In this document: piece by piece, positions 1 to 46,477 of the stretch | Layout: each line of letters starts with the position of its first letter | How positions within the stretch are numbered: position 1 is the stretch's first letter | IMG/VR virus record: IMGVR_UViG_3300047494_000043 | Location: 1 to 46,477 of that record | Strand: one strand, 5' to 3' | Length of the DNA: 46,477 nt | DNA from: a virus | Made by a program: the position numbers and the translations under genes | The notes under the pieces: model-generated | The model's input: the letters and a program-made list of their open reading frames with translations, nothing else | Databases searched by the model: none | What the model was told of the DNA's origin: nothing

Positions 1-127
1 CTTCTCTTACCTCCAAGTTGGCAGTAAGTCCGGTAGGGAAGTTTGTAGCGAAGCGGTTTCTGGACGCAACGGAGGGATTTACAGCAGGGCTTGTTACTAC
101 TGGAGGTTCTACTAAAGGTGGAGTAGA
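1..127. repeat. Terminal direct repeat, left copy (circular join)
   Basis: Bases 1-127 are identical to bases 46351-46477. A reading frame (internal virion protein) continues seamlessly through the overlap, so this is the closure of one circle of 46,350 bp. The length of 127 matches a common assembler k-mer size, so an assembly overlap is more likely than a biological terminal repeat. Confidence 0.95.
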
Positions 128-1574
128 AGGAGCGATTGCTAATCCTATCGCTAGCCCGCTTATTGGCGGCGCTGCAAATCTTGGCGTTAAAGCTATTATT
201 AAAATCGCGTCTTCCCCATTGATTAAAAAGTGGACCGCTAACACGATTGCAATGGCGGGTAAACCATTCGCTGAGGACTTGACGCAATCAGCATTTAGCG
301 AGATGCAACCCCTTGAGTGGTGGTTAAAGCACGGTGAAGAGGCAGGGATTAAGGAGTATAAAGGCGCTCAACATGTTGGGCCTAATATGTTTATATTCCC
401 TAAAACCGAAACATCTGGATATTTTGTAAAAGATGGACAATCGTACTGGTATGGAGATGCTCAACAAAGACAATTGGTATTTAATCATCTGCATCAGGAT
501 CATCTGCAACTTCGTGTTACTGAAGATTTAATTACACATAAACTACATGAAGCGGAAAAGCAGGCTATTGATTCTATTGCAATGGCTAAATTTGGAAAGC
601 CCTTAGCAGATTTAGGCGAAGATGAAAAGATGCAGGTATTAGGGCATCGAATGAAGCTAATAGGTGAAGCCGCTGAAGAAGCTCCGGTTCATCTGCCAGA
701 ATTACACGCTGCGGAAGTACAGCATGATATTGGCGAGGCGCGTCAGACTCGTCCGTTAATGAATAATTTCATGTCCGAGCTGGAAAAACTAGGCGTTGAA
801 TTTCCTAGCGCGGTCGCTGAGAATGATACAAAAGCGATTGCAAAACAAACCGGGATTTCTAACACAAAAGGCGCTTCTAAAAAGATCGCCAAAGCAATAG
901 CAATCAAAGGCGAAAAAATTGATCCAGCTAGTTTTGCTTCGCACAATGTCAACACGAATGCGTACTTTCGGAACCCTCGTAACAGAACTCAAGTCGCAGA
1001 AGCAGTATCAGATCGTTCTAAAGCTGGGCTTAATAAATTTATCGACACGCTAAGAGCGGCGGATGGGTCTAAGATTCATTTTGAGGATCAGACCCATAGG
1101 ATGCTTTATCATCTTGGTAATAAGCCAGAACGAGCTATGAGCGATGCACTTATTTATAGATTGCAGCAAGTAAAAGGTTATGAAAACAAAAGCCCTAAAG
1201 AAATACGCGAAGAGGCTAATTGGCTTCATGTGCATCTTTATGATCTTGCTCGTAGTGGTCGCTTATATACTGAAGGGAATGTATTTCGTTCCACCAAACT
1301 GGGCGGGCCTATGAGTTGGACTAAGTGGCAGAAACCACTTAGTAGTGAAGGTGATCTTAATATGGTGCAGGCGACGCGCAAGGCGTTGAAGCAGCACCCA
1401 GAAGCGCTTAAGTCTTTCAACTCGCTTGTTCGTACTTTACAAAAAGCCGCTATCAAAACAAACACACCAGAAGAGTACCTTGCTGCTAAGAAGGTATTAC
1501 AAGAATCCACAACTACCGTACTAGGCCACGCATCCTCCAAGCGAGGTAATGCACATATGTTCGGGAAGGAATAA
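1..1574 (+). CDS. Large internal virion-type protein, 3' part (joins 45579-46350)
   Basis: This is the C-terminal two thirds of a protein of about 781 residues that begins at 45579 and crosses the circular join. Codons start at base 3. A TTG at 18 opens an apparent 518-residue frame, but it is internal to the longer protein. The sequence is largely helical, rich in Ala, Lys and Glu, with no signal peptide. I see no clear membrane segment apart from glycine/alanine-rich stretches such as that encoded at 100-210, which could be membrane-active. The gene ends 2 bp before the next large structural gene, and both lie after the tail adaptor genes. This is the usual place of ejected internal core proteins in podoviruses. 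I recognise no catalytic motif. Assignment is by position, size and composition only. Confidence 0.7.
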   Translation, partial: SLTSKLAVSPVGKFVAKRFLDATEGFTAGLVTTGGSTKGGVEGAIANPIASPLIGGAANLGVKAIIKIASSPLIKKWTANTIAMAGKPFAEDLTQSAFSEMQPLEWWLKHGEEAGIKEYKGAQHVGPNMFIFPKTETSGYFVKDGQSYWYGDAQQRQLVFNHLHQDHLQLRVTEDLITHKLHEAEKQAIDSIAMAKFGKPLADLGEDEKMQVLGHRMKLIGEAAEEAPVHLPELHAAEVQHDIGEARQTRPLMNNFMSELEKLGVEFPSAVAENDTKAIAKQTGISNTKGASKKIAKAIAIKGEKIDPASFASHNVNTNAYFRNPRNRTQVAEAVSDRSKAGLNKFIDTLRAADGSKIHFEDQTHRMLYHLGNKPERAMSDALIYRLQQVKGYENKSPKEIREEANWLHVHLYDLARSGRLYTEGNVFRSTKLGGPMSWTKWQKPLSSEGDLNMVQATRKALKQHPEALKSFNSLVRTLQKAAIKTNTPEEYLAAKKVLQESTTTVLGHASSKRGNAHMFGKE

Positions 1575-1576
1575 GT

Positions 1577-3388
1577 ATGGGCGGGTTTAGTAATACAATT
1601 GCAAATTTTGCGCGTGAGACGATTGAGAATACCGGGGCTAAACTTGCTACTAAGTTTGGTCCTGGTATTGCCGCATCAGCACATGATCTTAGCGAAAAAG
1701 TAGAGTCCGGGCTTTATCACGCGGTTTTTAAACCGGAAGCGGCTTTTAAAGATATTCCCGCTGCTAATAAGCTATGGGAAGCATATAAAGGCCCATATAA
1801 AGAGCTTGTGAATAAGCATACAGCGGAGGGGGTTTCTCTTGCTATCAAGACAGGCTCTAATCAACCGATTCATGAAATAGAATCCGAGGCGCGTAAAAAA
1901 GCCTCCGATGCAGTATTCGGCCCCAAGCATCAGGTAATACAAGGGGTTCTAAAACATGTCGAAAAGACAGTATCTAAGAACCGTGCTGATATTATTTCAG
2001 ATCATCTTAATATTCTTTTCAACGAAGCACCTATCAAGGGCGGTCCTAATGAGGGCAAGAGTTCGTTTGATGTAGATATGCGCGGGTCTAAGAAGAATCC
2101 TGATGCGGGATTTGCGGGGCCGACTTCTAAATATAGGGATTCTTCGGAATCGTTTATAGAGAAAACGGCTAAGGTTCATCAAGCGATTTTGGCTTACAAA
2201 GCCGCTATTCCGCATTTGGCGTCTAATCTTAATATTCTGATTAGTGACGGCTTCAGCACTTACGCTAAAGCTCTTGCTACTAATTTTGGTCCCGGACGTA
2301 AAGCTGCGGAGGCGATGGTGCTTTCGAGTAATGCATTAAGCGAAGTTTGGGTTAATGGATATAGAGAAAAGCAAGCGTTCGAGGCTGGGATTATTCACCA
2401 GTTCGCCCCCGGAAGTGTAGGTGAGTTTATACACCGGAATATGTATATTCCAGGTATGCAAAGAGTAAGATACGAAACGCTAATGATGTCAGCACACGCT
2501 TCTAAATTTGCTGCGGAACACGCAATCGAAGAATTAAAAGCAGGAAATACTAGATATGCACTACCAATGTTTAAAGAGCTTGGATTGGATCATAATAAAA
2601 TAGCAGCCCAAGGATATCAACTCGCTCCTGATGATATTCAAAAGGTTTATTATCACGGCACTGATACTCGAGCATTCCTTAGTCAAAAAGATAATCGTTC
2701 TATTATAAGCCAACGTAGCCCTATTTTTCGTATAGCTGGAGCATTTCATAACTACGTTGCTTCTCAATCAAAATTTCTTAGAGCGACTTTTAAAAGACAA
2801 TACGAGCAAGGAGATTTTGTTGGGATCGGTCGAAATATTGCATTGTTAAGTATGGCCTTCCCGGTACTTGGTGCGACTATCTACGAATCCGAGCGGCTAC
2901 TTAGTGGTAATGATTGGGACGATCCAGCGGGGCATTTAGAAAAACGAGTCGAAGCAACACCAGCAGGGATGGCGTATGATGCTGTTACTGGTAAGAATAA
3001 TGCTACTTCTGGAGCGCAGGCTGCTCTTGCTACTATTGAAAATTTATCTCATCTGGCGTCCTTTGGAGTAGCTACGGGGTATATTAGAGGAGCGACACGG
3101 TCGCACTTAGCTAATCAGATATTAGGTCCAGATGCAAATATGCTTGTCCAAGGGCTTGAAGACGTACAAAAAGCACTGCATACAAGCAATAAAAAACCCG
3201 ATGCGTGGAAACCGTTAGCTCGTGATATAATGAGCGACACTCCATCATTAGGACTTGGACAGATAGCAGCGCACCGATTGCTTCCTACTAAAACTGAAGA
3301 AGCACGAGGGAAGCCCAAAAAATTTAGGCGCTCTCGGCCTAAACCTGAGGATAATAATCCTTTCAATGCAACTGATTTTAAATATTAA
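1577..3388 (+). CDS. Large internal virion/structural protein
   Basis: The product is 603 residues and starts 2 bp after the preceding virion gene, so the two are translationally coupled. The N-terminal half is helical and Ala/Lys-rich. The middle contains hydrophobic stretches (for example around residues 420-440, encoded near 2830-2900) that could insert into a membrane. The C-terminus is basic with many Arg and Lys. I see no enzyme motif. With the two preceding genes (528 and 781 residues) it forms a trio like the internal core proteins that podoviruses eject into the host. A DarB-like or lytic transglycosylase role cannot be supported. Function is inferred from location and composition. 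Confidence 0.65.
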   Translation: MGGFSNTIANFARETIENTGAKLATKFGPGIAASAHDLSEKVESGLYHAVFKPEAAFKDIPAANKLWEAYKGPYKELVNKHTAEGVSLAIKTGSNQPIHEIESEARKKASDAVFGPKHQVIQGVLKHVEKTVSKNRADIISDHLNILFNEAPIKGGPNEGKSSFDVDMRGSKKNPDAGFAGPTSKYRDSSESFIEKTAKVHQAILAYKAAIPHLASNLNILISDGFSTYAKALATNFGPGRKAAEAMVLSSNALSEVWVNGYREKQAFEAGIIHQFAPGSVGEFIHRNMYIPGMQRVRYETLMMSAHASKFAAEHAIEELKAGNTRYALPMFKELGLDHNKIAAQGYQLAPDDIQKVYYHGTDTRAFLSQKDNRSIISQRSPIFRIAGAFHNYVASQSKFLRATFKRQYEQGDFVGIGRNIALLSMAFPVLGATIYESERLLSGNDWDDPAGHLEKRVEATPAGMAYDAVTGKNNATSGAQAALATIENLSHLASFGVATGYIRGATRSHLANQILGPDANMLVQGLEDVQKALHTSNKKPDAWKPLARDIMSDTPSLGLGQIAAHRLLPTKTEEARGKPKKFRRSRPKPEDNNPFNATDFKY

Positions 3389-3406
3389 AGTACAGGAGAA
3401 AAACAA

Positions 3407-3535
3407 ATGGCTGGTATGTCAGCAAATATGAGTCGTGATGAAGTGCGTTCTAAAATTAAAGCAGTTGAGTGCAATAACAACAATAGCGGTAGCAAAGCTC
3501 CCAAGCTCCCTATGAAAACAACCTCGAAGCAGTAA
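3407..3535 (+). CDS. Small hypothetical protein, 42 aa
   Basis: A strong ribosome-binding site (aggag) lies 8 bases before ATG 3407. The product is 42 residues, polar, with an Asn-rich stretch and a basic, lysine-rich end. It fills the gap between the last large virion gene and the ATP-grasp gene, on the same strand with tight spacing. I do not recognise it. Support is the Shine-Dalgarno site and the otherwise empty slot. Confidence 0.55.
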   Translation: MAGMSANMSRDEVRSKIKAVECNNNNSGSKAPKLPMKTTSKQ

Positions 3536-3547
3536 AGGATACGGATA

Positions 3548-4825
3548 ATGTCTTTGCGAATCGCACTTACTAGCTACACTGGCTACGGAGCACATTTCAT
3601 TCTTCGACTTCTCGCCGAAGGACACAAAGTTGACTATTACTTAACGGAGCCAGATTATGCTAATATTCTTGAAGGCATTATCCCGAGTCCTTATATCCAG
3701 GCTCGTGGGTCAAAAGGATACCCTAAATATTCGAAGTACGATCTATCAATATTTGACCTTACAGGCCGCGAGCGGTGTGCTGAGTATTCAGCAACGTGTT
3801 GCCCAACTATTGGTGACGGCGCGTTTAACTGCGCGGTTGAAGACGATCGCATGTTTGGACTTAACGCTATGGTCGAATGTGGGATTCAAGTACCCCCTTT
3901 TGAAAGATTCACGGATGTGGGACAAGCTAAAGTTTATATATCAAAATCGAAAAAGCGATACGTTTACAAACCGGACGGCGGACAGGAAAACGACACTGAT
4001 ACGACTTACGTATCTAGCTCTGATACAGACATGCTTGATAATATTGACAAGTTGTTTGCTAAAACTAAAGGCAGTCCCTTTGTCCTCCAGGAGTTTATTA
4101 AAGGAACTGAAGTATCTGTAGAGGGATGGTTTAATGGGGATGAGTTTTATCTTGTTAATGTGACGCTTGAAGAAAAAAAATTCATGAATGAAAATCATGG
4201 GCCTAATACTGGTTGTGCAGGGAATTTGGTATTTTATCTTCGTGAGTCTGCGGAACTATATAAGCAGGGACTTGAGAAAATGAAGCCGTATCTTCGTAGT
4301 GTTGGCTATACAGGGATGATTGATCTTAATACTATTGCCACTGATAACGGGCTTTATGGACTTGAGTGGACTCCGAGATTTGGGTACGATGCAAGTGCTA
4401 CGTTGATGCAGATGTACGGCGGTAATATGGGCGAAATGATGTTTAAAATCGCTACAGGCCAAGTACCGGACGAAAGCTGGCGCGGGGAGTTTGCTGCGGG
4501 AGTCCGAATTAGTATTCCGCCGTACCCTAGTGAAATTAAGGGCAAACATCCAGCAGGACTTCCGATTAAAGGTATCACGCCAGCGGATTATGCAAGCACT
4601 TATATGTATGATGTGATGCTTGATAAGGATAAGCAGCTTGTAAGTGCGGGGCACTCCGGTTTCATAGCCGTGCCGACTGGATACGGGCGTGAGATTGGAG
4701 ATGCTTGGGCTATGTGTAATGCACGGATTAAGGAGATGAAAATCCCTAATATGCAGATACGCACTGATATCGAGAAGACTACTACTAAACGGTATAACGA
4801 ACTTTCAAGAATGGGGTTGCTTTAA
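3548..4825 (+). CDS. ATP-grasp ligase-like enzyme, PurD-like fold
   Basis: The product is 425 residues, close to the usual length of glycinamide ribonucleotide synthetase (PurD). An N-terminal Rossmann-like region (residues 3-35) precedes the ATP-grasp domain. Landmarks are the lysine in KPDGG (141-145), QEFIKGTEVSVEG (181-193), HGPNTG (217-222, like GPNTGG of PurD), D259, and LEWTPRFG (272-279), which corresponds to the LEFNxRFGDPE metal/ATP site. The canonical Glu-x-Asn-x-Arg is Glu-x-Thr-x-Arg here, and the PurD N-terminal GGREHA motif is replaced by TGYGAH. The substrate is therefore probably not that of purine synthesis. ATP-grasp enzymes join a carboxylate to an amine or thiol using ATP. 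It lies between virion and fibre genes and overlaps the next gene by the A of TAATG. Fold assignment is fairly sure; substrate is unknown. Confidence 0.75.
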   Translation: MSLRIALTSYTGYGAHFILRLLAEGHKVDYYLTEPDYANILEGIIPSPYIQARGSKGYPKYSKYDLSIFDLTGRERCAEYSATCCPTIGDGAFNCAVEDDRMFGLNAMVECGIQVPPFERFTDVGQAKVYISKSKKRYVYKPDGGQENDTDTTYVSSSDTDMLDNIDKLFAKTKGSPFVLQEFIKGTEVSVEGWFNGDEFYLVNVTLEEKKFMNENHGPNTGCAGNLVFYLRESAELYKQGLEKMKPYLRSVGYTGMIDLNTIATDNGLYGLEWTPRFGYDASATLMQMYGGNMGEMMFKIATGQVPDESWRGEFAAGVRISIPPYPSEIKGKHPAGLPIKGITPADYASTYMYDVMLDKDKQLVSAGHSGFIAVPTGYGREIGDAWAMCNARIKEMKIPNMQIRTDIEKTTTKRYNELSRMGLL

Positions 4826-5199
4826 TGAAAATAACTTCAGCTACTATAGAGCACGGGATGCAACGGTATCCTACTGTTGGTGATTGGTGGTTTGAGAACG
4901 GTAATCTACTGGTGTTTGTATCCTCGATGCAGAATGAGGATTATGAATTTCTTGTAAGTATTCACGAGCAAATTGAAGCGTATTTGTGCCGTAAAAATAA
5001 CGTCAGCGAAGAAGAAGTAAGCGCGTTTGATATTAAATTTGAAGAAGGTCGAGTAGAAGGTAATGTGGATGAACCGGGTTGTCATCCACTAGCACCTTAT
5101 TTTCACGAACACGCAATCGCGACTAAAGTAGAACGACTCCTTGCAGAGTGCATGGGTGTTGATTGGGATGGGTACGATAAAGCCGTAAATAAATTATAA
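4825..5199 (+). CDS. Conserved phage protein with HExxE motif, possible metal-binding
   Basis: The product is 124 residues and overlaps the ATP-grasp stop codon (TAATG). It contains HEQIE at residues 47-51, then a conserved-looking acidic stretch ending PGCHPLAPYFHEH (about 84-96) with further histidines, and a VDWDGYD segment near the end. The HExxE plus downstream His/Glu pattern suggests a bound metal ion. I recall similar small proteins in unrelated phage genomes, without a known role. Coupling with the ATP-grasp gene suggests that they act together, for instance as an enzyme and a helper or hydrolase. This is inference. Confidence 0.7.
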   Translation: MKITSATIEHGMQRYPTVGDWWFENGNLLVFVSSMQNEDYEFLVSIHEQIEAYLCRKNNVSEEEVSAFDIKFEEGRVEGNVDEPGCHPLAPYFHEHAIATKVERLLAECMGVDWDGYDKAVNKL

Positions 5200-5208
5200 G
5201 GAGCTTAA

Positions 5209-5382
5209 ATGGTAGGCGAGAATTTAACTCTAGCGCAAAGACGTGGTGACGGAACTATGCAAGTATGGCAAGATGGGGAAAAATTTGGAATAGGCATTAG
5301 AAAAGAATTTGTTTCCATGTTTATATACAATACCGAAGCGGAAGCACAGGCTGTTATAGATGCTGCAAGCAATATAAAATAA
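5209..5382 (+). CDS. Small hypothetical protein, 57 aa
   Basis: ATG 5209 follows a good aaggag ribosome-binding site with short spacing, and the stop at 5380-5382 is followed directly by the next ribosome-binding site. The product is 57 residues, polar, with an alternating beta-strand-like start and a helical end (EAEAQAVIDAA). It is not recognised. It sits in the same tight operon as the ATP-grasp and fibre genes. Confidence 0.6.
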   Translation: MVGENLTLAQRRGDGTMQVWQDGEKFGIGIRKEFVSMFIYNTEAEAQAVIDAASNIK

Positions 5383-5391
5383 GGAGAAATA

Positions 5392-7119
5392 ATGTCAGGC
5401 GCATCTACAACTTTTACTTTAACTGTTTCGGATCTTAGTGGGCAGGTGTGGAAGAATGGGAGTATTACTTATCAATTCTTGCCTAATCCTACATACAGCG
5501 GTATTTATAACTGGGGCGGAACTCCTTTGCCGCTTAATTATAGATTTCCTACGACTATATCTTTAAATAGCTCGGGCTATGGTACTTTTACTGTCCCGTC
5601 TTCTACTGATATTGCTCCGGCAAATAGCGCATGGTCTATTACCGTAACCCCAAATGCGTCTTTTCCTAGTTTTGTATTTGCTATCCCTGCCGTTGGCACG
5701 ACGGAAGATATTAGTACTATAGTTAACGCTGCTATTAATATTGTAGGTATTGGAGGAGCGTATTTTCCACGGGCGTATAATGATAATGAAGTTAAAGTAA
5801 TTCCAGGACAAGGCGCGTATTATTACAATACAAGTACTAAAAGCACACGAGTATGGGATGGGTCTAGCTGGTCAGATTTAACTACTGCGTCAAATCTTGT
5901 ACTTACTGTACCTCTGACCACAACACCATATGGGAGTGGGTTTTCAGTAATTGCTAACAACGCGAGTCCTTCGGATATTTACAATACAATCTATACCGCT
6001 GGAAAACCATATGATGTTATTGTAGGGGCTATAGTAATTCCATCCACTGCTATACAATACCAAGTAGATGCAGTAGCAGGGTATGTCGAAAATCATTGCA
6101 CTGTTTCTAATGCGGTAGCGCTTTTTGGACAAGCTCTGCATAAAGTGACAGGAGGGTCTAGCTGGGGACAGGATGTTGTATTTGCAGATACGGCTACTAC
6201 CGCCGCAACAGTGGGATATGCACAAGAACTTGATACACAACCATTTGGACCTGCTTCAAGCTACCCGCAAGATTATTCTTTGATGGGATCTTTTAATTCT
6301 CTTTTCGCTCCGCAGGCAGGGCTGTTTGGTTCTGCATTCGTAGCAGCTAGAGGAGAAGTAGGCCAGTGGAAACTTGCGTTTAATTCTTTTGCAGGGGCTG
6401 CTTTTGTAGGTTTAAAACTTAGCTACCAAAGCGCTACTGTATTTCCTTCGGATAGTCAATATATTAACCTCGTAGCTAACGATGGCACTGCTGAGCAAAG
6501 TTCTATTATTCAAACTATTGCAACTACTAAAGGACTTAGATTAACTCCTCCTACAGGTGGAAATGTTGAAATAAACGGTGGTTCTCTTGTTGTAGTTACA
6601 GGAAATGGTTCTGTAACCGCACCGCTTATAAATGCAAGCAGTGTCGATCAGACTGCTTGCGGAATTACTAGCGGGGTTAGTTCTACTACTATTACCGGAA
6701 ATAAATTTGCATTTAAAAGTTATATTTTTGGATCTACAGCTGCACGATGGAGTGCTTCGTATTATTCAGAATACGGGGCATCTTACTATGGAATGTGGTT
6801 TGGAGCTAATGCGTCTGCGCCTAGTAGCGATGGGCAAATTATTCGGATGGACTCCATTAATAGCTCCGGAACAACTTTAAATGCTTTTTTACAACTCGAT
6901 CGGAATGGGGTTTTTAATTTAAGCGGTGCTCTTTCTTATAATTTTCAGGGGAGCGCTCCTATTACTACGAATAGTACTATTAATGCTTCGGGGTATTCTA
7001 TAACAGGAACACCGGGTATTAGTACTACTGTGGCATTAGCAAAACTAACAACATCCGGAACAAATGGTTCTCTTACATTTGCCGGCGGGCTTTTAATATC
7101 TAAAGTAGATCCAACATAG
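5392..7119 (+). CDS. Tail fibre / receptor-binding-type protein
   Basis: The product is 575 residues, rich in Ser, Thr, Gly, Ala and Asn with predicted beta structure, typical of phage fibres. The N-terminal ~90 residues (DLSGQVWKNGSITYQF and a following proline/glycine stretch) resemble the N-terminal domain of the next protein (DSDGTVWAGGSGTVVL), so the two share a duplicated beta-sandwich attachment or binding domain. Residues about 115-170 contain a repeat-like sequence ending VWDGSSWSDLT, often seen in fibre stalks. The ribosome-binding site is aaggag. No catalytic motif is seen. Its role is probably host recognition at the tail, which is inferred from composition and position at the end of the late operon. 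Confidence 0.7.
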   Translation: MSGASTTFTLTVSDLSGQVWKNGSITYQFLPNPTYSGIYNWGGTPLPLNYRFPTTISLNSSGYGTFTVPSSTDIAPANSAWSITVTPNASFPSFVFAIPAVGTTEDISTIVNAAINIVGIGGAYFPRAYNDNEVKVIPGQGAYYYNTSTKSTRVWDGSSWSDLTTASNLVLTVPLTTTPYGSGFSVIANNASPSDIYNTIYTAGKPYDVIVGAIVIPSTAIQYQVDAVAGYVENHCTVSNAVALFGQALHKVTGGSSWGQDVVFADTATTAATVGYAQELDTQPFGPASSYPQDYSLMGSFNSLFAPQAGLFGSAFVAARGEVGQWKLAFNSFAGAAFVGLKLSYQSATVFPSDSQYINLVANDGTAEQSSIIQTIATTKGLRLTPPTGGNVEINGGSLVVVTGNGSVTAPLINASSVDQTACGITSGVSSTTITGNKFAFKSYIFGSTAARWSASYYSEYGASYYGMWFGANASAPSSDGQIIRMDSINSSGTTLNAFLQLDRNGVFNLSGALSYNFQGSAPITTNSTINASGYSITGTPGISTTVALAKLTTSGTNGSLTFAGGLLISKVDPT

Positions 7120-7127
7120 GAGAAAGT

Positions 7128-8810
7128 ATGAACTGGAAGGGTATTATTGGAATGTTGTTGCTCGCCGCTTCTTCAATTGGATATGGGCAGGCGCTTTCTA
7201 CTAGCGCGACAATCACAGACAGTGATGGAACAGTATGGGCCGGGGGAAGTGGGACTGTTGTGCTTTACAGTCCTAGCGGCCCAGCAAATTATAACGGGAC
7301 GTCAATACCAACGGCGTCCCAGAACTTTGCTCTTGATTCTACTGGGTCGTTTAGTGGGCTTTCGTTATATAATACAAGCACGATGGCTCCTATTAGCGCA
7401 TCGTATACATGGACGTTGTGCTCTAAAACAAGTGCTCCGTGTTCTGTATTTAACGCTCCGGTTACTGGTACAAACCTTACTAACTCTCTTAGTGCTCTAG
7501 TAACAGCTCCGCGTTTTACTGCTGTATCTGGATCATTTGGATACTCAGATGTGGAGGTTAAAAATCCTGGAGTTGGTTCAACGTATTTTAACGTTCTTTC
7601 ATCTGTATATCGAGTTTTTAATGGAACAAATTGGGCTAACGGAGGAAGTAATTCTACGCCTTATATTGGTCTAATAGCCACTCGCGCTGAAATATCTACT
7701 CAATCTGTAGGTGGCGGCACCGCTACTTGGATTATGAATAGATCAAAGCACGTTGCAAGAGCGGTAATACCAGCAAATGGAATTAAAGTTGTTTGGGGTA
7801 ACTACTATGTAACTTCCAGTAATGTAGAAACTGGTATTGGAACGGCTACTTATAAAGTAGCTATTGAGTACCCTTTAGGTACTATTTTACCTTGCACATT
7901 TGGTGGAAATACTACTATATCTGTAGTTGCTTTAGCAGATGCTATTACAGACTACTGCGGTCCTGCGGTTCCTAACGGAGCTACTTTTTGGGTGCGCGCT
8001 TTGTACACTAATCCTAATGGTATTATGTTTAATAACTATCTAAGCGGACACTATTCTACAACAGATGAAGGAGTTGTTTTTGGAACCGGGACCCCTAATG
8101 ATCTTGTAAATAGTGGAACTGTCCCGACTGGGGTGGGAAGTTTAGCATTTCAACCGTATGCGATTATTGGTAGCACAACACGATCTGCTATTGCATTACT
8201 CGGAGATAGTCGGTGTGCTGCACAAGCGGATATTTCTACGGATTTTACTTCTGACGTAGGTGAAGAGGCACGTTTTATTGGACCTCTTTTTGGTTATACA
8301 AAAATATGCGTATCTTCAACTAATGCTGGGCAGATAACGGGAGTTAATGCCGGTAATTTTACCGCTCGACTTCGATTATTGACCTATGCTAGTCATAAAA
8401 TAGATGCGTTTGGTATTAATGATTTAGCTATAGGAACAAGCGCAAGTGCTTTAGCTGCCTCTCGAACACAGATAGCTTCGTATGGTGGGAATATTACTTT
8501 TGGCACTACTCTACCAAGCGAAACATCTTCTACAGATAATTGGGCTACGACAGGAAATCAAACTATTACTGTGAATGCGTCCGCATTTAATACTTTAGTT
8601 CGGGCAGGTATTTCCGGGGAAGTTAATTATATAGATTTCGAGAATGCGGTGGACCCATTAGGGATTAATAAATGGCCTGTTTCTAAAATAATCGGAGCCA
8701 CAACCGGCACAGCAAATTTTGCAACTGCTGATGGGATTCATGAAAATCAGTTTATGAATCAAATTATAGCGCAAATTTTAGGATATACTGCAAATTGGTT
8801 TACAAGGTAA
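7128..8810 (+). CDS. Fibre-like protein with signal peptide and SGNH/GDSL esterase domain
   Basis: The product is 560 residues. It begins with a classical secretion signal (MNWK, hydrophobic core, then a GYGQA-type cleavage site near residue 22), which is odd for a virion fibre. A beta domain related to the N-terminus of the upstream fibre follows (about 25-95). The C-terminal third carries the SGNH hydrolase blocks: LLGDSR (358-362, nucleophile Ser361), GIND (429-432) and DGIH (535-538, catalytic Asp and His). SGNH enzymes remove acetyl or other ester groups, often from surface polysaccharide. It is therefore a likely depolymerase or deacetylase that prepares the host surface, or a secreted enzyme. 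It is the last gene of the late arm and is followed by a strong terminator. Confidence 0.8.
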   Translation: MNWKGIIGMLLLAASSIGYGQALSTSATITDSDGTVWAGGSGTVVLYSPSGPANYNGTSIPTASQNFALDSTGSFSGLSLYNTSTMAPISASYTWTLCSKTSAPCSVFNAPVTGTNLTNSLSALVTAPRFTAVSGSFGYSDVEVKNPGVGSTYFNVLSSVYRVFNGTNWANGGSNSTPYIGLIATRAEISTQSVGGGTATWIMNRSKHVARAVIPANGIKVVWGNYYVTSSNVETGIGTATYKVAIEYPLGTILPCTFGGNTTISVVALADAITDYCGPAVPNGATFWVRALYTNPNGIMFNNYLSGHYSTTDEGVVFGTGTPNDLVNSGTVPTGVGSLAFQPYAIIGSTTRSAIALLGDSRCAAQADISTDFTSDVGEEARFIGPLFGYTKICVSSTNAGQITGVNAGNFTARLRLLTYASHKIDAFGINDLAIGTSASALAASRTQIASYGGNITFGTTLPSETSSTDNWATTGNQTITVNASAFNTLVRAGISGEVNYIDFENAVDPLGINKWPVSKIIGATTGTANFATADGIHENQFMNQIIAQILGYTANWFTR

Positions 8811-8831
8811 AAAGATAACATGAAAAATAAA

Positions 8832-8863
8832 AATGCCCACTAGATTAAGTTCTAGTGGGCATT
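8832..8863. terminator. Bidirectional rho-independent terminator between converging arms
   Basis: A perfect 13-bp stem (8832-8844 with 8851-8863) encloses a 6-base loop. An A-rich tract lies on its left and gcttttt on its right, so it ends transcription in both directions. It sits exactly between the last late gene (plus) and the last replication gene (minus). Confidence 0.95.
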
Positions 8864-8873
8864 GCTTTTTGTA

Positions 8874-9446
8874 TTAATATTGCTGTTCTTCTATTTGTAC
8901 AAAATCCCCCATACTTGCGTCAACGCCTATACTATAAATCTTTGCAAGCACTTCATCTTCTCTCATACAGCGAATTTTAGCATTGCCTTTAAAGGGTAGA
9001 TAGTAGCCAGTGTGTGCTCCGAATAGTACACGCTCGCCTATTTCACGTTTAGTTACAAGCGGCCCTTTACTCACAATAATTCCCGAGGTCGGGATAGCAC
9101 GAGCGTTTTCGGGAAGCACAAGCGTGTCACCTTTGCCTTTACAGGTTTTGCAATCCTCTCCTACTACTTGCTTAACACAAATGTCTTTTAAGCGGCATGT
9201 TTTATTAGTGCTTGTTACTCCAAATTCACGCCCCGCTCGGAGACAATCACAGGCGATGTATTTACCAGTCCCGTTACAATCTTTGCACTCGTAGCCGGAT
9301 TTGAATTTGTCGATAAGGATAAGAATTTTATCTTCAACAGCCTCTAGTCCGAGTTTGCCAGCTACTACGAAAATTATATTCTCTTCTCGTTTTACATCTA
9401 GGGTTTCTTCTTTTCGGTCGAAATTCAACTGTTCTGCGCTCTGCAT
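8874..9446 (-). CDS. DnaJ-type zinc finger fused to GroES-like domain
   Basis: The product is 190 residues. Residues 54-61 (CKDCNGTG) and 99-106 (CKTCKGKG) are CxxCxGxG motifs like the zinc-finger of DnaJ/Hsp40, with further cysteines between. Residues about 110-171 resemble the co-chaperonin GroES: SGIIVSKGP, GERVLFGAHTG and the conserved end MREDEVLAKI (161-170). GroES caps GroEL, and DnaJ zinc fingers bind unfolded clients. A single protein with both parts could direct phage proteins into host GroEL. The GroES half is shorter than full length (about 97) and its mobile-loop region is altered, so capping ability is uncertain. It is the last gene of the replication arm and is directly followed by the terminator. 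Confidence 0.7.
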   Translation of the reverse strand: MQSAEQLNFDRKEETLDVKREENIIFVVAGKLGLEAVEDKILILIDKFKSGYECKDCNGTGKYIACDCLRAGREFGVTSTNKTCRLKDICVKQVVGEDCKTCKGKGDTLVLPENARAIPTSGIIVSKGPLVTKREIGERVLFGAHTGYYLPFKGNAKIRCMREDEVLAKIYSIGVDASMGDFVQIEEQQY

Positions 9447-10658
9447 TTATGGCTTCCCTTTCACACTAAATTTATACCATTGCTTACCGCCCTGACTGAA
9501 GGCGGTAATTATATGGCTGATTTCTAAAGTCTTAAGGATTCTATCAATATCATCCATCGTAGCATGACGGTGATTGTCTCGGACTAGCTCGCTTCTATTA
9601 CAAAGCCCTTTCCTTTCTATGTAGGTCATTATTTTTGCGGTCGCCTCAGCCAATGAAGATTCCCCGACCCCCCTAAATGTGATATCGAGAGTATCGAGAA
9701 CAGACTGGACGAAAGCAATAGCGGTACTAAGACACCACCTGTCAATAACCAAATTATCAGACCCAGCAGCACTGAGGCACATAGCAACTTTAATAACATG
9801 GATGTTCTGCCTCGCTTTGAAGTGTCGTACTACGTCCGAGTCGTGATCTGTTGTGCGGATGGTTTTGTAGAATGAGGACCACAAATGGTATGCTTCGTTG
9901 TCGAAAGTAAACTCGCCGTGGAGATGACTTATAATTTCCAAATCATCACGCAAATTTTGAATAAGGACTGGTCCGTTCTTAGTATCCTTAAGAGCCACTG
10001 GCCACGGGAGATCTTTTGATTTTTCATTTGCAAAGACGAATATAGTTCTAGCAGTAAATCCACCGTTGATCGCCTCAGCCGCATTTTTTCCTCCATTAAT
10101 CTTTCGGATAAAATCGGGGACGCACGCACCAATAAGACTAACGCACATATCCTTAACGTGAGAGCTACCTTTGTTTTTAGTATCATATTCAAACTCATTT
10201 TTATCCCATGTATCACAGAGGAAAGAGGTCATCCAGTCGGATGAGCTTAGAAAAGTAGAAAGCTCAGTTGCCATAATAACCGCCGTGGCTTCATTACCAG
10301 CTACTATTTGACCCGCCACAACACTTTGCGTCTGGAACCCATTCGCGAGTTTTTCAATAATCTTTGGTGCTGTGATTCGATCGGATAGATAATTTGATAG
10401 TACAGGTTTATAATCTTTGATAAAGGCATGAGCAGGGTGTATAGCAGAGCCTTTCCCCACTCCCGGCGGGCCAACCAGTACGATATATTGGTTGGGATAT
10501 ACTTTGTAAGTACCACGATTCACCCACACTTTCTTCTTAAGCACTGCACTTATGACTGATATTGCGGACCACATTGTAAACGCTGACGGGGCTTCACTTA
10601 CCGGGTCAATCGCGCTAACATACGAAGTCACCCAATTGTTTAGCTTCCGTGGCGGCAT
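9447..10658 (-). CDS. DUF3987-like P-loop ATPase, putative replicative helicase/primase partner
   Basis: The product is 403 residues. A Walker A motif GPPGVGKG is at residues 63-70, and a likely acidic Walker B/sensor region is near 126-132 (VIMATEL). The overall pattern (N-terminal WSAISVISAVLKKKVWVNRG, P-loop, IGACVPDFI, GGFTARTIFVF) matches the DUF3987 phage/plasmid ATPase family that replaces DnaB-type helicases in some replicons. The C-terminus looks like a winged helix. The start ATG at 10658 has a gggag ribosome-binding site and lies inside the 3' end of the polymerase gene (44 bp overlap). Its likely job is DNA unwinding at the replication fork. Family assignment is by eye. Confidence 0.7.
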   Translation of the reverse strand: MPPRKLNNWVTSYVSAIDPVSEAPSAFTMWSAISVISAVLKKKVWVNRGTYKVYPNQYIVLVGPPGVGKGSAIHPAHAFIKDYKPVLSNYLSDRITAPKIIEKLANGFQTQSVVAGQIVAGNEATAVIMATELSTFLSSSDWMTSFLCDTWDKNEFEYDTKNKGSSHVKDMCVSLIGACVPDFIRKINGGKNAAEAINGGFTARTIFVFANEKSKDLPWPVALKDTKNGPVLIQNLRDDLEIISHLHGEFTFDNEAYHLWSSFYKTIRTTDHDSDVVRHFKARQNIHVIKVAMCLSAAGSDNLVIDRWCLSTAIAFVQSVLDTLDITFRGVGESSLAEATAKIMTYIERKGLCNRSELVRDNHRHATMDDIDRILKTLEISHIITAFSQGGKQWYKFSVKGKP

Positions 10659-12195
10659 CTACTTCATCTCCCTGTGCGTCTACTACACGTTGCTCTTCTT
10701 TGTATTCTTGGAGCTTGTACCATGCTACTTGGAGGTCTGAATAAGATAAGTCCTCTACTTTTTTAGTCTTAGTGATTGCGGATTTGAGAGTCTCGGTATG
10801 GTAGAAGTCATAACCAAATTCTGCCTCCCAAGGTATTTCTACTTCGATACCGTTATGAAATCGTATCGTTCGTGTCGAATGTTTACGAGTGTTTTGTAAG
10901 TGATCCCAAATTGAATCTACATTGTCATCTATTTCTTGTATGATAGAGTCGTGAGATTCTTGGATTACTTTACCGGCGTATCTACTATCACCACGCTCGA
11001 TGCCGTAGACGGTGAATCCGGTATTATCGCCCACCGATGATTGAGGTATGTAGCTGTATGCTTCGTTAAATATTTTGTTATTCGATCCGCTCTCTCCGGC
11101 CCTAAGTCCGAAAAAGATTCTTTCTCTCCCAAAAGGTGTTCTAAGGGTACGGTCTTTGTAGAGGCATTCTTTAATGTACGCATGAAAAACTCCATCTACG
11201 CTAGGATCGACTTGATTAACTTTCTTAAGAATCTCATCACACTGATGTGATGTTAAGGAGTGACCTTCCTTAGCAAGAGAATCAGACATTGTGTTACCAC
11301 GCATACCATAATTGTTAGCGTGCCGTGTCTTCTTCCCTAAAAATCTTTCAATGGAATCTTTCCATTCCTTCTCGGTATAATGGTCCCAAGGGATATCAAA
11401 GATAAGGCAACCGAGTTTACGATGCCTATCTACACCAGATCGTAGATCATCTAATGCCTCCATGTTATTAGCAAGCGCGCTCGTAGGCCAATCCTCGGCT
11501 TGCATTTGATCGACCATTAGAAAGATTTTACCCGGTCGTGCTACTAGGCATCGACGGAAGATTTTGGCGAGTTCTCCGTGCTTAGGGAAATTTTGTGCGT
11601 TTCCTCCATAACCGAAAGAATGCTTCCTAGATCCGCGGCGTCCTGTAACAGTACCAGCACAATTGTAATTTGTAAGGAATAAACTATAGTCCCCACAAGG
11701 AAAAAGATTAGCATTGATATATCGTGCGCGAAGTGTAGATAATTCTCGTATACGTAGCAAAGCGCGAATTGCTGGATCGCCGCCAATAGTATTAAACTGA
11801 TTCGTAGCGTATATTTTTTGGAGCGTAAGTTCCGCAAGTGATTCTTTTGCAATATAGTTTCCATCCTCATCACGACCACTCACTTTCGGGATTTTAAATC
11901 CCATTCTTTTTAGTTGCTCTAGTGGGGTATTAGCACCGCTACTGCTATTAAGATTAATACTAGCACCTACTAGGGGCTTATTGGCACTACCGATGTAGCA
12001 AGGTACGTTCCAAACTTGCGATACTACGTTGCACTGCGATAATATATCATTGTTTATATACTCCGATGCGTCATCTAGTCTTTTCTTATCGACTACTATT
12101 CCCCTAGAGTCGATACGATGGTAAATCGCTTGCAACTCGTGTAGGTATTGGTTTGTTATCTTGTCCATCTTTATCCGCCCATTTCTTATGGTCAT
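10615..12195 (-). CDS. DNA polymerase, family A, polymerase domain only
   Basis: The product is 526 residues and holds only the palm/fingers/thumb part of a PolA-type enzyme. Motif A is VDQMQAEDW (228-236, catalytic Asp229), where the usual Arg is Trp. Motif B is GKKTRHANNYGM (287-298), of the phage KxxxHxxNYGM type. Motif C is ESHDSI (413-418, Asp416). The proofreading exonuclease is absent and is encoded by a separate gene about 1 kb upstream in the operon (13175-14290). An internal start at 12168 (MDKITN) is possible. The N-terminus overlaps the small Cys gene upstream by 92 bp. It copies phage DNA at the fork with the SSB-like and DUF3987 ATPase genes of the same arm. Confidence 0.85.
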   Translation of the reverse strand: MTIRNGRIKMDKITNQYLHELQAIYHRIDSRGIVVDKKRLDDASEYINNDILSQCNVVSQVWNVPCYIGSANKPLVGASINLNSSSGANTPLEQLKRMGFKIPKVSGRDEDGNYIAKESLAELTLQKIYATNQFNTIGGDPAIRALLRIRELSTLRARYINANLFPCGDYSLFLTNYNCAGTVTGRRGSRKHSFGYGGNAQNFPKHGELAKIFRRCLVARPGKIFLMVDQMQAEDWPTSALANNMEALDDLRSGVDRHRKLGCLIFDIPWDHYTEKEWKDSIERFLGKKTRHANNYGMRGNTMSDSLAKEGHSLTSHQCDEILKKVNQVDPSVDGVFHAYIKECLYKDRTLRTPFGRERIFFGLRAGESGSNNKIFNEAYSYIPQSSVGDNTGFTVYGIERGDSRYAGKVIQESHDSIIQEIDDNVDSIWDHLQNTRKHSTRTIRFHNGIEVEIPWEAEFGYDFYHTETLKSAITKTKKVEDLSYSDLQVAWYKLQEYKEEQRVVDAQGDEVDAATEAKQLGDFVC

Positions 12196-12292
12196 ATTCT
12201 AAAATCTGATTACAAGTCCAACATTTACACGATACTCCAAACTCTCTTTCTGCTTGGCAACTTCGACACCACGCGTGAAAACTAGAAGTCAT
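12104..12292 (-). CDS. Small cysteine-rich (zinc-ribbon-like) protein, 62 aa
   Basis: Four cysteines form a compact zinc-ribbon pattern (CRSC near residues 9-12 and CKCWTC near 22-27). The C-terminal third overlaps the start of the polymerase gene by up to 92 bp in another frame. It is the first gene after the internal terminator at 12316-12340. The function is unknown. Phage zinc ribbons of this type often bind nucleic acid. Confidence 0.55.
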   Translation of the reverse strand: MTSSFHAWCRSCQAEREFGVSCKCWTCNQILEYDHKKWADKDGQDNKPIPTRVASDLPSYRL

Positions 12293-12315
12293 AGCATCTC
12301 CGATAAAGTAAAATA

Positions 12316-12340
12316 AGGGACTCCCAAAGCAGGAGTCCCT
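12316..12340. terminator. Rho-independent terminator inside replication arm
   Basis: A 9-bp stem (12316-12324 with 12332-12340) has a 7-base loop. It is T-rich on the plus-strand side and followed by TATTTTAC on the minus strand. It separates the exonuclease and small-gene group from the polymerase group, so the polymerase is probably reached by read-through or a separate promoter. Confidence 0.8.
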
Positions 12341-12348
12341 TTTTGTTT

Positions 12349-12432
12349 TTACTGCATTGCACGTTGTACAAGATCAATCCAACCGCCAATTACAGCGATG
12401 GATGCCGCCATTGCTTCGTTCCAATATACCAT
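12349..12432 (-). CDS. Very small peptide, 27 aa
   Basis: ATG 12432 follows aaagga with about 7-base spacing. The 27-residue product is amphipathic and mildly hydrophobic (AMAASIAVIGGWIDLV). Its stop lies 8 bp before the terminator stem, so it is the last gene of this transcript. It could be a small membrane-active peptide or a leader peptide controlling the terminator. It is not recognised. Confidence 0.45.
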   Translation of the reverse strand: MVYWNEAMAASIAVIGGWIDLVQRAMQ

Positions 12433-12475
12433 AATATTTTCCTTTCTTAAAGATTACGCAGCAGACCCTTTTTGT

Positions 12476-12799
12476 TTAAGTGTTATTCCAACTAGATGGA
12501 TGTTGAGCTAGATTAGGCTGTACCGGCGCGCCTAGAGTTCCAGCGAACATACTAGTAAGCGCGGTAATCATAGCAGCGGTCATATTAGCTCCGTAGAATT
12601 TGAGGTAATAAAGACCGTCGTAGGAAAAGTCGCACTGTGAGGTTGGGGTTGCCGTGATAAATGCAACGCCTTGGAACTGCTGGGGCGCTTTGATAGCCGT
12701 CCAAGAAGCTCCAGGGAGGGTTGTACTTATAGCGGTGTTGTATTGTGCAAGGGTGCAGTTAAAGGTAAGGTTGTATTGGATAGAGTATTGAAGTCCCAC
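12476..12799 (-). CDS. Hypothetical protein, 107 aa
   Basis: The product is 107 residues, rich in Thr, Ala, Gln and aromatic residues. It has a start of alternating polar and aromatic residues (YSIQYNLTFNCTLAQYNTAI), suggesting beta structure. It starts directly at the stop of the preceding small acidic gene, so the two are coupled. I do not recognise a family. It lies in a small insertion of unknown genes between the exonuclease and polymerase halves. Confidence 0.6.
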   Translation of the reverse strand: MGLQYSIQYNLTFNCTLAQYNTAISTTLPGASWTAIKAPQQFQGVAFITATPTSQCDFSYDGLYYLKFYGANMTAAMITALTSMFAGTLGAPVQPNLAQHPSSWNNT

Positions 12800-12979
12800 T
12801 TAGACACCTGCCTGTGCTGCGAGATTTTCCTCTTCGGTTTTTTCAGCGAGTGCTAGTGGATCGCCGGGATAGCCAGTACCGTCCCCGGTAGTAGTCCAAT
12901 CTCCGCCGTCAAGATCATCGCCACTCGTTTTATTAAGCGCAGCTTGAATATCAGCATCAGTATGAGAACCATTAAATTC
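12800..12979 (-). CDS. Small acidic protein, 59 aa
   Basis: The start ATG 12979 (MEFNGSHTDADIQAAL) is chosen because an aaaggag ribosome-binding site lies 10 bases upstream. The product is 59 residues, rich in Asp, Gly and Thr, and acidic. It overlaps the upstream 68-aa gene by 8 bp and abuts the next gene. The function is unknown. Confidence 0.6.
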   Translation of the reverse strand, partial: EFNGSHTDADIQAALNKTSGDDLDGGDWTTTGDGTGYPGDPLALAEKTEEENLAAQAGV

Positions 12980-13178
12980 CATTATTAGAAAGCTCCTTTG
13001 GTTTTTGTTCTGCGAGTAATCGAGCATTTTGTGCGTACTCGATAAATTTTTGGTTTATCTTGCCGAGATGTGCTACTAAGCTCGGTTGGTGGATGTTTTT
13101 TAAGATCGTAGCGAAATTCATGAACTCAGAATTGATCGCGGAATAGAGTTCTTCTTGAGAGTGTTCGTCGATTATCAT
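12972..13178 (-). CDS. Hypothetical helical protein, 68 aa
   Basis: The product is 68 residues with predicted long helices (EELYSAINSEFMNFATILKNI and KINQKFIEYAQNARLLAEQK). It overlaps the exonuclease stop by 4 bp (ATGA type). Such small helical proteins next to replication genes may be accessory factors. I have no family match. Confidence 0.6.
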   Translation of the reverse strand: MIIDEHSQEELYSAINSEFMNFATILKNIHQPSLVAHLGKINQKFIEYAQNARLLAEQKPKELSNNGI

Positions 13179-14290
13179 AGTAATCCTCTTTCTTGCATTT
13201 CGATTTCTTGTTTTTCATAAATTTCGTAGGTTACTAGCACATCCTTACAGCCGTACCGTTTTAATTGCGCTAAGTCTTTAATAGACCAGCCATGGCCTTC
13301 CGACTTGTAGTAAACCTCGCGCGTATACTGCCTTGTCTGAAACTGAAGCGTATGTTTTAACTCAGCCCAGAGTAAGTGATGCCGAATCATAGTATCTCGG
13401 CACTTATCTAGTGGCAAGCGAAAACCGAGCATCTCGTAAAAATTTGCATCAAAGTTAAAGAAGTTTTGGCCAATTGACGGAACCTCCCACATCAACTTAG
13501 CAAGATGTTTCCACAATTCCCGTGTCTCTACTGTACTCGGACGAAAGAAATCAAAAGAAATAGAATATGTAGCAGAAATAGCAAGAGCAATAGTAATAGG
13601 ATACCCTGGTAATATCTTGTAGAACTGAGACGGTTGAGTTTTAGTAGGAGCTTTTGGATAGATCGTCTCAATATCGTTTGATATAAACTTGTGCTCAAGA
13701 AAAGAATCAATGATATAAAGCAGCTCGTCAAAAGATTCAAATTCGATTTTATGTTCACGTATTGGCAAGGGTTCAAGGGAGCCATGTTTTTTATAATACT
13801 CCAACTCACTGTACGCTTTGCCGAGGTCGCAATTAATAACTATATCTCGTTGTTTCCACTGCTTGACCACGTTAGCAGGGCCCAGAGTGGGGATAATATA
13901 ATGAGGCCAATCAAAACGGTCACAAGTAAGCAACGATCCGCAATATTTTGAAATCTCCGAATCTTCATCGTCTCCTATTTTCCGTCGTTTGAATTTGGTC
14001 TGCATTTCTTTCGCATACCATTTTCCAGCGTTGTCCAGAGGTATAATAATACGGGGTTTATGATGATGTAAGTAAGAGTCGATATCGCCGCCGTTAGTAG
14101 GGCTATCAGTATCGGGACGAATACAAGTAGTATAATAAGAATCAAACCCCGCCTCCTTCATCATTTTATCAAAGACATAGCCCATATTAGAGGAAAAAAG
14201 GTAGCCTTTATCTATGTCACTAGATAAAGGCTTTTCACAAATAACCCATACAGGCGAGTCAGGGGAACCTTTGGGGCTTATTATTGGCAC
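13175..14290 (-). CDS. UDG-like domain fused to DEDDy 3'-5' exonuclease (split PolA proofreading part)
   Basis: The product is 371 residues in two parts. Residues about 12-145 have the uracil-DNA-glycosylase superfamily pattern: VWVICEKP, the frame GYLFSSNMGYVFDKMM, YYTTCIRPD, KPRIIIPLDNAG and IIPTLGPAN. The iron-sulphur cysteines of family 4 enzymes are missing, so activity is doubtful. Residues about 185-371 are a DEDDy exonuclease: Exo I NDIET (205-209, Asp206 and Glu208), Exo II GQNFFNFD (274-281), Exo III YGCKD (346-350). This is the proofreading half normally joined to the polymerase, which here is 1 kb downstream. SPO1-type phage polymerases are also known to carry a UDG-like domain. 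It probably proofreads and helps bind DNA. Confidence 0.8.
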   Translation of the reverse strand: MPIISPKGSPDSPVWVICEKPLSSDIDKGYLFSSNMGYVFDKMMKEAGFDSYYTTCIRPDTDSPTNGGDIDSYLHHHKPRIIIPLDNAGKWYAKEMQTKFKRRKIGDDEDSEISKYCGSLLTCDRFDWPHYIIPTLGPANVVKQWKQRDIVINCDLGKAYSELEYYKKHGSLEPLPIREHKIEFESFDELLYIIDSFLEHKFISNDIETIYPKAPTKTQPSQFYKILPGYPITIALAISATYSISFDFFRPSTVETRELWKHLAKLMWEVPSIGQNFFNFDANFYEMLGFRLPLDKCRDTMIRHHLLWAELKHTLQFQTRQYTREVYYKSEGHGWSIKDLAQLKRYGCKDVLVTYEIYEKQEIEMQERGLL

Positions 14291-14295
14291 GGGAG

Positions 14296-14397
14296 TTATT
14301 CCTCTTCATCATCATCTTCATCATACTCATCATCGTCGTCAAAATCTTCGTCATCTAGCAACTCATCTTCATCTTCGTCATCATCAAACAATCCCAT
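14296..14397 (-). CDS. Extremely acidic small protein, 33 aa
   Basis: ATG 14397 follows ggag with 8-base spacing. After MGLF the 33-residue product is nearly all Asp and Glu with a few Leu, Phe and Tyr. It ends 5 bp before the exonuclease start. Such a charge pattern resembles a DNA mimic or the acidic tail of an SSB that recruits partners. The gene sits between the SSB-like gene and the exonuclease. The function is inferred only from charge. Confidence 0.6.
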   Translation of the reverse strand: MGLFDDDEDEDELLDDEDFDDDDEYDEDDDEEE

Positions 14398-14463
14398 AAC
14401 ATAATCTCCCTTATGCTTAGAGTTAAAAAGAAGGGCGCTGTGATAGCCGCCCGTTATTAGTGC

Positions 14464-14964
14464 TTACGACTTCTTAGCAAGCAAATCCTGAATATGTTTA
14501 ATCTTCGGAAACTTAGTAGCACAATCCGGCACGTTGCAGAAGTAGCGCCGAATCTTGTTATTATCACGGCCTTGATAATTATCAACCGCAACTTCTACCT
14601 TGCCAATCCGTCCAACAAGTGGTCCCTTGTAAACCCACGTAGCGGGATCATTTTCCTGGAACTTAGCAGGATCGCCATCCCAAGCTCCAGCAAGCCAACT
14701 ATTCTGCCCGTCCGTTTCCATTGGAATACCAAAGCAGTGCGAAAAATCCGGCCAAGTAAACGCGCCGCCTTCATTAAGGGAATCGAAGAGTTTACGCCCC
14801 GCATACTCACTATGGTTTACTACTTCCATGCGCGCGTTGAGATTAGTGGAGCCGGTTTTTGCTTTCGATGGCTTAAACGCAACCAGCTTCACTTCATACT
14901 GTCCTGCGGGGAATACTTCCTGTCCTTCGAGCTTCTCGTTCGATACTTTCATCGGGAATGGCAT
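14464..14964 (-). CDS. Single-stranded DNA-binding-like protein (DUF669-like)
   Basis: The product is 166 residues. The pattern is a Pro/Gly turn (VFPAGQYEVKLVAFKPSKAK) followed by a beta-rich core with NLNARMEVVNHSEYAGRKLFDSL. It is typical of DUF669-type phage proteins that act as SSBs next to Sak4-family annealing ATPases. A Sak4-like gene lies 0.5 kb upstream. It ends in a basic LLAKKS tail rather than the acidic SSB tail; the neighbouring 33-aa acidic protein may supply that charge. It likely coats single-stranded DNA during replication and recombination. Confidence 0.65.
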   Translation of the reverse strand: MPFPMKVSNEKLEGQEVFPAGQYEVKLVAFKPSKAKTGSTNLNARMEVVNHSEYAGRKLFDSLNEGGAFTWPDFSHCFGIPMETDGQNSWLAGAWDGDPAKFQENDPATWVYKGPLVGRIGKVEVAVDNYQGRDNNKIRRYFCNVPDCATKFPKIKHIQDLLAKKS

Positions 14965-15008
14965 TTGAGTTATTTTCCTTTTAGTTTGATTTGGGTTGGT
15001 TTTTGTTT

Positions 15009-15266
15009 TTATAAACCCTGAAGATAATCATGCGTTCGTATTATCGAAGCATCTTCAGCATCAGGTTTTAATCCAGTTGAAACACTACCTCGACCTTCTT
15101 CTAAATCGACATCAACATAACAATGTCCTGCTGACACTGGTTTGAAGTTAGGATCGAGTATTTGTAAAACTTGTGCTATATCTATATGATTTAGATAATT
15201 TGGAAATATAATAGGAGTTTTTTGTACTATTCCTAAATATTTTCTTTCAAACATTACATATTTCAT
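15009..15266 (-). CDS. Hypothetical protein, 85 aa
   Basis: The product is 85 residues with hydrophobic beta-like starts (MKYVMFERKYLGIVQKTPIIFPNYLNH) and a conserved-looking middle (SAGHCYVDVDLE). It resembles small proteins found in many phage genomes without known function. It lies between the Sak4-like and SSB-like genes on the same strand. Confidence 0.65.
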   Translation of the reverse strand: MKYVMFERKYLGIVQKTPIIFPNYLNHIDIAQVLQILDPNFKPVSAGHCYVDVDLEEGRGSVSTGLKPDAEDASIIRTHDYLQGL

Positions 15267-15294
15267 ATAGATCCTTTATACGGTGAGTATAAAC

Positions 15295-15489
15295 TTAGGC
15301 GTCGTGAGTTAGTCCGAGAGCTTTGCGCCAATTTTTCACAAGAGGTTCAAAAGCATCGGAAGAACCAAAATCAAATCCCTCGCAAAATACTTGACAACCA
15401 GCGTCGCCGCAACTCATTATAGCTATAATCTTATCTGCTCTAACAAGCCCTGGAACATTAGTTACTAATGAAGTAAATTCAATAAGCAT
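15295..15489 (-). CDS. Hypothetical protein, 64 aa
   Basis: The product is 64 residues, with a beta-like pattern (ADKIIAIMSCGDAGCQVFCEGF), a likely small beta-fold with three cysteines. It overlaps the stop of the Sak4-like gene by one base and is therefore coupled to it. It is not recognised. Confidence 0.6.
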   Translation of the reverse strand: MLIEFTSLVTNVPGLVRADKIIAIMSCGDAGCQVFCEGFDFGSSDAFEPLVKNWRKALGLTHDA

Positions 15490-16271
15490 TACACTCCCCT
15501 CGCTTTCTTATCTTTCGCAATCATCTGAGCCAAATCAATCGACTCAAATTCCTCTAGCTTCATAGTAGTAGAAGCCATAAATTCACTATTCGGTTGGGTT
15601 TGGATTACTCGCTTGCCGCTGTAATCGAGAGTAACTCGGAATACGTCATTGAAGATGCTAAGCAAAGTAGAAAGATACTGAGGCTGGATAGTCTTACGCC
15701 CAGTATAACGTTTTTCTTCTTTTGTACTTTTTTGATTATCTTTCTCATCAAGCTCATGGAATATTGCAATAACATTCCCGAGAGCACTAAACCGCCCAAT
15801 GAGATATTCCAAATAACCTCGGTTTCCATTGATTATGTCCCATCCTTGTGCGATTAGGAGTGTGTTATTGCCTAGCTTGATTTTTCGTGAAAACTTCGGC
15901 TCTTGCTTCATAAGTTCATGCTCACAATACGCACGAAGAAACGTGATAGAATCCAGCACATAGGTCTCAGGAATCGGACGCCCCATGCTTTTATCGTACT
16001 CGAACATGCTAAGGTCTTTTTCTAATTCCGTCACAGCAACTGGAATTGCTGGGTTTAAATCAGTATACGTCTTAGAACGTATATCTGTCCGCTTAGTACG
16101 CTGCACGTATTCCTTCACAGACTCAAACCTAGTATCAAAGTCCATGTGAAATATCGAGCCGGGGAAAGACAAAGCTAAGTTAGTTTTACCGGCCTTAGCT
16201 TCGCCAACGATTGCGATTTTGAAGAATTGCGGAGCGGTCAAGTCTAATAGACCGCTTATGTTTTCGTACAT
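15489..16271 (-). CDS. RecA-like P-loop ATPase, Sak4-like annealing protein
   Basis: The product is 260 residues, the usual size of Sak4/AAA_24 phage recombinases. Walker A is GEAKAGKT (23-30), and Walker B lies in TYVLDSIT (103-110, Asp107). HMDFDTR (42-48) follows the first strand, as in this family. A C-terminal helical part follows. Sak4 proteins pair and anneal single strands together with a phage SSB, and the SSB-like gene is two genes downstream while a Cas4/RecB-like nuclease is upstream. This gives a full recombination set. Confidence 0.75.
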   Translation of the reverse strand: MYENISGLLDLTAPQFFKIAIVGEAKAGKTNLALSFPGSIFHMDFDTRFESVKEYVQRTKRTDIRSKTYTDLNPAIPVAVTELEKDLSMFEYDKSMGRPIPETYVLDSITFLRAYCEHELMKQEPKFSRKIKLGNNTLLIAQGWDIINGNRGYLEYLIGRFSALGNVIAIFHELDEKDNQKSTKEEKRYTGRKTIQPQYLSTLLSIFNDVFRVTLDYSGKRVIQTQPNSEFMASTTMKLEEFESIDLAQMIAKDKKARGV

Positions 16272-16275
16272 TTAG

Positions 16276-16461
16276 TTAGCCCTCAGGAGTATTTGGTTTG
16301 TTTTGTTCTGGTAATGTATTTGTATTCACATTCGTCTCATCAACATTAAGCCCCGCGGTCATCTGCTCATGCAGCAAACAAACTTTACCGCCCGGAACTA
16401 CTTGATTAGGACATTGCATACTATTAGGCAACATCACGTCACAACGCTCGTCAAGAAGCAT
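16276..16461 (-). CDS. Small Cys/His protein, 61 aa
   Basis: The product is 61 residues. The first half holds a C-x(9)-C-x(10)-C-x(2)-H pattern (CDVMLPNSMQCPNQVVPGGKVCLLH), a probable small zinc finger. The second half is Asn/Thr/Pro-rich and disordered. The start overlaps the stop of the 44-aa membrane peptide gene (TAATG). It is unknown. Confidence 0.6.
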   Translation of the reverse strand: MLLDERCDVMLPNSMQCPNQVVPGGKVCLLHEQMTAGLNVDETNVNTNTLPEQNKPNTPEG

Positions 16462-16595
16462 TATTTAGACTCCCATATTCCTTTGCGTATTTTAGCGATT
16501 TTAATTATAGTATCGCAGTATGTAATTATACTACAAAATACTGTGACACAAACTACAATAAGCGTCATGCCAATGACAATCCAATTAAGAAGCAT
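16461..16595 (-). CDS. Single-pass membrane peptide, 44 aa
   Basis: ATG 16595 follows aaggag. The 44-residue product has one strong transmembrane segment (WIVIGMTLIVVCVTVFCSII, residues 5-24) and a basic C-terminus. It overlaps both neighbours (11 bp with the zinc-ribbon gene upstream and TAATG downstream). It could be an early membrane protein affecting the host envelope. Nothing more can be said. Confidence 0.65.
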   Translation of the reverse strand: MLLNWIVIGMTLIVVCVTVFCSIITYCDTIIKIAKIRKGIWESK

Positions 16596-16752
16596 TCTTG
16601 ATCTCCTTCCCACAATCCTCGCAGTAGATTTTACGTCCTTGGTTTAAATGCGAACCAATCTCGTAGAGCGCACGGTCGCCAGCTTTTAACTCGGTCCCGC
16701 ATTCGGCGCACTTGCCGTCACGGTGAGTTTTAATCCATACGTTATCGCTCAT
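16585..16752 (-). CDS. Zinc-ribbon protein, 55 aa
   Basis: The product is 55 residues with two CxxC pairs (CAEC at about 15-18 and CEDC at about 44-47) spaced as in a zinc ribbon. ATG 16752 has a taggag ribosome-binding site. It is probably a small nucleic-acid- or protein-binding module. It lies between the Cas4/RecB-like nuclease and the membrane peptide. Confidence 0.7.
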   Translation of the reverse strand: MSDNVWIKTHRDGKCAECGTELKAGDRALYEIGSHLNQGRKIYCEDCGKEIKNAS

Positions 16753-16763
16753 GCTTTATTCTC

Positions 16764-17798
16764 CTAACTAATATCTGGATTCCACGGTTCAGCAACTTTA
16801 AAATCTTGATTCAAGATAGCAAACATCCCGCTACTGCTATTTTGGCGGTGTAGATTTTTAAATTGGCAATCAGTATGAAAGAAATTGCTGCATACCGCCG
16901 TATTCCAATCTGGTTGCTCGCCTAGCGTTATCATATCGTAAATTTTATGAAACGTTCGTAACTGGCGCAAGCGATACTGCTCTAGTTGAAAGTCGGTTTT
17001 AAATAACGGTACGCGTTTAAACCGCTCCATCGCATCTGCATTCGGTGTTACTTGTCCAAAGTTCATCCAGATACGATCTACTTTACGTCCAGCGGCCAAT
17101 TCGGGGAAGTTTTTTTGCACTATATGCCGCGCTGCATATACATAACCAGTCATACCTTCTTGCGGATCGTAAGGTCCGGTAGGGTTGCCTTTAAAAAACG
17201 CGGATGTTTTATGATCCATCGGCCCTATTGCGGAGCCGTTATCTACTAGCAGGTCCATCCGTCCGGTTAGGTAGCAGCGGACTTCTATATCATCCCACCC
17301 TCTGCCATTATCATATCGGCCATAAAATTCTCCAAGCGGCACTTCTCGCTTTTTTCCAAAAGTAATTTCAATCCCAATAACCCTAAGCCGATCAACTTCT
17401 TTCGCAAAATGTTCCGCATACTGTCCCATCATAGCAACAAATCCATGCACTCCACCTAAGACCTTGTACATTTTATGATCTTCATGATAGTGCATCTCGG
17501 ATTCGTGCCAGAGTGTTACAGCACTTGTTAGCCACGCATTTAAATCAAACGATTCTTTTTGCATCGCAACATAAAACCGCTCAACCATCGTATGAAACGC
17601 GATACCAAAATCAAGATTCCAATTACGTCCACCGCTTTTGATATTAGCCATCATGCTAAGTTCAAACGAGGCTTCACACATTCGGAATGTTTGCAGTGCA
17701 TGATGGTCAAGAAATAGCTCGACAACACCATCGTCTGCGATTTGGAACCAGTGATAAAGTTCTGCGGCTTTTTCTATATGCACACATCCTCCCAGCAA
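16764..17798 (-). CDS. PD-(D/E)xK nuclease, Cas4/RecB-like exonuclease
   Basis: The product is 344 residues. It has the RecB/Cas4 nuclease signature: GIAFHTMVERF (65-75, His69), LTGRMDLLV (177-185, Asp182) and PMDHKTS (193-199, Asp195 and Lys197), followed by the QxxxY helix QEGMTGYVYAARH. A cysteine near the N-terminus (41) and CSNFFHTDC near the C-terminus recall the iron-sulphur cluster of AddB/Cas4, though I find only three of four cysteines. It most likely resects DNA ends for the Sak4/SSB pathway. Its 5' end overlaps an HNH gene by 25 bp, so its original start may have been disturbed. Confidence 0.75.
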   Translation of the reverse strand: MLGGCVHIEKAAELYHWFQIADDGVVELFLDHHALQTFRMCEASFELSMMANIKSGGRNWNLDFGIAFHTMVERFYVAMQKESFDLNAWLTSAVTLWHESEMHYHEDHKMYKVLGGVHGFVAMMGQYAEHFAKEVDRLRVIGIEITFGKKREVPLGEFYGRYDNGRGWDDIEVRCYLTGRMDLLVDNGSAIGPMDHKTSAFFKGNPTGPYDPQEGMTGYVYAARHIVQKNFPELAAGRKVDRIWMNFGQVTPNADAMERFKRVPLFKTDFQLEQYRLRQLRTFHKIYDMITLGEQPDWNTAVCSNFFHTDCQFKNLHRQNSSSGMFAILNQDFKVAEPWNPDIS

Positions 17799-18193
17799 AT
17801 ACCACGGCGAATTTTCATAATCATGTTTCTACTTACGTCAAAATCTTTTGCGATTACTGCATTTTTCAAGCCTCTTAAAATTAATTCTTTTATTTTAGTT
17901 ACTTTCCACTCATTTAACTTTGAGTTCTTTCCACGTCTCACATTCTCTTGATGAGTCACTTCTTCCATATGATCTGGGTTAACGCAATGCCTTGGACAAC
18001 CCTTATTAGAAAATTTATGATCTAATTCTAGTCCAACTTTTACTTTTCGTTTATGCTTATCCTCAAATAAAAGGATATGCACACGCTTTGAACTAAAAGC
18101 TGCATAGCCAGTAGCATTTTTAGCTCCTTGCCATAACCAACACCCGAGCTTTTCGTCGATAATAATTTTGCAGGCTGCTTCTTCGATTGTCAT
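17774..18193 (-). CDS. HNH homing endonuclease with C-terminal DNA-binding helix-turn-helix
   Basis: The product is 139 residues. The start GCWLWQGAKNATGYAAF and the core LELDHKFSNKGCPRHCVNPDHMEEVTHQENVRRG are typical of HNH_3-type free-standing phage endonucleases: His in LDH, Asn in VNPDH, and a final His in VTHQENVRRG. Residues about 100-132 look like a resolvase-type HTH (VTKIKELILRGLKNAVIAKDFDVSRNMIMKIR). It sits within the early operon and overlaps the 5' end of the PD-(D/E)xK nuclease. Such genes cut cognate sites in related phages to spread themselves. Confidence 0.85.
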   Translation of the reverse strand: MTIEEAACKIIIDEKLGCWLWQGAKNATGYAAFSSKRVHILLFEDKHKRKVKVGLELDHKFSNKGCPRHCVNPDHMEEVTHQENVRRGKNSKLNEWKVTKIKELILRGLKNAVIAKDFDVSRNMIMKIRRGICWEDVCI

Positions 18194-18339
18194 TAAAATT
18201 TCCTCAATAATTCTTTAACGGCCAAAGTAGAAGCATGAGTCGGCCCAACAAATTTTTGCATCTCTCGCAGTGCATCTTTTATAGCTAGATTGTAACTTCC
18301 TATTTCTATTCGAGGTACAAGTTTAATAGGCTCGCTCAT
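18193..18339 (-). CDS. Hypothetical protein, 48 aa
   Basis: The product is 48 residues, helical, ending VKELLRKF. It starts inside the end of the upstream gene (4 bp overlap) and its stop overlaps the HNH start (TAATG). The tight coupling supports it as real. It is unknown. Confidence 0.55.
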   Translation of the reverse strand: MSEPIKLVPRIEIGSYNLAIKDALREMQKFVGPTHASTLAVKELLRKF

Positions 18340-18920
18340 TTCCCACCCCCAATCATAGCGATTATTTGTTCCTGCGTAAGTCCAGCTTTAGCGAGTTGCG
18401 TAAGCGCATCGAGTAGTGATTGTCCTTCGTCTTTAACTTTAGTCTTGGTCCTAGTTTTAGACGCTTTCTTTTCACGCTCATGCTGTGATTCTCGCGGCGT
18501 ATGTACTATCCTAATCCCCGCAAGTTTCCTCGAACGCTCCTGCTTCCGCGATTCCCGCTCCATCAGCATCATATCAACATTAGCCCGATGGTACTCAATA
18601 GCCGCATCTATCTCCGCGTCGGTACTATGCTCTATAAGCTGGTTGGCAAACAACCAATCAACACCTTGTAGTTTTATCATAGTCGCTTGATACTTTCTGG
18701 AAAAAGACACTGTACCGTTAGGACGGATGTGTTCTACTTCTTTTTCGATTATTGTTTCTTTGATTGCTATGTCGGAAATGCAGTTGGCACAGTAGTTAAG
18801 GTCTATGTTAGATTGAAAGTGTTTGCAGTATACGACTGCGCACTTTTTACATGATTTTGTCTGCGAACGTTGGTCACAAGTAACACACGCCGGAATAACA
18901 TCAGCATCATACTTAGCCAT
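18336..18920 (-). CDS. Zinc-finger protein with basic region and C-terminal helical tail
   Basis: The start ATG 18920 (MAKYDADVI) is chosen because of its aaggaag ribosome-binding site. The 194-residue product begins with a Cys-rich cross-brace-like finger (CVTC, CKKC, YCKHF, YCANC). A central helical region and a very basic linker (KKASKTRTKTKVK) follow. The C-terminal helix pair is LLDALTQLAKAGLTQEQIIAMI. The same order of parts is seen in the protein at 22552-23163, so they are likely paralogues. It may bind nucleic acid or act as a transcription factor. It lies directly downstream of the RHH-like regulator. Confidence 0.65.
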   Translation of the reverse strand: MAKYDADVIPACVTCDQRSQTKSCKKCAVVYCKHFQSNIDLNYCANCISDIAIKETIIEKEVEHIRPNGTVSFSRKYQATMIKLQGVDWLFANQLIEHSTDAEIDAAIEYHRANVDMMLMERESRKQERSRKLAGIRIVHTPRESQHEREKKASKTRTKTKVKDEGQSLLDALTQLAKAGLTQEQIIAMIGGGK

Positions 18921-18933
18921 GTTTACTTCCTTA

Positions 18934-19128
18934 TTAAATTTTAACTTCACCTGCAAAGAACTTGTCTAATAGTGCCCTGACAATCTCAGAAGCGCGCCCG
19001 TTGTATTCACGAGTTAACTTTTCAGATTGATCTCTATAAACTCTATACCCAGCTACCTCAGTACGACGTTCCGCAGGTTTACGATAATCTGGAATATTAA
19101 CCTGCTGGTTTGTAATATTTCCAGCCAT
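18934..19128 (-). CDS. Ribbon-helix-helix-like DNA-binding regulator, 64 aa
   Basis: The start ATG 19128 is chosen because a longer frame would begin in the promoter -10 region. The product is 64 residues. After a disordered basic start, residues about 27-64 read as strand (GYRVYRDQ), helix (SEKLTREYNG), turn, and helix (RASEIVRALLDKFFAG), the ribbon-helix-helix (Arc/CopG) pattern. Such dimers bind inverted repeats. The promoter just upstream has a 5-5-5 inverted repeat in its spacer, so autoregulation is likely. It is the first gene of the recombination/replication operon. Confidence 0.6.
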   Translation of the reverse strand: MAGNITNQQVNIPDYRKPAERRTEVAGYRVYRDQSEKLTREYNGRASEIVRALLDKFFAGEVKI

Positions 19129-19208
19129 AATAGTATGCAACTCCCTTAGTAGAATGCGTTTACCAACCCGGATGCCGGGACAAGGCAAATCGCTGTCCAA
19201 CATGACCA

Positions 19209-19237
19209 AGCATACAGGGTGTTGGACCCTATGTCAA
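19209..19237 (-). promoter_or_regulatory. Sigma-70-type promoter with operator-like palindrome in spacer
   Basis: On the minus strand TTGACA (19237-19232) and TATGCT (19214-19209) are separated by exactly 17 bp. The spacer holds AGGGT-ccaac-ACCCT, a perfect inverted repeat (19216-19230) ideally placed to block RNA polymerase. The -35 is preceded by CCC, as in promoters at 25246 and 27445. It drives the regulator gene and the recombination operon. Confidence 0.75.
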
Positions 19238-19382
19238 GGGCAAGCTAAGTCACTGAGCTGCATGACTTTAGGTCCGATACCGGCAAAAGGCCGCCTAGAC
19301 CCATGCATACATGGCATCTAGACGACCCGGCTTTCTATCTCACTAATTGAAGTCTTTTATAACTATTACGGATTTGCTTGCA
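19238..19382. other. Non-coding, structured segment upstream of the regulator promoter
   Basis: No gene is seen. Several short inverted repeats occur: AGTCA-N10-TGACT around 19247-19266, and small hairpins around ccggcaaaaggccg. CTAGAC occurs twice (near 19297 and 19318). It might be a structured 3' end of the upstream transcript, a terminator region lacking a T-run, or binding sites for the regulator. Confidence 0.4.
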
Positions 19383-19523
19383 CTACTTATTTTTAAGCAG
19401 TAATCGACATTGTAATTCTATCCGAAGACGTTCTGTCCACGAAGCGAATTCATAATTAGCTTTAAGAATTTTTACTAATTCTTCGTCACTTAGTTCTGTT
19501 TCATTTACTGTTTTACGATACAA
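19383..19523 (-). CDS. Small hypothetical protein, 46 aa, TTG start
   Basis: A near-perfect ribosome-binding site (aggagg) lies 7 bases before TTG 19523, which decides the start. The product is 46 residues, helical, with an EELVKILKANYEFASW pattern. It overlaps the end of the FtsK-like gene by 11 bp. It is unknown. Confidence 0.55.
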   Translation of the reverse strand: MYRKTVNETELSDEELVKILKANYEFASWTERLRIELQCRLLLKNK

Positions 19524-20643
19524 GTTGTAACCTCCTATAGCTATTGCGGATTTGTTCACAATTTACGAGTACGTTTCCTATATGCTCCATACTTACATAA
19601 GGCCCGTGGAATCTTGTTATTTGGTCAAATGCGGGACTTTCTACAAGCATATCTCCTTTTCCGAGGAGTTGCTCTGCTCCGTATTCGTTGAGGATTGTTT
19701 TAGAATCGTGGCCGGTTGGCAATCGAAGAGCAATTCTAGTAGCGAGATTCGCTTTAATATCTCCTGTAATAATCCTAACCGATGGTCTCTGTGTAGCACA
19801 AATAACGTGAATGCCAGCAGCTCGTGATATCTGGACAAGGTTCTGCAATCGTTTACCAATTCTTGGATAGCTTGCGATTGGCTCGAATCCAGATTTTGCG
19901 AGATTTGCATCCTCTCCGATGACGTCTGCGAGTTCGTCGATTATGACGACGTAGTAGGGGAGGGGTTTTTCTGATAATCTATTGTATTCACTTATATTCC
20001 TCGCTATTCCTTTCATTTTTTCGGTGCGTTGGCGAACGATATTCATAAGGCGTCCAAATAGTAGATGCACTTTCTCTACCGTGTCTGCTACTTCACAAAC
20101 ATGAGGTAAATCGGCAAACAAAGTTAGATCAAGCTGCTTTGTATCTACCAGCATCATTTTCATTTGTTGGGGGGTTTTGGCAGTTGCTAATCCTGAGATG
20201 ATGGCAGATAAAAGCACAGACTTACCACCACCAGTGCTGCCGGCCATAAGAATATGAGGACTTTCAACAAGATCAATACTGCGTGGATTCCCGCAAGTAT
20301 CGACACCGAGTATAATGGGAAGCATATGATTGTTGTTATTAAGTATATGATGCAAACAGGCATCATACGACACAAGTGTTTTCGTTTTATTGGGAATCGC
20401 AATTGCAATTTGTCCTCCGATTCTGCTAATTAAGACACTCGGTACACCTACAGCTAAAGCGAGGTCCTCTTCAGCTTTCATGATTTTAGCTATTGGAATA
20501 TCAGCGCCAAGGGTTAAGTAGTAAGTCGACACGATTGGACCCGCTTCGACTTTTGCTACTTTGCCACTAATTTTAAGCGCCGCTAGTTTGAGGGAGAGAG
20601 AGGCTATTACTTGGGCGTGTTCTGGGTTTATTGGTTCGCTCAT
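19513..20643 (-). CDS. FtsK/SpoIIIE-like DNA translocase (soluble alpha-beta motor)
   Basis: The product is 376 residues. The N-terminal ~95 residues match the FtsK alpha domain (VEAGPIVSTYYLTLGADIPIAKIMKAEEDLALAVGVPSVLI). The RecA-like motor follows: Walker A GSTGGGKS (135-142), VDTKQLDLTLF, Walker B VVIIDELAD (232-240), and ISRAAGIHVICATQRPS (around 271-287). The membrane domain and the C-terminal gamma (KOPS-reading) domain of FtsK are absent. Such motors pump double-stranded DNA and resolve or segregate circular DNA. In a phage it could act in plasmid-like maintenance, replication or packaging preparation. It overlaps a small gene downstream and follows a chain of tiny genes from the VWA protein. 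Confidence 0.85.
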   Translation of the reverse strand: MSEPINPEHAQVIASLSLKLAALKISGKVAKVEAGPIVSTYYLTLGADIPIAKIMKAEEDLALAVGVPSVLISRIGGQIAIAIPNKTKTLVSYDACLHHILNNNNHMLPIILGVDTCGNPRSIDLVESPHILMAGSTGGGKSVLLSAIISGLATAKTPQQMKMMLVDTKQLDLTLFADLPHVCEVADTVEKVHLLFGRLMNIVRQRTEKMKGIARNISEYNRLSEKPLPYYVVIIDELADVIGEDANLAKSGFEPIASYPRIGKRLQNLVQISRAAGIHVICATQRPSVRIITGDIKANLATRIALRLPTGHDSKTILNEYGAEQLLGKGDMLVESPAFDQITRFHGPYVSMEHIGNVLVNCEQIRNSYRRLQLVS

Positions 20644-20772
20644 TTATGCCTCCGTCACAAGAAAAAAAGTGCCAGTGGCTATATCATAACGAAGAATACA
20701 ACCAAACTCTGTTAAACAAAGTAATTCTCCTTGATGCGAAAATAACTGTATAATTCTACCCCATTTATTCAC
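20644..20772 (-). CDS. Small hypothetical protein, 42 aa, GTG start
   Basis: GTG 20772 follows gggag with 8-base spacing, and its GTGA overlaps the upstream stop. The product is 42 residues, beta-like (IIQLFSHQGELLCLTEFGCILRYD). It ends just upstream of the FtsK-like start. It is unknown. Confidence 0.5.
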   Translation of the reverse strand: MNKWGRIIQLFSHQGELLCLTEFGCILRYDIATGTFFLVTEA

Positions 20773-20942
20773 TGTAAATACTCCCTATTTGCGCGCTCGT
20801 ACCGCGCTTTTTCTCGTTGGTCTTTTTTAACGCGAGCGTCATTTTCTACAAATTTCTTCTCGCGCTTTTTAAAATGAAGCTCCTTAGAACCACGACAGAT
20901 TCCTCGGAGCTTCATGCCGTTTATGAAATTAGGGCGGCTCAT
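20769..20942 (-). CDS. Small basic protein, 57 aa
   Basis: The product is 57 residues and strongly basic (many Lys, Arg), helical in its second half (EKARYERANREYLQ). It overlaps both neighbours by 4 bp, ATGA/GTGA type. It is probably nucleic-acid binding. It is unknown. Confidence 0.6.
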   Translation of the reverse strand: MSRPNFINGMKLRGICRGSKELHFKKREKKFVENDARVKKDQREKARYERANREYLQ

Positions 20943-21088
20943 ACATATTCCACGTTATATACATAATAAGCTTTTAATTTTGGTTGGATTGAAATAATCC
21001 TAACAACGATTTTTGGTTTGAAGGGATTTAATACTATAATTTCTCCTGGAACATGTTCCATAAAAGTCGCAAGAGTACACATACTCAT
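20939..21088 (-). CDS. Small hypothetical protein, 49 aa
   Basis: The product is 49 residues with beta-strand-like segments (EIIVLNPFKPKIVVRIISI). It overlaps the next gene by 4 bp and starts 3 bp after the VWA gene stop. It is unknown. Confidence 0.55.
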   Translation of the reverse strand: MSMCTLATFMEHVPGEIIVLNPFKPKIVVRIISIQPKLKAYYVYNVEYV

Positions 21089-21091
21089 GAT

Positions 21092-21790
21092 CTAACCCCC
21101 AATCTTCTCCACAAACGATTTATCAGCAAGCATGTGCCTATTAACAGGCGCGAGATATTTGAATGCGGTACGAAAATTCGAGGCGCCTTTTTTGAAGTGG
21201 AGAAAGATGCCGCCCGTTTTAGATGCCAGTGTCTGCATAAATTCAATAGCACGAGTATCGTATTCGTGCCCAATAAACACAGTATCAATAACAATTCCAC
21301 GACCTATTAAGTATTCATACTCTTCATTCTCATAACGATTAGGAGAGCCGTCGCTGAAAATAATAGCTCGTGTCAGGTTATTTTCTTCAAACATTCGTTT
21401 TGCGGTTTGAACTAAAGGTGTGGATGAGTGTGCATTTAGCTTTGATACTAAAACTGCACACGCAGGAAGATTTTTCATCAACGGATACGCATTTTTGCTA
21501 AATGGATACAGAGCAACCGCTGTTTTATCTTTAACACACGAACGCAAAAACTCCTCGCAACCCGCTCTTGCGTCCTCGATTTGTTGTGACATAGAAATAG
21601 AATCATCGAATACTATTCCGATTCGATGCTCCATATCGTTAGCGGTTAGTTCTTCGATTGTTTTAGTAGCACGAAAGGCTACCAACTCAGCAGCAGCTTG
21701 CGCTTTTTTAGCGGCTAGTCCTGTTAGCGCGGGCTTAAATCCAGGCCGGAAGGGGGGTTTATTTATTGCGAGTTCGTTATTATCGCTCAT
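21092..21790 (-). CDS. VWA-domain (von Willebrand factor A) protein with complete MIDAS
   Basis: The product is 232 residues. It carries the metal-ion-dependent adhesion site: FDDSISMS (61-68, DxSxS at 62-66), Thr124 in HSSTPL and Asp147 in FSDGSP. All three MIDAS parts are present, so metal-dependent binding of a partner is likely. There is no signal peptide, so it acts inside the cell. Intracellular VWA proteins usually work with MoxR-type AAA ATPases or chaperones; no MoxR gene is seen here, but a J-domain protein and an FtsK motor are neighbours in the same operon. The start ATG 21790 overlaps the upstream stop. Confidence 0.8.
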   Translation of the reverse strand: MSDNNELAINKPPFRPGFKPALTGLAAKKAQAAAELVAFRATKTIEELTANDMEHRIGIVFDDSISMSQQIEDARAGCEEFLRSCVKDKTAVALYPFSKNAYPLMKNLPACAVLVSKLNAHSSTPLVQTAKRMFEENNLTRAIIFSDGSPNRYENEEYEYLIGRGIVIDTVFIGHEYDTRAIEFMQTLASKTGGIFLHFKKGASNFRTAFKYLAPVNRHMLADKSFVEKIGG

Positions 21791-22071
21791 TACTCAGGCA
21801 CCTCTACTGTGAATTTGAAGGGGGATACTAATTTACCGCTATCAAAATTATGAATAAACTCTTCAGCCACATCCGGAGTTTTAACATCCCAAATAATGTC
21901 ATACGAGCCATCAACTGACCAAACAATAATTGTCAACGAACTAATACTAACCTCTATTTTTGTGGGATCGAAATGCCTACGTACTGCTCTAGCAATAGGA
22001 CACGACTGACGATCACCTTTTCGCCCGTGAGTAATATCTTTCTGTGTTACATTAACATATATTTTTTTCAT
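21790..22071 (-). CDS. Conserved phage hypothetical protein, 93 aa
   Basis: The product is 93 residues. The start VNVTQKDITHGRKGDRQSCPIARAVRRHF resembles small proteins found in many unrelated phages and actinobacterial elements, with no known function. It overlaps the VWA start by one base. The segment 22072-22161 between it and the next gene is non-coding with a small hairpin and one AGGGCCG copy. Confidence 0.7.
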   Translation of the reverse strand: MKKIYVNVTQKDITHGRKGDRQSCPIARAVRRHFDPTKIEVSISSLTIIVWSVDGSYDIIWDVKTPDVAEEFIHNFDSGKLVSPFKFTVEVPE

Positions 22072-22161
22072 TTATATTCTCCAATAGCACGCTAAAAACC
22101 AAAGCGCACATCACAGGGCCGCTGCTTCGCAGTGCGAATAAGGACCGAGTGTCTGAGCTTT

Positions 22162-22383
22162 TTAGAGCGTATGCCGCACAACGTCGAACTTTTTACCTTT
22201 ATTTTTATTCTTCCACTGAATTTCTTCAGTATTTACTGGCGTGTCGTTACCGATAGCTCTTCGTGATAATTGCTCAAATCGAGCTTTATTGTTTGCTTTT
22301 ATTCCATTTTCTTTATGGTTTTTACAAAACCCCTTCGTACCAACAACCGTAAGCGCAACTCCGTCACATAAGTTGCATTGCAT
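22162..22383 (-). CDS. Small Cys/His protein, 73 aa
   Basis: The product is 73 residues with an N-terminal CNLC and CKNH pair forming a mini zinc finger, then a basic tail (KNKNKGKKFD). It follows directly on the 54-aa gene. It is unknown and probably nucleic-acid binding. Confidence 0.6.
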   Translation of the reverse strand: MQCNLCDGVALTVVGTKGFCKNHKENGIKANNKARFEQLSRRAIGNDTPVNTEEIQWKNKNKGKKFDVVRHTL

Positions 22384-22387
22384 CGTG

Positions 22388-22552
22388 TTACTCCTCGTCG
22401 TTGATTTTTATAGTCGCTTCTTTAAATTTTTCTTCTGCAATTAAAGTAGACTGTCGCAAAAGACCAAGAATCTCATAGTGAGCAAAGTCACCCTCAAACG
22501 AAATCTTGTTAACGCCAGTACTAGTATCTTCAATAATTATTATCTTACGCAT
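22388..22552 (-). CDS. Small hypothetical protein, 54 aa
   Basis: The product is 54 residues with a beta start (MRKIIIIEDTSTGVNKISF) and a helical acidic end. It overlaps the stop of the upstream zinc-finger gene by one base. It is unknown. Confidence 0.6.
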   Translation of the reverse strand: MRKIIIIEDTSTGVNKISFEGDFAHYEILGLLRQSTLIAEEKFKEATIKINDEE

Positions 22553-23163
22553 TACATCTCCTTTGATTTAACATTATTCGCTGCAAATATCGCCGCAATT
22601 TGCTCTACTGATATACAATTTGCCCGCAACGCACGAGACAATATTTCGATACTGGCAGATGCGCTTTTAGATACTCGACCGGATCGTACTTGAACAGGAT
22701 TGCTACGTTTTTGTCTTCGTAAAATATTTGCACCGCGCTCGTGCTCAAAGGCCAATCCCGCGAGAACGCTCGGTTTACCTGTAGCAAATACCTCACGGCG
22801 TTCAAGTTCATTTCTAATTGCTCGCGCTGTATCAAGATAAAGGTTGTACTGCTCGCGAAGGAATTGAGTAGAATGCGCTCGTAGAGTTTGTTCATCAAAC
22901 GATAATAAACCTTGCGTTTGTATTGTGTTATCAGCGGATACATCTTCTGCATCTGTTTGAACTTTACTAGTTCGTCGTAATATCCCAGTTTCATCAGCAT
23001 TCCTCCTTGTCCAACTATTAGACTCCCACGCTACACTTAAGTGCGAGCACGTATGTTCAGCACAAAAATGAGTGCTGCATATACGGCAAAAGTAAAGGCC
23101 ATCGTCACTACAAACGCTACAAGGTGGTTCTTCATAATTACCACTCCCTTTGCTGTCGATCAT
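22552..23163 (-). CDS. Zinc-finger protein, probable paralogue of 18336-18920
   Basis: The product is 203 residues. Residues about 15-41 form a treble-clef/B-box-like finger (CSVC, YFCRIC, HFCAEH, CSH). A helical middle (RAIRNELERREV) and a basic Ser-rich linker (RSGRVSKSASAS) follow, then a final helix pair SRALRANCISVEQIAAIFAANN. The order of parts matches the zinc-finger protein at 18336-18920. It overlaps the upstream gene by 26 bp. It may be a transcription or host-takeover factor; evidence is architectural only. Confidence 0.65.
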   Translation of the reverse strand: MIDSKGSGNYEEPPCSVCSDDGLYFCRICSTHFCAEHTCSHLSVAWESNSWTRRNADETGILRRTSKVQTDAEDVSADNTIQTQGLLSFDEQTLRAHSTQFLREQYNLYLDTARAIRNELERREVFATGKPSVLAGLAFEHERGANILRRQKRSNPVQVRSGRVSKSASASIEILSRALRANCISVEQIAAIFAANNVKSKEM

Positions 23164-23443
23164 AGATACCTACTAAGTAGCCATATTGAGCTTTTGTTAT
23201 TCCTTTGCATTTACTTTTACGCATTTTTTGAATAAATTGATACTCTTCAACGGATAAAAGATTGTCTGATATTTTAGACAATCTTGAGAAAGCTCCGTTT
23301 TCTTTATACCAACGCTTGTATCTTTTAAATGCCGCTTCTTGTGCGGCATGTACGTTATGATAGACTGTTACAGCGCCGTTAAAATCTACGATCCAGAATA
23401 AATCTCCAACTACGCTACGTTGTGAACGGATTTGCATTTTCAT
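23138..23443 (-). CDS. Hypothetical protein, 101 aa
   Basis: The product is 101 residues, basic, with an N-terminal strand pattern (GDLFWIVDFNGAVTVYHN) and long helices (AAQEAAFKRYKRWYKE). It overlaps the J-domain gene stop by one base. It may be a partner of the J-domain protein. No family is recognised. Confidence 0.65.
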   Translation of the reverse strand: MKMQIRSQRSVVGDLFWIVDFNGAVTVYHNVHAAQEAAFKRYKRWYKENGAFSRLSKISDNLLSVEEYQFIQKMRKSKCKGITKAQYGYLVGIYDRQQREW

Positions 23444-23982
23444 TATTGCACCGCTCCTGCGCTATATAGCGTCCACAATCTATTAAGCTCACTCATCTTA
23501 GCAGCGTCGCCACCAAGATCGGGGTGGAGTTCTCGTGCTTTGGTGCGGTAAAGGCGCTTGAGGTCTGATAAATCCTGCGCGCTTACATCTACACCTAAGT
23601 AATCAGACAACAACACCGCAATAGTAGCTGAAGACTCCTTCGTCGAAGAAACGGGTGCGTCCTCGTAATAAAACTTCTCCGCATACTCTGCGTCTACTTT
23701 TACATTAGGTTCGCCCGCAGATGCGCGAGCTGTTAGATCCAGCAACTTAACCGTCCAACCAAACGACTCAAGAGTTATTTTAACCGCCGGCCAATACTCA
23801 GCCGCTATTTCCCATGTATGCCCCGCGGGGTTATAATTACGTTGAGTGGATGGAATTTGGGCTTTGAGAAAATTAACCATTGGGGTTACATTCTCAGCGA
23901 ACCAACCACGACGCATTTGAGTTACGAATTTTATCTCGTAGATCGTATCATTAAACGTCGGTGTTACGTTGACTTGTTTCAT
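23443..23982 (-). CDS. J-domain (DnaJ-like) protein with N-terminal HARP-like region
   Basis: The product is 179 residues. The C-terminal ~60 residues are a J-domain: DLSDLKRLYRTKARELHPDLGGD with the invariant HPD at 153-155, then the last helix. The J-domain calls host DnaK (Hsp70) to a client. The N-terminal region (about 10-75) has the pattern YEIKF...PSTQRNYNPAGHTWEI...VKITLESFGW. It recalls the HARP-type ssDNA/annealing motif, so DNA-protein complexes could be the client. It may disassemble replication complexes as lambda uses DnaJ/DnaK. Confidence 0.75.
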   Translation of the reverse strand: MKQVNVTPTFNDTIYEIKFVTQMRRGWFAENVTPMVNFLKAQIPSTQRNYNPAGHTWEIAAEYWPAVKITLESFGWTVKLLDLTARASAGEPNVKVDAEYAEKFYYEDAPVSSTKESSATIAVLLSDYLGVDVSAQDLSDLKRLYRTKARELHPDLGGDAAKMSELNRLWTLYSAGAVQ

Positions 23983-23984
23983 TC

Positions 23985-24134
23985 TTACTCCTTTCTTCTA
24001 GTGTTTACTGAACATTTGGGATTATAGCAACAATAATTATCATCAAGTGTCCAACCGCAAAAAGCACACTCTTTGTAATTAATCTCAATTGGTTCAGGTT
24101 GGCGTTCCATTTGATTAATCCAGTATCTATCCAT
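23985..24134 (-). CDS. Zinc-ribbon protein, 49 aa
   Basis: The product is 49 residues with CAFC and a CC...C pattern (about residues 23-41), a small zinc ribbon. The stop lies 2 bp before the J-domain start. It is unknown. Confidence 0.6.
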   Translation of the reverse strand: MDRYWINQMERQPEPIEINYKECAFCGWTLDDNYCCYNPKCSVNTRRKE

Positions 24135-24179
24135 GCTGTTACCTCTGCTTGAAATACAAATACAAGTACAAACAAAAAT

Positions 24180-24209
24180 GGCGTACTGAGATTGTTTGCT
24201 CAGTACGCC
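24180..24209 (-). terminator. Rho-independent terminator
   Basis: An 11-bp perfect stem (24180-24190 with 24199-24209) and 8-base loop are followed on the minus strand by ATTTTTGTTTG. It ends the transcript that carries the two tRNAs and the 172-aa protein. Confidence 0.9.
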
Positions 24210-24273
24210 GGGATGTTATAGAGCTAGTATTTGATAAACTAATCGCTTGTGTCTTGGTATTTCAAAGTGTAAA

Positions 24274-24792
24274 TTATTCGCTTTTAGATGCATTAGCCGC
24301 AGTGAACTGTGCAAGAATAGCAGCGCGCATCTCCTCAGAAAGACCCGACAACATCTTAGCAGCCTTATCATACGGAGTCATATTAACACGCAGTGCAGGC
24401 TCCTGTACAAGTGGTGTTGCATCGTAAGTAGGCTCAACCGGTTGGAATGCAAGCGCGCCATTTTCATCAAGTTCGATCAAAGCAGTCCGAATTTTCTGAT
24501 TAAACTTTGCGCTAAGACCCTTATTGATAATATTAAGACGTTCTTCAGGATCAGTGATAAGCTCTGCAAAACCGTCCAAAGTACCTGCGCGCGGAGCAAT
24601 TACAGTCTGCTCAAATGCAATTGTCTCATCGCCCTTGTACTCAGCAGACTTCAACGTAGCAATATCCTTCTCGCTAGAAGTATGCCGTACTGACTTCGGA
24701 ACAATCTTACCCTCGGCATCCAGCTTTACAACAACAGCAAAATTAATATTTTCATTCTTAATCGCGGGCGTTGCTACGGTTTCGAAAGGCAT
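24274..24792 (-). CDS. Hypothetical protein in its own transcription unit, 172 aa
   Basis: The start ATG 24792 (MPFETVATP) is chosen for its ggag ribosome-binding site; the frame is open to 24858. The product is 172 residues and acidic, with a beta-rich N-terminal half and a helical C-terminus (DKAAKMLSGLSEEMRAAILAQF). It is preceded by the two tRNAs and a consensus promoter at 25246 and followed by a strong terminator, so it may be expressed at a high level. I do not recognise a family. Confidence 0.65.
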   Translation of the reverse strand: MPFETVATPAIKNENINFAVVVKLDAEGKIVPKSVRHTSSEKDIATLKSAEYKGDETIAFEQTVIAPRAGTLDGFAELITDPEERLNIINKGLSAKFNQKIRTALIELDENGALAFQPVEPTYDATPLVQEPALRVNMTPYDKAAKMLSGLSEEMRAAILAQFTAANASKSE

Positions 24793-24998
24793 AATGTTAT
24801 ATCTCCACGTCTTATTGCTAAGAACGTCCATGTTATTGGGGCGGAAGTGCCCAGACATGCTATATCGGATACGATTTTAAGTGCTCCTACTACTAAACTT
24901 GAACAGATGCAAACTTAACAAGTAAAGTTTTTACATACAATATCGTGGTCTTGGACACCGCGAACGTATATGTTGTAGTACAAACGCACGAAACTTGG

Positions 24999-25072
24999 TG
25001 CCCCTAAGTGGATTCGAACCACTAAACATTAGATTTTAAGTCTATTCGCTTTGCCGATTTGCGTATAGGGGC
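24999..25072 (-). tRNA. tRNA with anticodon UAA (Leu), short variable arm
   Basis: A full cloverleaf is visible in 74 nt: a 7-bp acceptor, a D-arm with GG in the loop, an anticodon stem with one A-A mismatch, loop CTTAAAA, and a T-arm with TTCGAAT. CCA is encoded (24998-24996). The anticodon UAA would read UUA (Leu), but the variable loop has only 5 bases, whereas bacterial tRNA-Leu normally has a long variable arm. Confidence 0.9.
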
Positions 25073-25076
25073 TTGG

Positions 25077-25150
25077 TGTGCTAGCTAGGACTTGAACCTA
25101 GAACCTACGAATTAGAAATTCGTTGCTCTATCCAATTGAGCTACTAGCAC
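25077..25150 (-). tRNA. tRNA-Arg (anticodon UCU)
   Basis: A perfect cloverleaf: acceptor GTGCTAG/CTAGCAC, D-arm GCTC...GAGC, anticodon stem ACGAA/TTCGT with loop TTTCTAA (anticodon TCT), and T-stem CTAGG/CCTAG. CCA is encoded. It reads AGA codons. It lies 4 bp from the other tRNA in the same transcript. Confidence 0.95.
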
Positions 25151-25217
25151 TTGGGAGGCTTGTTGCCACGTACAGAATGATCTAACATAACCATTTACAA
25201 CAGGGCCGACTTCTGTA

Positions 25218-25246
25218 AGAGTACCAGAGAAGGGCCGAGTTGTCAA
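25218..25246 (-). promoter_or_regulatory. Sigma-70-type promoter for the tRNA unit
   Basis: On the minus strand CCC-TTGACA (25246-25241) and TACTCT (25223-25218) are 17 bp apart. The spacer contains CGGCCCT, and another copy lies just downstream (25208-25202). The -35 context is the same as at 27445 and 19237. Confidence 0.65.
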
Positions 25247-25249
25247 GGG

Positions 25250-25453
25250 TTATTTTGCTATCCACGCTTCGAGAGCCTTAGAAGCACATTCACTTCCGCA
25301 TAGATGTGTGTCGGTGTCTCGAATATTTGAGTTGTCTAATTTGTAAATTTTGAATGTCCCATTTATCTGAGCACCAAACCAACCAACCAAAGACATAGCT
25401 GTAAGAATTTCTTGATTAGAACACCGCGCGCATTTAATTGATTCGATTATCAA
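25250..25453 (-). CDS. Small Cys protein, 67 aa, TTG start
   Basis: TTG 25453 is preferred because aaggag lies 6 bases upstream; the frame itself is open to 25477. The product has CARC near the start and CGSEC near the end, a probable zinc-binding pair. It overlaps the upstream gene. Its stop codon (25252-25250) lies just before the promoter of the tRNA unit. It is unknown. Confidence 0.55.
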   Translation of the reverse strand: MIIESIKCARCSNQEILTAMSLVGWFGAQINGTFKIYKLDNSNIRDTDTHLCGSECASKALEAWIAK

Positions 25454-25691
25454 AGGATACTCCTTCGAAGGGGTCAATAGCAGTAGACGGGCCGAAAGCG
25501 CGCCAGCGTTCGTTGCTAAGTTGCCGACGGAGATTCAAAATAATTTGACGTGCTTGAAGTTTTGGACTGCAATAGTCCGTAAGAAATTCAGGATCGCTTG
25601 CAAGATGAGAAGTTGCACTCACAAGGGTTTCGTATGCAAATTCTTTATCAAGCGCAACATACGAATCAGTTTCACGACGCATTGGTTTCAT
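25434..25691 (-). CDS. Hypothetical helical protein, 85 aa
   Basis: The product is 85 residues with helices (EFAYETLVSATSHLA, QARQIILNLRRQLSNERW). It overlaps the downstream gene. The ribosome-binding site (gagg) is rather far upstream, so the start at residue 4 is also possible. It is unknown. Confidence 0.6.
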   Translation of the reverse strand: MKPMRRETDSYVALDKEFAYETLVSATSHLASDPEFLTDYCSPKLQARQIILNLRRQLSNERWRAFGPSTAIDPFEGVSFDNRIN

Positions 25692-25716
25692 TGTTAAGAA
25701 TACCTCACTGCTAGAT

Positions 25717-25821
25717 TTAGGACATACGACTATTGGAGCGCTCCCGATGTTTAAATATCATAGGCTGCCTCTCTTTGTAGCTATCAAGAGAAGCGCTCCA
25801 ATGGGCATATGCTGCTCCCAT
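25717..25821 (-). CDS. Possible small protein, 34 aa
   Basis: A 34-residue frame starts at ATG 25821, 10 bp after the stop of the 52-aa gene. It is basic and polar with a weak ribosome-binding site. It contains the 11-bp inverted repeat described separately, so this stretch may instead be a structured intergenic element. Low confidence. Confidence 0.3.
   Translation of the reverse strand: MGAAYAHWSASLDSYKERQPMIFKHRERSNSRMS
25732..25802. repeat. 11-bp inverted repeat with 49-base loop
   Basis: attggagcgct (25732-25742) is mirrored by agcgctccaat (25792-25802). The arms could form an RNA stem upstream of the 85-aa gene or a protein-binding site. Confidence 0.6.
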
Positions 25822-25831
25822 TTTGTTACTA

Positions 25832-25990
25832 CTAAAACAAGAATGTCTGTTTTGTTTTCGGGTAATTAATCGTCTGCCAACAACGTGGTGCGAAGTCATA
25901 ATGACTAAAACTTAGTGGCCGCTTTTCATCCATCGCACGCATTGTTGCGTAATGAACAGCAAGAAATTCTTCTACATTTACAATCAGCAC
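25832..25990 (-). CDS. Small hypothetical protein, 52 aa, GTG start
   Basis: GTG 25990 follows aaggag with short spacing and overlaps the upstream stop. The product is 52 residues (EFLAVHYATMRAMDEKRPLSFSHYDF and on) with a natural protein-like composition. This frame explains the stretch better than the overlapping 60-codon frame at 25717-25899. It is unknown. Confidence 0.55.
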   Translation of the reverse strand: MLIVNVEEFLAVHYATMRAMDEKRPLSFSHYDFAPRCWQTINYPKTKQTFLF

Positions 25991-26244
25991 GTAGGCTCCT
26001 TCGTCGATGGTGTTAAATTGATTTTAAATCCTTCGACTATCTTAGTAATAGTCTCGGGGGTTATTTTGTTACCGGGGTGCAAGATAGCATTCCCTTCGCT
26101 GTCAAGAATACCCGCCAGAATAGCGGCGTCTTTTTCTGCGATAAGCATACTTTGTAATTCATTTTGGCACTCCTGTGAACAGTATGGATGATTGTCAGAT
26201 GTTATGTACGAGCGTTCACAGTTAAAACATTCGTGTGCGCTCAT
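25984..26244 (-). CDS. Small zinc-finger protein, 86 aa
   Basis: The start at 26244 (MSAHECFNC) is chosen because it overlaps the upstream stop as TAATG. CFNC and YCSQEC form a zinc-binding pair at the N-terminus, as in small plasmid and phage mini-fingers. A helix (ELQSMLIAEKDAAILAGIL) and a C-terminal helical part follow. It is unknown. Confidence 0.6.
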   Translation of the reverse strand: MSAHECFNCERSYITSDNHPYCSQECQNELQSMLIAEKDAAILAGILDSEGNAILHPGNKITPETITKIVEGFKINLTPSTKEPTC

Positions 26245-26408
26245 TACCATATACTCGCGTAAACTTTGCCAAATAAATTAAACCAAACCACACGATCGAA
26301 TATGTAAATAAAGCCAAATTTTTTAGCTTTACTTAATTGTGATTGACATCCTTCATCATTGAAATTCCATACGAATTCTGGGTTTAGCATACTATATTTA
26401 AGACACAT
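26244..26408 (-). CDS. Small hypothetical protein, 54 aa
   Basis: ATG 26408 follows ggagg-like bases. The product is 54 residues, rich in aromatic residues (FGFIYIFDRVVWFNLF), possibly membrane-associated. It is coupled to the next gene by TAATG. It is unknown. Confidence 0.5.
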   Translation of the reverse strand: MCLKYSMLNPEFVWNFNDEGCQSQLSKAKKFGFIYIFDRVVWFNLFGKVYASIW

Positions 26409-26429
26409 TGGAGGTCTCCTTCGTCGGTA

Positions 26430-26666
26430 TTAAATACCAAAAGACTGCGGGTGATTGAAGCAGTGATAAGACGCGACCATGCACTTAGCGGCTTCGTCTA
26501 GATGTTTATTATGTTTAATTTTAGCTTCTGCTAGCATCTCGACAATCTCAGTGTTAAATGGCGCCGTCTTAAACGCGAACTCAACATCTGCAAGATAGTT
26601 ATTCTGTGCCGCATACAATTCACGTATCGCAGCATCACGCCAAAACTCACAACTCGTTCGGGTCAT
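26430..26666 (-). CDS. Hypothetical helical protein, 78 aa
   Basis: The start ATG 26666 (MTRTSCEFWRD) has gggag upstream and lies inside the end of the preceding gene (20 bp overlap). The product is helical throughout (RDAAIRELYAAQNNYLADVEFAF). It is unknown. Confidence 0.6.
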   Translation of the reverse strand: MTRTSCEFWRDAAIRELYAAQNNYLADVEFAFKTAPFNTEIVEMLAEAKIKHNKHLDEAAKCMVASYHCFNHPQSFGI

Positions 26667-27345
26667 TGTTTTTATTATCTCCCATATCGTTAGATTCAAT
26701 TAATTCATCAAGTACAAAACCGGGTTGTGTTAAAAGTAAATCCATTCCAACTTTATTCGATGCCATAACAACAGAACCTGTACGTTTAGCAAGAATCGCG
26801 TTAATAGCATCCTGCACATCGGAATCAGGATCAACTTGTGTGTTTTCAAGCGCATCTTGCTCTACTACTGTAAGCGGCGTTGGATTAAGTGTTATTTGAA
26901 TATGTTGTTTCTTCTCAATCCATTTAGATAGCGATGTACTATACACAGCCACAGCACGATTAGCGTTACCTAATTGTCTCCGCAACTCACGCGCACGTTG
27001 CTCATCGAATGGCTGTTTCATCATAACCGCTGACAAATCATCCATTAGATTCTTTTGTACAAGCATCGCTTGTTCGTAATTAAACTTTCGATCTTCCAAA
27101 CCACGCTCATACTTCGTTTGCTGCATAGAGCCAAAGATAGCTTTATTAATAACAGCTTCTCGCTTCGCATTCAACGCCTCAACACGTTCAAATATCATCT
27201 TCGACCCATTCGCAGTACCGAAGAATCTACGCTTACCCGTATTAAGATCATCCTGCTCCGCGGCGTATCTAATAGCAAATTCCTCTTTCAACAGAGCAAT
27301 CTCACTATCAATCCTCGCAACTCTATCCTTCACTATCTGCCTCAT
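26647..27345 (-). CDS. Coiled-coil protein, 232 aa
   Basis: The product is 232 residues. The first 150 residues are rich in charged helices (VARIDSEIALLKEEF, VEALNAKREAVI, FDEQRARELRRQLGN) suggesting coiled coils; an acidic, disordered C-terminus follows. The ribosome-binding site agaggag lies before ATG 27345. It is the first gene after the strong promoter at 27445 and is likely an early protein. It is unknown. Confidence 0.65.
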   Translation of the reverse strand: MRQIVKDRVARIDSEIALLKEEFAIRYAAEQDDLNTGKRRFFGTANGSKMIFERVEALNAKREAVINKAIFGSMQQTKYERGLEDRKFNYEQAMLVQKNLMDDLSAVMMKQPFDEQRARELRRQLGNANRAVAVYSTSLSKWIEKKQHIQITLNPTPLTVVEQDALENTQVDPDSDVQDAINAILAKRTGSVVMASNKVGMDLLLTQPGFVLDELIESNDMGDNKNNDPNEL

Positions 27346-27416
27346 AACTAAAAACTCCTCTCATTGCACTACTCTACTTATAACGCATATAGCGCACGTA
27401 AAGAGGCGATAAGAGG

Positions 27417-27445
27417 AGTATAGGGTATTTAGAGGGCATTGTCAA
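27417..27445 (-). promoter_or_regulatory. Strong sigma-70-type early promoter
   Basis: On the minus strand CCC-TTGACA (27445-27440) and TATACT (27422-27417) are separated by 17 bp. A CGGCCCT copy lies upstream (27475-27469). The roughly 70-base leader contains pyrimidine stretches (ctcctc, cctct) that could pair with the agaggag ribosome-binding site of the 232-aa gene. The whole stretch 27346-27578 is non-coding. Confidence 0.85.
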
Positions 27446-27578
27446 GGGTCGTAGGCGGGATAGGAACGAGGGCCGCAAGGAGCCTAACCCCTTTGTTTTC
27501 ACCCACATACACCGTATCGTCCCCCGCCCATGAGTTGTCATCCGAACGAAAAATACAGGAGGCTGGATTGGTTGATTA

Positions 27579-27872
27579 TTAATTCTTCGTTGTTAATAAT
27601 TTCTCGTTAGTAATATCGCTCGTTCTTAATATTATTAATTTTTTTTTTTTTCCTAATAACTCAGAACGAAGTAATAACAAGCGACAATTATTAATCGACA
27701 ATCCACGCTCGCGTTCAATCGTTTCCGGCGTAAACTGGTAGGCGGGTGACGGAACAGTGTAAATTGTTGAAGAGAGAGAGGATACATTGGTAGCGGGATA
27801 CGGGTCCAGTACATACTCAGGACCGTACCGATGCTCGATTCTACACGCTTCGCGTATTATTACGCGCTCCAC
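27579..27872 (-). CDS. Hypothetical protein, 97 aa, GTG start
   Basis: GTG 27872 overlaps the upstream gene by 32 bp. The product is 97 residues, basic near the end with a lysine run encoded by a 13-base A tract (minus strand; 27639-27651), where slippage is possible. No family is recognised and the ribosome-binding site is weak. Confidence 0.45.
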   Translation of the reverse strand: MERVIIREACRIEHRYGPEYVLDPYPATNVSSLSSTIYTVPSPAYQFTPETIERERGLSINNCRLLLLRSELLGKKKKLIILRTSDITNEKLLTTKN

Positions 27873-28122
27873 GTTGCAAATCCAGCAGGATTCGGCGCAG
27901 GAGCGGGTTATTAGCGGCTAAGTCATGCGCAGTGGGCATGTATGCGCGAGTGCTCTTGTTTTTCACGTCAGAGCCGATAGCAGTTGTGCTTTGTCCGGCA
28001 TAAAGGCGATCGTAGAATTTATCCACGCTTTGCATACGCTTCGCGTTCAACTCTACGATTTGAGTCGCGTTTATACGGAGTTGTGCGATTTGCTCCGCCT
28101 CGGTGCTGTGCTTCGTTATCAT
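27841..28122 (-). CDS. Hypothetical protein, 93 aa
   Basis: The product is 93 residues, basic, mostly helical (EAEQIAQLRINATQIVELNAKRMQ, and LLRRILLDLQRGARN at the end). It has a gagg-type ribosome-binding site before ATG 28122. It lies in the early block next to the origin region. It is unknown. Confidence 0.6.
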   Translation of the reverse strand: MITKHSTEAEQIAQLRINATQIVELNAKRMQSVDKFYDRLYAGQSTTAIGSDVKNKSTRAYMPTAHDLAANNPLLRRILLDLQRGARNNTRSV

Positions 28123-28138
28123 AGTGCGGTCTCCTCAG

Positions 28139-28174
28139 TTAGCGCGTAACGCTAAGACGTGGCTTGCGCCACGT
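28139..28174. promoter_or_regulatory. Pair of hairpins between early genes
   Basis: Two perfect hairpins lie in the gap between the 136-aa and 93-aa genes: TTAGCG-cgtaa-CGCTAA (28139-28155) and ACGTGGC-ttgc-GCCACGT (28157-28174). There is no T-run, so they may be RNA processing or stability elements rather than a terminator. Confidence 0.55.
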
Positions 28175-28180
28175 TTCGAC

Positions 28181-28591
28181 CTATTCATCGCTGCTATCAT
28201 CATCAGACTCAGACGCAACGTAATCCGTCTCCTTCGCACTAAGCCGCGTGATCACATCGTCAACTTCCTTCAGAGCGCTCGCTACGAACTTGGCCTTAGT
28301 GACATCAGCGGGCAGATACTGCTTCGCCATCTCATACGCGGCTTCCGCGCCGCTCTTGAGTCCGCCTTTCATCTTGTAAACGGGTTTGCCGTTTTTATCC
28401 TTCCCAAGCACGATCTTGTCGCCGTTGCTATCGCGTTCTATAGCGCCGTTGCGGTAATACTTGATCTTGCTCTTGAGTTGTGACGAGAACGCCGCCTCTA
28501 CTAACTCCGTCGCGTTATCAGTCAGGGACATAAGCCGTAGCGCATCCTGTTGCGGTGCGGTGAGTGCGATGATTACCGTATCATTTGCCAT
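28181..28591 (-). CDS. First early-arm protein, 136 aa, unknown
   Basis: The start ATG 28591 (MANDTVIIAL) has a gagg ribosome-binding site. The upstream open frame to 28708 runs into the DnaA-box region and is not used. The product is 136 residues with helices, a basic middle (KSKIKYYRNG, KNGKPVYKMKGG) and a very acidic end (SESDDDSSDE). As the gene nearest the origin on the minus strand it may be made first. An acidic tail with a basic core suggests a DNA-related role, which is inference. Confidence 0.65.
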   Translation of the reverse strand: MANDTVIIALTAPQQDALRLMSLTDNATELVEAAFSSQLKSKIKYYRNGAIERDSNGDKIVLGKDKNGKPVYKMKGGLKSGAEAAYEMAKQYLPADVTKAKFVASALKEVDDVITRLSAKETDYVASESDDDSSDE

Positions 28592-28701
28592 TGTGTGTAT
28601 CCTCATATTCTGTAGGTTATATTGTGTAGAAACTATTGCGTATACCGTACATGGTAGCGCGTTGGCGGTACTGGTGCCTAGAACTATTATAGGCCCGCAA
28701 C

Positions 28702-28733
28702 TGTGCATAAGTCAGTGGATAAGTTGTGGATAA
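28702..28733 (-). promoter_or_regulatory. Three tandem DnaA-box-like sites
   Basis: On the minus strand TTATCCACA (28733-28725), TTATCCACT (28722-28714) and TTATGCACA (28710-28702) lie in the same orientation, 11-12 bp apart, about one helical turn. Two fit TTATNCACA exactly and one has a single mismatch. An AT-rich stretch follows at 28738-28752. This is the layout of a DnaA-dependent origin. Confidence 0.75.
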
Positions 28734-28758
28734 CCACGAATAATAAATATATCTCCCG

Positions 28759-28787
28759 CCTATTACACACGTTGCGCGTGCTGTCAA
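28759..28787 (-). promoter_or_regulatory. Possible weak promoter
   Basis: On the minus strand a perfect TTGACA (28787-28782) stands at the right distance upstream of the DnaA-box stretch, but the -10 (TAATAG or AATAGG) is poor. The spacer holds CACG-N5-CGTG, an operator-like palindrome. Confidence 0.35.
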
Positions 28788-28857
28788 GTCGTGTTACAAT
28801 ACCCCCCTCCCCCAAAAAATCCGAATCGCAATTTCGTAGGCCGGGGTGGCTCTATAC

Positions 28858-28873
28858 AATTTTTTAAAAAATT
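28858..28873. repeat. 16-bp perfect A/T palindrome
   Basis: AATT followed by TTTTAAAA and AATT reads the same on both strands. It is probably bent, easily melted DNA in the origin region. Confidence 0.7.
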
Positions 28874-29012
28874 TGCACTTGGTGATTATTAATAAGTGCG
28901 TAATAGAGTGTGTTGGTTGTTATTGATGGGACAAATGTTGCTATGTAGCGAGTGTTAATAGCACACGGAGGCGTTTGAGTAGGGCCGTAGGCCGTGTCAA
29001 GGCGCTTTTAAG

Positions 29013-29033
29013 GTGTATACACCCACGTATACG
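29013..29033. promoter_or_regulatory. Two GTATAC-centred palindromes upstream of the late promoter
   Basis: GTGTATACAC (29013-29022) and CGTATACG (29026-29033) are perfect palindromes, with centres 12 bp apart, ending 3 bp before the -35 of the plus-strand promoter. They are placed for an activator or repressor. Confidence 0.6.
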
Positions 29034-29036
29034 GGG

Positions 29037-29065
29037 TTGCAATTTTGCCCTTATCTATATATAGT
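29037..29065 (+). promoter_or_regulatory. Promoter of the late (packaging/virion) arm
   Basis: TTGCAA (29037-29042) and TATAGT (29060-29065) are 17 bp apart. Transcription would start near 29072 and enter the first late gene at 29112. Confidence 0.75.
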
Positions 29066-29111
29066 AAGGACTCGCAACCAGACCGGCGCGGGAGTGCGTG
29101 GAGATAAATTT

Positions 29112-29294
29112 ATGGGCGGATCGAAAATACTAGCGGCTCTTGAAGAGTTTAAGGCTAAGTATGCGTGGGACAAGTCCCTCATAATCCCCTCCAATGTCTC
29201 TACCTCCTGCGTCGCTGGTGCGGGGGCGAGCCGCGGGCACGAGGAGTTTAGTAATACTAGCATCGAAGATTTTCTTCGAGCGGCGAGGAGTTAA
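29112..29294 (+). CDS. Small protein upstream of terminase, 60 aa
   Basis: ATG 29112 follows ggag with 8-base spacing; the upstream part of the frame lies in the promoter. The product is 60 residues with a helical start (KILAALEEFKAKYAWDKS) and a C-terminal helix. It ends 2 bp before the small terminase gene and is probably a packaging accessory protein. It is unknown. Confidence 0.6.
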   Translation: MGGSKILAALEEFKAKYAWDKSLIIPSNVSTSCVAGAGASRGHEEFSNTSIEDFLRAARS

Positions 29295-29296
29295 GC

Positions 29297-29926
29297 ATGG
29301 CACAGACTATTAGTGGAAAGACAGCAATGCACCCGCATCTTAAGATGACGTGGAAGCGTGCTATGAAGATTGAGAAAGTAGCGCGGCTTTCGTTGCATCC
29401 AGCAGGTTATTCGAACGAGCAGATTGCTAATTTTCTAGGCTGTGATAAGCAAACGGTTGTGCTGATACGTCAGATTCCGCAGTACCATGCGAAGATGATT
29501 GAGCTTCAAAGCGGGCTTACTAGCAGTTGGGATCAAGAGCTACGCACTGATAGTGATAATGCACGCGCGGAGCTTAAGTCGATGTTGCCTGGGAGTATGA
29601 TGGTCATACGAGATGCTATTCAGGGCAAGTTTGGGGCCGCGTTGCAGTTCAAGGCCGCGCAGGAAGTAATGGACCGCGAAGGAACACTGGCGAAGGTTTC
29701 TAAATCTTCCGTTTCGGTTGAGACTAAGCCCAACATGGTATCTGACCCAAACGTAGTATCAAACCTCATGGCACTACTAAGCGGTGCCCCGTCCGTGTCC
29801 GACAAGATGAGCGCAGATTTTACCATTAGCGCACAAGATGCAGGTATTCAACAGCAAGGGATGAGTGAAGATAATACTCAAGACACTCTTAACAAATTGG
29901 ATTTAAGCAATCAGAAGCCTAACTAA
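29297..29926 (+). CDS. terS: Terminase small subunit (putative)
   Basis: The product is 209 residues. An N-terminal helix-turn-helix (YSNEQIANFLGCDKQTVVLIRQIPQY, about residues 37-62) binds DNA, and a helical oligomerisation part (AALQFKAAQEVMDREG) follows, as in small terminases. A disordered Ser/Asn/Gln-rich tail ends the protein. It selects phage DNA and passes it to the large terminase, whose gene is next but one. The call rests on the HTH and the position before the large subunit. Confidence 0.7.
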   Translation: MAQTISGKTAMHPHLKMTWKRAMKIEKVARLSLHPAGYSNEQIANFLGCDKQTVVLIRQIPQYHAKMIELQSGLTSSWDQELRTDSDNARAELKSMLPGSMMVIRDAIQGKFGAALQFKAAQEVMDREGTLAKVSKSSVSVETKPNMVSDPNVVSNLMALLSGAPSVSDKMSADFTISAQDAGIQQQGMSEDNTQDTLNKLDLSNQKPN

Positions 29927-30043
29927 TAAGCGAACTCTTAGTACACTACTAGGAATTATGTATGCCGGAGCACACCCCTCTCCGCTTACTGGGCGCTAAA
30001 ACTAGTAGCAGGAAAAGTAAATCAAACGTAATTAGTTAGGCTT
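29915..30043. repeat. Nested inverted repeats between terminase genes
   Basis: aagcctaactaat (29915-29927, at the end of the small terminase gene) is mirrored by attagttaggctt (30031-30043). Inside, taagcg/cgctta and ctactag/ctagtag can also pair. The gap 29927-30131 contains no gene. It may be a long structured RNA or the trace of an insertion. Confidence 0.6.
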
Positions 30044-30102
30044 TGTAATATTAATAGACAAGAAACGCCCGGACATTTAGCAGCCCAGAAAAAGGGGTGC
30101 CT

Positions 30103-30117
30103 GCCCGCGAAGCGGGC
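30103..30117. promoter_or_regulatory. GC hairpin before HNH gene
   Basis: GCCCGC-gaa-GCGGGC is a perfect 6-bp hairpin ending 15 bases before the HNH start codon, just upstream of its ribosome-binding site. It could reduce translation of read-through RNA. Confidence 0.5.
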
Positions 30118-30131
30118 CATACGAGGGTAAT

Positions 30132-30443
30132 ATGTTTGTTCTTAAAACTCCAGTAGTTTCGCAATACAGATGGAGAAGAAATTATACTCCTTCGCGTTAT
30201 GGTTTGGAGTGGGATGATTTTAGTGTTACTCTTCGTATGAAGTACAAACGTTGTCAGTGGTGCAATAAACTGAAAGATAAGAAGAATCTCGATGGTCACC
30301 ATATTGGTTGTGTTAAATATAATTATGAATTTTTGCTTGACGAACGTGTTGTGATAATAGTTTGTCGAGAATGTCATGATATTTTGGAACAGTGGTCACG
30401 TATTAAACTAGAACAAATGCTTCCACAATTATTCGAGAATTAA
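30132..30443 (+). CDS. Small HNH endonuclease
   Basis: The product is 103 residues. It contains CQWCNKLKDKKNLDGHHIGC (about 37-56) and VCRECHDIL (about 78-86). This gives two zinc CxxC pairs and an HNH core (DGHH, ECHDI) typical of small phage HNH nucleases. It is basic at the N-terminus. Its position between small and large terminase is a favourite site for free-standing homing endonucleases, and a terminase-linked HNH can also be needed for cleavage in cos phages. The start ATG 30132 has a gaggg ribosome-binding site. Confidence 0.75.
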   Translation: MFVLKTPVVSQYRWRRNYTPSRYGLEWDDFSVTLRMKYKRCQWCNKLKDKKNLDGHHIGCVKYNYEFLLDERVVIIVCRECHDILEQWSRIKLEQMLPQLFEN

Positions 30444-30447
30444 AACT

Positions 30448-32283
30448 ATGTCATACACTCAGCAAGATTTAAAAGATGTTCTCGATAAAGCTGATGAGTA
30501 TGAGTATAACGAGACGGGTGGACTTTATCTACCGCGTAGTGTGACTAATAGCTGGCGTGTTATTCCGCCGGTGCACCAAGATGAGAAGACGCTTCGTACT
30601 ATTCATCGGTTAAATGCGCTTGGGTCTTTCTATTATCATGCTACGCAAGTACTTGGGAAGCATAAGTTTCAGAAGAATCCGATACAAGAACAGAATCTTC
30701 ATTATCAGATGTGTAAGGTAGTAGAAAAAGATTGTCTTAAAGAAGTTATTGAAATCCCACGAGATCACTTTAAGTCCACTGTTTATAGTGAGTGTTTCCC
30801 TTCTTGGCGTGCTTTACCTTATTCAAACGAAGATGAAGACTACATGCGTTCCCTTGGTTATGGGGATCGTTTTATACAGTGGATGCGGTATTGTCACAAA
30901 CAAGATATTCGAATTTTACTTGTATCTGAAGTCATTACCAATGCCAAGAAGTTGGGAGTAAGACTACAATCGCATTATAATGATAACGCGCTCTTTAAAT
31001 ATTTATTCCCCGAAATTCTTCCAGACGCATCTTGTACCCAAAATGATGAATCATTCCATCAAATGCGTACTAAAGCCGGCAAGATACAAGGCGAAGGCAC
31101 ATTTGATTTTATAGGCGTTGGCTCCGCTCTACAATCTCGTCACTACGATATAGTCGTACAAGACGACTTAGTTGGACGTTCTGCATACGAGTCCGAAACA
31201 ACAATGCAGAAGACTATTGAATATCACCAGTTACTTGTAGGAGCTTTCGATGCCGCAATTGATGACGGTGGCCGGGACAATGATGAAATTGTCGTTGGTA
31301 ATCGCTGGTCTTATAAGGATCTCAATTCTTACATTCGTTCTAACGAGCAGTACTTTAATTTCACTACTCATTCCGCTCTTGGTGGGTGCTGCTCTTTGCA
31401 TCCTTTTGGAACTCCGATCTTTCCCGAAGCGTTCAACTTGGAGAAATTGGCGCGGTATAAGAAAAGATTGGGATCGTATTTATTCTCGTGTCAATACTTA
31501 AACGTTCCGATTAATCCCGCTGAGGTTAAGTTTCAAAAGCGGGATTTACGTTACTACGAGTTTGTACGAGATGAGTCGCAAACTTATACCGATGTGAGTA
31601 TGTTTAATAAAGCTGGAGTGCGACAGCGCACGAAGGTAACAATTAAACACAAAGTTCACGAAGGTGATGTTGAAGAAGATGTAGCGCCCCGAAATCTAAA
31701 ACGATACATGATAGCGGACCCTAATCACAGTGGCAATGACGGGAGATGTAGACATGCGATTACTGTTACTGGCGTTGCAGAGAATCCTCGTCGGGTATAC
31801 TTATTGGATGTATGGGCCAAGTCGGTAGGGACGGATGAGTTTATTGAGACTATGCTCTACTTAGCGGTAGAGATATGGAAACTTGATGAGATTCATCTTG
31901 AAACTATTGCGGCTCAGAAGTATCTTAAGTATCATATGGATTACATTATTAAAGAGCGCGCTCGTGATGATGAGCGGTACGCGCGTTTAAAAATTGTAGA
32001 ATTAAAAACTCCTAAGACCGCAAACGCTAAGAAGATGCGTATAGACGGACTGGGACCGATATTTCAACGTGGCGAGTTCTGGGTAAATAGCAGAGGGATG
32101 GAAGAGTTCTTTGAAGAATTTGAAACCTATCCTACTGGTAAGCTCGTTGACGTATTAGATACTCTTGGGTACGGGCCATCTGTGTGGGATTTTGACACGA
32201 ACACGGATGAAATCGAATATGAGATTCTAAAGCGCAAGCGTCAGTACGAGCGCACGATTAGAAGCACGCATCTGGGGTATTAA
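30448..32283 (+). CDS. terL: Terminase large subunit
   Basis: The product is 611 residues. The ATPase part has a variant Walker A PRDHFKST (104-111) and Walker B YDIVVQDD (233-240). The RNase H-like nuclease part starts with YMIADPNHSGNDGR (420-433, catalytic Asp424) and has a later acidic cluster (DVLDTLGYGP near the C-terminus). This is the motor and nuclease that fills the capsid with DNA. It follows the HNH gene by 4 bp and is followed by a small gene 1 bp after its stop. Confidence 0.95.
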   Translation: MSYTQQDLKDVLDKADEYEYNETGGLYLPRSVTNSWRVIPPVHQDEKTLRTIHRLNALGSFYYHATQVLGKHKFQKNPIQEQNLHYQMCKVVEKDCLKEVIEIPRDHFKSTVYSECFPSWRALPYSNEDEDYMRSLGYGDRFIQWMRYCHKQDIRILLVSEVITNAKKLGVRLQSHYNDNALFKYLFPEILPDASCTQNDESFHQMRTKAGKIQGEGTFDFIGVGSALQSRHYDIVVQDDLVGRSAYESETTMQKTIEYHQLLVGAFDAAIDDGGRDNDEIVVGNRWSYKDLNSYIRSNEQYFNFTTHSALGGCCSLHPFGTPIFPEAFNLEKLARYKKRLGSYLFSCQYLNVPINPAEVKFQKRDLRYYEFVRDESQTYTDVSMFNKAGVRQRTKVTIKHKVHEGDVEEDVAPRNLKRYMIADPNHSGNDGRCRHAITVTGVAENPRRVYLLDVWAKSVGTDEFIETMLYLAVEIWKLDEIHLETIAAQKYLKYHMDYIIKERARDDERYARLKIVELKTPKTANAKKMRIDGLGPIFQRGEFWVNSRGMEEFFEEFETYPTGKLVDVLDTLGYGPSVWDFDTNTDEIEYEILKRKRQYERTIRSTHLGY

Positions 32284-32284
32284 T

Positions 32285-32536
32285 ATGGGTGAGCAGGAAC
32301 AGCTTGTTAATTTGCAAATAGGCCAAGCGGTAATTAATGAAAAGTTAAGCAATATGGAAATAGGAGTAAACGCAAAACATGTACAAAATCGTAGCAGTAT
32401 TCATGATTTGAATAATAAAATGCAACTTGTTATTGATGACGTGTGGAAGTTAAAAATAAAGATTGTTAGTTATTCCTCTCTCGCGGGAGCTATAACTACT
32501 TTAGTGGTTAAATTGATCGAGCACTTTGTAAAATAA
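32285..32536 (+). CDS. Small coiled-coil membrane protein, holin/XhlA-like
   Basis: The product is 83 residues. The first 55 residues are a polar coiled coil (IGQAVINEKLSNMEIG, IHDLNNKMQLVIDDVWKLK), followed by one C-terminal transmembrane segment (residues about 59-77). This order is that of XhlA-type lysis proteins and some class III holins. It may act in lysis with the lysozyme encoded at 39408, or anchor the packaging complex. Position next to terminase rather than lysozyme leaves doubt. Confidence 0.55.
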   Translation: MGEQEQLVNLQIGQAVINEKLSNMEIGVNAKHVQNRSSIHDLNNKMQLVIDDVWKLKIKIVSYSSLAGAITTLVVKLIEHFVK

Positions 32537-32549
32537 GGGAGATGGTTAT

Positions 32550-33014
32550 ATGGCGAATAAATTTGTTACCTTCTTGGATCATCTTGGGGGTGTTGCTCTT
32601 AAGATTTTTACAGTAGGAACTAAAGTAGCACAAACAGTAGAGCCTGAACTTGATATTGCTCTTTCCGCGTCTGGGCTTACTGGTGTTGCTACACTTTTTA
32701 ATTCCGTAGTAGGACTTGCAGCCGCAGCGCAGGCAACTGCTAATGGAGTAGCGGGGACCGGCCCACAGAAACTGGCTCTTGTTACTGCTGGAGTTACTCC
32801 ACTCTTCGAGCAGTTTTTGCAAGGGCAGGGGATTGTAATGAATACTACCCAGATTAATTCCTGGGTAAGTCTTGCAGTTAATCTTGTGATGGCTATTCCG
32901 GCGCCTTCTACTACTCCGATAACTCCTGCTACAACTGCTGTAGTTATTACGCCTACTGGCCCTACCGCAACAAGCAACATTGCACCTGTAACTGGTGCTG
33001 CTGTAATTAAGTAA
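32550..33014 (+). CDS. Hydrophobic Ala/Thr/Val-rich protein, 154 aa
   Basis: The product is 154 residues with hydrophobic stretches (around residues 37-65 and 103-115) and a Pro/Thr-rich tail ending in an APVTGA motif that also recurs in the protein at 43284. It might be a second lysis or membrane protein. No family is recognised. Confidence 0.55.
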   Translation: MANKFVTFLDHLGGVALKIFTVGTKVAQTVEPELDIALSASGLTGVATLFNSVVGLAAAAQATANGVAGTGPQKLALVTAGVTPLFEQFLQGQGIVMNTTQINSWVSLAVNLVMAIPAPSTTPITPATTAVVITPTGPTATSNIAPVTGAAVIK

Positions 33015-33032
33015 CAACAAAAAGGAACCACG

Positions 33033-34991
33033 ATGCCTGCGATTCGTCCTGTTAAGATCAATTTTGGAAAACACGCTACAGAAGAAATGTGGAAGTATGT
33101 AGAGGAAAAGACCGAGTATTGGTATAACAGGACTCGTAGGTTTCGTGAGGATAAGCTTAAAGAATTTGCTCGGCTTTATAAAGGTACGCCTATTACCGCG
33201 ACCCGTGATACTCCCTGGCCGGGGGCTTCTAATATTGAAATTCAAGTAGTAGCGACTAACTCTGACCAACTTTTAGCCCGAGTTATGTCGATGTATATGA
33301 CAGACCCATTGTGGTCTGCTAAGATTTTTGGGGATATCGAAGCTGGTAAAGGTGATGACCAGCGTTCTGCGATTGAAAAATTTCTTAATAACATGGCTCT
33401 TGAACCTGCGGAGCTTGATTTTTATCGTGTAGAAGAAGCGTGGTTTTCTTCTACGATTCGGAATGGTACTGGGATTATTAAATTCCCCTGGCTTTATCAC
33501 GTTGAGAATCAGATTATTAGCACGGGGGATAGTGATGGAAGCGCCGCTAAGTACGAGACGAAAGAAATTATTCGCCTTGATGGTCCTCGGCCAGAGAATG
33601 TTCCACTTAATAAGTTTCTTACTGATGTGACGACGCAGAAGTTAGAGGATTCGAATTTTAAGTGCCACATTATTACCGTGACAAAGAAGCAGCTCGAGGA
33701 TAGGAAAGCTCTTAAATTTTTTTCGGACGACGATCTTGATAAAATTATAGCACAGCCAGATCGTTCGCAATCGGATATGCTTCAAGACTATATTGAGCGT
33801 GAACAAGGTCTTGATAATATGTCCTCGGGGCATTTATCTGATGAGTACGATCTTTATGAATGCTGGTTTAAATATCAAAGCCCTTCTGGTGCAAATCTCC
33901 GACTTGTAGCAACATGGCATAAAAATTCTAATACACGGCTGGCAGCTTTCTACAATTATTATCCAGATAATATGGATATTTTTGAAGACGCTAAGCTTGC
34001 GTATGACGATGATCAATATTACGGCTACGGCTTTGCAGAAATGCTAAAGGCTTATCAGGATGAGATATCCGAACTTCATAGACAAAGAATTAATGCGAAG
34101 ACTCTCAGTAACACTACCGCTTTTCGCGTTAACAAGAATAGTAAACTTCACTCTATATTACAGTTTTATCCCGGCGTTCTTGTACCTGCCGATCAGCACG
34201 AGATTGAAAGGTTGGAACTTAACAATCCGCAGGCCGATTCACTAGATGGTGAGAATTTATCACTCGCGCTGGTAAAAGAACGCACCGGAATAGATCCTGC
34301 AACAGGAGGTACTGGCGGTGGCATTGTTAACCAAAAGCGCGGAATTTATTCAAGTCAAGGCACTTTTGCAGTGCTCCAACAGCAAAATTCTAGAACAGGC
34401 TTGCGTATGTCCGACATGCGCAGCGCACACAGTAGAGCAGGTTCTAAATTCGCTAAGATGTATGCCCACTTTGGTCTGGGTACAAAACTTAGACAATTCG
34501 GTGATAATGCTGACGCACTCAAAGCTGCATTCGAGAATATTAAGTCAGGAAAATTAGGGCTTTCGGTTCGTGCTTCTACTGCGTCGATGAATAAAGAGTT
34601 AGAGAAGCAGAATGATATTATGCTCTCGCAGACTCTTACTGGGCTTTATCAAGCAGATGCTCAGATTATTCAAAGTATGAGTATGCAAGGAATGCCTGAC
34701 GATTTGAAAGCGTACTATGTTGAAGTATTACGAGCAAAGCAAGCTCTATACAAGCAAATTGTACAAAATTTCGGTCACGACGACGCAGCTCGTTTAATAC
34801 CAGTACCCGCTCTATTAAAACAAGGACGTCCTAATGAACTTAATGCACAGCAAAGCGCAGGTGGCCAACCCCAACGTCCGCAACCTGGGGTTGGATTTGG
34901 CGCTCCCCAATCTGATGGGGGCGAAAATAATAATGCAGGAGCTATTCCAATCGGCGGCGGGTCAGTTACTTCTGGAATACCTACTGGCTAG
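33033..34991 (+). CDS. Portal protein
   Basis: The product is 652 residues, the right size for a podovirus-type portal. The start with WKYVEEKTEYWYNRTRRFREDKLKEFARLYKG, the TPWPGASNIEIQVV segment and QDEISELHRQRINAKTLSNTTAF are typical of portal proteins of this family. The C-terminal 50 residues are Gly/Gln/Pro-rich. The portal ring is the DNA gate of the capsid and docks terminase and tail. It follows terminase and precedes the scaffold, as expected. Its 3' end is overlapped by another frame (34915-35133). Confidence 0.85.
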   Translation: MPAIRPVKINFGKHATEEMWKYVEEKTEYWYNRTRRFREDKLKEFARLYKGTPITATRDTPWPGASNIEIQVVATNSDQLLARVMSMYMTDPLWSAKIFGDIEAGKGDDQRSAIEKFLNNMALEPAELDFYRVEEAWFSSTIRNGTGIIKFPWLYHVENQIISTGDSDGSAAKYETKEIIRLDGPRPENVPLNKFLTDVTTQKLEDSNFKCHIITVTKKQLEDRKALKFFSDDDLDKIIAQPDRSQSDMLQDYIEREQGLDNMSSGHLSDEYDLYECWFKYQSPSGANLRLVATWHKNSNTRLAAFYNYYPDNMDIFEDAKLAYDDDQYYGYGFAEMLKAYQDEISELHRQRINAKTLSNTTAFRVNKNSKLHSILQFYPGVLVPADQHEIERLELNNPQADSLDGENLSLALVKERTGIDPATGGTGGGIVNQKRGIYSSQGTFAVLQQQNSRTGLRMSDMRSAHSRAGSKFAKMYAHFGLGTKLRQFGDNADALKAAFENIKSGKLGLSVRASTASMNKELEKQNDIMLSQTLTGLYQADAQIIQSMSMQGMPDDLKAYYVEVLRAKQALYKQIVQNFGHDDAARLIPVPALLKQGRPNELNAQQSAGGQPQRPQPGVGFGAPQSDGGENNNAGAIPIGGGSVTSGIPTG

Positions 34992-35133
34992 TTCAGATAG
35001 GATTAAGGATGATTTTTTTGAAAAAGCAGATACTACTGAAGTAGATAAAGCATATCTTCGTGGGCAGTTGCAAGTCTATGATGATATTGTAGGATTAGTA
35101 AATTTCATGAACGCGTTTAAAGTTGTAAAATAA
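34915..35133 (+). CDS. Small protein overlapping the portal 3' end, about 72 aa
   Basis: The frame continues 142 bp past the portal stop and has a protein-like end (YLRGQLQVYDDIVGLVNFM), similar to small helical proteins often found next to portal genes. The start is uncertain: ATG 34915 or ATG 34933 (with ggggg 11 bases upstream); 34834 is also open. It overlaps the portal coding region by 60-160 bp in the +1 frame. Confidence 0.55.
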   Translation: MGAKIIMQELFQSAAGQLLLEYLLASSDRIKDDFFEKADTTEVDKAYLRGQLQVYDDIVGLVNFMNAFKVVK

Positions 35134-35144
35134 GGAGATGGCTT

Positions 35145-35849
35145 ATGGCTTTTTGGAAGAAAATGGTAGATGGGAGTTTTAAGCCCGCTGATGACAATGA
35201 CAATAGTGATATTGAATTTAAGCCGGAAAAGCTGAAGGAAGATATTACTAATGAAGTTAAGAGTTCTTTGTCTGCTTTTGAGACAAAGAATAACGAAACA
35301 CTGAAGCCGATTTTAGAGATGGCGGCTCAAATTAAAGCAGATCGTGAATCTCGTGCAGAAGCGGCTAGGAAAGCGGAAGAGAATAAAAATAATAAGGAAA
35401 ACGAAGTAACCTCTGAAGATTTTATGCTTGACCCCGCAGAGGCAGTGCGTAGGCAGATGCAAGGGACTAATACCGCTGTAATGATGCTTGCTGCTCGGGC
35501 TGCTCTTAGGGAGACGCTTGAAGATAAGGAATATTATTATGGGGATATCAAGCAAAAAGTTGATGCTATGGTTGCACAGCAACCACTTCCGTCGCAGTGC
35601 CGTGCTGATGTTATTCAAAATGCTTACAAGCTAGTAATGTTCGATCATATGAAAGAAGTGCAGGAAGGTAAAATTAAAGCTCGGAATACTTCTGCTATTT
35701 TTGAGGGCGGCTCTACTGGCGGGCATGATGGCAAGAAAGCGGATGATGCTAATGAAAGCATGACCGCTGATGAGAAATTGGTTGCTAGTAAAATGGGAAT
35801 AAGTGATAAGGATTGGATTTCTTCACGACGGGAGTTGAGTTATGTCTAA
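35145..35849 (+). CDS. Scaffolding protein (putative)
   Basis: The product is 234 residues, highly charged and helical, acidic at the start with a Lys/Glu-rich coiled coil (about 30-90) and the end LVASKMGISDKDWISSRRE, a pattern seen in phage scaffolds. It has no enzyme motif. It lies between portal and capsid genes. Scaffolds guide assembly of the capsid shell and then leave. The stop overlaps the next start by 8 bp. Confidence 0.7.
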   Translation: MAFWKKMVDGSFKPADDNDNSDIEFKPEKLKEDITNEVKSSLSAFETKNNETLKPILEMAAQIKADRESRAEAARKAEENKNNKENEVTSEDFMLDPAEAVRRQMQGTNTAVMMLAARAALRETLEDKEYYYGDIKQKVDAMVAQQPLPSQCRADVIQNAYKLVMFDHMKEVQEGKIKARNTSAIFEGGSTGGHDGKKADDANESMTADEKLVASKMGISDKDWISSRRELSYV

Positions 35850-36669
35850 TACGAACGAGGAGTTGGAAGACGCGATTGGTGTTGATACGAGCGATTTGCG
35901 TGGGGATGATTTTCAGATTAAAGTAGCGCCCGCTGTAGAACCCGCTGAAAAAATGTTTACAGGACAGCATCAGCGACTACCGTTTGTAAAACCAGTTATT
36001 CATGTAGAAGGTGCGCCACCTAAAATTGAAGACGCTCTTACTCCCGCGCAGATGATTGCTATTTCGCAGATTGTAGAGCAACGCACACGGGAAGCTATTT
36101 CGGCTTCTTCTTTTAATCCTAAGATGGAAGCGCAGGTTGTTGATAAGTCTAAGCTTCCAATTACGGACTTTAGCAAAATGTCCCTAGATGATGTTTACGA
36201 TCTTTCTCTTAATATCGAGGCCAAGCCCTTTATGAGTGCTGATGCTCTTGCTATTAAGTTGAAAGATACAAACTACGAAGCGCGGTGGGTTAATAAGAAT
36301 CCGCAGCGTATCGGACAGATGATAGCGCGAGGGTTTACTTATATCACAGATGCGGATTTGGTATCTTCGGATGCGATTGAGGCTTCTAAGGACGCTCAAA
36401 ATCACTATTCATTCGATGATGTTGTTGCTATGAAGATTGATAAGGCGACTTATTTCCGAGCGCTTCGTGCTGCACATGAGCGTGCAGTTGCTACTACGGA
36501 TGAAGTAAACGCTCGCAAGCGTGCTGCAATGCAGGCTAATGGATTTATGAATCAAAAAGATGACCCCGAGTATGGTTCACATTATCAGCCGGATTATAAT
36601 CCTTCTGATTCTAAGAGTGCTCTTCACTCAGGCAAATTGAAATTTTACGATCCAGGTGTTGGGATTTAA
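35842..36669 (+). CDS. Head-module protein, 275 aa
   Basis: The product is 275 residues with an acidic, disordered start and a middle segment (YEARWVNKNPQRIGQMIARGF) often seen in phage head-region proteins of unknown role. A helical C-terminal region (RALRAAHERAVATTDEVNARKR) and a disordered tail follow. It may be an internal scaffold or minor capsid component. Position is the main evidence. Confidence 0.6.
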   Translation: MSNTNEELEDAIGVDTSDLRGDDFQIKVAPAVEPAEKMFTGQHQRLPFVKPVIHVEGAPPKIEDALTPAQMIAISQIVEQRTREAISASSFNPKMEAQVVDKSKLPITDFSKMSLDDVYDLSLNIEAKPFMSADALAIKLKDTNYEARWVNKNPQRIGQMIARGFTYITDADLVSSDAIEASKDAQNHYSFDDVVAMKIDKATYFRALRAAHERAVATTDEVNARKRAAMQANGFMNQKDDPEYGSHYQPDYNPSDSKSALHSGKLKFYDPGVGI

Positions 36670-36691
36670 ATTTAGTTAAAGGAATAAAAAT

Positions 36692-37333
36692 ATGGCAGCG
36701 AATCTAGCTTATCACCAACCTATTGGGTCGGTGGAATCCACTAATAACAACACGCCTCTTACTCTTTCTATTGTAGAGCAAGCAGGGCAAACTTTTAAAC
36801 TTGGCGTTCCAGTACAGCTTAATGCAGGGTTTGTCAGACAGTGGGATGGTACTACAATTGCGGCGGCTATTGCTGGATTTAGTCTTATTCCGGGATCGAA
36901 TCTTGCTACTAACGGTGCCGGCGCTCCTGGGCCGTTTACACAGATTGGGCCTCCGGGTTCTATTCAAACATATGGTAATGTTCCGAATCAGCCATCTGCT
37001 TCGAACATTGCTGTAGGTGCGCCGATCACTGATGGGCGTACGTTGCTGGAATCAGCGATTGGTTCTACTATCTTTGAGGCAACGTTTGATAATAGCACTG
37101 GTACTAATGCTGCTTCGTATACTCCATTGCTCTCGCAGATTGGAACTCAGTTTGGGCTTACGGTAGATGCGAATGGCCAGTTTTATGTAGATAACGGCAA
37201 AACTACTGCTGGTACTAATACAGTGGTAACTCTTGTTGGCATTAACCCCATCGACATGGCTACTGGTACTACCGCTATCGTTAACGCTCGCGTCCGCTTT
37301 ACAGTTCTCAGCACGGCTCGTCAGATTTTCTAG
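36692..37333 (+). CDS. Capsid decoration/stabilisation protein (putative)
   Basis: The product is 213 residues, Ala/Thr/Gly-rich and predicted all-beta. It sits immediately before the major capsid gene, where decoration proteins usually lie. The start MAANLAYHQPIGSVESTNNNTPLT and the stretch GQTFKLGVPVQLN recall decoration proteins that cap capsid joints. No signal or enzyme motif is present. Confidence 0.6.
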   Translation: MAANLAYHQPIGSVESTNNNTPLTLSIVEQAGQTFKLGVPVQLNAGFVRQWDGTTIAAAIAGFSLIPGSNLATNGAGAPGPFTQIGPPGSIQTYGNVPNQPSASNIAVGAPITDGRTLLESAIGSTIFEATFDNSTGTNAASYTPLLSQIGTQFGLTVDANGQFYVDNGKTTAGTNTVVTLVGINPIDMATGTTAIVNARVRFTVLSTARQIF

Positions 37334-37366
37334 TTTTTAAATTCTCGCACCATAAAGGAATAACTA

Positions 37367-38568
37367 ATGCCTACACAAGTACGGGGCGCGTATCCTAAAC
37401 TAATGGCTCCGGGGTTGCATAAGATTTACGTAGATGCTCTTGAAACGGAACAGCGTGCAGAAGAGTATCAGGCTATTTTTAACGTAAAGACTTCTACCTC
37501 GGAGTATGAGCAAGACTTGAAGATGGCGGGGTTTGGTCCACTTCAGGAAAAGCCGGAAAATACGCCCGTTGCGTATACTAATATGATCCAGGGTGGCGAT
37601 AAGCGGTATATTCACCTTACCTATGCCTTGGCGGTTCGTACTTCTAAGGAATTGTGGCAGGATGCTAAGTACGGGGTTATTAATCAGGCTCCTAAAGCTC
37701 TTGCTCGTTCTATTCGGTATACGAAGGAAATTGTTGCTTTTAATACTTTTAATCAGGGATTCTCCACTAATGTCACTACGACTGATGGGGTTTCGTTGTT
37801 TAATAACCAGCATCCTCTTCTTGGCGGCCCTAGTGCTACTTCGACGTGGAGCGCGCTTCCTAATCTTATTAGCGCGGCGGGTACTTTCCCCAATCGCCCT
37901 GCTACGGATATTGATCTCTCGTTTACTGGCGTGCAGCTTGGCACAACGCAGTTCGAGCGGTTAGTAGATTCGCAGGGGCTGCCTATTAACCTGAAGCCGA
38001 AAATGGTTCTTATCGCTCCTGAGAATCGTTTCCTCGCTCGTGAATTGTTCGGGTCTAGTGGTAAGCCCGCAACTGATACCAACGACATTAACTCACTTCT
38101 CGGTGAAGATTTGGGTTATATGGTTTGTCATTATTTCACCAACGCTGGCCCTTGGTTTATGGTCGCGGATAAGAAAAATCACTCCCTAACTGTATTCATG
38201 CGGCAGAATCCTGAAGATGAGTTTGATGAGGACTTCGACACTGGCGCTATGAAGCAGAAGACTACCATGCGTATGTCTGCTGGAGCTACGGATTGGTTAA
38301 ATTAATAGCCCCTCGTTAAAGTAATTTAACGATGAGAACTTCGTGAATTCAGGGAAACACCTGCCAAGGTCAATCCTGAGCCAAGCCACTAATAAGTGGA
38401 AGGTGCAACGACTATCCCGACGGGGAGTAGGACTCAGCGAGTCCGAAGCGCGAAGCATCCATTATGGATGATGATATAGTCTGATCTTTTAGGTAACTAA
38501 AAGAGTTAAATCGGAAGCGGATTTAACGTAACATTAATGTAGGCACCTGGGGAAGTAATGGGGCTTAG
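37367..38568 (+). CDS. Major capsid protein, interrupted by a group I intron
   Basis: Exon 1 is 37367-38297 and exon 2 is 38540-38568. The unspliced frame ends after DWLN at 38305 (312 aa). Removing 38298-38539 joins codon T|TA and adds GTWGSNGA before TAG, giving 319 residues. The sequence is that of an HK97-fold capsid protein: a helical N-terminus (EQRAEEYQAIFNVKTS), DGVSLFNNQHPLLGG in the middle, LIAPENRFLARELF, and a final beta strand (KQKTTMRMSAGATDW). It builds the shell around the genome. The splice sites were chosen because they restore a glycine-rich in-frame C-terminus, as is usual in this family; the 3' site is less certain. Confidence 0.85.
38298..38539 (+). ncRNA. Group I self-splicing intron in the capsid gene
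   Basis: Group I core elements are visible in order: P2 hairpin CGTTAAA/TTTAACG (38314-38331), the P/P4 box aatcctgagccaagcc (38372-38387), P6 hairpin CCACT/AGTGG (38386-38399), and the Q/R run aaggtgcaacgactat (38400-38415). After these come hairpin ggactc/gagtcc (P8, 38430-38444), the S box with ATAGTC (38476-38481) pairing R GACTAT (P7), and P9-type hairpins TTTTAG/CTAAAA and GTTAAATC/GATTTAAC. It ends in G. It is about 242 nt with no ORF inside. P1 (GGU with GCC) is short and its register uncertain. Confidence 0.85.
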
Positions 38569-38619
38569 GGTGACAGATTGACCCTTCGACGGCAACCCAT
38601 TTAAAATGAACGACATAGA

Positions 38620-38666
38620 CCTCCTTGACTGTGACGCCATGCGCGAGTATAATTCAGTCAAGGAGG
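38620..38666 (+). promoter_or_regulatory. Promoter inside an inverted repeat that masks the HNH ribosome-binding site
   Basis: cctccttgactg (38620-38631) and cagtcaaggagg (38655-38666) are perfect 12-bp inverted arms. The left arm holds TTGACT (-35, 38625-38630); TATAAT (-10, 38648-38653) lies 17 bp on. The right arm holds the aaggagg ribosome-binding site of the HNH gene. Read-through RNA would form the stem and hide the site; RNA started here (about 38660) would lack the left arm and be translated. Confidence 0.85.
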
Positions 38667-38670
38667 ATTT

Positions 38671-39336
38671 ATGGAATCGTATGTTTGCAATATATGTGAA
38701 GTGTTAAAAGAAGAAAGTCTTTTTAAGTATGAAAATGGTAAGGTTCAGAAAACAACTTGCCGTAAATGTTTGAGCAATAAACATAGACTTGAACTGAAAT
38801 TGGAAATGTTCGAGCATCTTGGTAATGTTTGCGCTTGCTGTAAAGAAGATAATCCTGCTTTTTTATGTTTAGATCATATTAATAACGACGGCCATATAGA
38901 AAACAGAAGACTGGGCGAAATCATTGCAATGGCACGAAAATCTGGTTGGGATAAGACTAGATATCAAGTGCTTTGTTTTAATTGTAATATGGCAAAAGCT
39001 AATTTTGGTGGTGTTTGTCCGCATAAACTTTTACTGACTTTACAAACAATCGTAGAAAATAAAAATCTGTATATCCGTTCTATGGGACGTACAGTAGGTA
39101 ATTTCGATACATCTAATTTAGCCGCTGCTAGAGAAGTTCTTAAACAGAAAAGATTAGAGCGTGGAGAATATGGAAGGGACGCAGCTACTCGAAGTAAAGA
39201 ATACCGAGAAAGGCATCCTGAATATAAAGACCGTAAGAAAGCCTTAAGACAGGAAAAAGCAATAACAAATACCTTAAATGCTCTTACTCCAGAACAGCTA
39301 GAGCAGTTGCAAAAGATGATGTTGGCTAACGCTTAA
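38671..39336 (+). CDS. Free-standing HNH homing endonuclease next to the intron
   Basis: The product is 221 residues. An N-terminal zinc finger (CNIC...CRKC, residues 6-34) precedes an HNH/recombination endonuclease VII-like core: CACC (about 54-57), LDHINNDG (67-74), LCFNCNMAKANFGGVCPH (about 110-127). The C-terminus is basic and then helical. It lies about 100 bp beyond exon 2, outside the intron, with its own promoter and hairpin control. It probably cuts capsid genes that lack the intron and so spreads intron and itself together. The aaggagg ribosome-binding site is 5 bases before ATG 38671. Confidence 0.9.
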   Translation: MESYVCNICEVLKEESLFKYENGKVQKTTCRKCLSNKHRLELKLEMFEHLGNVCACCKEDNPAFLCLDHINNDGHIENRRLGEIIAMARKSGWDKTRYQVLCFNCNMAKANFGGVCPHKLLLTLQTIVENKNLYIRSMGRTVGNFDTSNLAAAREVLKQKRLERGEYGRDAATRSKEYRERHPEYKDRKKALRQEKAITNTLNALTPEQLEQLQKMMLANA

Positions 39337-39351
39337 TTCCAGTTAGCCCTA

Positions 39352-39386
39352 CCCCTACCGGCGGCCATCTCCCTAACCGGTAGGGG
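39352..39386. terminator. Hairpin after HNH gene
   Basis: CCCCTACCGG (39352-39361) pairs with CCGGTAGGGG (39377-39386) around a 15-base loop. There is no T-run, so it is a weak terminator or an RNA stability element that separates HNH and lysozyme messages. Confidence 0.55.
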
Positions 39387-39407
39387 ATTAGAATTTGAGG
39401 TATTATT

Positions 39408-39863
39408 ATGAGACCGATTCCTTCTATTTTTTATCCGTTTATTCGTAGTGTCGAGGGTGTGAAGTTGTATGAGTATACGGATATTGCAGGGGTTAAGACT
39501 ATTTATTGCGGGCATGTTTGTAAAGCCGGGGAGCTTTATACGCATACGATAGAGGATGTGGACAAGTATTTGCAAGCGGATGCAACCTATGCCGCGGGTG
39601 TGGTGGGTAGGCTTACTGATAAGTTGTTTCTGGACGCGAATGAGTACGCAGCGCTTATTAGTTTTGCGTTTAATGCTGGTACGACAGCGTTTGCTAATTC
39701 AACGTTGCTTAAGTTGCTGCAACAGGGCGATAAAATTGGAGCCGCTAATCAATTCTTAGTTTGGAATAAAATACGAAACCCACAAACAAAGCAGCTTGAA
39801 TTTAGTGCAGGTCTTAATAATAGACGAGTAGCGGAGCGTAAGTTGTTTCTAGGACAAAATTAA
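39408..39863 (+). CDS. Endolysin, GH24 (T4-type) lysozyme
   Basis: The product is 151 residues, usual for the family. The catalytic triad E-x8-D-x5-T is present (Glu16, Asp25, Thr31) in RSVEGVKLYEYTDIAGVKTIYCGH. The later segment LISFAFNAGTTAFANSTLLKLL and the NQFLVWNKIRN end are typical of GH24 lysozymes. It cleaves the glycan strands of peptidoglycan at lysis. There is no signal peptide, so a holin is needed (candidates at 32285 and 32550). The stop overlaps the next start as TAATG. Confidence 0.95.
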   Translation: MRPIPSIFYPFIRSVEGVKLYEYTDIAGVKTIYCGHVCKAGELYTHTIEDVDKYLQADATYAAGVVGRLTDKLFLDANEYAALISFAFNAGTTAFANSTLLKLLQQGDKIGAANQFLVWNKIRNPQTKQLEFSAGLNNRRVAERKLFLGQN

Positions 39864-40132
39864 TGAGTTCTTTTCCTAATAAGCATACATTTAACGAAGG
39901 CGCGTGGACTTACTGCGGGCGATGTGGGGATAGAACTCCGATCGCTAAAATGAGATGGCAGCGTGGTAAGTTGCTTGATGATAAGTGCTTTGATGCGTTT
40001 CCACTACTCGGGCAAATAGATAAAGGAATTGCCGATGCACTTGCCGACATAGTATTAAGCCCTGATCTTCAACCAGATCCTAAACTTACCATGCCCACGC
40101 TGGATGGAATTAATGACGATATTTTTATTTAA
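39863..40132 (+). CDS. Small zinc-binding phage protein, 89 aa
   Basis: The product is 89 residues with YCGRCG (about 17-22) and a later cysteine in KLLDDKCFD (about 42), a small zinc-finger-like pattern seen in phage head/tail region proteins. The C-terminal half is acidic and helical. It is coupled to the lysozyme gene. It is probably a virion or assembly accessory. Confidence 0.65.
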   Translation: MSSFPNKHTFNEGAWTYCGRCGDRTPIAKMRWQRGKLLDDKCFDAFPLLGQIDKGIADALADIVLSPDLQPDPKLTMPTLDGINDDIFI

Positions 40133-40140
40133 GGAGCAGT

Positions 40141-40407
40141 ATGGCAAATAATATTACCGGGAATCCGTGGTACTTGGACACGGTTGGAGTTATCTGGCAT
40201 GGGAATGTTTATGTTAAGAATATTATCTGGAACAAGCCTACTGCCGGCACTGCGCTCATTATTCTTGATGATGCGGGACGGACTATTCTTAACACGGTAG
40301 CTAATACTAACGACCCGATGTTTGATTTTGGCCAGTTTAGCTGGGTAAATGGATTTAACCTTGCAACTCTTGCAAGCGGTACTTTGAGTGTAGTTATTCA
40401 GAAGTAG
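40141..40407 (+). CDS. Small virion-type protein, 88 aa
   Basis: The product is 88 residues and all-beta by pattern (VIWHGNVYVKNIIW, TALIILDDAGRTI). It has an aaggag ribosome-binding site. It lies between the zinc protein and a large tail protein and is probably a minor head-tail or decoration protein. Small beta proteins of this kind occur in phages of this layout. Function is inferred. Confidence 0.6.
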   Translation: MANNITGNPWYLDTVGVIWHGNVYVKNIIWNKPTAGTALIILDDAGRTILNTVANTNDPMFDFGQFSWVNGFNLATLASGTLSVVIQK

Positions 40408-40417
40408 GAGCTAAACA

Positions 40418-42097
40418 ATGCCATCTGGACTTCGTAAAACATCGGGGAATAATTTCGAGATATACTACGAACAACCCTGGGGTGGCGTTGCTTCGGATAA
40501 AGATCCGGTGGATATTGCTCCAAATCAGCTTGTTATTTCTGAGGGTGTTCTAGATATTAATGGAGCTTTGTGTTTTACTAATCTCGCTCCGTCTCCTACT
40601 TTATATGCGTTTCAAAGTGCGGTAACAGGAAGTCAAAAATCTGTACCTGCGCTTATTTTCTTTATTGGTATAAACTTATTTGCGCTCGATCAGTACGGGT
40701 ATGTTTATATTCTTGATTTTACCTCTACAAGTACATTTGCGGTACTTACTTTAGCGACAGATGGTCCTTGGAGTCCTGCGGCTAGTCCTAGTGCGGTTAA
40801 AGTTCTTAATGGAATTGCGTACATATCAGTATATGGACGTAATTCTATTTATACTTTCAATCCAATAAGCGGAGTTTATGCACTTGCATCAAATTACGCT
40901 GGTGGTAAAGTTCTTGGAGTGCTTGATGATTATTTGCTTCAGCTCAATACTAATAGCGCAGTAGATGGCCCGCAACCAACAAGAATTAATTGGAGCGGTC
41001 CCGGTGAATTTAGCACATGGGATCCTTCTATTGATCGTACTGCGGGGTTTAATACTCTAGTTAATATTGATGACGCTCTTACGGGATTTATTTCTCTGGC
41101 AAGCGTAGGTATAGCGATAGGCAAGAAAGGGCTTGTGCAACTAAGCCCTACCGGTATTGGAATTGGTCCTTTCTCTTTTACGGCATTGTGGACTTCGGAT
41201 ATCGGGCAGGGTTGTCAATATCAAGAAACAGTATCTCAGTACGGGCAAAATACTTATATCGGAACTGATACTGGTATTTATCAGATAAGTACAAACGGAT
41301 TTACAGAGCTTTCCGCTGTGGCTCGGGAGGCTATTTTTGAATCTACACAAGCTAGTCTTAATGTGTTGCAAGGCTATCAAGTAACAATACCAGCTTTTTT
41401 TGCTGGCTGTGTGTTTTTATACGCGGCAAATAGCTCGTATGCCACTCCGTATTATATTTTTGCTGGTACAACTCCGCAGACAGCTATTATCACAAACACA
41501 ATGCTAATTGTGTGGATGTATAATATTCAAGCGGGTAGTTGGTATAGTTTGAGATTTAGTATTGATACTCTTATTAATGAGTATAATAGTACGAGCTTAT
41601 CAAATGGACAAGTAATAGACCTTAAAATAGCTTCCGTACCAGCCCCTTCGGTGCTTATTAATAATAATTCAATCCCATCAAATCTTATCTATTGCACTGT
41701 ATCGTATGGAAGTGGGTTAAAGCATTTTATTGCCCCGTTTTATATTACGAACAAAAATAATTATCTATCCTCCGCGACGCCTGCCGGAAATCTTAATCTT
41801 GTATTCAGGTCAGAGGAGATTAAATTAGGGTACAGTCGTAAGCCTACTATTCGTAGAGTGGTTGTAAAAGCGTATGGTTCTGGAACTTTAAATATCTCGC
41901 TTAGTAGTGTTGGGGGAGATAATACTTCGTTTGGGCAAATTGTTCTTGATGGGACTATGAATGCTAAAACATATTATAGTACACAAGGCGTAGTTACGTA
42001 TGAAGCACCTAATTTAAACATCAACTCGCAAAATTTTAACGGTGTTATTATCAAAGCAATGCTCTCTGGTGCTTATGGAGATGGGGATATTGACTAA
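40418..42097 (+). CDS. Tail protein, beta-rich, 559 aa
   Basis: The product is 559 residues with strong beta pattern and repeated short strands (YAFQSAV, LFALDQYGYVYILDF, GIAYISVYGRNSIYTF, YIGTDTGIYQIST), suggesting a beta-propeller. The start QPWGGVASDKDPVDIAPNQLVISEG is like tail nozzle or stabilisation proteins of podoviruses. It most likely forms the tail nozzle/knob. It overlaps the next gene start by TAATG. The name is by fold pattern and location. Confidence 0.65.
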   Translation: MPSGLRKTSGNNFEIYYEQPWGGVASDKDPVDIAPNQLVISEGVLDINGALCFTNLAPSPTLYAFQSAVTGSQKSVPALIFFIGINLFALDQYGYVYILDFTSTSTFAVLTLATDGPWSPAASPSAVKVLNGIAYISVYGRNSIYTFNPISGVYALASNYAGGKVLGVLDDYLLQLNTNSAVDGPQPTRINWSGPGEFSTWDPSIDRTAGFNTLVNIDDALTGFISLASVGIAIGKKGLVQLSPTGIGIGPFSFTALWTSDIGQGCQYQETVSQYGQNTYIGTDTGIYQISTNGFTELSAVAREAIFESTQASLNVLQGYQVTIPAFFAGCVFLYAANSSYATPYYIFAGTTPQTAIITNTMLIVWMYNIQAGSWYSLRFSIDTLINEYNSTSLSNGQVIDLKIASVPAPSVLINNNSIPSNLIYCTVSYGSGLKHFIAPFYITNKNNYLSSATPAGNLNLVFRSEEIKLGYSRKPTIRRVVVKAYGSGTLNISLSSVGGDNTSFGQIVLDGTMNAKTYYSTQGVVTYEAPNLNINSQNFNGVIIKAMLSGAYGDGDID

Positions 42098-42486
42098 TGA
42101 AACCTATTATTCCAGCTTCTATAACTAATCAAGATGAGTATAATAAATCAATTGGAAAAGTTCTTAATGGCAATGTGAGTCCTGGAAATGGACTCACATT
42201 TGACCCTAATGGGCAGCCGCTTACTTATTCGACCGATAATATGAGCGGAATTATTATTAGGATTGGTTCTCTTGCTAACCCTTATTCGTTGCCGGCGCAT
42301 TGGACTGCATCTAATACAGATTTGACGATAGCGCATAATCTTAATAAAGTGCCGTATGGTTATATTGTGATCGCTAAATCCAAGACCTGCGATGTGTATT
42401 GGGGTTCTATAGCTGCGACTAAAACCACGATAACTCTTCGTATCACTGACGACACTGCGGATACAACGATTCAACTACTTGCATAG
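42097..42486 (+). CDS. Small tail-associated protein, 129 aa
   Basis: The product is 129 residues. Its C-terminal half is beta-rich (LTIAHNLNKVPYGYIVIAKSKTCDVY, TKTTITLRI), a pattern often found in tail fibre connection proteins. It starts on the stop of the nozzle-like gene and is followed by the adaptor. It is probably part of the tail. Confidence 0.6.
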   Translation: MKPIIPASITNQDEYNKSIGKVLNGNVSPGNGLTFDPNGQPLTYSTDNMSGIIIRIGSLANPYSLPAHWTASNTDLTIAHNLNKVPYGYIVIAKSKTCDVYWGSIAATKTTITLRITDDTADTTIQLLA

Positions 42487-42494
42487 AGGTTATA

Positions 42495-43283
42495 ATGGCT
42501 TATCCGTATACGGTATTGGATTTAGCGTATGGTATTGGCACTGACCCTATTACTCCATTACCTAGTGGGGGAGTTTGGGGTAAGTTGTCCCAGCGCGAGG
42601 ACGTGCTCAGTAGAGCGCCGCAAGCTATTGCTGATGCGTGTCTTGAGGTTAGCCAAAGCTTTGCGTTTTCGGGGCTGCAACGTACTACTACAACTCCAAT
42701 GCAAATGATTTCGGGCCAGTATCAATACCCATTTAGTACATGGGTAAATGTAGGTGATATTCCTACACCGCAAAATCAATATAATTCAAATCCAAAATTA
42801 ATACCTTCGTTTTATATGTTCTACAATGTGCCCCTAAATGGCGTTACGGGGTATAATCCTGGTATTGGACTGACTTATAAGAGTATAGATTCACTTGAAT
42901 TAATGTTCAGCACACTCGGAACACCAGCATACTGGTCGCGGTATGGCAATCAGATTTTTATAGCCCCGCAGCCAAATAACACGTTTTATTCGTACATGCG
43001 TTACCAAATCCAACATCCTTTTTCGCAACCAGCTGCTCTTGCTGATATTATATATCTTGATGATGATTGGCGTGAGATTATTGAATATATGGCAGCGTGT
43101 CGAATTGCTGGCAATTTAAGGATGCTTGATTATGCTTCGCAATATCATAATATGTTGTACGGCGATCCTAAAAAGCCTGGAGACGTTGGTCTTTATACCG
43201 CGCGAGTTAATCAAATAGAAAACGATATTGTAAGCAATCAGGGCATGAGACAAATACGTCCGATGAATATGAGGAGAAATTAA
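42495..43283 (+). CDS. Head-tail adaptor / tail tube A-like protein
   Basis: The product is 262 residues. The C-terminal helical part (DDDWREIIEYMAACRIAGNLRMLDYASQYHNMLYGDPK) has the pattern of podovirus adaptor proteins, with a helix bundle that docks on the portal. A beta-rich middle (ELMFSTLGTPAYWSRYGNQIFIAPQPN) is also typical. It connects portal to tail nozzle. The neighbouring nozzle-like gene supports this. Confidence 0.7.
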   Translation: MAYPYTVLDLAYGIGTDPITPLPSGGVWGKLSQREDVLSRAPQAIADACLEVSQSFAFSGLQRTTTTPMQMISGQYQYPFSTWVNVGDIPTPQNQYNSNPKLIPSFYMFYNVPLNGVTGYNPGIGLTYKSIDSLELMFSTLGTPAYWSRYGNQIFIAPQPNNTFYSYMRYQIQHPFSQPAALADIIYLDDDWREIIEYMAACRIAGNLRMLDYASQYHNMLYGDPKKPGDVGLYTARVNQIENDIVSNQGMRQIRPMNMRRN

Positions 43284-44090
43284 ATGGGTGCTCTTGGAAC
43301 TCCTATTAGTGGTTTTGGTACTTTGCCCCAGAAAGGAAATAGCGGAGCGATTCCAGTTGCTCCGGGAGGGGGTACTATTAATACAACCGCTCCAGTAACG
43401 GGAGCAGTGCCCGTTACTGGAAGCCCGGTCGCTGCTACACAAGCTAATCCGTATGCGGCTCCTACTTCTACGGTAGCGCCTACTTCTGGGGTAGCTCCAG
43501 TTGCGACTAGCGGAGCGATTCCAGTTACAGGAACTTCTCCGACGGCGCAAACAAATGGAATTAATTGGACCGATGGGTCTAATACTGTTACCGGAGATTT
43601 TAAAGACACGTATGGAGCAGGAACTGGAACGGCTATTAGTAATGTGCTTTCTAATCTCGGTACATCTACTGATAGTGCGGTGCAGGCGCTTATTAATAAT
43701 ACTAACCTTGCTGCTACTAAACAGTATGGAAATATTAAAGCATCTGAAGCAGCTGGCGGAGTGACGCCTAATAGTAGCACAGCGGCGCTTGCAGCGGGGG
43801 ACTTTTATTCTTCAGTCAATGCCCAATTACAGCAAAGCATTAGCGGCATGGAATTGGACGAAGAAAACACACTTCTTTCGACACTTACTAATGAAGGACA
43901 GCAACACGGTCCAGATGAATCTGGTTTTGATTCGTTTATGAACATCGTAGGAGATGTTGGAAGCGTTGTTGGATCTGTAGCTAGTGCGGTTACGGGGATT
44001 CCGGGGCTTGGTAAATTAAGCGGCGCTTTTGGATACGGACCTAGTGGTTCTAGTAATGACACTTCTGGCATGTTAGCGGATATGGGGTAG
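43284..44090 (+). CDS. Pro/Thr/Gly-rich virion protein, 268 aa
   Basis: The product is 268 residues. The first ~90 residues are low-complexity with repeats of PVTG and GAIPV, with a 19-base exact DNA repeat at 43340-43358 and 43508-43526. The rest is helical, Ala/Ser/Asn-rich, with a glycine-rich hydrophobic segment near the end (GDVGSVVGSVASAVTGIPGLG). That segment might insert in a membrane during ejection. It starts directly after the adaptor stop. It is probably an internal or ejected protein. Confidence 0.6.
   Translation: MGALGTPISGFGTLPQKGNSGAIPVAPGGGTINTTAPVTGAVPVTGSPVAATQANPYAAPTSTVAPTSGVAPVATSGAIPVTGTSPTAQTNGINWTDGSNTVTGDFKDTYGAGTGTAISNVLSNLGTSTDSAVQALINNTNLAATKQYGNIKASEAAGGVTPNSSTAALAAGDFYSSVNAQLQQSISGMELDEENTLLSTLTNEGQQHGPDESGFDSFMNIVGDVGSVVGSVASAVTGIPGLGKLSGAFGYGPSGSSNDTSGMLADMG
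43340..43526 (+). repeat. 19-bp direct repeat pair in virion gene
   Basis: tagcggagcgattccagtt occurs at 43340-43358 and 43508-43526, encoding the repeated SGAIPV segment. It is a likely site of slippage or repeat expansion. Confidence 0.8.
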
Positions 44091-44095
44091 ATGAG

Positions 44096-45682
44096 ATGGC
44101 GAGTATTCCACAAATTCCTGATATTCAAACACAGCAAGCGCCAAGTGTTGTTGATCCGAATACTTTGACGCAGATGCTTGGACAGATTTCGCAGGTTGCT
44201 AATAATCCGTTGCCTCCGCAGTTTAATAGAGGCACGCAAATTGCTGAACCTAATGTTAAATCAATTGTGCCTTATCAAAATAAGGAGACTCAAAACAGGC
44301 CAATTGCTCCTTATGTAGCGGATGTTAAAAGAGCGAGGAGGCAAAATTCTGTAGCGGGCCTTGCTAATATAATCGGGCAAGCGGGACAGAAGCTACAGGA
44401 AAATAAGCAAAATCTTCTTAAAGACGACCTTAAGACGGTTATGAATGCGAAAACTAATATTGCTAATGCGGAGCAGGTGCTACAGCAAGACCCTAATAAC
44501 AAGATGGCTAAAGGGGTTCTTGAGGCTAATAAAAAGGCGCTCGATGCTATTTTAAGCGACCCTAAAAAGCAGAAGCAGCTTTCTAAGGCGCTTGATATTA
44601 GTTTTGTCGATCCCGAAAAGAACAAAACCCCGGAAGTGCAAGCGTATCAAAAAGCGCAAGCCGAGGTTAAAGCACAGGGCGCTTTTAATTCTAACAATCC
44701 CGCCGAACATGCAGTAGCACAAGCGGCGCAGACTAACGAACTAGGAGATAAACTTCCTGCTCAACAGCCAAGCGCACAAGCAAATCCAGCACAGCCTAAA
44801 AGTGCAACTCCTTACGCAGATCAAGCGCTCGCTAAAGATTTGCCGACGGTACAGGTTAATCCGCAGTATGACGCGGCGCTTAAGCAGCAGCAATTAGCAC
44901 AGAAGCAAGTAGCAGCGATTTTGCCGAAATTAATTGAGGCTGAATCTAAAGCTACTCTACAAGCCGCTAAAGATGGACAAGCAAATGCTAGAGCAATATA
45001 TACACAAGCCGCTAATTATTTTAGAGAACAAGCAAAATATACCGCTGCTTTAAATTTGCAAGATCAAAAAGCAAAAGATAATCTTGCTGCAATTGCGCGT
45101 AAAAATGCCGGAGAACTTGCTCGAACTAGAGAAGAGATTGCAAGCAGAGAAAAAATTGCCGCAGCACACGAAAAAAATGTAGCAGTTAAAAATGAACTAG
45201 CTAAAAATGGAGGCGTACAGGGACTATTAGACACTAAAATCAAAAAAGCCACTGACACGATTGCTGTTAATGATAAAGTGCTTGCAGATATTGTGGCGGA
45301 TACTACTTTAAAGGGCCAAGCAAAACAAGACGCTATTGAAGCAGCACAAGCACAACGTGGTATGAACGCTCAATATCTCACAGCACTTGAGCAGATGCGG
45401 CAGGAGAAACTTGGTATTAAAGCGCCTCCTCCTGCTAATAGCGTACCAAAAGAAAGCAGTGGTGGATTCTTCAGTTCCTTGTTTGACGGCCTTGGTAAAT
45501 ATAGCAGCATTACCATGACTAAAGAACAGCAAAAAGAGATGGAAAATAAAGCTGTGCAGCAATTAGGTGGGAAGCCAAATGGAACCTCAGAGCCTACAAT
45601 TAAACCCGTCGGAGAATCAGAATCAGACGAACCAGATGACGACGACCCCGACGACGATTCCGATAAATACGGCAGCAACTAG
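44096..45682 (+). CDS. Large Ala/Gln-rich coiled-coil virion protein, 528 aa
   Basis: The product is 528 residues. It has a proline-rich start, long coiled coils (about 95-150 and 270-420) rich in Ala, Gln and Lys, and a very acidic tail (ESESDEPDDDDPDDD). It is typical of podovirus internal core proteins ejected with DNA. The last 104 bp overlap the start of the next virion gene in another frame. No enzyme motif is seen. Confidence 0.65.
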   Translation: MASIPQIPDIQTQQAPSVVDPNTLTQMLGQISQVANNPLPPQFNRGTQIAEPNVKSIVPYQNKETQNRPIAPYVADVKRARRQNSVAGLANIIGQAGQKLQENKQNLLKDDLKTVMNAKTNIANAEQVLQQDPNNKMAKGVLEANKKALDAILSDPKKQKQLSKALDISFVDPEKNKTPEVQAYQKAQAEVKAQGAFNSNNPAEHAVAQAAQTNELGDKLPAQQPSAQANPAQPKSATPYADQALAKDLPTVQVNPQYDAALKQQQLAQKQVAAILPKLIEAESKATLQAAKDGQANARAIYTQAANYFREQAKYTAALNLQDQKAKDNLAAIARKNAGELARTREEIASREKIAAAHEKNVAVKNELAKNGGVQGLLDTKIKKATDTIAVNDKVLADIVADTTLKGQAKQDAIEAAQAQRGMNAQYLTALEQMRQEKLGIKAPPPANSVPKESSGGFFSSLFDGLGKYSSITMTKEQQKEMENKAVQQLGGKPNGTSEPTIKPVGESESDEPDDDDPDDDSDKYGSN

Positions 45683-46477
45683 GGTTATTGATAGAAAGCA
45701 TTCTGAAATTACTAAGCTGCCTACGTTCTCTGAGCGTGGGACCGCTATTGCTAAGAGGCTTGAATCTGTTAAAGCGGACCCGAAGTATCTGGCGTTGCCT
45801 CCTGAGCGCCAGGCGAAAATAAGAGCGGACATATATAAAAAGTATGTGCCCGCTTCTTATGCAGGGTTTCACTTACCTGTGCCGGACGAAAAGACTTGGG
45901 TAGAGGCGACTGGAAGATCTACTGAGTTTAAATTTTCAGATCAAAAAGTAAAATTATCCCAATCGTATAAAGACGGCGCAGCAGAACAATTTACCAAAGA
46001 TGCCGAAGTAGGGCTTGGCACTTCTTACGACAAGATTGCTTTATTTGGAGCTAAGGTTACTAATAAAGCGTTCTCAATGATGCATGGGCTCGATGCACAT
46101 TTTTCGCACGGAGATGATTCGCTGCTAGGCCGCGCTGCTAAAGTTGAAGAGAATGTAAAACAAAAGATTAATAACTTCGAGGACTCTCAACATGCCCGGA
46201 TTCAAAGTTCGGACTTCTGGCTTCAAACTCACCCTAGAGATACGGTTCTCGGAAAGCTCGGAAGTCTTACCGGAGAAGGAATTGCAACTCTGCCTTTATA
46301 CGAAGCCGTTGGTTCTATTGGGACCGCCTTCAAAGCAGCAGGAAGAACACCTTCTCTTACCTCCAAGTTGGCAGTAAGTCCGGTAGGGAAGTTTGTAGCG
46401 AAGCGGTTTCTGGACGCAACGGAGGGATTTACAGCAGGGCTTGTTACTACTGGAGGTTCTACTAAAGGTGGAGTAGA
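45579..46477 (+). CDS. Large internal virion-type protein, 5' part (continues at base 1)
   Basis: The frame is open from a stop at 45564 through the end of the window and on into bases 1-1574, giving about 781 residues. ATG 45579 follows agg-tgg at good spacing and is the only early ATG, so the gene overlaps the acidic tail of the 528-aa gene by 104 bp. The N-terminus is Gln/Thr/Pro-rich and disordered. A helical region (TAIAKRLESVKADPKYLALPPERQAKIRADIYKKY) and an Ala/Gly-rich segment follow. Its role is as described for the 3' part. Confidence 0.7.
   Translation, partial: MEPQSLQLNPSENQNQTNQMTTTPTTIPINTAATRVIDRKHSEITKLPTFSERGTAIAKRLESVKADPKYLALPPERQAKIRADIYKKYVPASYAGFHLPVPDEKTWVEATGRSTEFKFSDQKVKLSQSYKDGAAEQFTKDAEVGLGTSYDKIALFGAKVTNKAFSMMHGLDAHFSHGDDSLLGRAAKVEENVKQKINNFEDSQHARIQSSDFWLQTHPRDTVLGKLGSLTGEGIATLPLYEAVGSIGTAFKAAGRTPSLTSKLAVSPVGKFVAKRFLDATEGFTAGLVTTGGSTKGGV
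46351..46477. repeat. Terminal direct repeat, right copy (circular join)
   Basis: Identical to bases 1-127. The unique genome is 1-46350. Confidence 0.95.

Follow-up and report, generated by a model that had tools for sequence, protein, structure and literature searches.

A group I intron near the end of a phage major capsid gene and a neighbouring free-standing HNH gene that may mobilise it

Near its 3' end, at codon 311, the major capsid gene of the virus record IMGVR_UViG_3300047494_000043 is interrupted by a 242-nt group I intron (38298–38539, plus strand) lying just upstream of a gene for a putative free-standing HNH endonuclease; coordinates refer to the window, that is, the whole analysed stretch of 46,477 nucleotides (positions 1 to 46,477 of the record). 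We consider it likely that the intron is self-splicing, that the adjacent nuclease makes it mobile, and that the nuclease is expressed mainly from its own promoter. Sequence comparison reveals the intron, its junctions, the selection acting on its second exon, the gain of the whole block by a relative, a leader hairpin and a promoter; splicing by the RNA itself, cleavage of the empty capsid allele and control of nuclease expression by the hairpin would complete the proposed scheme.

Results

Fold and boundaries of the intron

The first-pass annotation had read a compact group I intron at these positions, and the covariance search with the Rfam group I model that had been set beforehand bears this out: RF00028 (gathering score 50 bits) matches 38288–38503 with 98.6 bits and an E-value of 2e-24, with the model covered over its whole length. 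The 46-kb record contains no other match to the group I model. The hairpin order and the R/S pairing read earlier were likewise recovered, with P2, P4, P5, P6, P7 (GACTA with TAGTC), P8 and P9 all there in the proper sequence, and the open-reading-frame list contains no frame of at least 60 amino acids within the intron, in agreement with the length of 242 nt and the lack of an internal ORF given before.

On the plus strand, the internal guide sequence GCCCC (38308–38312), assigned by reading the sequence and by pairing energies, is followed by the P2 hairpin (38313–38332), which covaries in the introns of two related contigs, L017 and L024. The 5' strand of P3 (38339–38345) pairs with 38449–38455 and contains four compensated pairs. 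P4 (38348–38353 with 38375–38380) is built around P5 (38359–38370), both read from the sequence and returned by alifold, and P6/P6a (38380–38404) follows, with four compensated pairs in P6a. The 5' strand of P7 (R, 38410–38414) and its partner (S, 38477–38481) are invariant in the three introns. Between P7 and P3 there are two extra hairpins of the P7.1 and P7.2 type (38415–38426 and 38430–38444), found by alifold, the latter with four compensated pairs. P8 (38456–38470) is present in both the alifold and the hand-written structure, and the P9 (38485–38504) and P9.1-type (38505–38527) hairpins covary.

The predicted folding energy of the intron RNA, −74.6 kcal/mol, is better than that of all 200 dinucleotide shuffles (z −4.4). 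The P3–P8 core with its P7 pairing matches the RF00028 family model and covaries with the two relatives: when the three introns are folded together with alifold, 25 of the 67 consensus pairs show compensatory changes, and a hand-written group I structure contains 14 compensated pairs, a number matched by none of 500 shuffles. In the hand-written structure P4 is one base out of register, which weakens the model slightly and leaves the conclusions unaffected. The bases expected at group I junctions are in place, with U38297 ending exon 1, G38308 of the guide facing it at the 5' splice site, and G38539 closing the intron. As the conserved capsid tail resumes exactly after G38539, the junctions are also fixed independently of the fold.

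The capsid C-terminus and evidence for splicing

Exon 1 (37367–38297, plus strand) encodes a major capsid protein (PHROG 371 major head protein, E 6e-12; Pfam Phage_capsid_4, E 6e-13) that is 92–95% identical to uninterrupted homologues. Left unspliced, the frame reads DWLN up to a stop at 38303–38305, just inside the intron. Excision of 38298–38539 joins GATTGGT to TAGGCACC, so that exon 2 (38540–38568, plus strand, 29 nt) supplies the end of Leu311, GTWGSNGA and a stop. The resulting DWLGTWGSNGA tail, predicted at first pass, is exactly the end of the uninterrupted homologues: 22 of the 24 close relatives from IMG/VR are uninterrupted and end in this way. Most of the distant homologues examined end in GTWGSNGP, GTFGSNGP or GVWGTQGP. 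None of the homologues examined ends in DWLN, the close intron-less ones finishing with DWLGTWGSNGA or DWLGTWGSNGP, and a naturally short capsid protein ending in DWLN was thereby ruled out.

Over its eight codons, exon 2 differs from 11 intron-less relatives (91–95% protein identity) by four to seven silent changes and no amino-acid changes; compared with the more distant L024 and L139 (73–78% identity), a single amino-acid change, Ala to Pro, is found. This pattern implies that exon 2 is translated, and therefore that the intron is in all probability excised in vivo, presumably by self-splicing, which would restore the conserved tail. Where the intron is overlooked, capsid annotations in this phage group will give an incorrect C-terminus.

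That there is no intron at all, the element being a chance fold or a sequencing artefact beyond a genuine stop, would accommodate the position of the ORF stop within the element. However, the group I core is complete and high-scoring, the capsid tail resumes precisely past the terminal G, and filled and empty alleles occur among relatives (see below); the RF00028 match, the homologue tails and the exon 2 pattern in effect refute this reading, to which we assign a negligible probability.

A decaying remnant that has lost splicing, leaving a capsid protein that ends in DWLN, is very unlikely. Its case is that P1 of the window intron is weak, consisting of GGU/GCC and two extension pairs only (−2.5 kcal/mol), and that the unspliced frame is short by merely eight residues; a decayed intron is hard to reconcile with a complete catalytic core and with a conserved exon 2 tail carrying only silent changes.

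When bacterial and archaeal genomes were searched with the capsid alignment, no relative turned up. Elsewhere in the 46-kb phage record, adjacent genes for tRNA-Leu (taa) and tRNA-Arg (tct) are located on the minus strand at 24996–25150, and an FtsK/SpoIIIE-like ATPase gene at 19513–20643 (Pfam E 3e-31).

The downstream HNH gene and its leader

The gene directly downstream of the capsid stop (38671–39336, plus strand) went unmentioned in the first-pass annotation, as did its co-movement with the intron. Its 221-residue product matches PHROG 589 HNH endonuclease (E 4e-4), has Pfam scores below thresholds and keeps the LDH and LCxNCN residues of the HNH motif. The predicted model is confident (pLDDT 85.7), and its residues 35–122 resemble many HNH domains, all with low Z-scores of 3–4.6; a profile search against solved structures gave nothing useful, and Foldseek returned no match for the model at E below 0.001. 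The conserved residues, together with a confident model that has weak matches, support a putative HNH endonuclease.

Upstream of the gene, and overlapping its start, a leader hairpin (38614–38673, plus strand; −28.2 kcal/mol, z −4.9) contains the −35 element of a candidate promoter in its 5' arm and the AAGGAGG ribosome-binding site (38660–38666) in its 3' arm. The promoter, TTGACT (38625–38630) and TATAAT (38648–38653), was found by a consensus search of the window, in which TTGAC(N)17-19TATAAT occurs once, at 38625–38653, against an expectation of 0.1. Four relatives (L017, L024, L023 and L035) share this layout of hairpin and promoter with differing sequences; the leaders of L036 and L037 also form strong hairpins, and that of L040 a weaker one. 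On capsid transcripts reading through into the HNH gene, the hairpin would mask the ribosome-binding site, so the nuclease would be translated mainly from RNA begun at its own promoter.

Expression of T4 I-TevI, I-TevII, I-TevIII and SegB and of Aeh1 MobE is controlled by a hairpin of this kind, which hides the ribosome-binding site (PMC2988022). As in those genes, the hairpin on read-through RNA would cover the ribosome-binding site, and the promoter is placed such that its own RNA lacks the 5' arm of the hairpin. In contrast to them, the promoter in the window is sigma-70-like rather than of the T4 late type, and the control is predicted from sequence.

Probable joint gain of the intron and the HNH gene

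A filled and an empty allele can be compared directly in relatives of the window's phage. Up to the insertion point, L017 and L016 (and likewise L018, L019 and L020) share 3943 of 3944 bases, and after the HNH gene 127 of 127; between these, where L016 has 31 bp, L017 has 898 bp instead, comprising the intron, the capsid end, the leader and the HNH gene. Where exon 1 ends, a single base differs, GGC having become GGT, a silent change that supplies the U of the splice site. Gain of the block is more likely than its loss, because the empty sequence resembles that of other empty relatives, although a chimeric origin of L017, a single metagenome contig, is conceivable. The locus presents two features of collaborative homing: an intron without an endonuclease ORF and an adjoining free-standing HNH gene, jointly gained in L017 relative to L016. 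In the mechanism we propose, the HNH endonuclease would cleave intron-less capsid genes at their 3' end; repair templated by the donor would then copy intron, capsid end and HNH gene together.

HNH homologues are located at the same place beside the introns of L017 and L024, at the same place without an intron in L023 and L035, and again in L036, L037, L039, L040, L042–L048 and L069, whose capsid proteins are 50–56% identical; these distant contigs were found through the HNH search and say nothing about frequency. Where capsid proteins are at least about 65% identical, three of five HNH-bearing contigs have the intron and none of about 31 HNH-lacking contigs do, a tally for which we claim no significance, many contigs being near copies. 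A grouping of the window with L017, L023 and L035, as in the capsid tree, is rejected by the HNH data (p-AU 0.019), and a clade of the three intron carriers by the capsid data (p-AU 4e-5); with the HNH data, in which branches are long, such a clade is neither favoured nor rejected (p-AU 0.50). The trees agree with horizontal movement.

The intron might be real and spliced beside an HNH gene that is a coincidental neighbour, the intron being immobile or moved by an enzyme since lost. The relatives with HNH genes and no intron would fit such an arrangement; L017, on the other hand, acquired both elements as a single block, and in the contigs examined the intron at the capsid 3' end is seen solely beside the HNH gene, and we regard coincidence as unlikely.

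With about the same low probability, an originally composite intron may have lost an internal HNH gene for which a free-standing one was substituted, an alternative of endonuclease gene turnover raised in PMC10448857. Such an order of events would be in line with L101, where a gene of a different capsid family carries a related intron, seemingly enclosing a related HNH ORF, but the HNH family is found intron-free at the capsid 3' end in the 50–56% identical capsids. These HNH-only relatives suggest instead a free-standing nuclease as the earlier occupant, with the intron a later arrival. The L101 intron (2267–3068 of that contig; 64.8 bits, HNH ORF just upstream of the core) apparently lies at the 5' end of a capsid-like gene from another phage family.

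A second insertion site in the same gene

The introns of L017 and L024 (RF00028, 91.2 and 94.4 bits, respectively) interrupt the same capsid gene 15 nt further on than the window intron. In both, exon 1 ends in TGGGGT; after the intron the gene continues with AGCAACGGCGCATAA in L017 and with TCCAACGGCCCGTAA in L024, where GGGGT joined to TCCAACGGCCCGTAA yields SNGP, like L139. A 5' splice site after GGAGT, implied for L024 by the Rfam alignment, was ruled out, as exons joined at that point are out of frame. In L024, the first 15 nt of the intron (3946–3960 of that contig; AGCGCAGGAGTTTAA, reading SAGV and a stop) mimic the final codons of the capsid gene itself, so an unspliced message would still encode a capsid protein of 319 amino acids.

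Intron identity is 81% between L017 and L024 and 64% between either of them and the window; for the DNA of capsid exon 1, by contrast, the window and L017 are 81% identical, with L024 outside at 67–68%. These conflicting relationships indicate that the introns have a history different from that of the capsid genes. The guide GCCCC of the window intron would pair with GGGGU of the L017/L024 site at −9.0 kcal/mol, far better than with its own exon. This may reflect a relocated intron, or a P1 that is weak yet sufficient. That one intron lineage has moved 15 nt inside the capsid gene, between the GATTGGT and TGGGGT sites, is a tentative proposal that we regard as less likely than not; such a move could record a jump to the new site guided by reverse splicing or microhomology, an RNA-based route that still lacks direct experimental evidence (PMC3984707).

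Four further contigs (L050, L065, L092 and L104) match our own core model and score below the Rfam gathering score. Distant capsid homologues in L178, L211 and L230 carry an interruption, located roughly between residues 89 and 110, that holds the same intron core motif.

Discussion

Collaborative homing was named for the psbA group I intron of cyanophage S-PM2 and the free-standing endonuclease F-CphI (PMC6083498). Shared with that system are an ORF-less intron, a free-standing endonuclease gene adjoining the interrupted gene, and filled and empty alleles among related phages; here, however, the interrupted gene encodes the capsid protein rather than being psbA, cleavage is putative, and the searches made revealed no close relationship between the HNH family and F-CphI. 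The same arrangement has been noted for the ICP1 terL intron and its adjacent T5orf172 endonuclease (PMC10448857). There too an essential phage gene is interrupted and the endonuclease lies outside the intron, although nuclease family and gene are different, and the capsid locus also offers HNH-only and empty relatives. In mycobacteriophage LittleE an intron in the major capsid gene has been shown (PMC3706429); it is likewise of group I type and has an intron-less homologue, but it is 819 bp long with an endonuclease ORF inside, and belongs to another capsid family.

Every component described here is already known; the interest lies in seeing three states at one locus, a filled/empty pair and two insertion sites. 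Few phage systems of collaborative homing have been described so far, and its origin has been called unclear (PMC10448857). At this locus three states are present among relatives, namely neither element, the HNH gene alone, and the HNH gene with the intron. Since one pair of otherwise near-identical contigs differs by the cassette, the order 'nuclease first, intron later' would be directly testable on a short, conserved capsid target.

Follow-up and report, generated by a model that had tools for sequence, protein, structure and literature searches.

A free-standing nuclease gene behind a phage major capsid gene, with and without a group I intron in the capsid gene tail

In cyanophage S-PM2 the free-standing nuclease F-CphI adjoins the intron-split psbA gene, whose intron lies at or near the F-CphI target, and joint transfer of the two is expected (PMC6083498; review PMC3984707). 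In the ICP1 terminase gene (nuclease T5orf172), and in T3/T7-like cases, the nuclease lies beside but outside the intron of an essential virion gene, an arrangement whose origin has been called unclear (PMC10448857). WHO elements at the yeast FBA1 gene place a nuclease immediately behind a conserved gene, and each homing event exchanges the 3' end of that gene for a diverged version, with no intron alternative (PMC7282813). The T4-type homing genes I-TevI, SegB and Aeh1 mobE hide their ribosome-binding site in read-through RNA, and a promoter placed to skip part of the hairpin frees it (PMC2988022). Finally, mycobacteriophage LittleE has an intron in its major capsid gene, with a putative homing gene inside the intron (PMC3706429).

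The capsid locus described here resembles each of these systems in part. As in S-PM2, a free-standing nuclease adjoins an intron-split gene, but this gene encodes a capsid protein, cutting is proposed, many alleles have the nuclease only, and transfers are recorded by near-isogenic pairs. (A search of S-PM2 with our nuclease profile for F-CphI gave no match, which is uninformative either way.) As in ICP1, the nuclease is outside the intron of a virion gene; it is of another type, however, and the one locus has alleles with the nuclease alone as well as alleles with nuclease and intron. WHO elements encode an intein-derived nuclease, have been shown to cut, and replace about 400 bp, whereas here the stretch replaced is 13-103 nt and cutting is proposed. 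The hairpin promoter is placed as in the T4-type genes but is sigma-70-like, not a late promoter, and is known from sequence alone. Unlike in LittleE, the nuclease gene is not within the capsid intron.

The window, i.e. the whole stretch of DNA analysed, is a 46.5-kb virus record with genes for an SU10-type portal, the major capsid protein (MCP) and further proteins on the + strand. The features of the capsid region are:

37367..38297, + strand: MCP exon 1, Mu gpT-like / Phage_capsid_4 (Pfam PF25209, E 6e-13; PF10124, E 1e-7)
38298..38539, + strand: group I intron near the MCP 3' end, 242 nt, without an ORF (Rfam RF00028; boundaries from uninterrupted relatives)
38540..38568, + strand: MCP exon 2, 29 nt, supplying LGTWGSNGA and the stop (spliced frame equals the ends of intronless relatives)
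38620..38666, + strand: perfect 12-bp inverted repeat (arms 38620-38631 and 38655-38666) holding a sigma-70-like promoter and a Shine-Dalgarno sequence
38625-38630 and 38648-38653, + strand: sigma-70-like promoter, -35 TTGACT and -10 TATAAT, 17 nt apart
38660-38666, + strand: Shine-Dalgarno sequence AAGGAGG of the nuclease gene
38671..39336, + strand: free-standing gene for a putative HNH / beta-beta-alpha-metal nuclease, 221 aa (ORF, PHROG HNH match, conserved residues, model pLDDT 88)
39352..39386, + strand: hairpin CCCCTACCGG/CCGGTAGGGG 3' of the nuclease gene (RNA fold)

Elsewhere the window has genes for a phage-borne phosphoribosylglycinamide synthetase-like ATP-grasp protein (3548-4825, +) and an FtsK/SpoIIIE-like ATPase in the replication half of the phage (19513-20643, -), a pair of adjacent tRNA genes (24999-25150, -) and, among the replication genes, a second HNH-type nuclease (17774-18193, -; Pfam HNH_3, E 4e-4, under the cut-off).

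The MCP has 92-95% amino acid identity to 23 relatives from uncultivated viruses; a GTDB scan for MCP added just three capsids, more distant ones from metagenome-assembled genomes. Uninterrupted genes are the rule (22 of the 24 nearest relatives) and end in A(T/S)DWLGTWGSNGA and a stop, the encoded end being GATDWLGTWGSNGA plus stop. These ends therefore fix the splice sites: exon 1 runs to 38297 (GATTGGT), the intron occupies 38298-38539 and exon 2 is 38540-38568. Joining 38297 to 38540 recovers exactly the MCP end of the relatives, with the frame ATDWLGTWGSNGA plus stop. The Rfam RF00028 match (38288-38503, 98.6 bits, E 2e-24, gathering score 50) spans the full model, 1-253, and so includes the conserved catalytic core and secondary structure of a group I intron. 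At the splice junctions, GGT/TAAA...TTAATG/TAGG, the 5' exon ends in U and the intron in G, the frame is restored, and the U preceding the 5' splice site is able to pair as U.G in P1. Core, splice ends and restored frame all point to a group I intron, which is predicted to be self-splicing. A longer intron containing the nuclease was ruled out because the capsid protein is already complete at the end of exon 2, ahead of the nuclease.

The nuclease gene starts 102 nt past the exon 2 stop and the intron is ORF-less, confirming the original prediction that the nuclease is a separate unit outside the intron, some 100 bp beyond exon 2. The locus thus has the anatomy of collaborative homing, a free-standing nuclease gene beside an intron without an ORF. 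Profile matches to the nuclease are weak (PHROG 589, HNH, E 4e-4; PHROG 2914, endonuclease VII, E 4e-3), and a Pfam search gave nothing over the cut-off. As expected for an HNH / beta-beta-alpha-metal protein, 20 homologues keep, with few or no exceptions, the zinc-binding Cys pairs, the DH motif of the catalytic His and the CxxCN residues; the second His of a DHDH motif was not seen. Foldseek with the AlphaFold model (mean pLDDT 88) found no significant match. A second look gave structure matches, all low-scoring, to Hpy99I (Z 5.2, 38 residues), an HNH nicking enzyme and endonuclease VII; a PDB sequence search gave only marginal matches to unrelated zinc proteins. Taken together, the conserved residues, the model and the low-scoring structure matches fit a beta-beta-alpha-metal nuclease.

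The leader of the nuclease gene has its promoter inside a hairpin. The Shine-Dalgarno sequence has a predicted pairing of 1.00 in read-through RNA versus 0.01 when transcription starts at the internal promoter so that, in silico, it is hidden in the former and otherwise free, as in hairpin-controlled homing genes. Many nuclease homologues have similar leader hairpins with differing arm sequences. When a leader was called at a promoter score of at least 9/12 plus Shine-Dalgarno pairing of at least 0.8, promoter-in-hairpin leaders were found in 11 of 25 nuclease genes versus 0 of 144 control genes from the same contigs. Hairpin regulation of nuclease expression is accordingly a prediction: read-through MCP mRNA would conceal the nuclease ribosome-binding site, and RNA initiated inside the hairpin would leave it exposed. 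The hairpin downstream of the nuclease gene (39352..39386) is possibly the end of the capsid transcription unit; it was not called by a terminator scan that requires a T-run.

With MCP or nuclease as the seed, five scans of uncultivated viral contigs yielded 164 distinct MCP alleles, of which 147 could be assessed downstream; all records except the window's own are uncultivated metagenome contigs. A nuclease homolog lies directly behind MCP in 25 of the 147. The intron is present in three (the window, L017 and L024), all of them among the 25, leaving 22 nuclease alleles without an intron. No assessable allele has an intron but no nuclease, and scanning for the conserved core of the intron brought up no further one in a capsid gene. 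The association has a P of 0.004 (0.026 if the window is left out), values that are indicative only since alleles are interrelated and the sample came partly from a nuclease search; the three known intron alleles are, moreover, not independent. In two alleles, L042 and L346, the usual MCP stop is absent and the frame continues into a short Gly/Ala-rich tail ahead of the nuclease. The introns of L017 (6864-7110) and L024 (6946-7195) share the site TGGGGT/, and that of the window (TTGGT/TAGG) lies 14 nt upstream of it in the same MCP tail. L017 and L024 share 81% identity in the intron, and the intron of the window is 64-66% identical to theirs (intron ends are approximate to a few bases); for MCP, the nucleotide identities are 67% (L017/L024) and 81% (window/L017).

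Near-isogenic pairs record what has been exchanged. L017, which has intron and nuclease, shows one mismatch in 6862 nt upstream against L016, L018 and L020, which have neither. Then 898 nt comprising intron, 15-nt exon 2 and nuclease replace 31 nt of L016, after which 127 of 127 nt are identical up to the end of the L017 contig. On its left the block starts at TGGGG/, beside the 5' splice site, and on its right it ends at the nuclease stop codon. In this one recent case, as read from the aligned sequences, intron, exon 2 and nuclease have been swapped as a single block. Because exon 2 is within the block, a single insertion or deletion is unlikely to have produced it; gene conversion could have. 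Joint transfer of intron and nuclease, as in collaborative homing, is thus recorded for L017, not for the window itself.

Other pairs show exchange of the nuclease without an intron. Over 930-nt MCP stretches of L357 and L354 (another contig that stops soon after the breakpoint) all four differences are within 13 nt of the stop, and in L037/L271 all 25 MCP differences are within 103 nt of it; every one of these changes is synonymous. In both cases the target is identical upstream and diverged only at its nuclease-side 3' end, as with WHO elements. L364/L367 and L339/L347 have 4-5 differences in the last 27 nt and then none or almost none, against a noisier background. In every pair homology returns just past the nuclease stop. 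Repair of a double-strand break with its anchor in the MCP tail would be expected to leave such footprints, and the intronless pairs show, at the level of sequence comparison, a nuclease that would home alone into the tail and overwrite it with a synonymous version. The synonymous tails may be plain donor sequence, not protection.

Inspection of sequences revealed a related element directly after the MCP stop, typically TAA-GTNNTTGAAAACAAAG. By a pattern defined after that inspection, this docking element is present in 13 of 22 intronless nuclease alleles versus 2 of 122 nuclease-free ones, and the sequence 3' of L024 exon 2 resembles one version of it. We infer that the nuclease unit has this element as its left end and would therefore be in place independently of the intron. 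L239 (3353-3380) and L276 (3448-3470) have a GTNNTTGAAAACAAAGG element past the MCP stop with no nuclease after it; these are perhaps relics of a lost nuclease unit.

The nuclease and MCP trees conflict, and the nucleases of the three intron alleles do not group as a single clade, although the position of the window's nuclease is uncertain. A scan with the L024 nuclease found no new close homolog, its best matches being already known MCP-linked alleles. A correlation of MCP tail with nuclease type was discarded, as the misaligned row L365 had distorted it. The L346 nuclease (3539 onward) looks recombinant, with an N-part like that of L353 and a C-part identical to that of L339; nucleases therefore also appear to turn over at the MCP-tail spot. 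In another phage, L104 has a nuclease relative (151-832) within a group I intron match (27.6 bits, under the gathering score).

We consider it likely that the nuclease homes to the MCP tail under hairpin control, sparing its own allele by virtue of an altered tail, and that the intron joined later. The nuclease would target the conserved 3' tail of MCP as a free-standing homing endonuclease, which implies cleavage near the intron site; a nuclease-lacking MCP, once cut, would be repaired from the donor, copying in the block from MCP tail to nuclease stop. The donor would itself escape cutting through its altered tail, which in most alleles would be a different, synonymous sequence and in the window, L017 and L024 a tail split by the group I intron. 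In intron alleles the intron and nuclease would then travel together, which is collaborative homing. The data suggest that the nuclease arrived before the intron, being probably the first resident behind MCP. A more elaborate version, which we put forward tentatively as something short of an even bet, is that recoded tail and intron are two interchangeable routes to self-immunity and that alleles already carrying the nuclease took up an intron, at two sites separated by 14 nt. Collaborative homing as originally predicted survives in part, with support at the population level: the nuclease family homes, as we read it, to an MCP tail that bears introns, and joint block exchange is seen in L017, but the partnership is not mutual, as the nuclease has no intron beside it in 22 of the 25 alleles and homes on its own as well. 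Independent occurrence in relatives, which was to have counted against collaborative homing, was found by half: the nuclease is often alone, the intron never. The data support collaborative homing with the intron as an optional passenger, not an obligate pairing.

Could the intron be a mere hitchhiker inside the transferred tract, giving no protection against cutting by a nuclease that homes alone? The many intronless nuclease alleles (22/25) and the several near-isogenic pairs with intronless homing are what this explanation would lead one to expect, but all three intron alleles have the nuclease (at the indicative P of 0.004, or 0.026 without the window) and both intron sites are within the short converted tail, so that we think it unlikely. 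Alternatively, the nuclease could have started as an intron-encoded gene that relocated to a position behind exon 2, nuclease-only alleles having since lost the intron. Relatives of the nuclease do occur in or against the same intron type in other genes (L104, L101, L050 and L065); L050, L065 and L104 suggest intron-encoded cousins, and given these the window's nuclease may have an intronic origin. Against that history, nuclease-only alleles are far commoner and more diverse, intron alleles are few and at two different sites, and their nucleases fall outside a single clade (with the caveat on the window's place), making it quite improbable. Lastly, chimeric contigs or neutral recombination might have created the juxtaposition with no nuclease-driven process. 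These are indeed metagenome contigs, and L017 and L354 end shortly past the breakpoint. However, the breakpoints of several separate pairs coincide with a splice site and with stop codons, splicing gives an exact frame, and the cleanest pairs differ in the tail alone; an artefact of this kind is hardly credible.

Nuclease homing to the MCP tail, with the intron as a later partner, would mean that a selfish gene is overwriting a phage capsid gene at its 3' end. One locus displays the stages together (MCP empty, MCP with the nuclease, and MCP with both nuclease and intron, the last at two sites) and its near-isogenic pairs record individual homing events, which makes it possible to test there in what order events happened and what part the intron has in self-protection. 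The nuclease-first, intron-later order bears on the origin question left in PMC10448857 and, if true, two-route immunity would give a direct view of how collaborative homing originates.

Follow-up and report, generated by a model that had tools for sequence, protein, structure and literature searches.

The window, meaning the whole 46,477-nt stretch of DNA analysed, is a tailed-phage virus record with a two-strand gene layout: early and replication genes (DNA polymerase, primase, a Sak4-like annealing protein) are read from the minus strand, and packaging, capsid and lysis genes from the plus strand. The locus described here comprises the following features.

37367-38297, plus strand: exon 1 of the major capsid protein gene (P0002, which reads on into the intron), from Pfam and PHROG matches
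38298-38539, plus strand: group I intron without an ORF, 242 nt, from Rfam, with boundaries from intronless relatives
38540-38568, plus strand: major capsid exon 2 with the true stop at 38566-38568, from intronless relatives
38620-38631, plus strand: hairpin left arm CCTCCTTGACTG, comprising the anti-Shine-Dalgarno sequence and the -35
38625-38630, plus strand: -35 hexamer TTGACT, within the left arm
38648-38653, plus strand: -10 hexamer TATAAT, in the loop, after a 17-bp spacer
38655-38666, plus strand: hairpin right arm CAGTCAAGGAGG
38659-38661, plus strand: transcription start predicted from spacing, 6-8 nt past the -10, at the first Shine-Dalgarno (SD) base
38660-38666, plus strand: SD AAGGAGG, wholly within the right arm
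38671-39336, plus strand: free-standing HNH/endonuclease VII-like ORF of 221 aa (P0001), from PHROGs and an AlphaFold model
39352-39386, plus strand: stem-loop CCCCTACCGG/CCGGTAGGGG, counterpart of the capsid-gene terminator of relatives, with the stem kept and the T-run lost

The capsid protein matches Pfam Phage_capsid_4 (6e-13) and Mu-like_gpT (9.5e-8) and is a major head protein by PHROG. In about 20 related phages with 93-95% identical capsid proteins, the uninterrupted protein ends in ...DWLGTWGSNGA*, and joining the two predicted exons of the window would restore exactly this tail; the apparent capsid stop at 38305 falls within the intron. The whole of Rfam model RF00028 (positions 1-253) aligns at 38288-38503 with 98.6 bits (E 2e-24), that is, with the conserved core present. 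The ORF-less group I introns of loci L017 and L024 are related to that of the window and sit at a second insertion point in the capsid gene end, 14 nt further downstream.

The HNH gene begins about 100 nt past the true capsid stop and precedes the capsid terminator. Because the intron ends at 38539 and the capsid stop is at 38568, the gene is free-standing and lies outside the intron. A hairpin inside the intron, as in the I-TevI layout, was rejected since both of these boundaries are upstream of the hairpin, and the endonuclease is a separate ORF past the capsid stop rather than part of the capsid reading frame. The original prediction, that the endonuclease is reached by read-through from the capsid region, agrees with this gene order; it had overlooked the intron in the capsid gene and the free-standing nature of the endonuclease gene.

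HNH-less relatives have a strong terminator directly 3' of the capsid gene, and the stem-loop at 39352-39386 has the same place and the same loop, GGCCATCTCCC, as those terminators. At HNH-bearing loci the HNH gene stands between the capsid stop and the terminator, which in L017 follows the HNH stop immediately and is intact. Capsid transcripts must therefore enter the HNH gene. In the HNH-less loci of L001-L022, a long variable hairpin (e.g. GACGTGCTATGA...TCATAGCACGTC) lies between the capsid stop and the terminator and is perhaps an RNA-stability element.

P0001 belongs to the PHROG HNH endonuclease/endonuclease VII families (best 1.1e-15 in the alignment), with a Pfam HNH match below the cut-off. 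The DH..N and CxxC motifs are invariant among the aligned HNH proteins, and the nearest structures to the AlphaFold model are the HNH nickase 4h9d and T4 EndoVII (1e7l), with weak scores. The motifs and this weak fold match point to an HNH/EndoVII catalytic fold with its cysteine pairs. The putative endonuclease would cleave intronless capsid genes. The HNH profile gave no meaningful match when searched against PDB sequences, and searches for close HNH homologues with the single sequence and among annotated phages returned distant matches only, which are uninformative on the leader.

The region upstream of the HNH start contains the perfect 12-bp inverted repeat that had been predicted, with the -35 in its left arm, the ribosome-binding site (RBS) in its right arm and TATAAT at the anticipated 17-bp spacing. 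The predicted host-type consensus is likewise borne out: TTGACT-17-TATAAT matches the sigma-70-type consensus at 11 of 12 positions, a consensus that is assumed to hold for the host of this phage. The proposed span, 38620-38670, encloses all of these parts, and its right end moves to 38673, since the start codon is also paired. The TATAAT lies 17 nt 5' of the HNH ATG (38671). Within the 46-kb window the hairpin is one of only four perfect repeats of at least 12 bp with a loop of at most 40, and the promoter is one of only two 11/12 consensus sites. The computed folding energy of the 131-nt region, -32.7 kcal/mol, is 2.8 sd below that of its shuffles (-23.9 +/- 3.2).

The hairpin was rejected as an intrinsic terminator, the right arm having no T-run after it and the terminator lying beyond the HNH gene. 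Another promoter-like site, TTGACC-18-TAAAAT at 38578-38607, was also set aside: a start near 38614 would give closed RNA (18.6 kcal/mol), its conservation was not seen, and it is probably a chance match.

The RBS accessibilities are calculations for 37 C that take no account of ribosomes or proteins. In read-through RNA the cost of opening the RBS is about 19-21 kcal/mol (20.6 in the shuffle test); for any 5' end upstream of 38614 it is 18.6-20.2, and the SD has an unpaired probability of 0.000. The spliced read-through RNA is still closed, with an opening cost of 15.0. When the upstream part was shuffled the cost fell to 6.2 +/- 2.0, and 0 of 200 shuffles reached 20.6 kcal/mol; the 106 other genes with an SD have a median of 5.4 and a 95th percentile of 9.9. 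The HNH starts of the window and its homologous loci are more closed than these ordinary genes (p 1.6e-9). For RNA beginning at 38657-38660 the computed cost is 1.7-1.9 kcal/mol, and for RNA from 38660 the unpaired probability of the SD is about 0.4. The cost drops sharply for 5' ends past about 38624, so that the earliest end to free the RBS is at about 38624-38628 and any start directed by the TATAAT would free it. These values favour both RNA forms that the original prediction had envisaged, namely read-through RNA with a hidden RBS and promoter RNA that lacks the left arm and exposes it; stronger support comes from the recurrence of this logic at homologous loci that were gathered independently and whose arms differ in sequence.

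We gathered relatives of the HNH protein by protein similarity alone. After one near-duplicate was dropped, the set of those behind a capsid gene comprised 15 members: the window and 14 further loci (L017, L023, L024, L035, L036, L037, L039, L040, L124, L126, L127, L128/L133, L134 and L141). Their HNH proteins are about 34-43% identical to that of the window where compared, and their leaders have no common sequence. Most nevertheless show a TTGACA-like hexamer, 17 bp, TANNNT, about 5-7 nt and then the SD; L126, L127 and L040 have an extended -10 only. In L141 the automatic promoter pick was wrong, and the real TTGACT-17-TATACT lies farther upstream. RBS closure relative to upstream shuffles is significant at p <= 0.005 in 8 of the 15 members and at p <= 0.05 in 3 further members, and is not significant singly in L036, L040, L124 and L126 (shuffle p 0.08-0.18). 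When the 15 members are combined, closure has a p of about 4e-14 and the promoter one of about 2e-15, values that overstate independence because the members are related. L042 and L046, which also lie behind capsid genes, have neither hairpin nor promoter.

Left and right arms of the same locus pair at a mean of -16.9 kcal/mol, compared with -11.5 +/- 0.8 for left arms exchanged among the loci (0 of 20,000 permutations), a test that controls for the inherent complementarity of AAGGAGG and TTGACA. In most members the left arm lies upstream of and over the -35; in L128 and L133 it is in the spacer, and in L126 and L127 over the -10. Across the members, the target of the pairing and the order of the promoter elements stay constant, and the arm sequence does not. 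The motif TGAAAACAAAGGGGTTAG or close variants lie directly upstream of several capsid-linked HNH promoters (L124 at 2417, L035 at 2927, L039 at 2903, L023 at 5967, L036 at 2918). This motif, possibly a regulator site, is absent at the HNH promoter of the window and occurs at window positions 27501-27484 (minus strand), upstream of the promoter of the second hairpin gene described below.

A pair of loci with and without the endonuclease bears on the mobility of this arrangement. L017 has a block at 5945-6842 made up of intron, rebuilt capsid end, hairpin promoter and HNH gene, where L016 has only 31 nt. The two loci share 99.98% identity over the 5,944 nt left of this block and 100% identity over the 127 nt right of it. 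Presence and absence at a fixed site between identical flanks is the pattern expected of a free-standing endonuclease. Since the two loci differ by exactly this block, the intron, hairpin promoter and HNH gene move as a unit, and by this sequence comparison the endonuclease gene was gained (or lost) along with its leader and the intron. An IS10-type insertion sequence, which would have a transposase gene and terminal inverted repeats, was rejected, as the gene is an HNH/EndoVII gene and the L017 block occupies a single fixed site, its end being the HNH stop. Some relatives carry the endonuclease without the intron.

Similar arrangements were seen elsewhere. A second hairpin gene of the window (26647-27345, minus strand, 232 aa, for which Pfam gives no significant match) is preceded by the other 11/12 promoter, at 27445-27417 (minus strand), and by a strong RBS-closing hairpin with an opening cost of 18.6 kcal/mol and a fold 4.9 sd below shuffles, its left arm lying at and just past the -10; its homologue in L286 keeps the promoter and does not clearly keep the hairpin. 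The order of anti-SD/-35, -10 and SD within one hairpin is also found before unrelated bacterial and phage genes:

L285, L249, L262 and L227: HicA-like genes (Pfam PF07927 for L249 and L227; L285 below the cut-off)
L234, L240 and L265: genes of unidentified product, with 16-19 bp stems
L118: a YqeY-like gene behind a recombinase-like gene
L239 and L274: DUF3990 genes

The strict DNA pattern search matches many unrelated genes, and because the pattern itself imposes 6 base pairs its matches were discounted as evidence, save where stems are much longer than 6. Elsewhere in the window, the DNA polymerase is split into two genes (13175-14290 and 10615-12195, minus strand) with small ORFs between them; the two genes correspond to neighbouring stretches of a single PHROG profile (482-828 and 838-1274), and an intron sought between these two genes was not found.

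We consider it probable that a hairpin leader silences the HNH gene in capsid read-through RNA while RNA from an internal promoter is translated, and that this whole is the best explanation of the locus. The HNH gene, with the ORF-less capsid intron, would have been inserted between the capsid stop and the capsid terminator, and every capsid transcript would run on through it. In such read-through RNA the 12-bp hairpin, extended by pairs that include the AUG, would close the RBS, so that abundant late RNA would yield little or no endonuclease. The host-type sigma-70 promoter inside the hairpin would give RNA without the left arm, and as this RNA alone would be translatable, endonuclease synthesis would not depend on capsid transcription and would probably be confined to an early phase and a low level. 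The analysis establishes the layout, the accessibility predictions, the conservation of the design despite rebuilt arms and the mobility of the block; use of the promoter, its start site, the translational effect on HNH and its timing, and with them an RNA switch, are what we infer. The short leader of the predicted promoter RNA, about 11 nt when starting at the SD, counts against this explanation.

Alternatively, the gene would be expressed only from processed read-through RNA (for example, after an RNase cut in the loop) or by low-level leak, with the hairpin silencing translation and the promoter match incidental. For T4 and Aeh1 the literature describes processing sites of RNase E type and free-standing endonucleases that lack a promoter (PMC2988022), and the -35 is weak or missing in L126, L127 and L040. 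However, the window promoter matches at 11 of 12 positions and promoters are enriched over the members (p ~2e-15); the exact spacer of 17 and the ~5-7 nt from -10 to SD, found in most members, are not needed for processing; and L042 and L046 lack hairpin and promoter alike. We regard this account as unlikely.

The promoter could also be real and the inverted repeat a DNA operator, bound as a dyad by a repressor or by the endonuclease itself, rather than an RNA switch; I-TevI binds an operator overlapping its own promoter (PMC2988022), and the -35 does lie within the repeat. An operator would conserve sequence and not pairing to the RBS, whereas here the arms vary freely with pairing kept, and the left arm shifts while its target is always the RBS, which makes an operator quite improbable. 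That a strong SD and a strong -35 are complementary by accident is scarcely credible: the consensus forms AAGGAGG and TTGAC can pair at a few bases, and similar sites occur before unrelated genes, but the 12 perfect pairs and the shuffle, swapped-arm and control-gene tests all speak against such mechanical overlap.

With silencing by the hairpin and escape through the internal promoter as the preferred reading, the class of that promoter bears on timing. In the window, TTGACA-17-TANNNT sites lie on the early strand only, among other places upstream of a tRNA pair and an early gene, and the HNH promoter therefore resembles the early class read by host RNA polymerase. Early HNH expression and late silence would then be expected, the reverse of I-TevI. 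More tentatively, and with the odds somewhat against it, we hypothesize a self-insulating cassette in which an early host-type promoter within an RBS-closing hairpin allows HNH to reside in the strongest late transcription unit of the phage and to be expressed only until that unit is switched on. This design may have been rebuilt repeatedly from new sequence and may recur by convergence ahead of other stand-alone genes, namely HicA-type toxins, a YqeY-like gene and another gene of the same phage.

Transcription is probably higher at the HNH site than anywhere else in the genome, and the findings suggest that late expression should not be presumed for genes that capsid read-through reaches. About 15 rebuilt hairpins, two lineages without them and one empty/filled pair form a natural comparative series, which makes testable why homing endonuclease genes need silencing on read-through RNA and whether leaders evolve by conserving geometry over sequence.

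IS10/Tn10, the classic case with a host promoter, is reportedly protected from external promoters, its read-through RNA remaining untranslated (Davis, Simons and Kleckner, 1985, cited in PMC2965389). The HNH locus resembles it in having a mobile gene, a host-type promoter inside an inverted repeat and read-through RNA that is predicted to be silent; IS10, however, is a chromosomal insertion sequence and encodes a transposase, whereas the gene here is an endonuclease in a phage capsid operon. Among the papers searched, none brought together a group I intron, the gene for a major capsid protein and an HNH endonuclease. In collaborative homing, an ORF-less group I intron and a free-standing endonuclease beside it are inherited together (PMC10448857, PMC2988022), as described for the psbA intron and F-CphI of cyanophage S-PM2 and for T3-like phages (PMC10448857, PMC2988022, PMC6083498). 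The same two elements adjoin here, with the differences that the host gene encodes the capsid, that cleavage at the intron site is putative and that some relatives have the endonuclease and no intron.

RBS-closing structures with promoter RNA that escapes them are known for I-TevI, I-TevII, I-TevIII, T4 segB and Aeh1 mobE (PMC2988022, PMC3014915). The original prediction had drawn the parallel with T4 I-TevI and its late promoter, correctly according to these reviews, and had missed the nearer analogues segB, mobE and IS10. As in the I-TevI, segB and mobE leaders, the RBS is paired in the computed structure of upstream-derived RNA, and the predicted promoter would give RNA without the 5' arm. 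I-TevI (td intron), I-TevII and I-TevIII share the closed RBS in read-through RNA and an own-promoter RNA without the 5' arm, but are intron-borne ORFs with late (or middle) phage promoters, whereas the locus here has a host-type promoter, an ORF outside the intron and predicted early rather than late timing. T4 segB and mobE of Aeromonas phage Aeh1 are, like the HNH gene, free-standing, and have a promoter located together with an RBS-closing RNA structure (PMC2988022, PMC3014915); they belong to T4-like phages, use T4 late promoters and do not lie at a capsid terminator, and no series of rebuilt hairpins is described for them in these two reviews. Because TTGACT-17-TATAAT is a sigma-70-type pair and not a T4-type late promoter, the locus would work like the T4 class without belonging to it. 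Thus, the control logic is already known, and its extension from T4-like endonucleases to an unrelated phage group brings what is new: the host-type promoter, the niche at the capsid terminator, the repeated rebuilding and the predicted reversal of timing.
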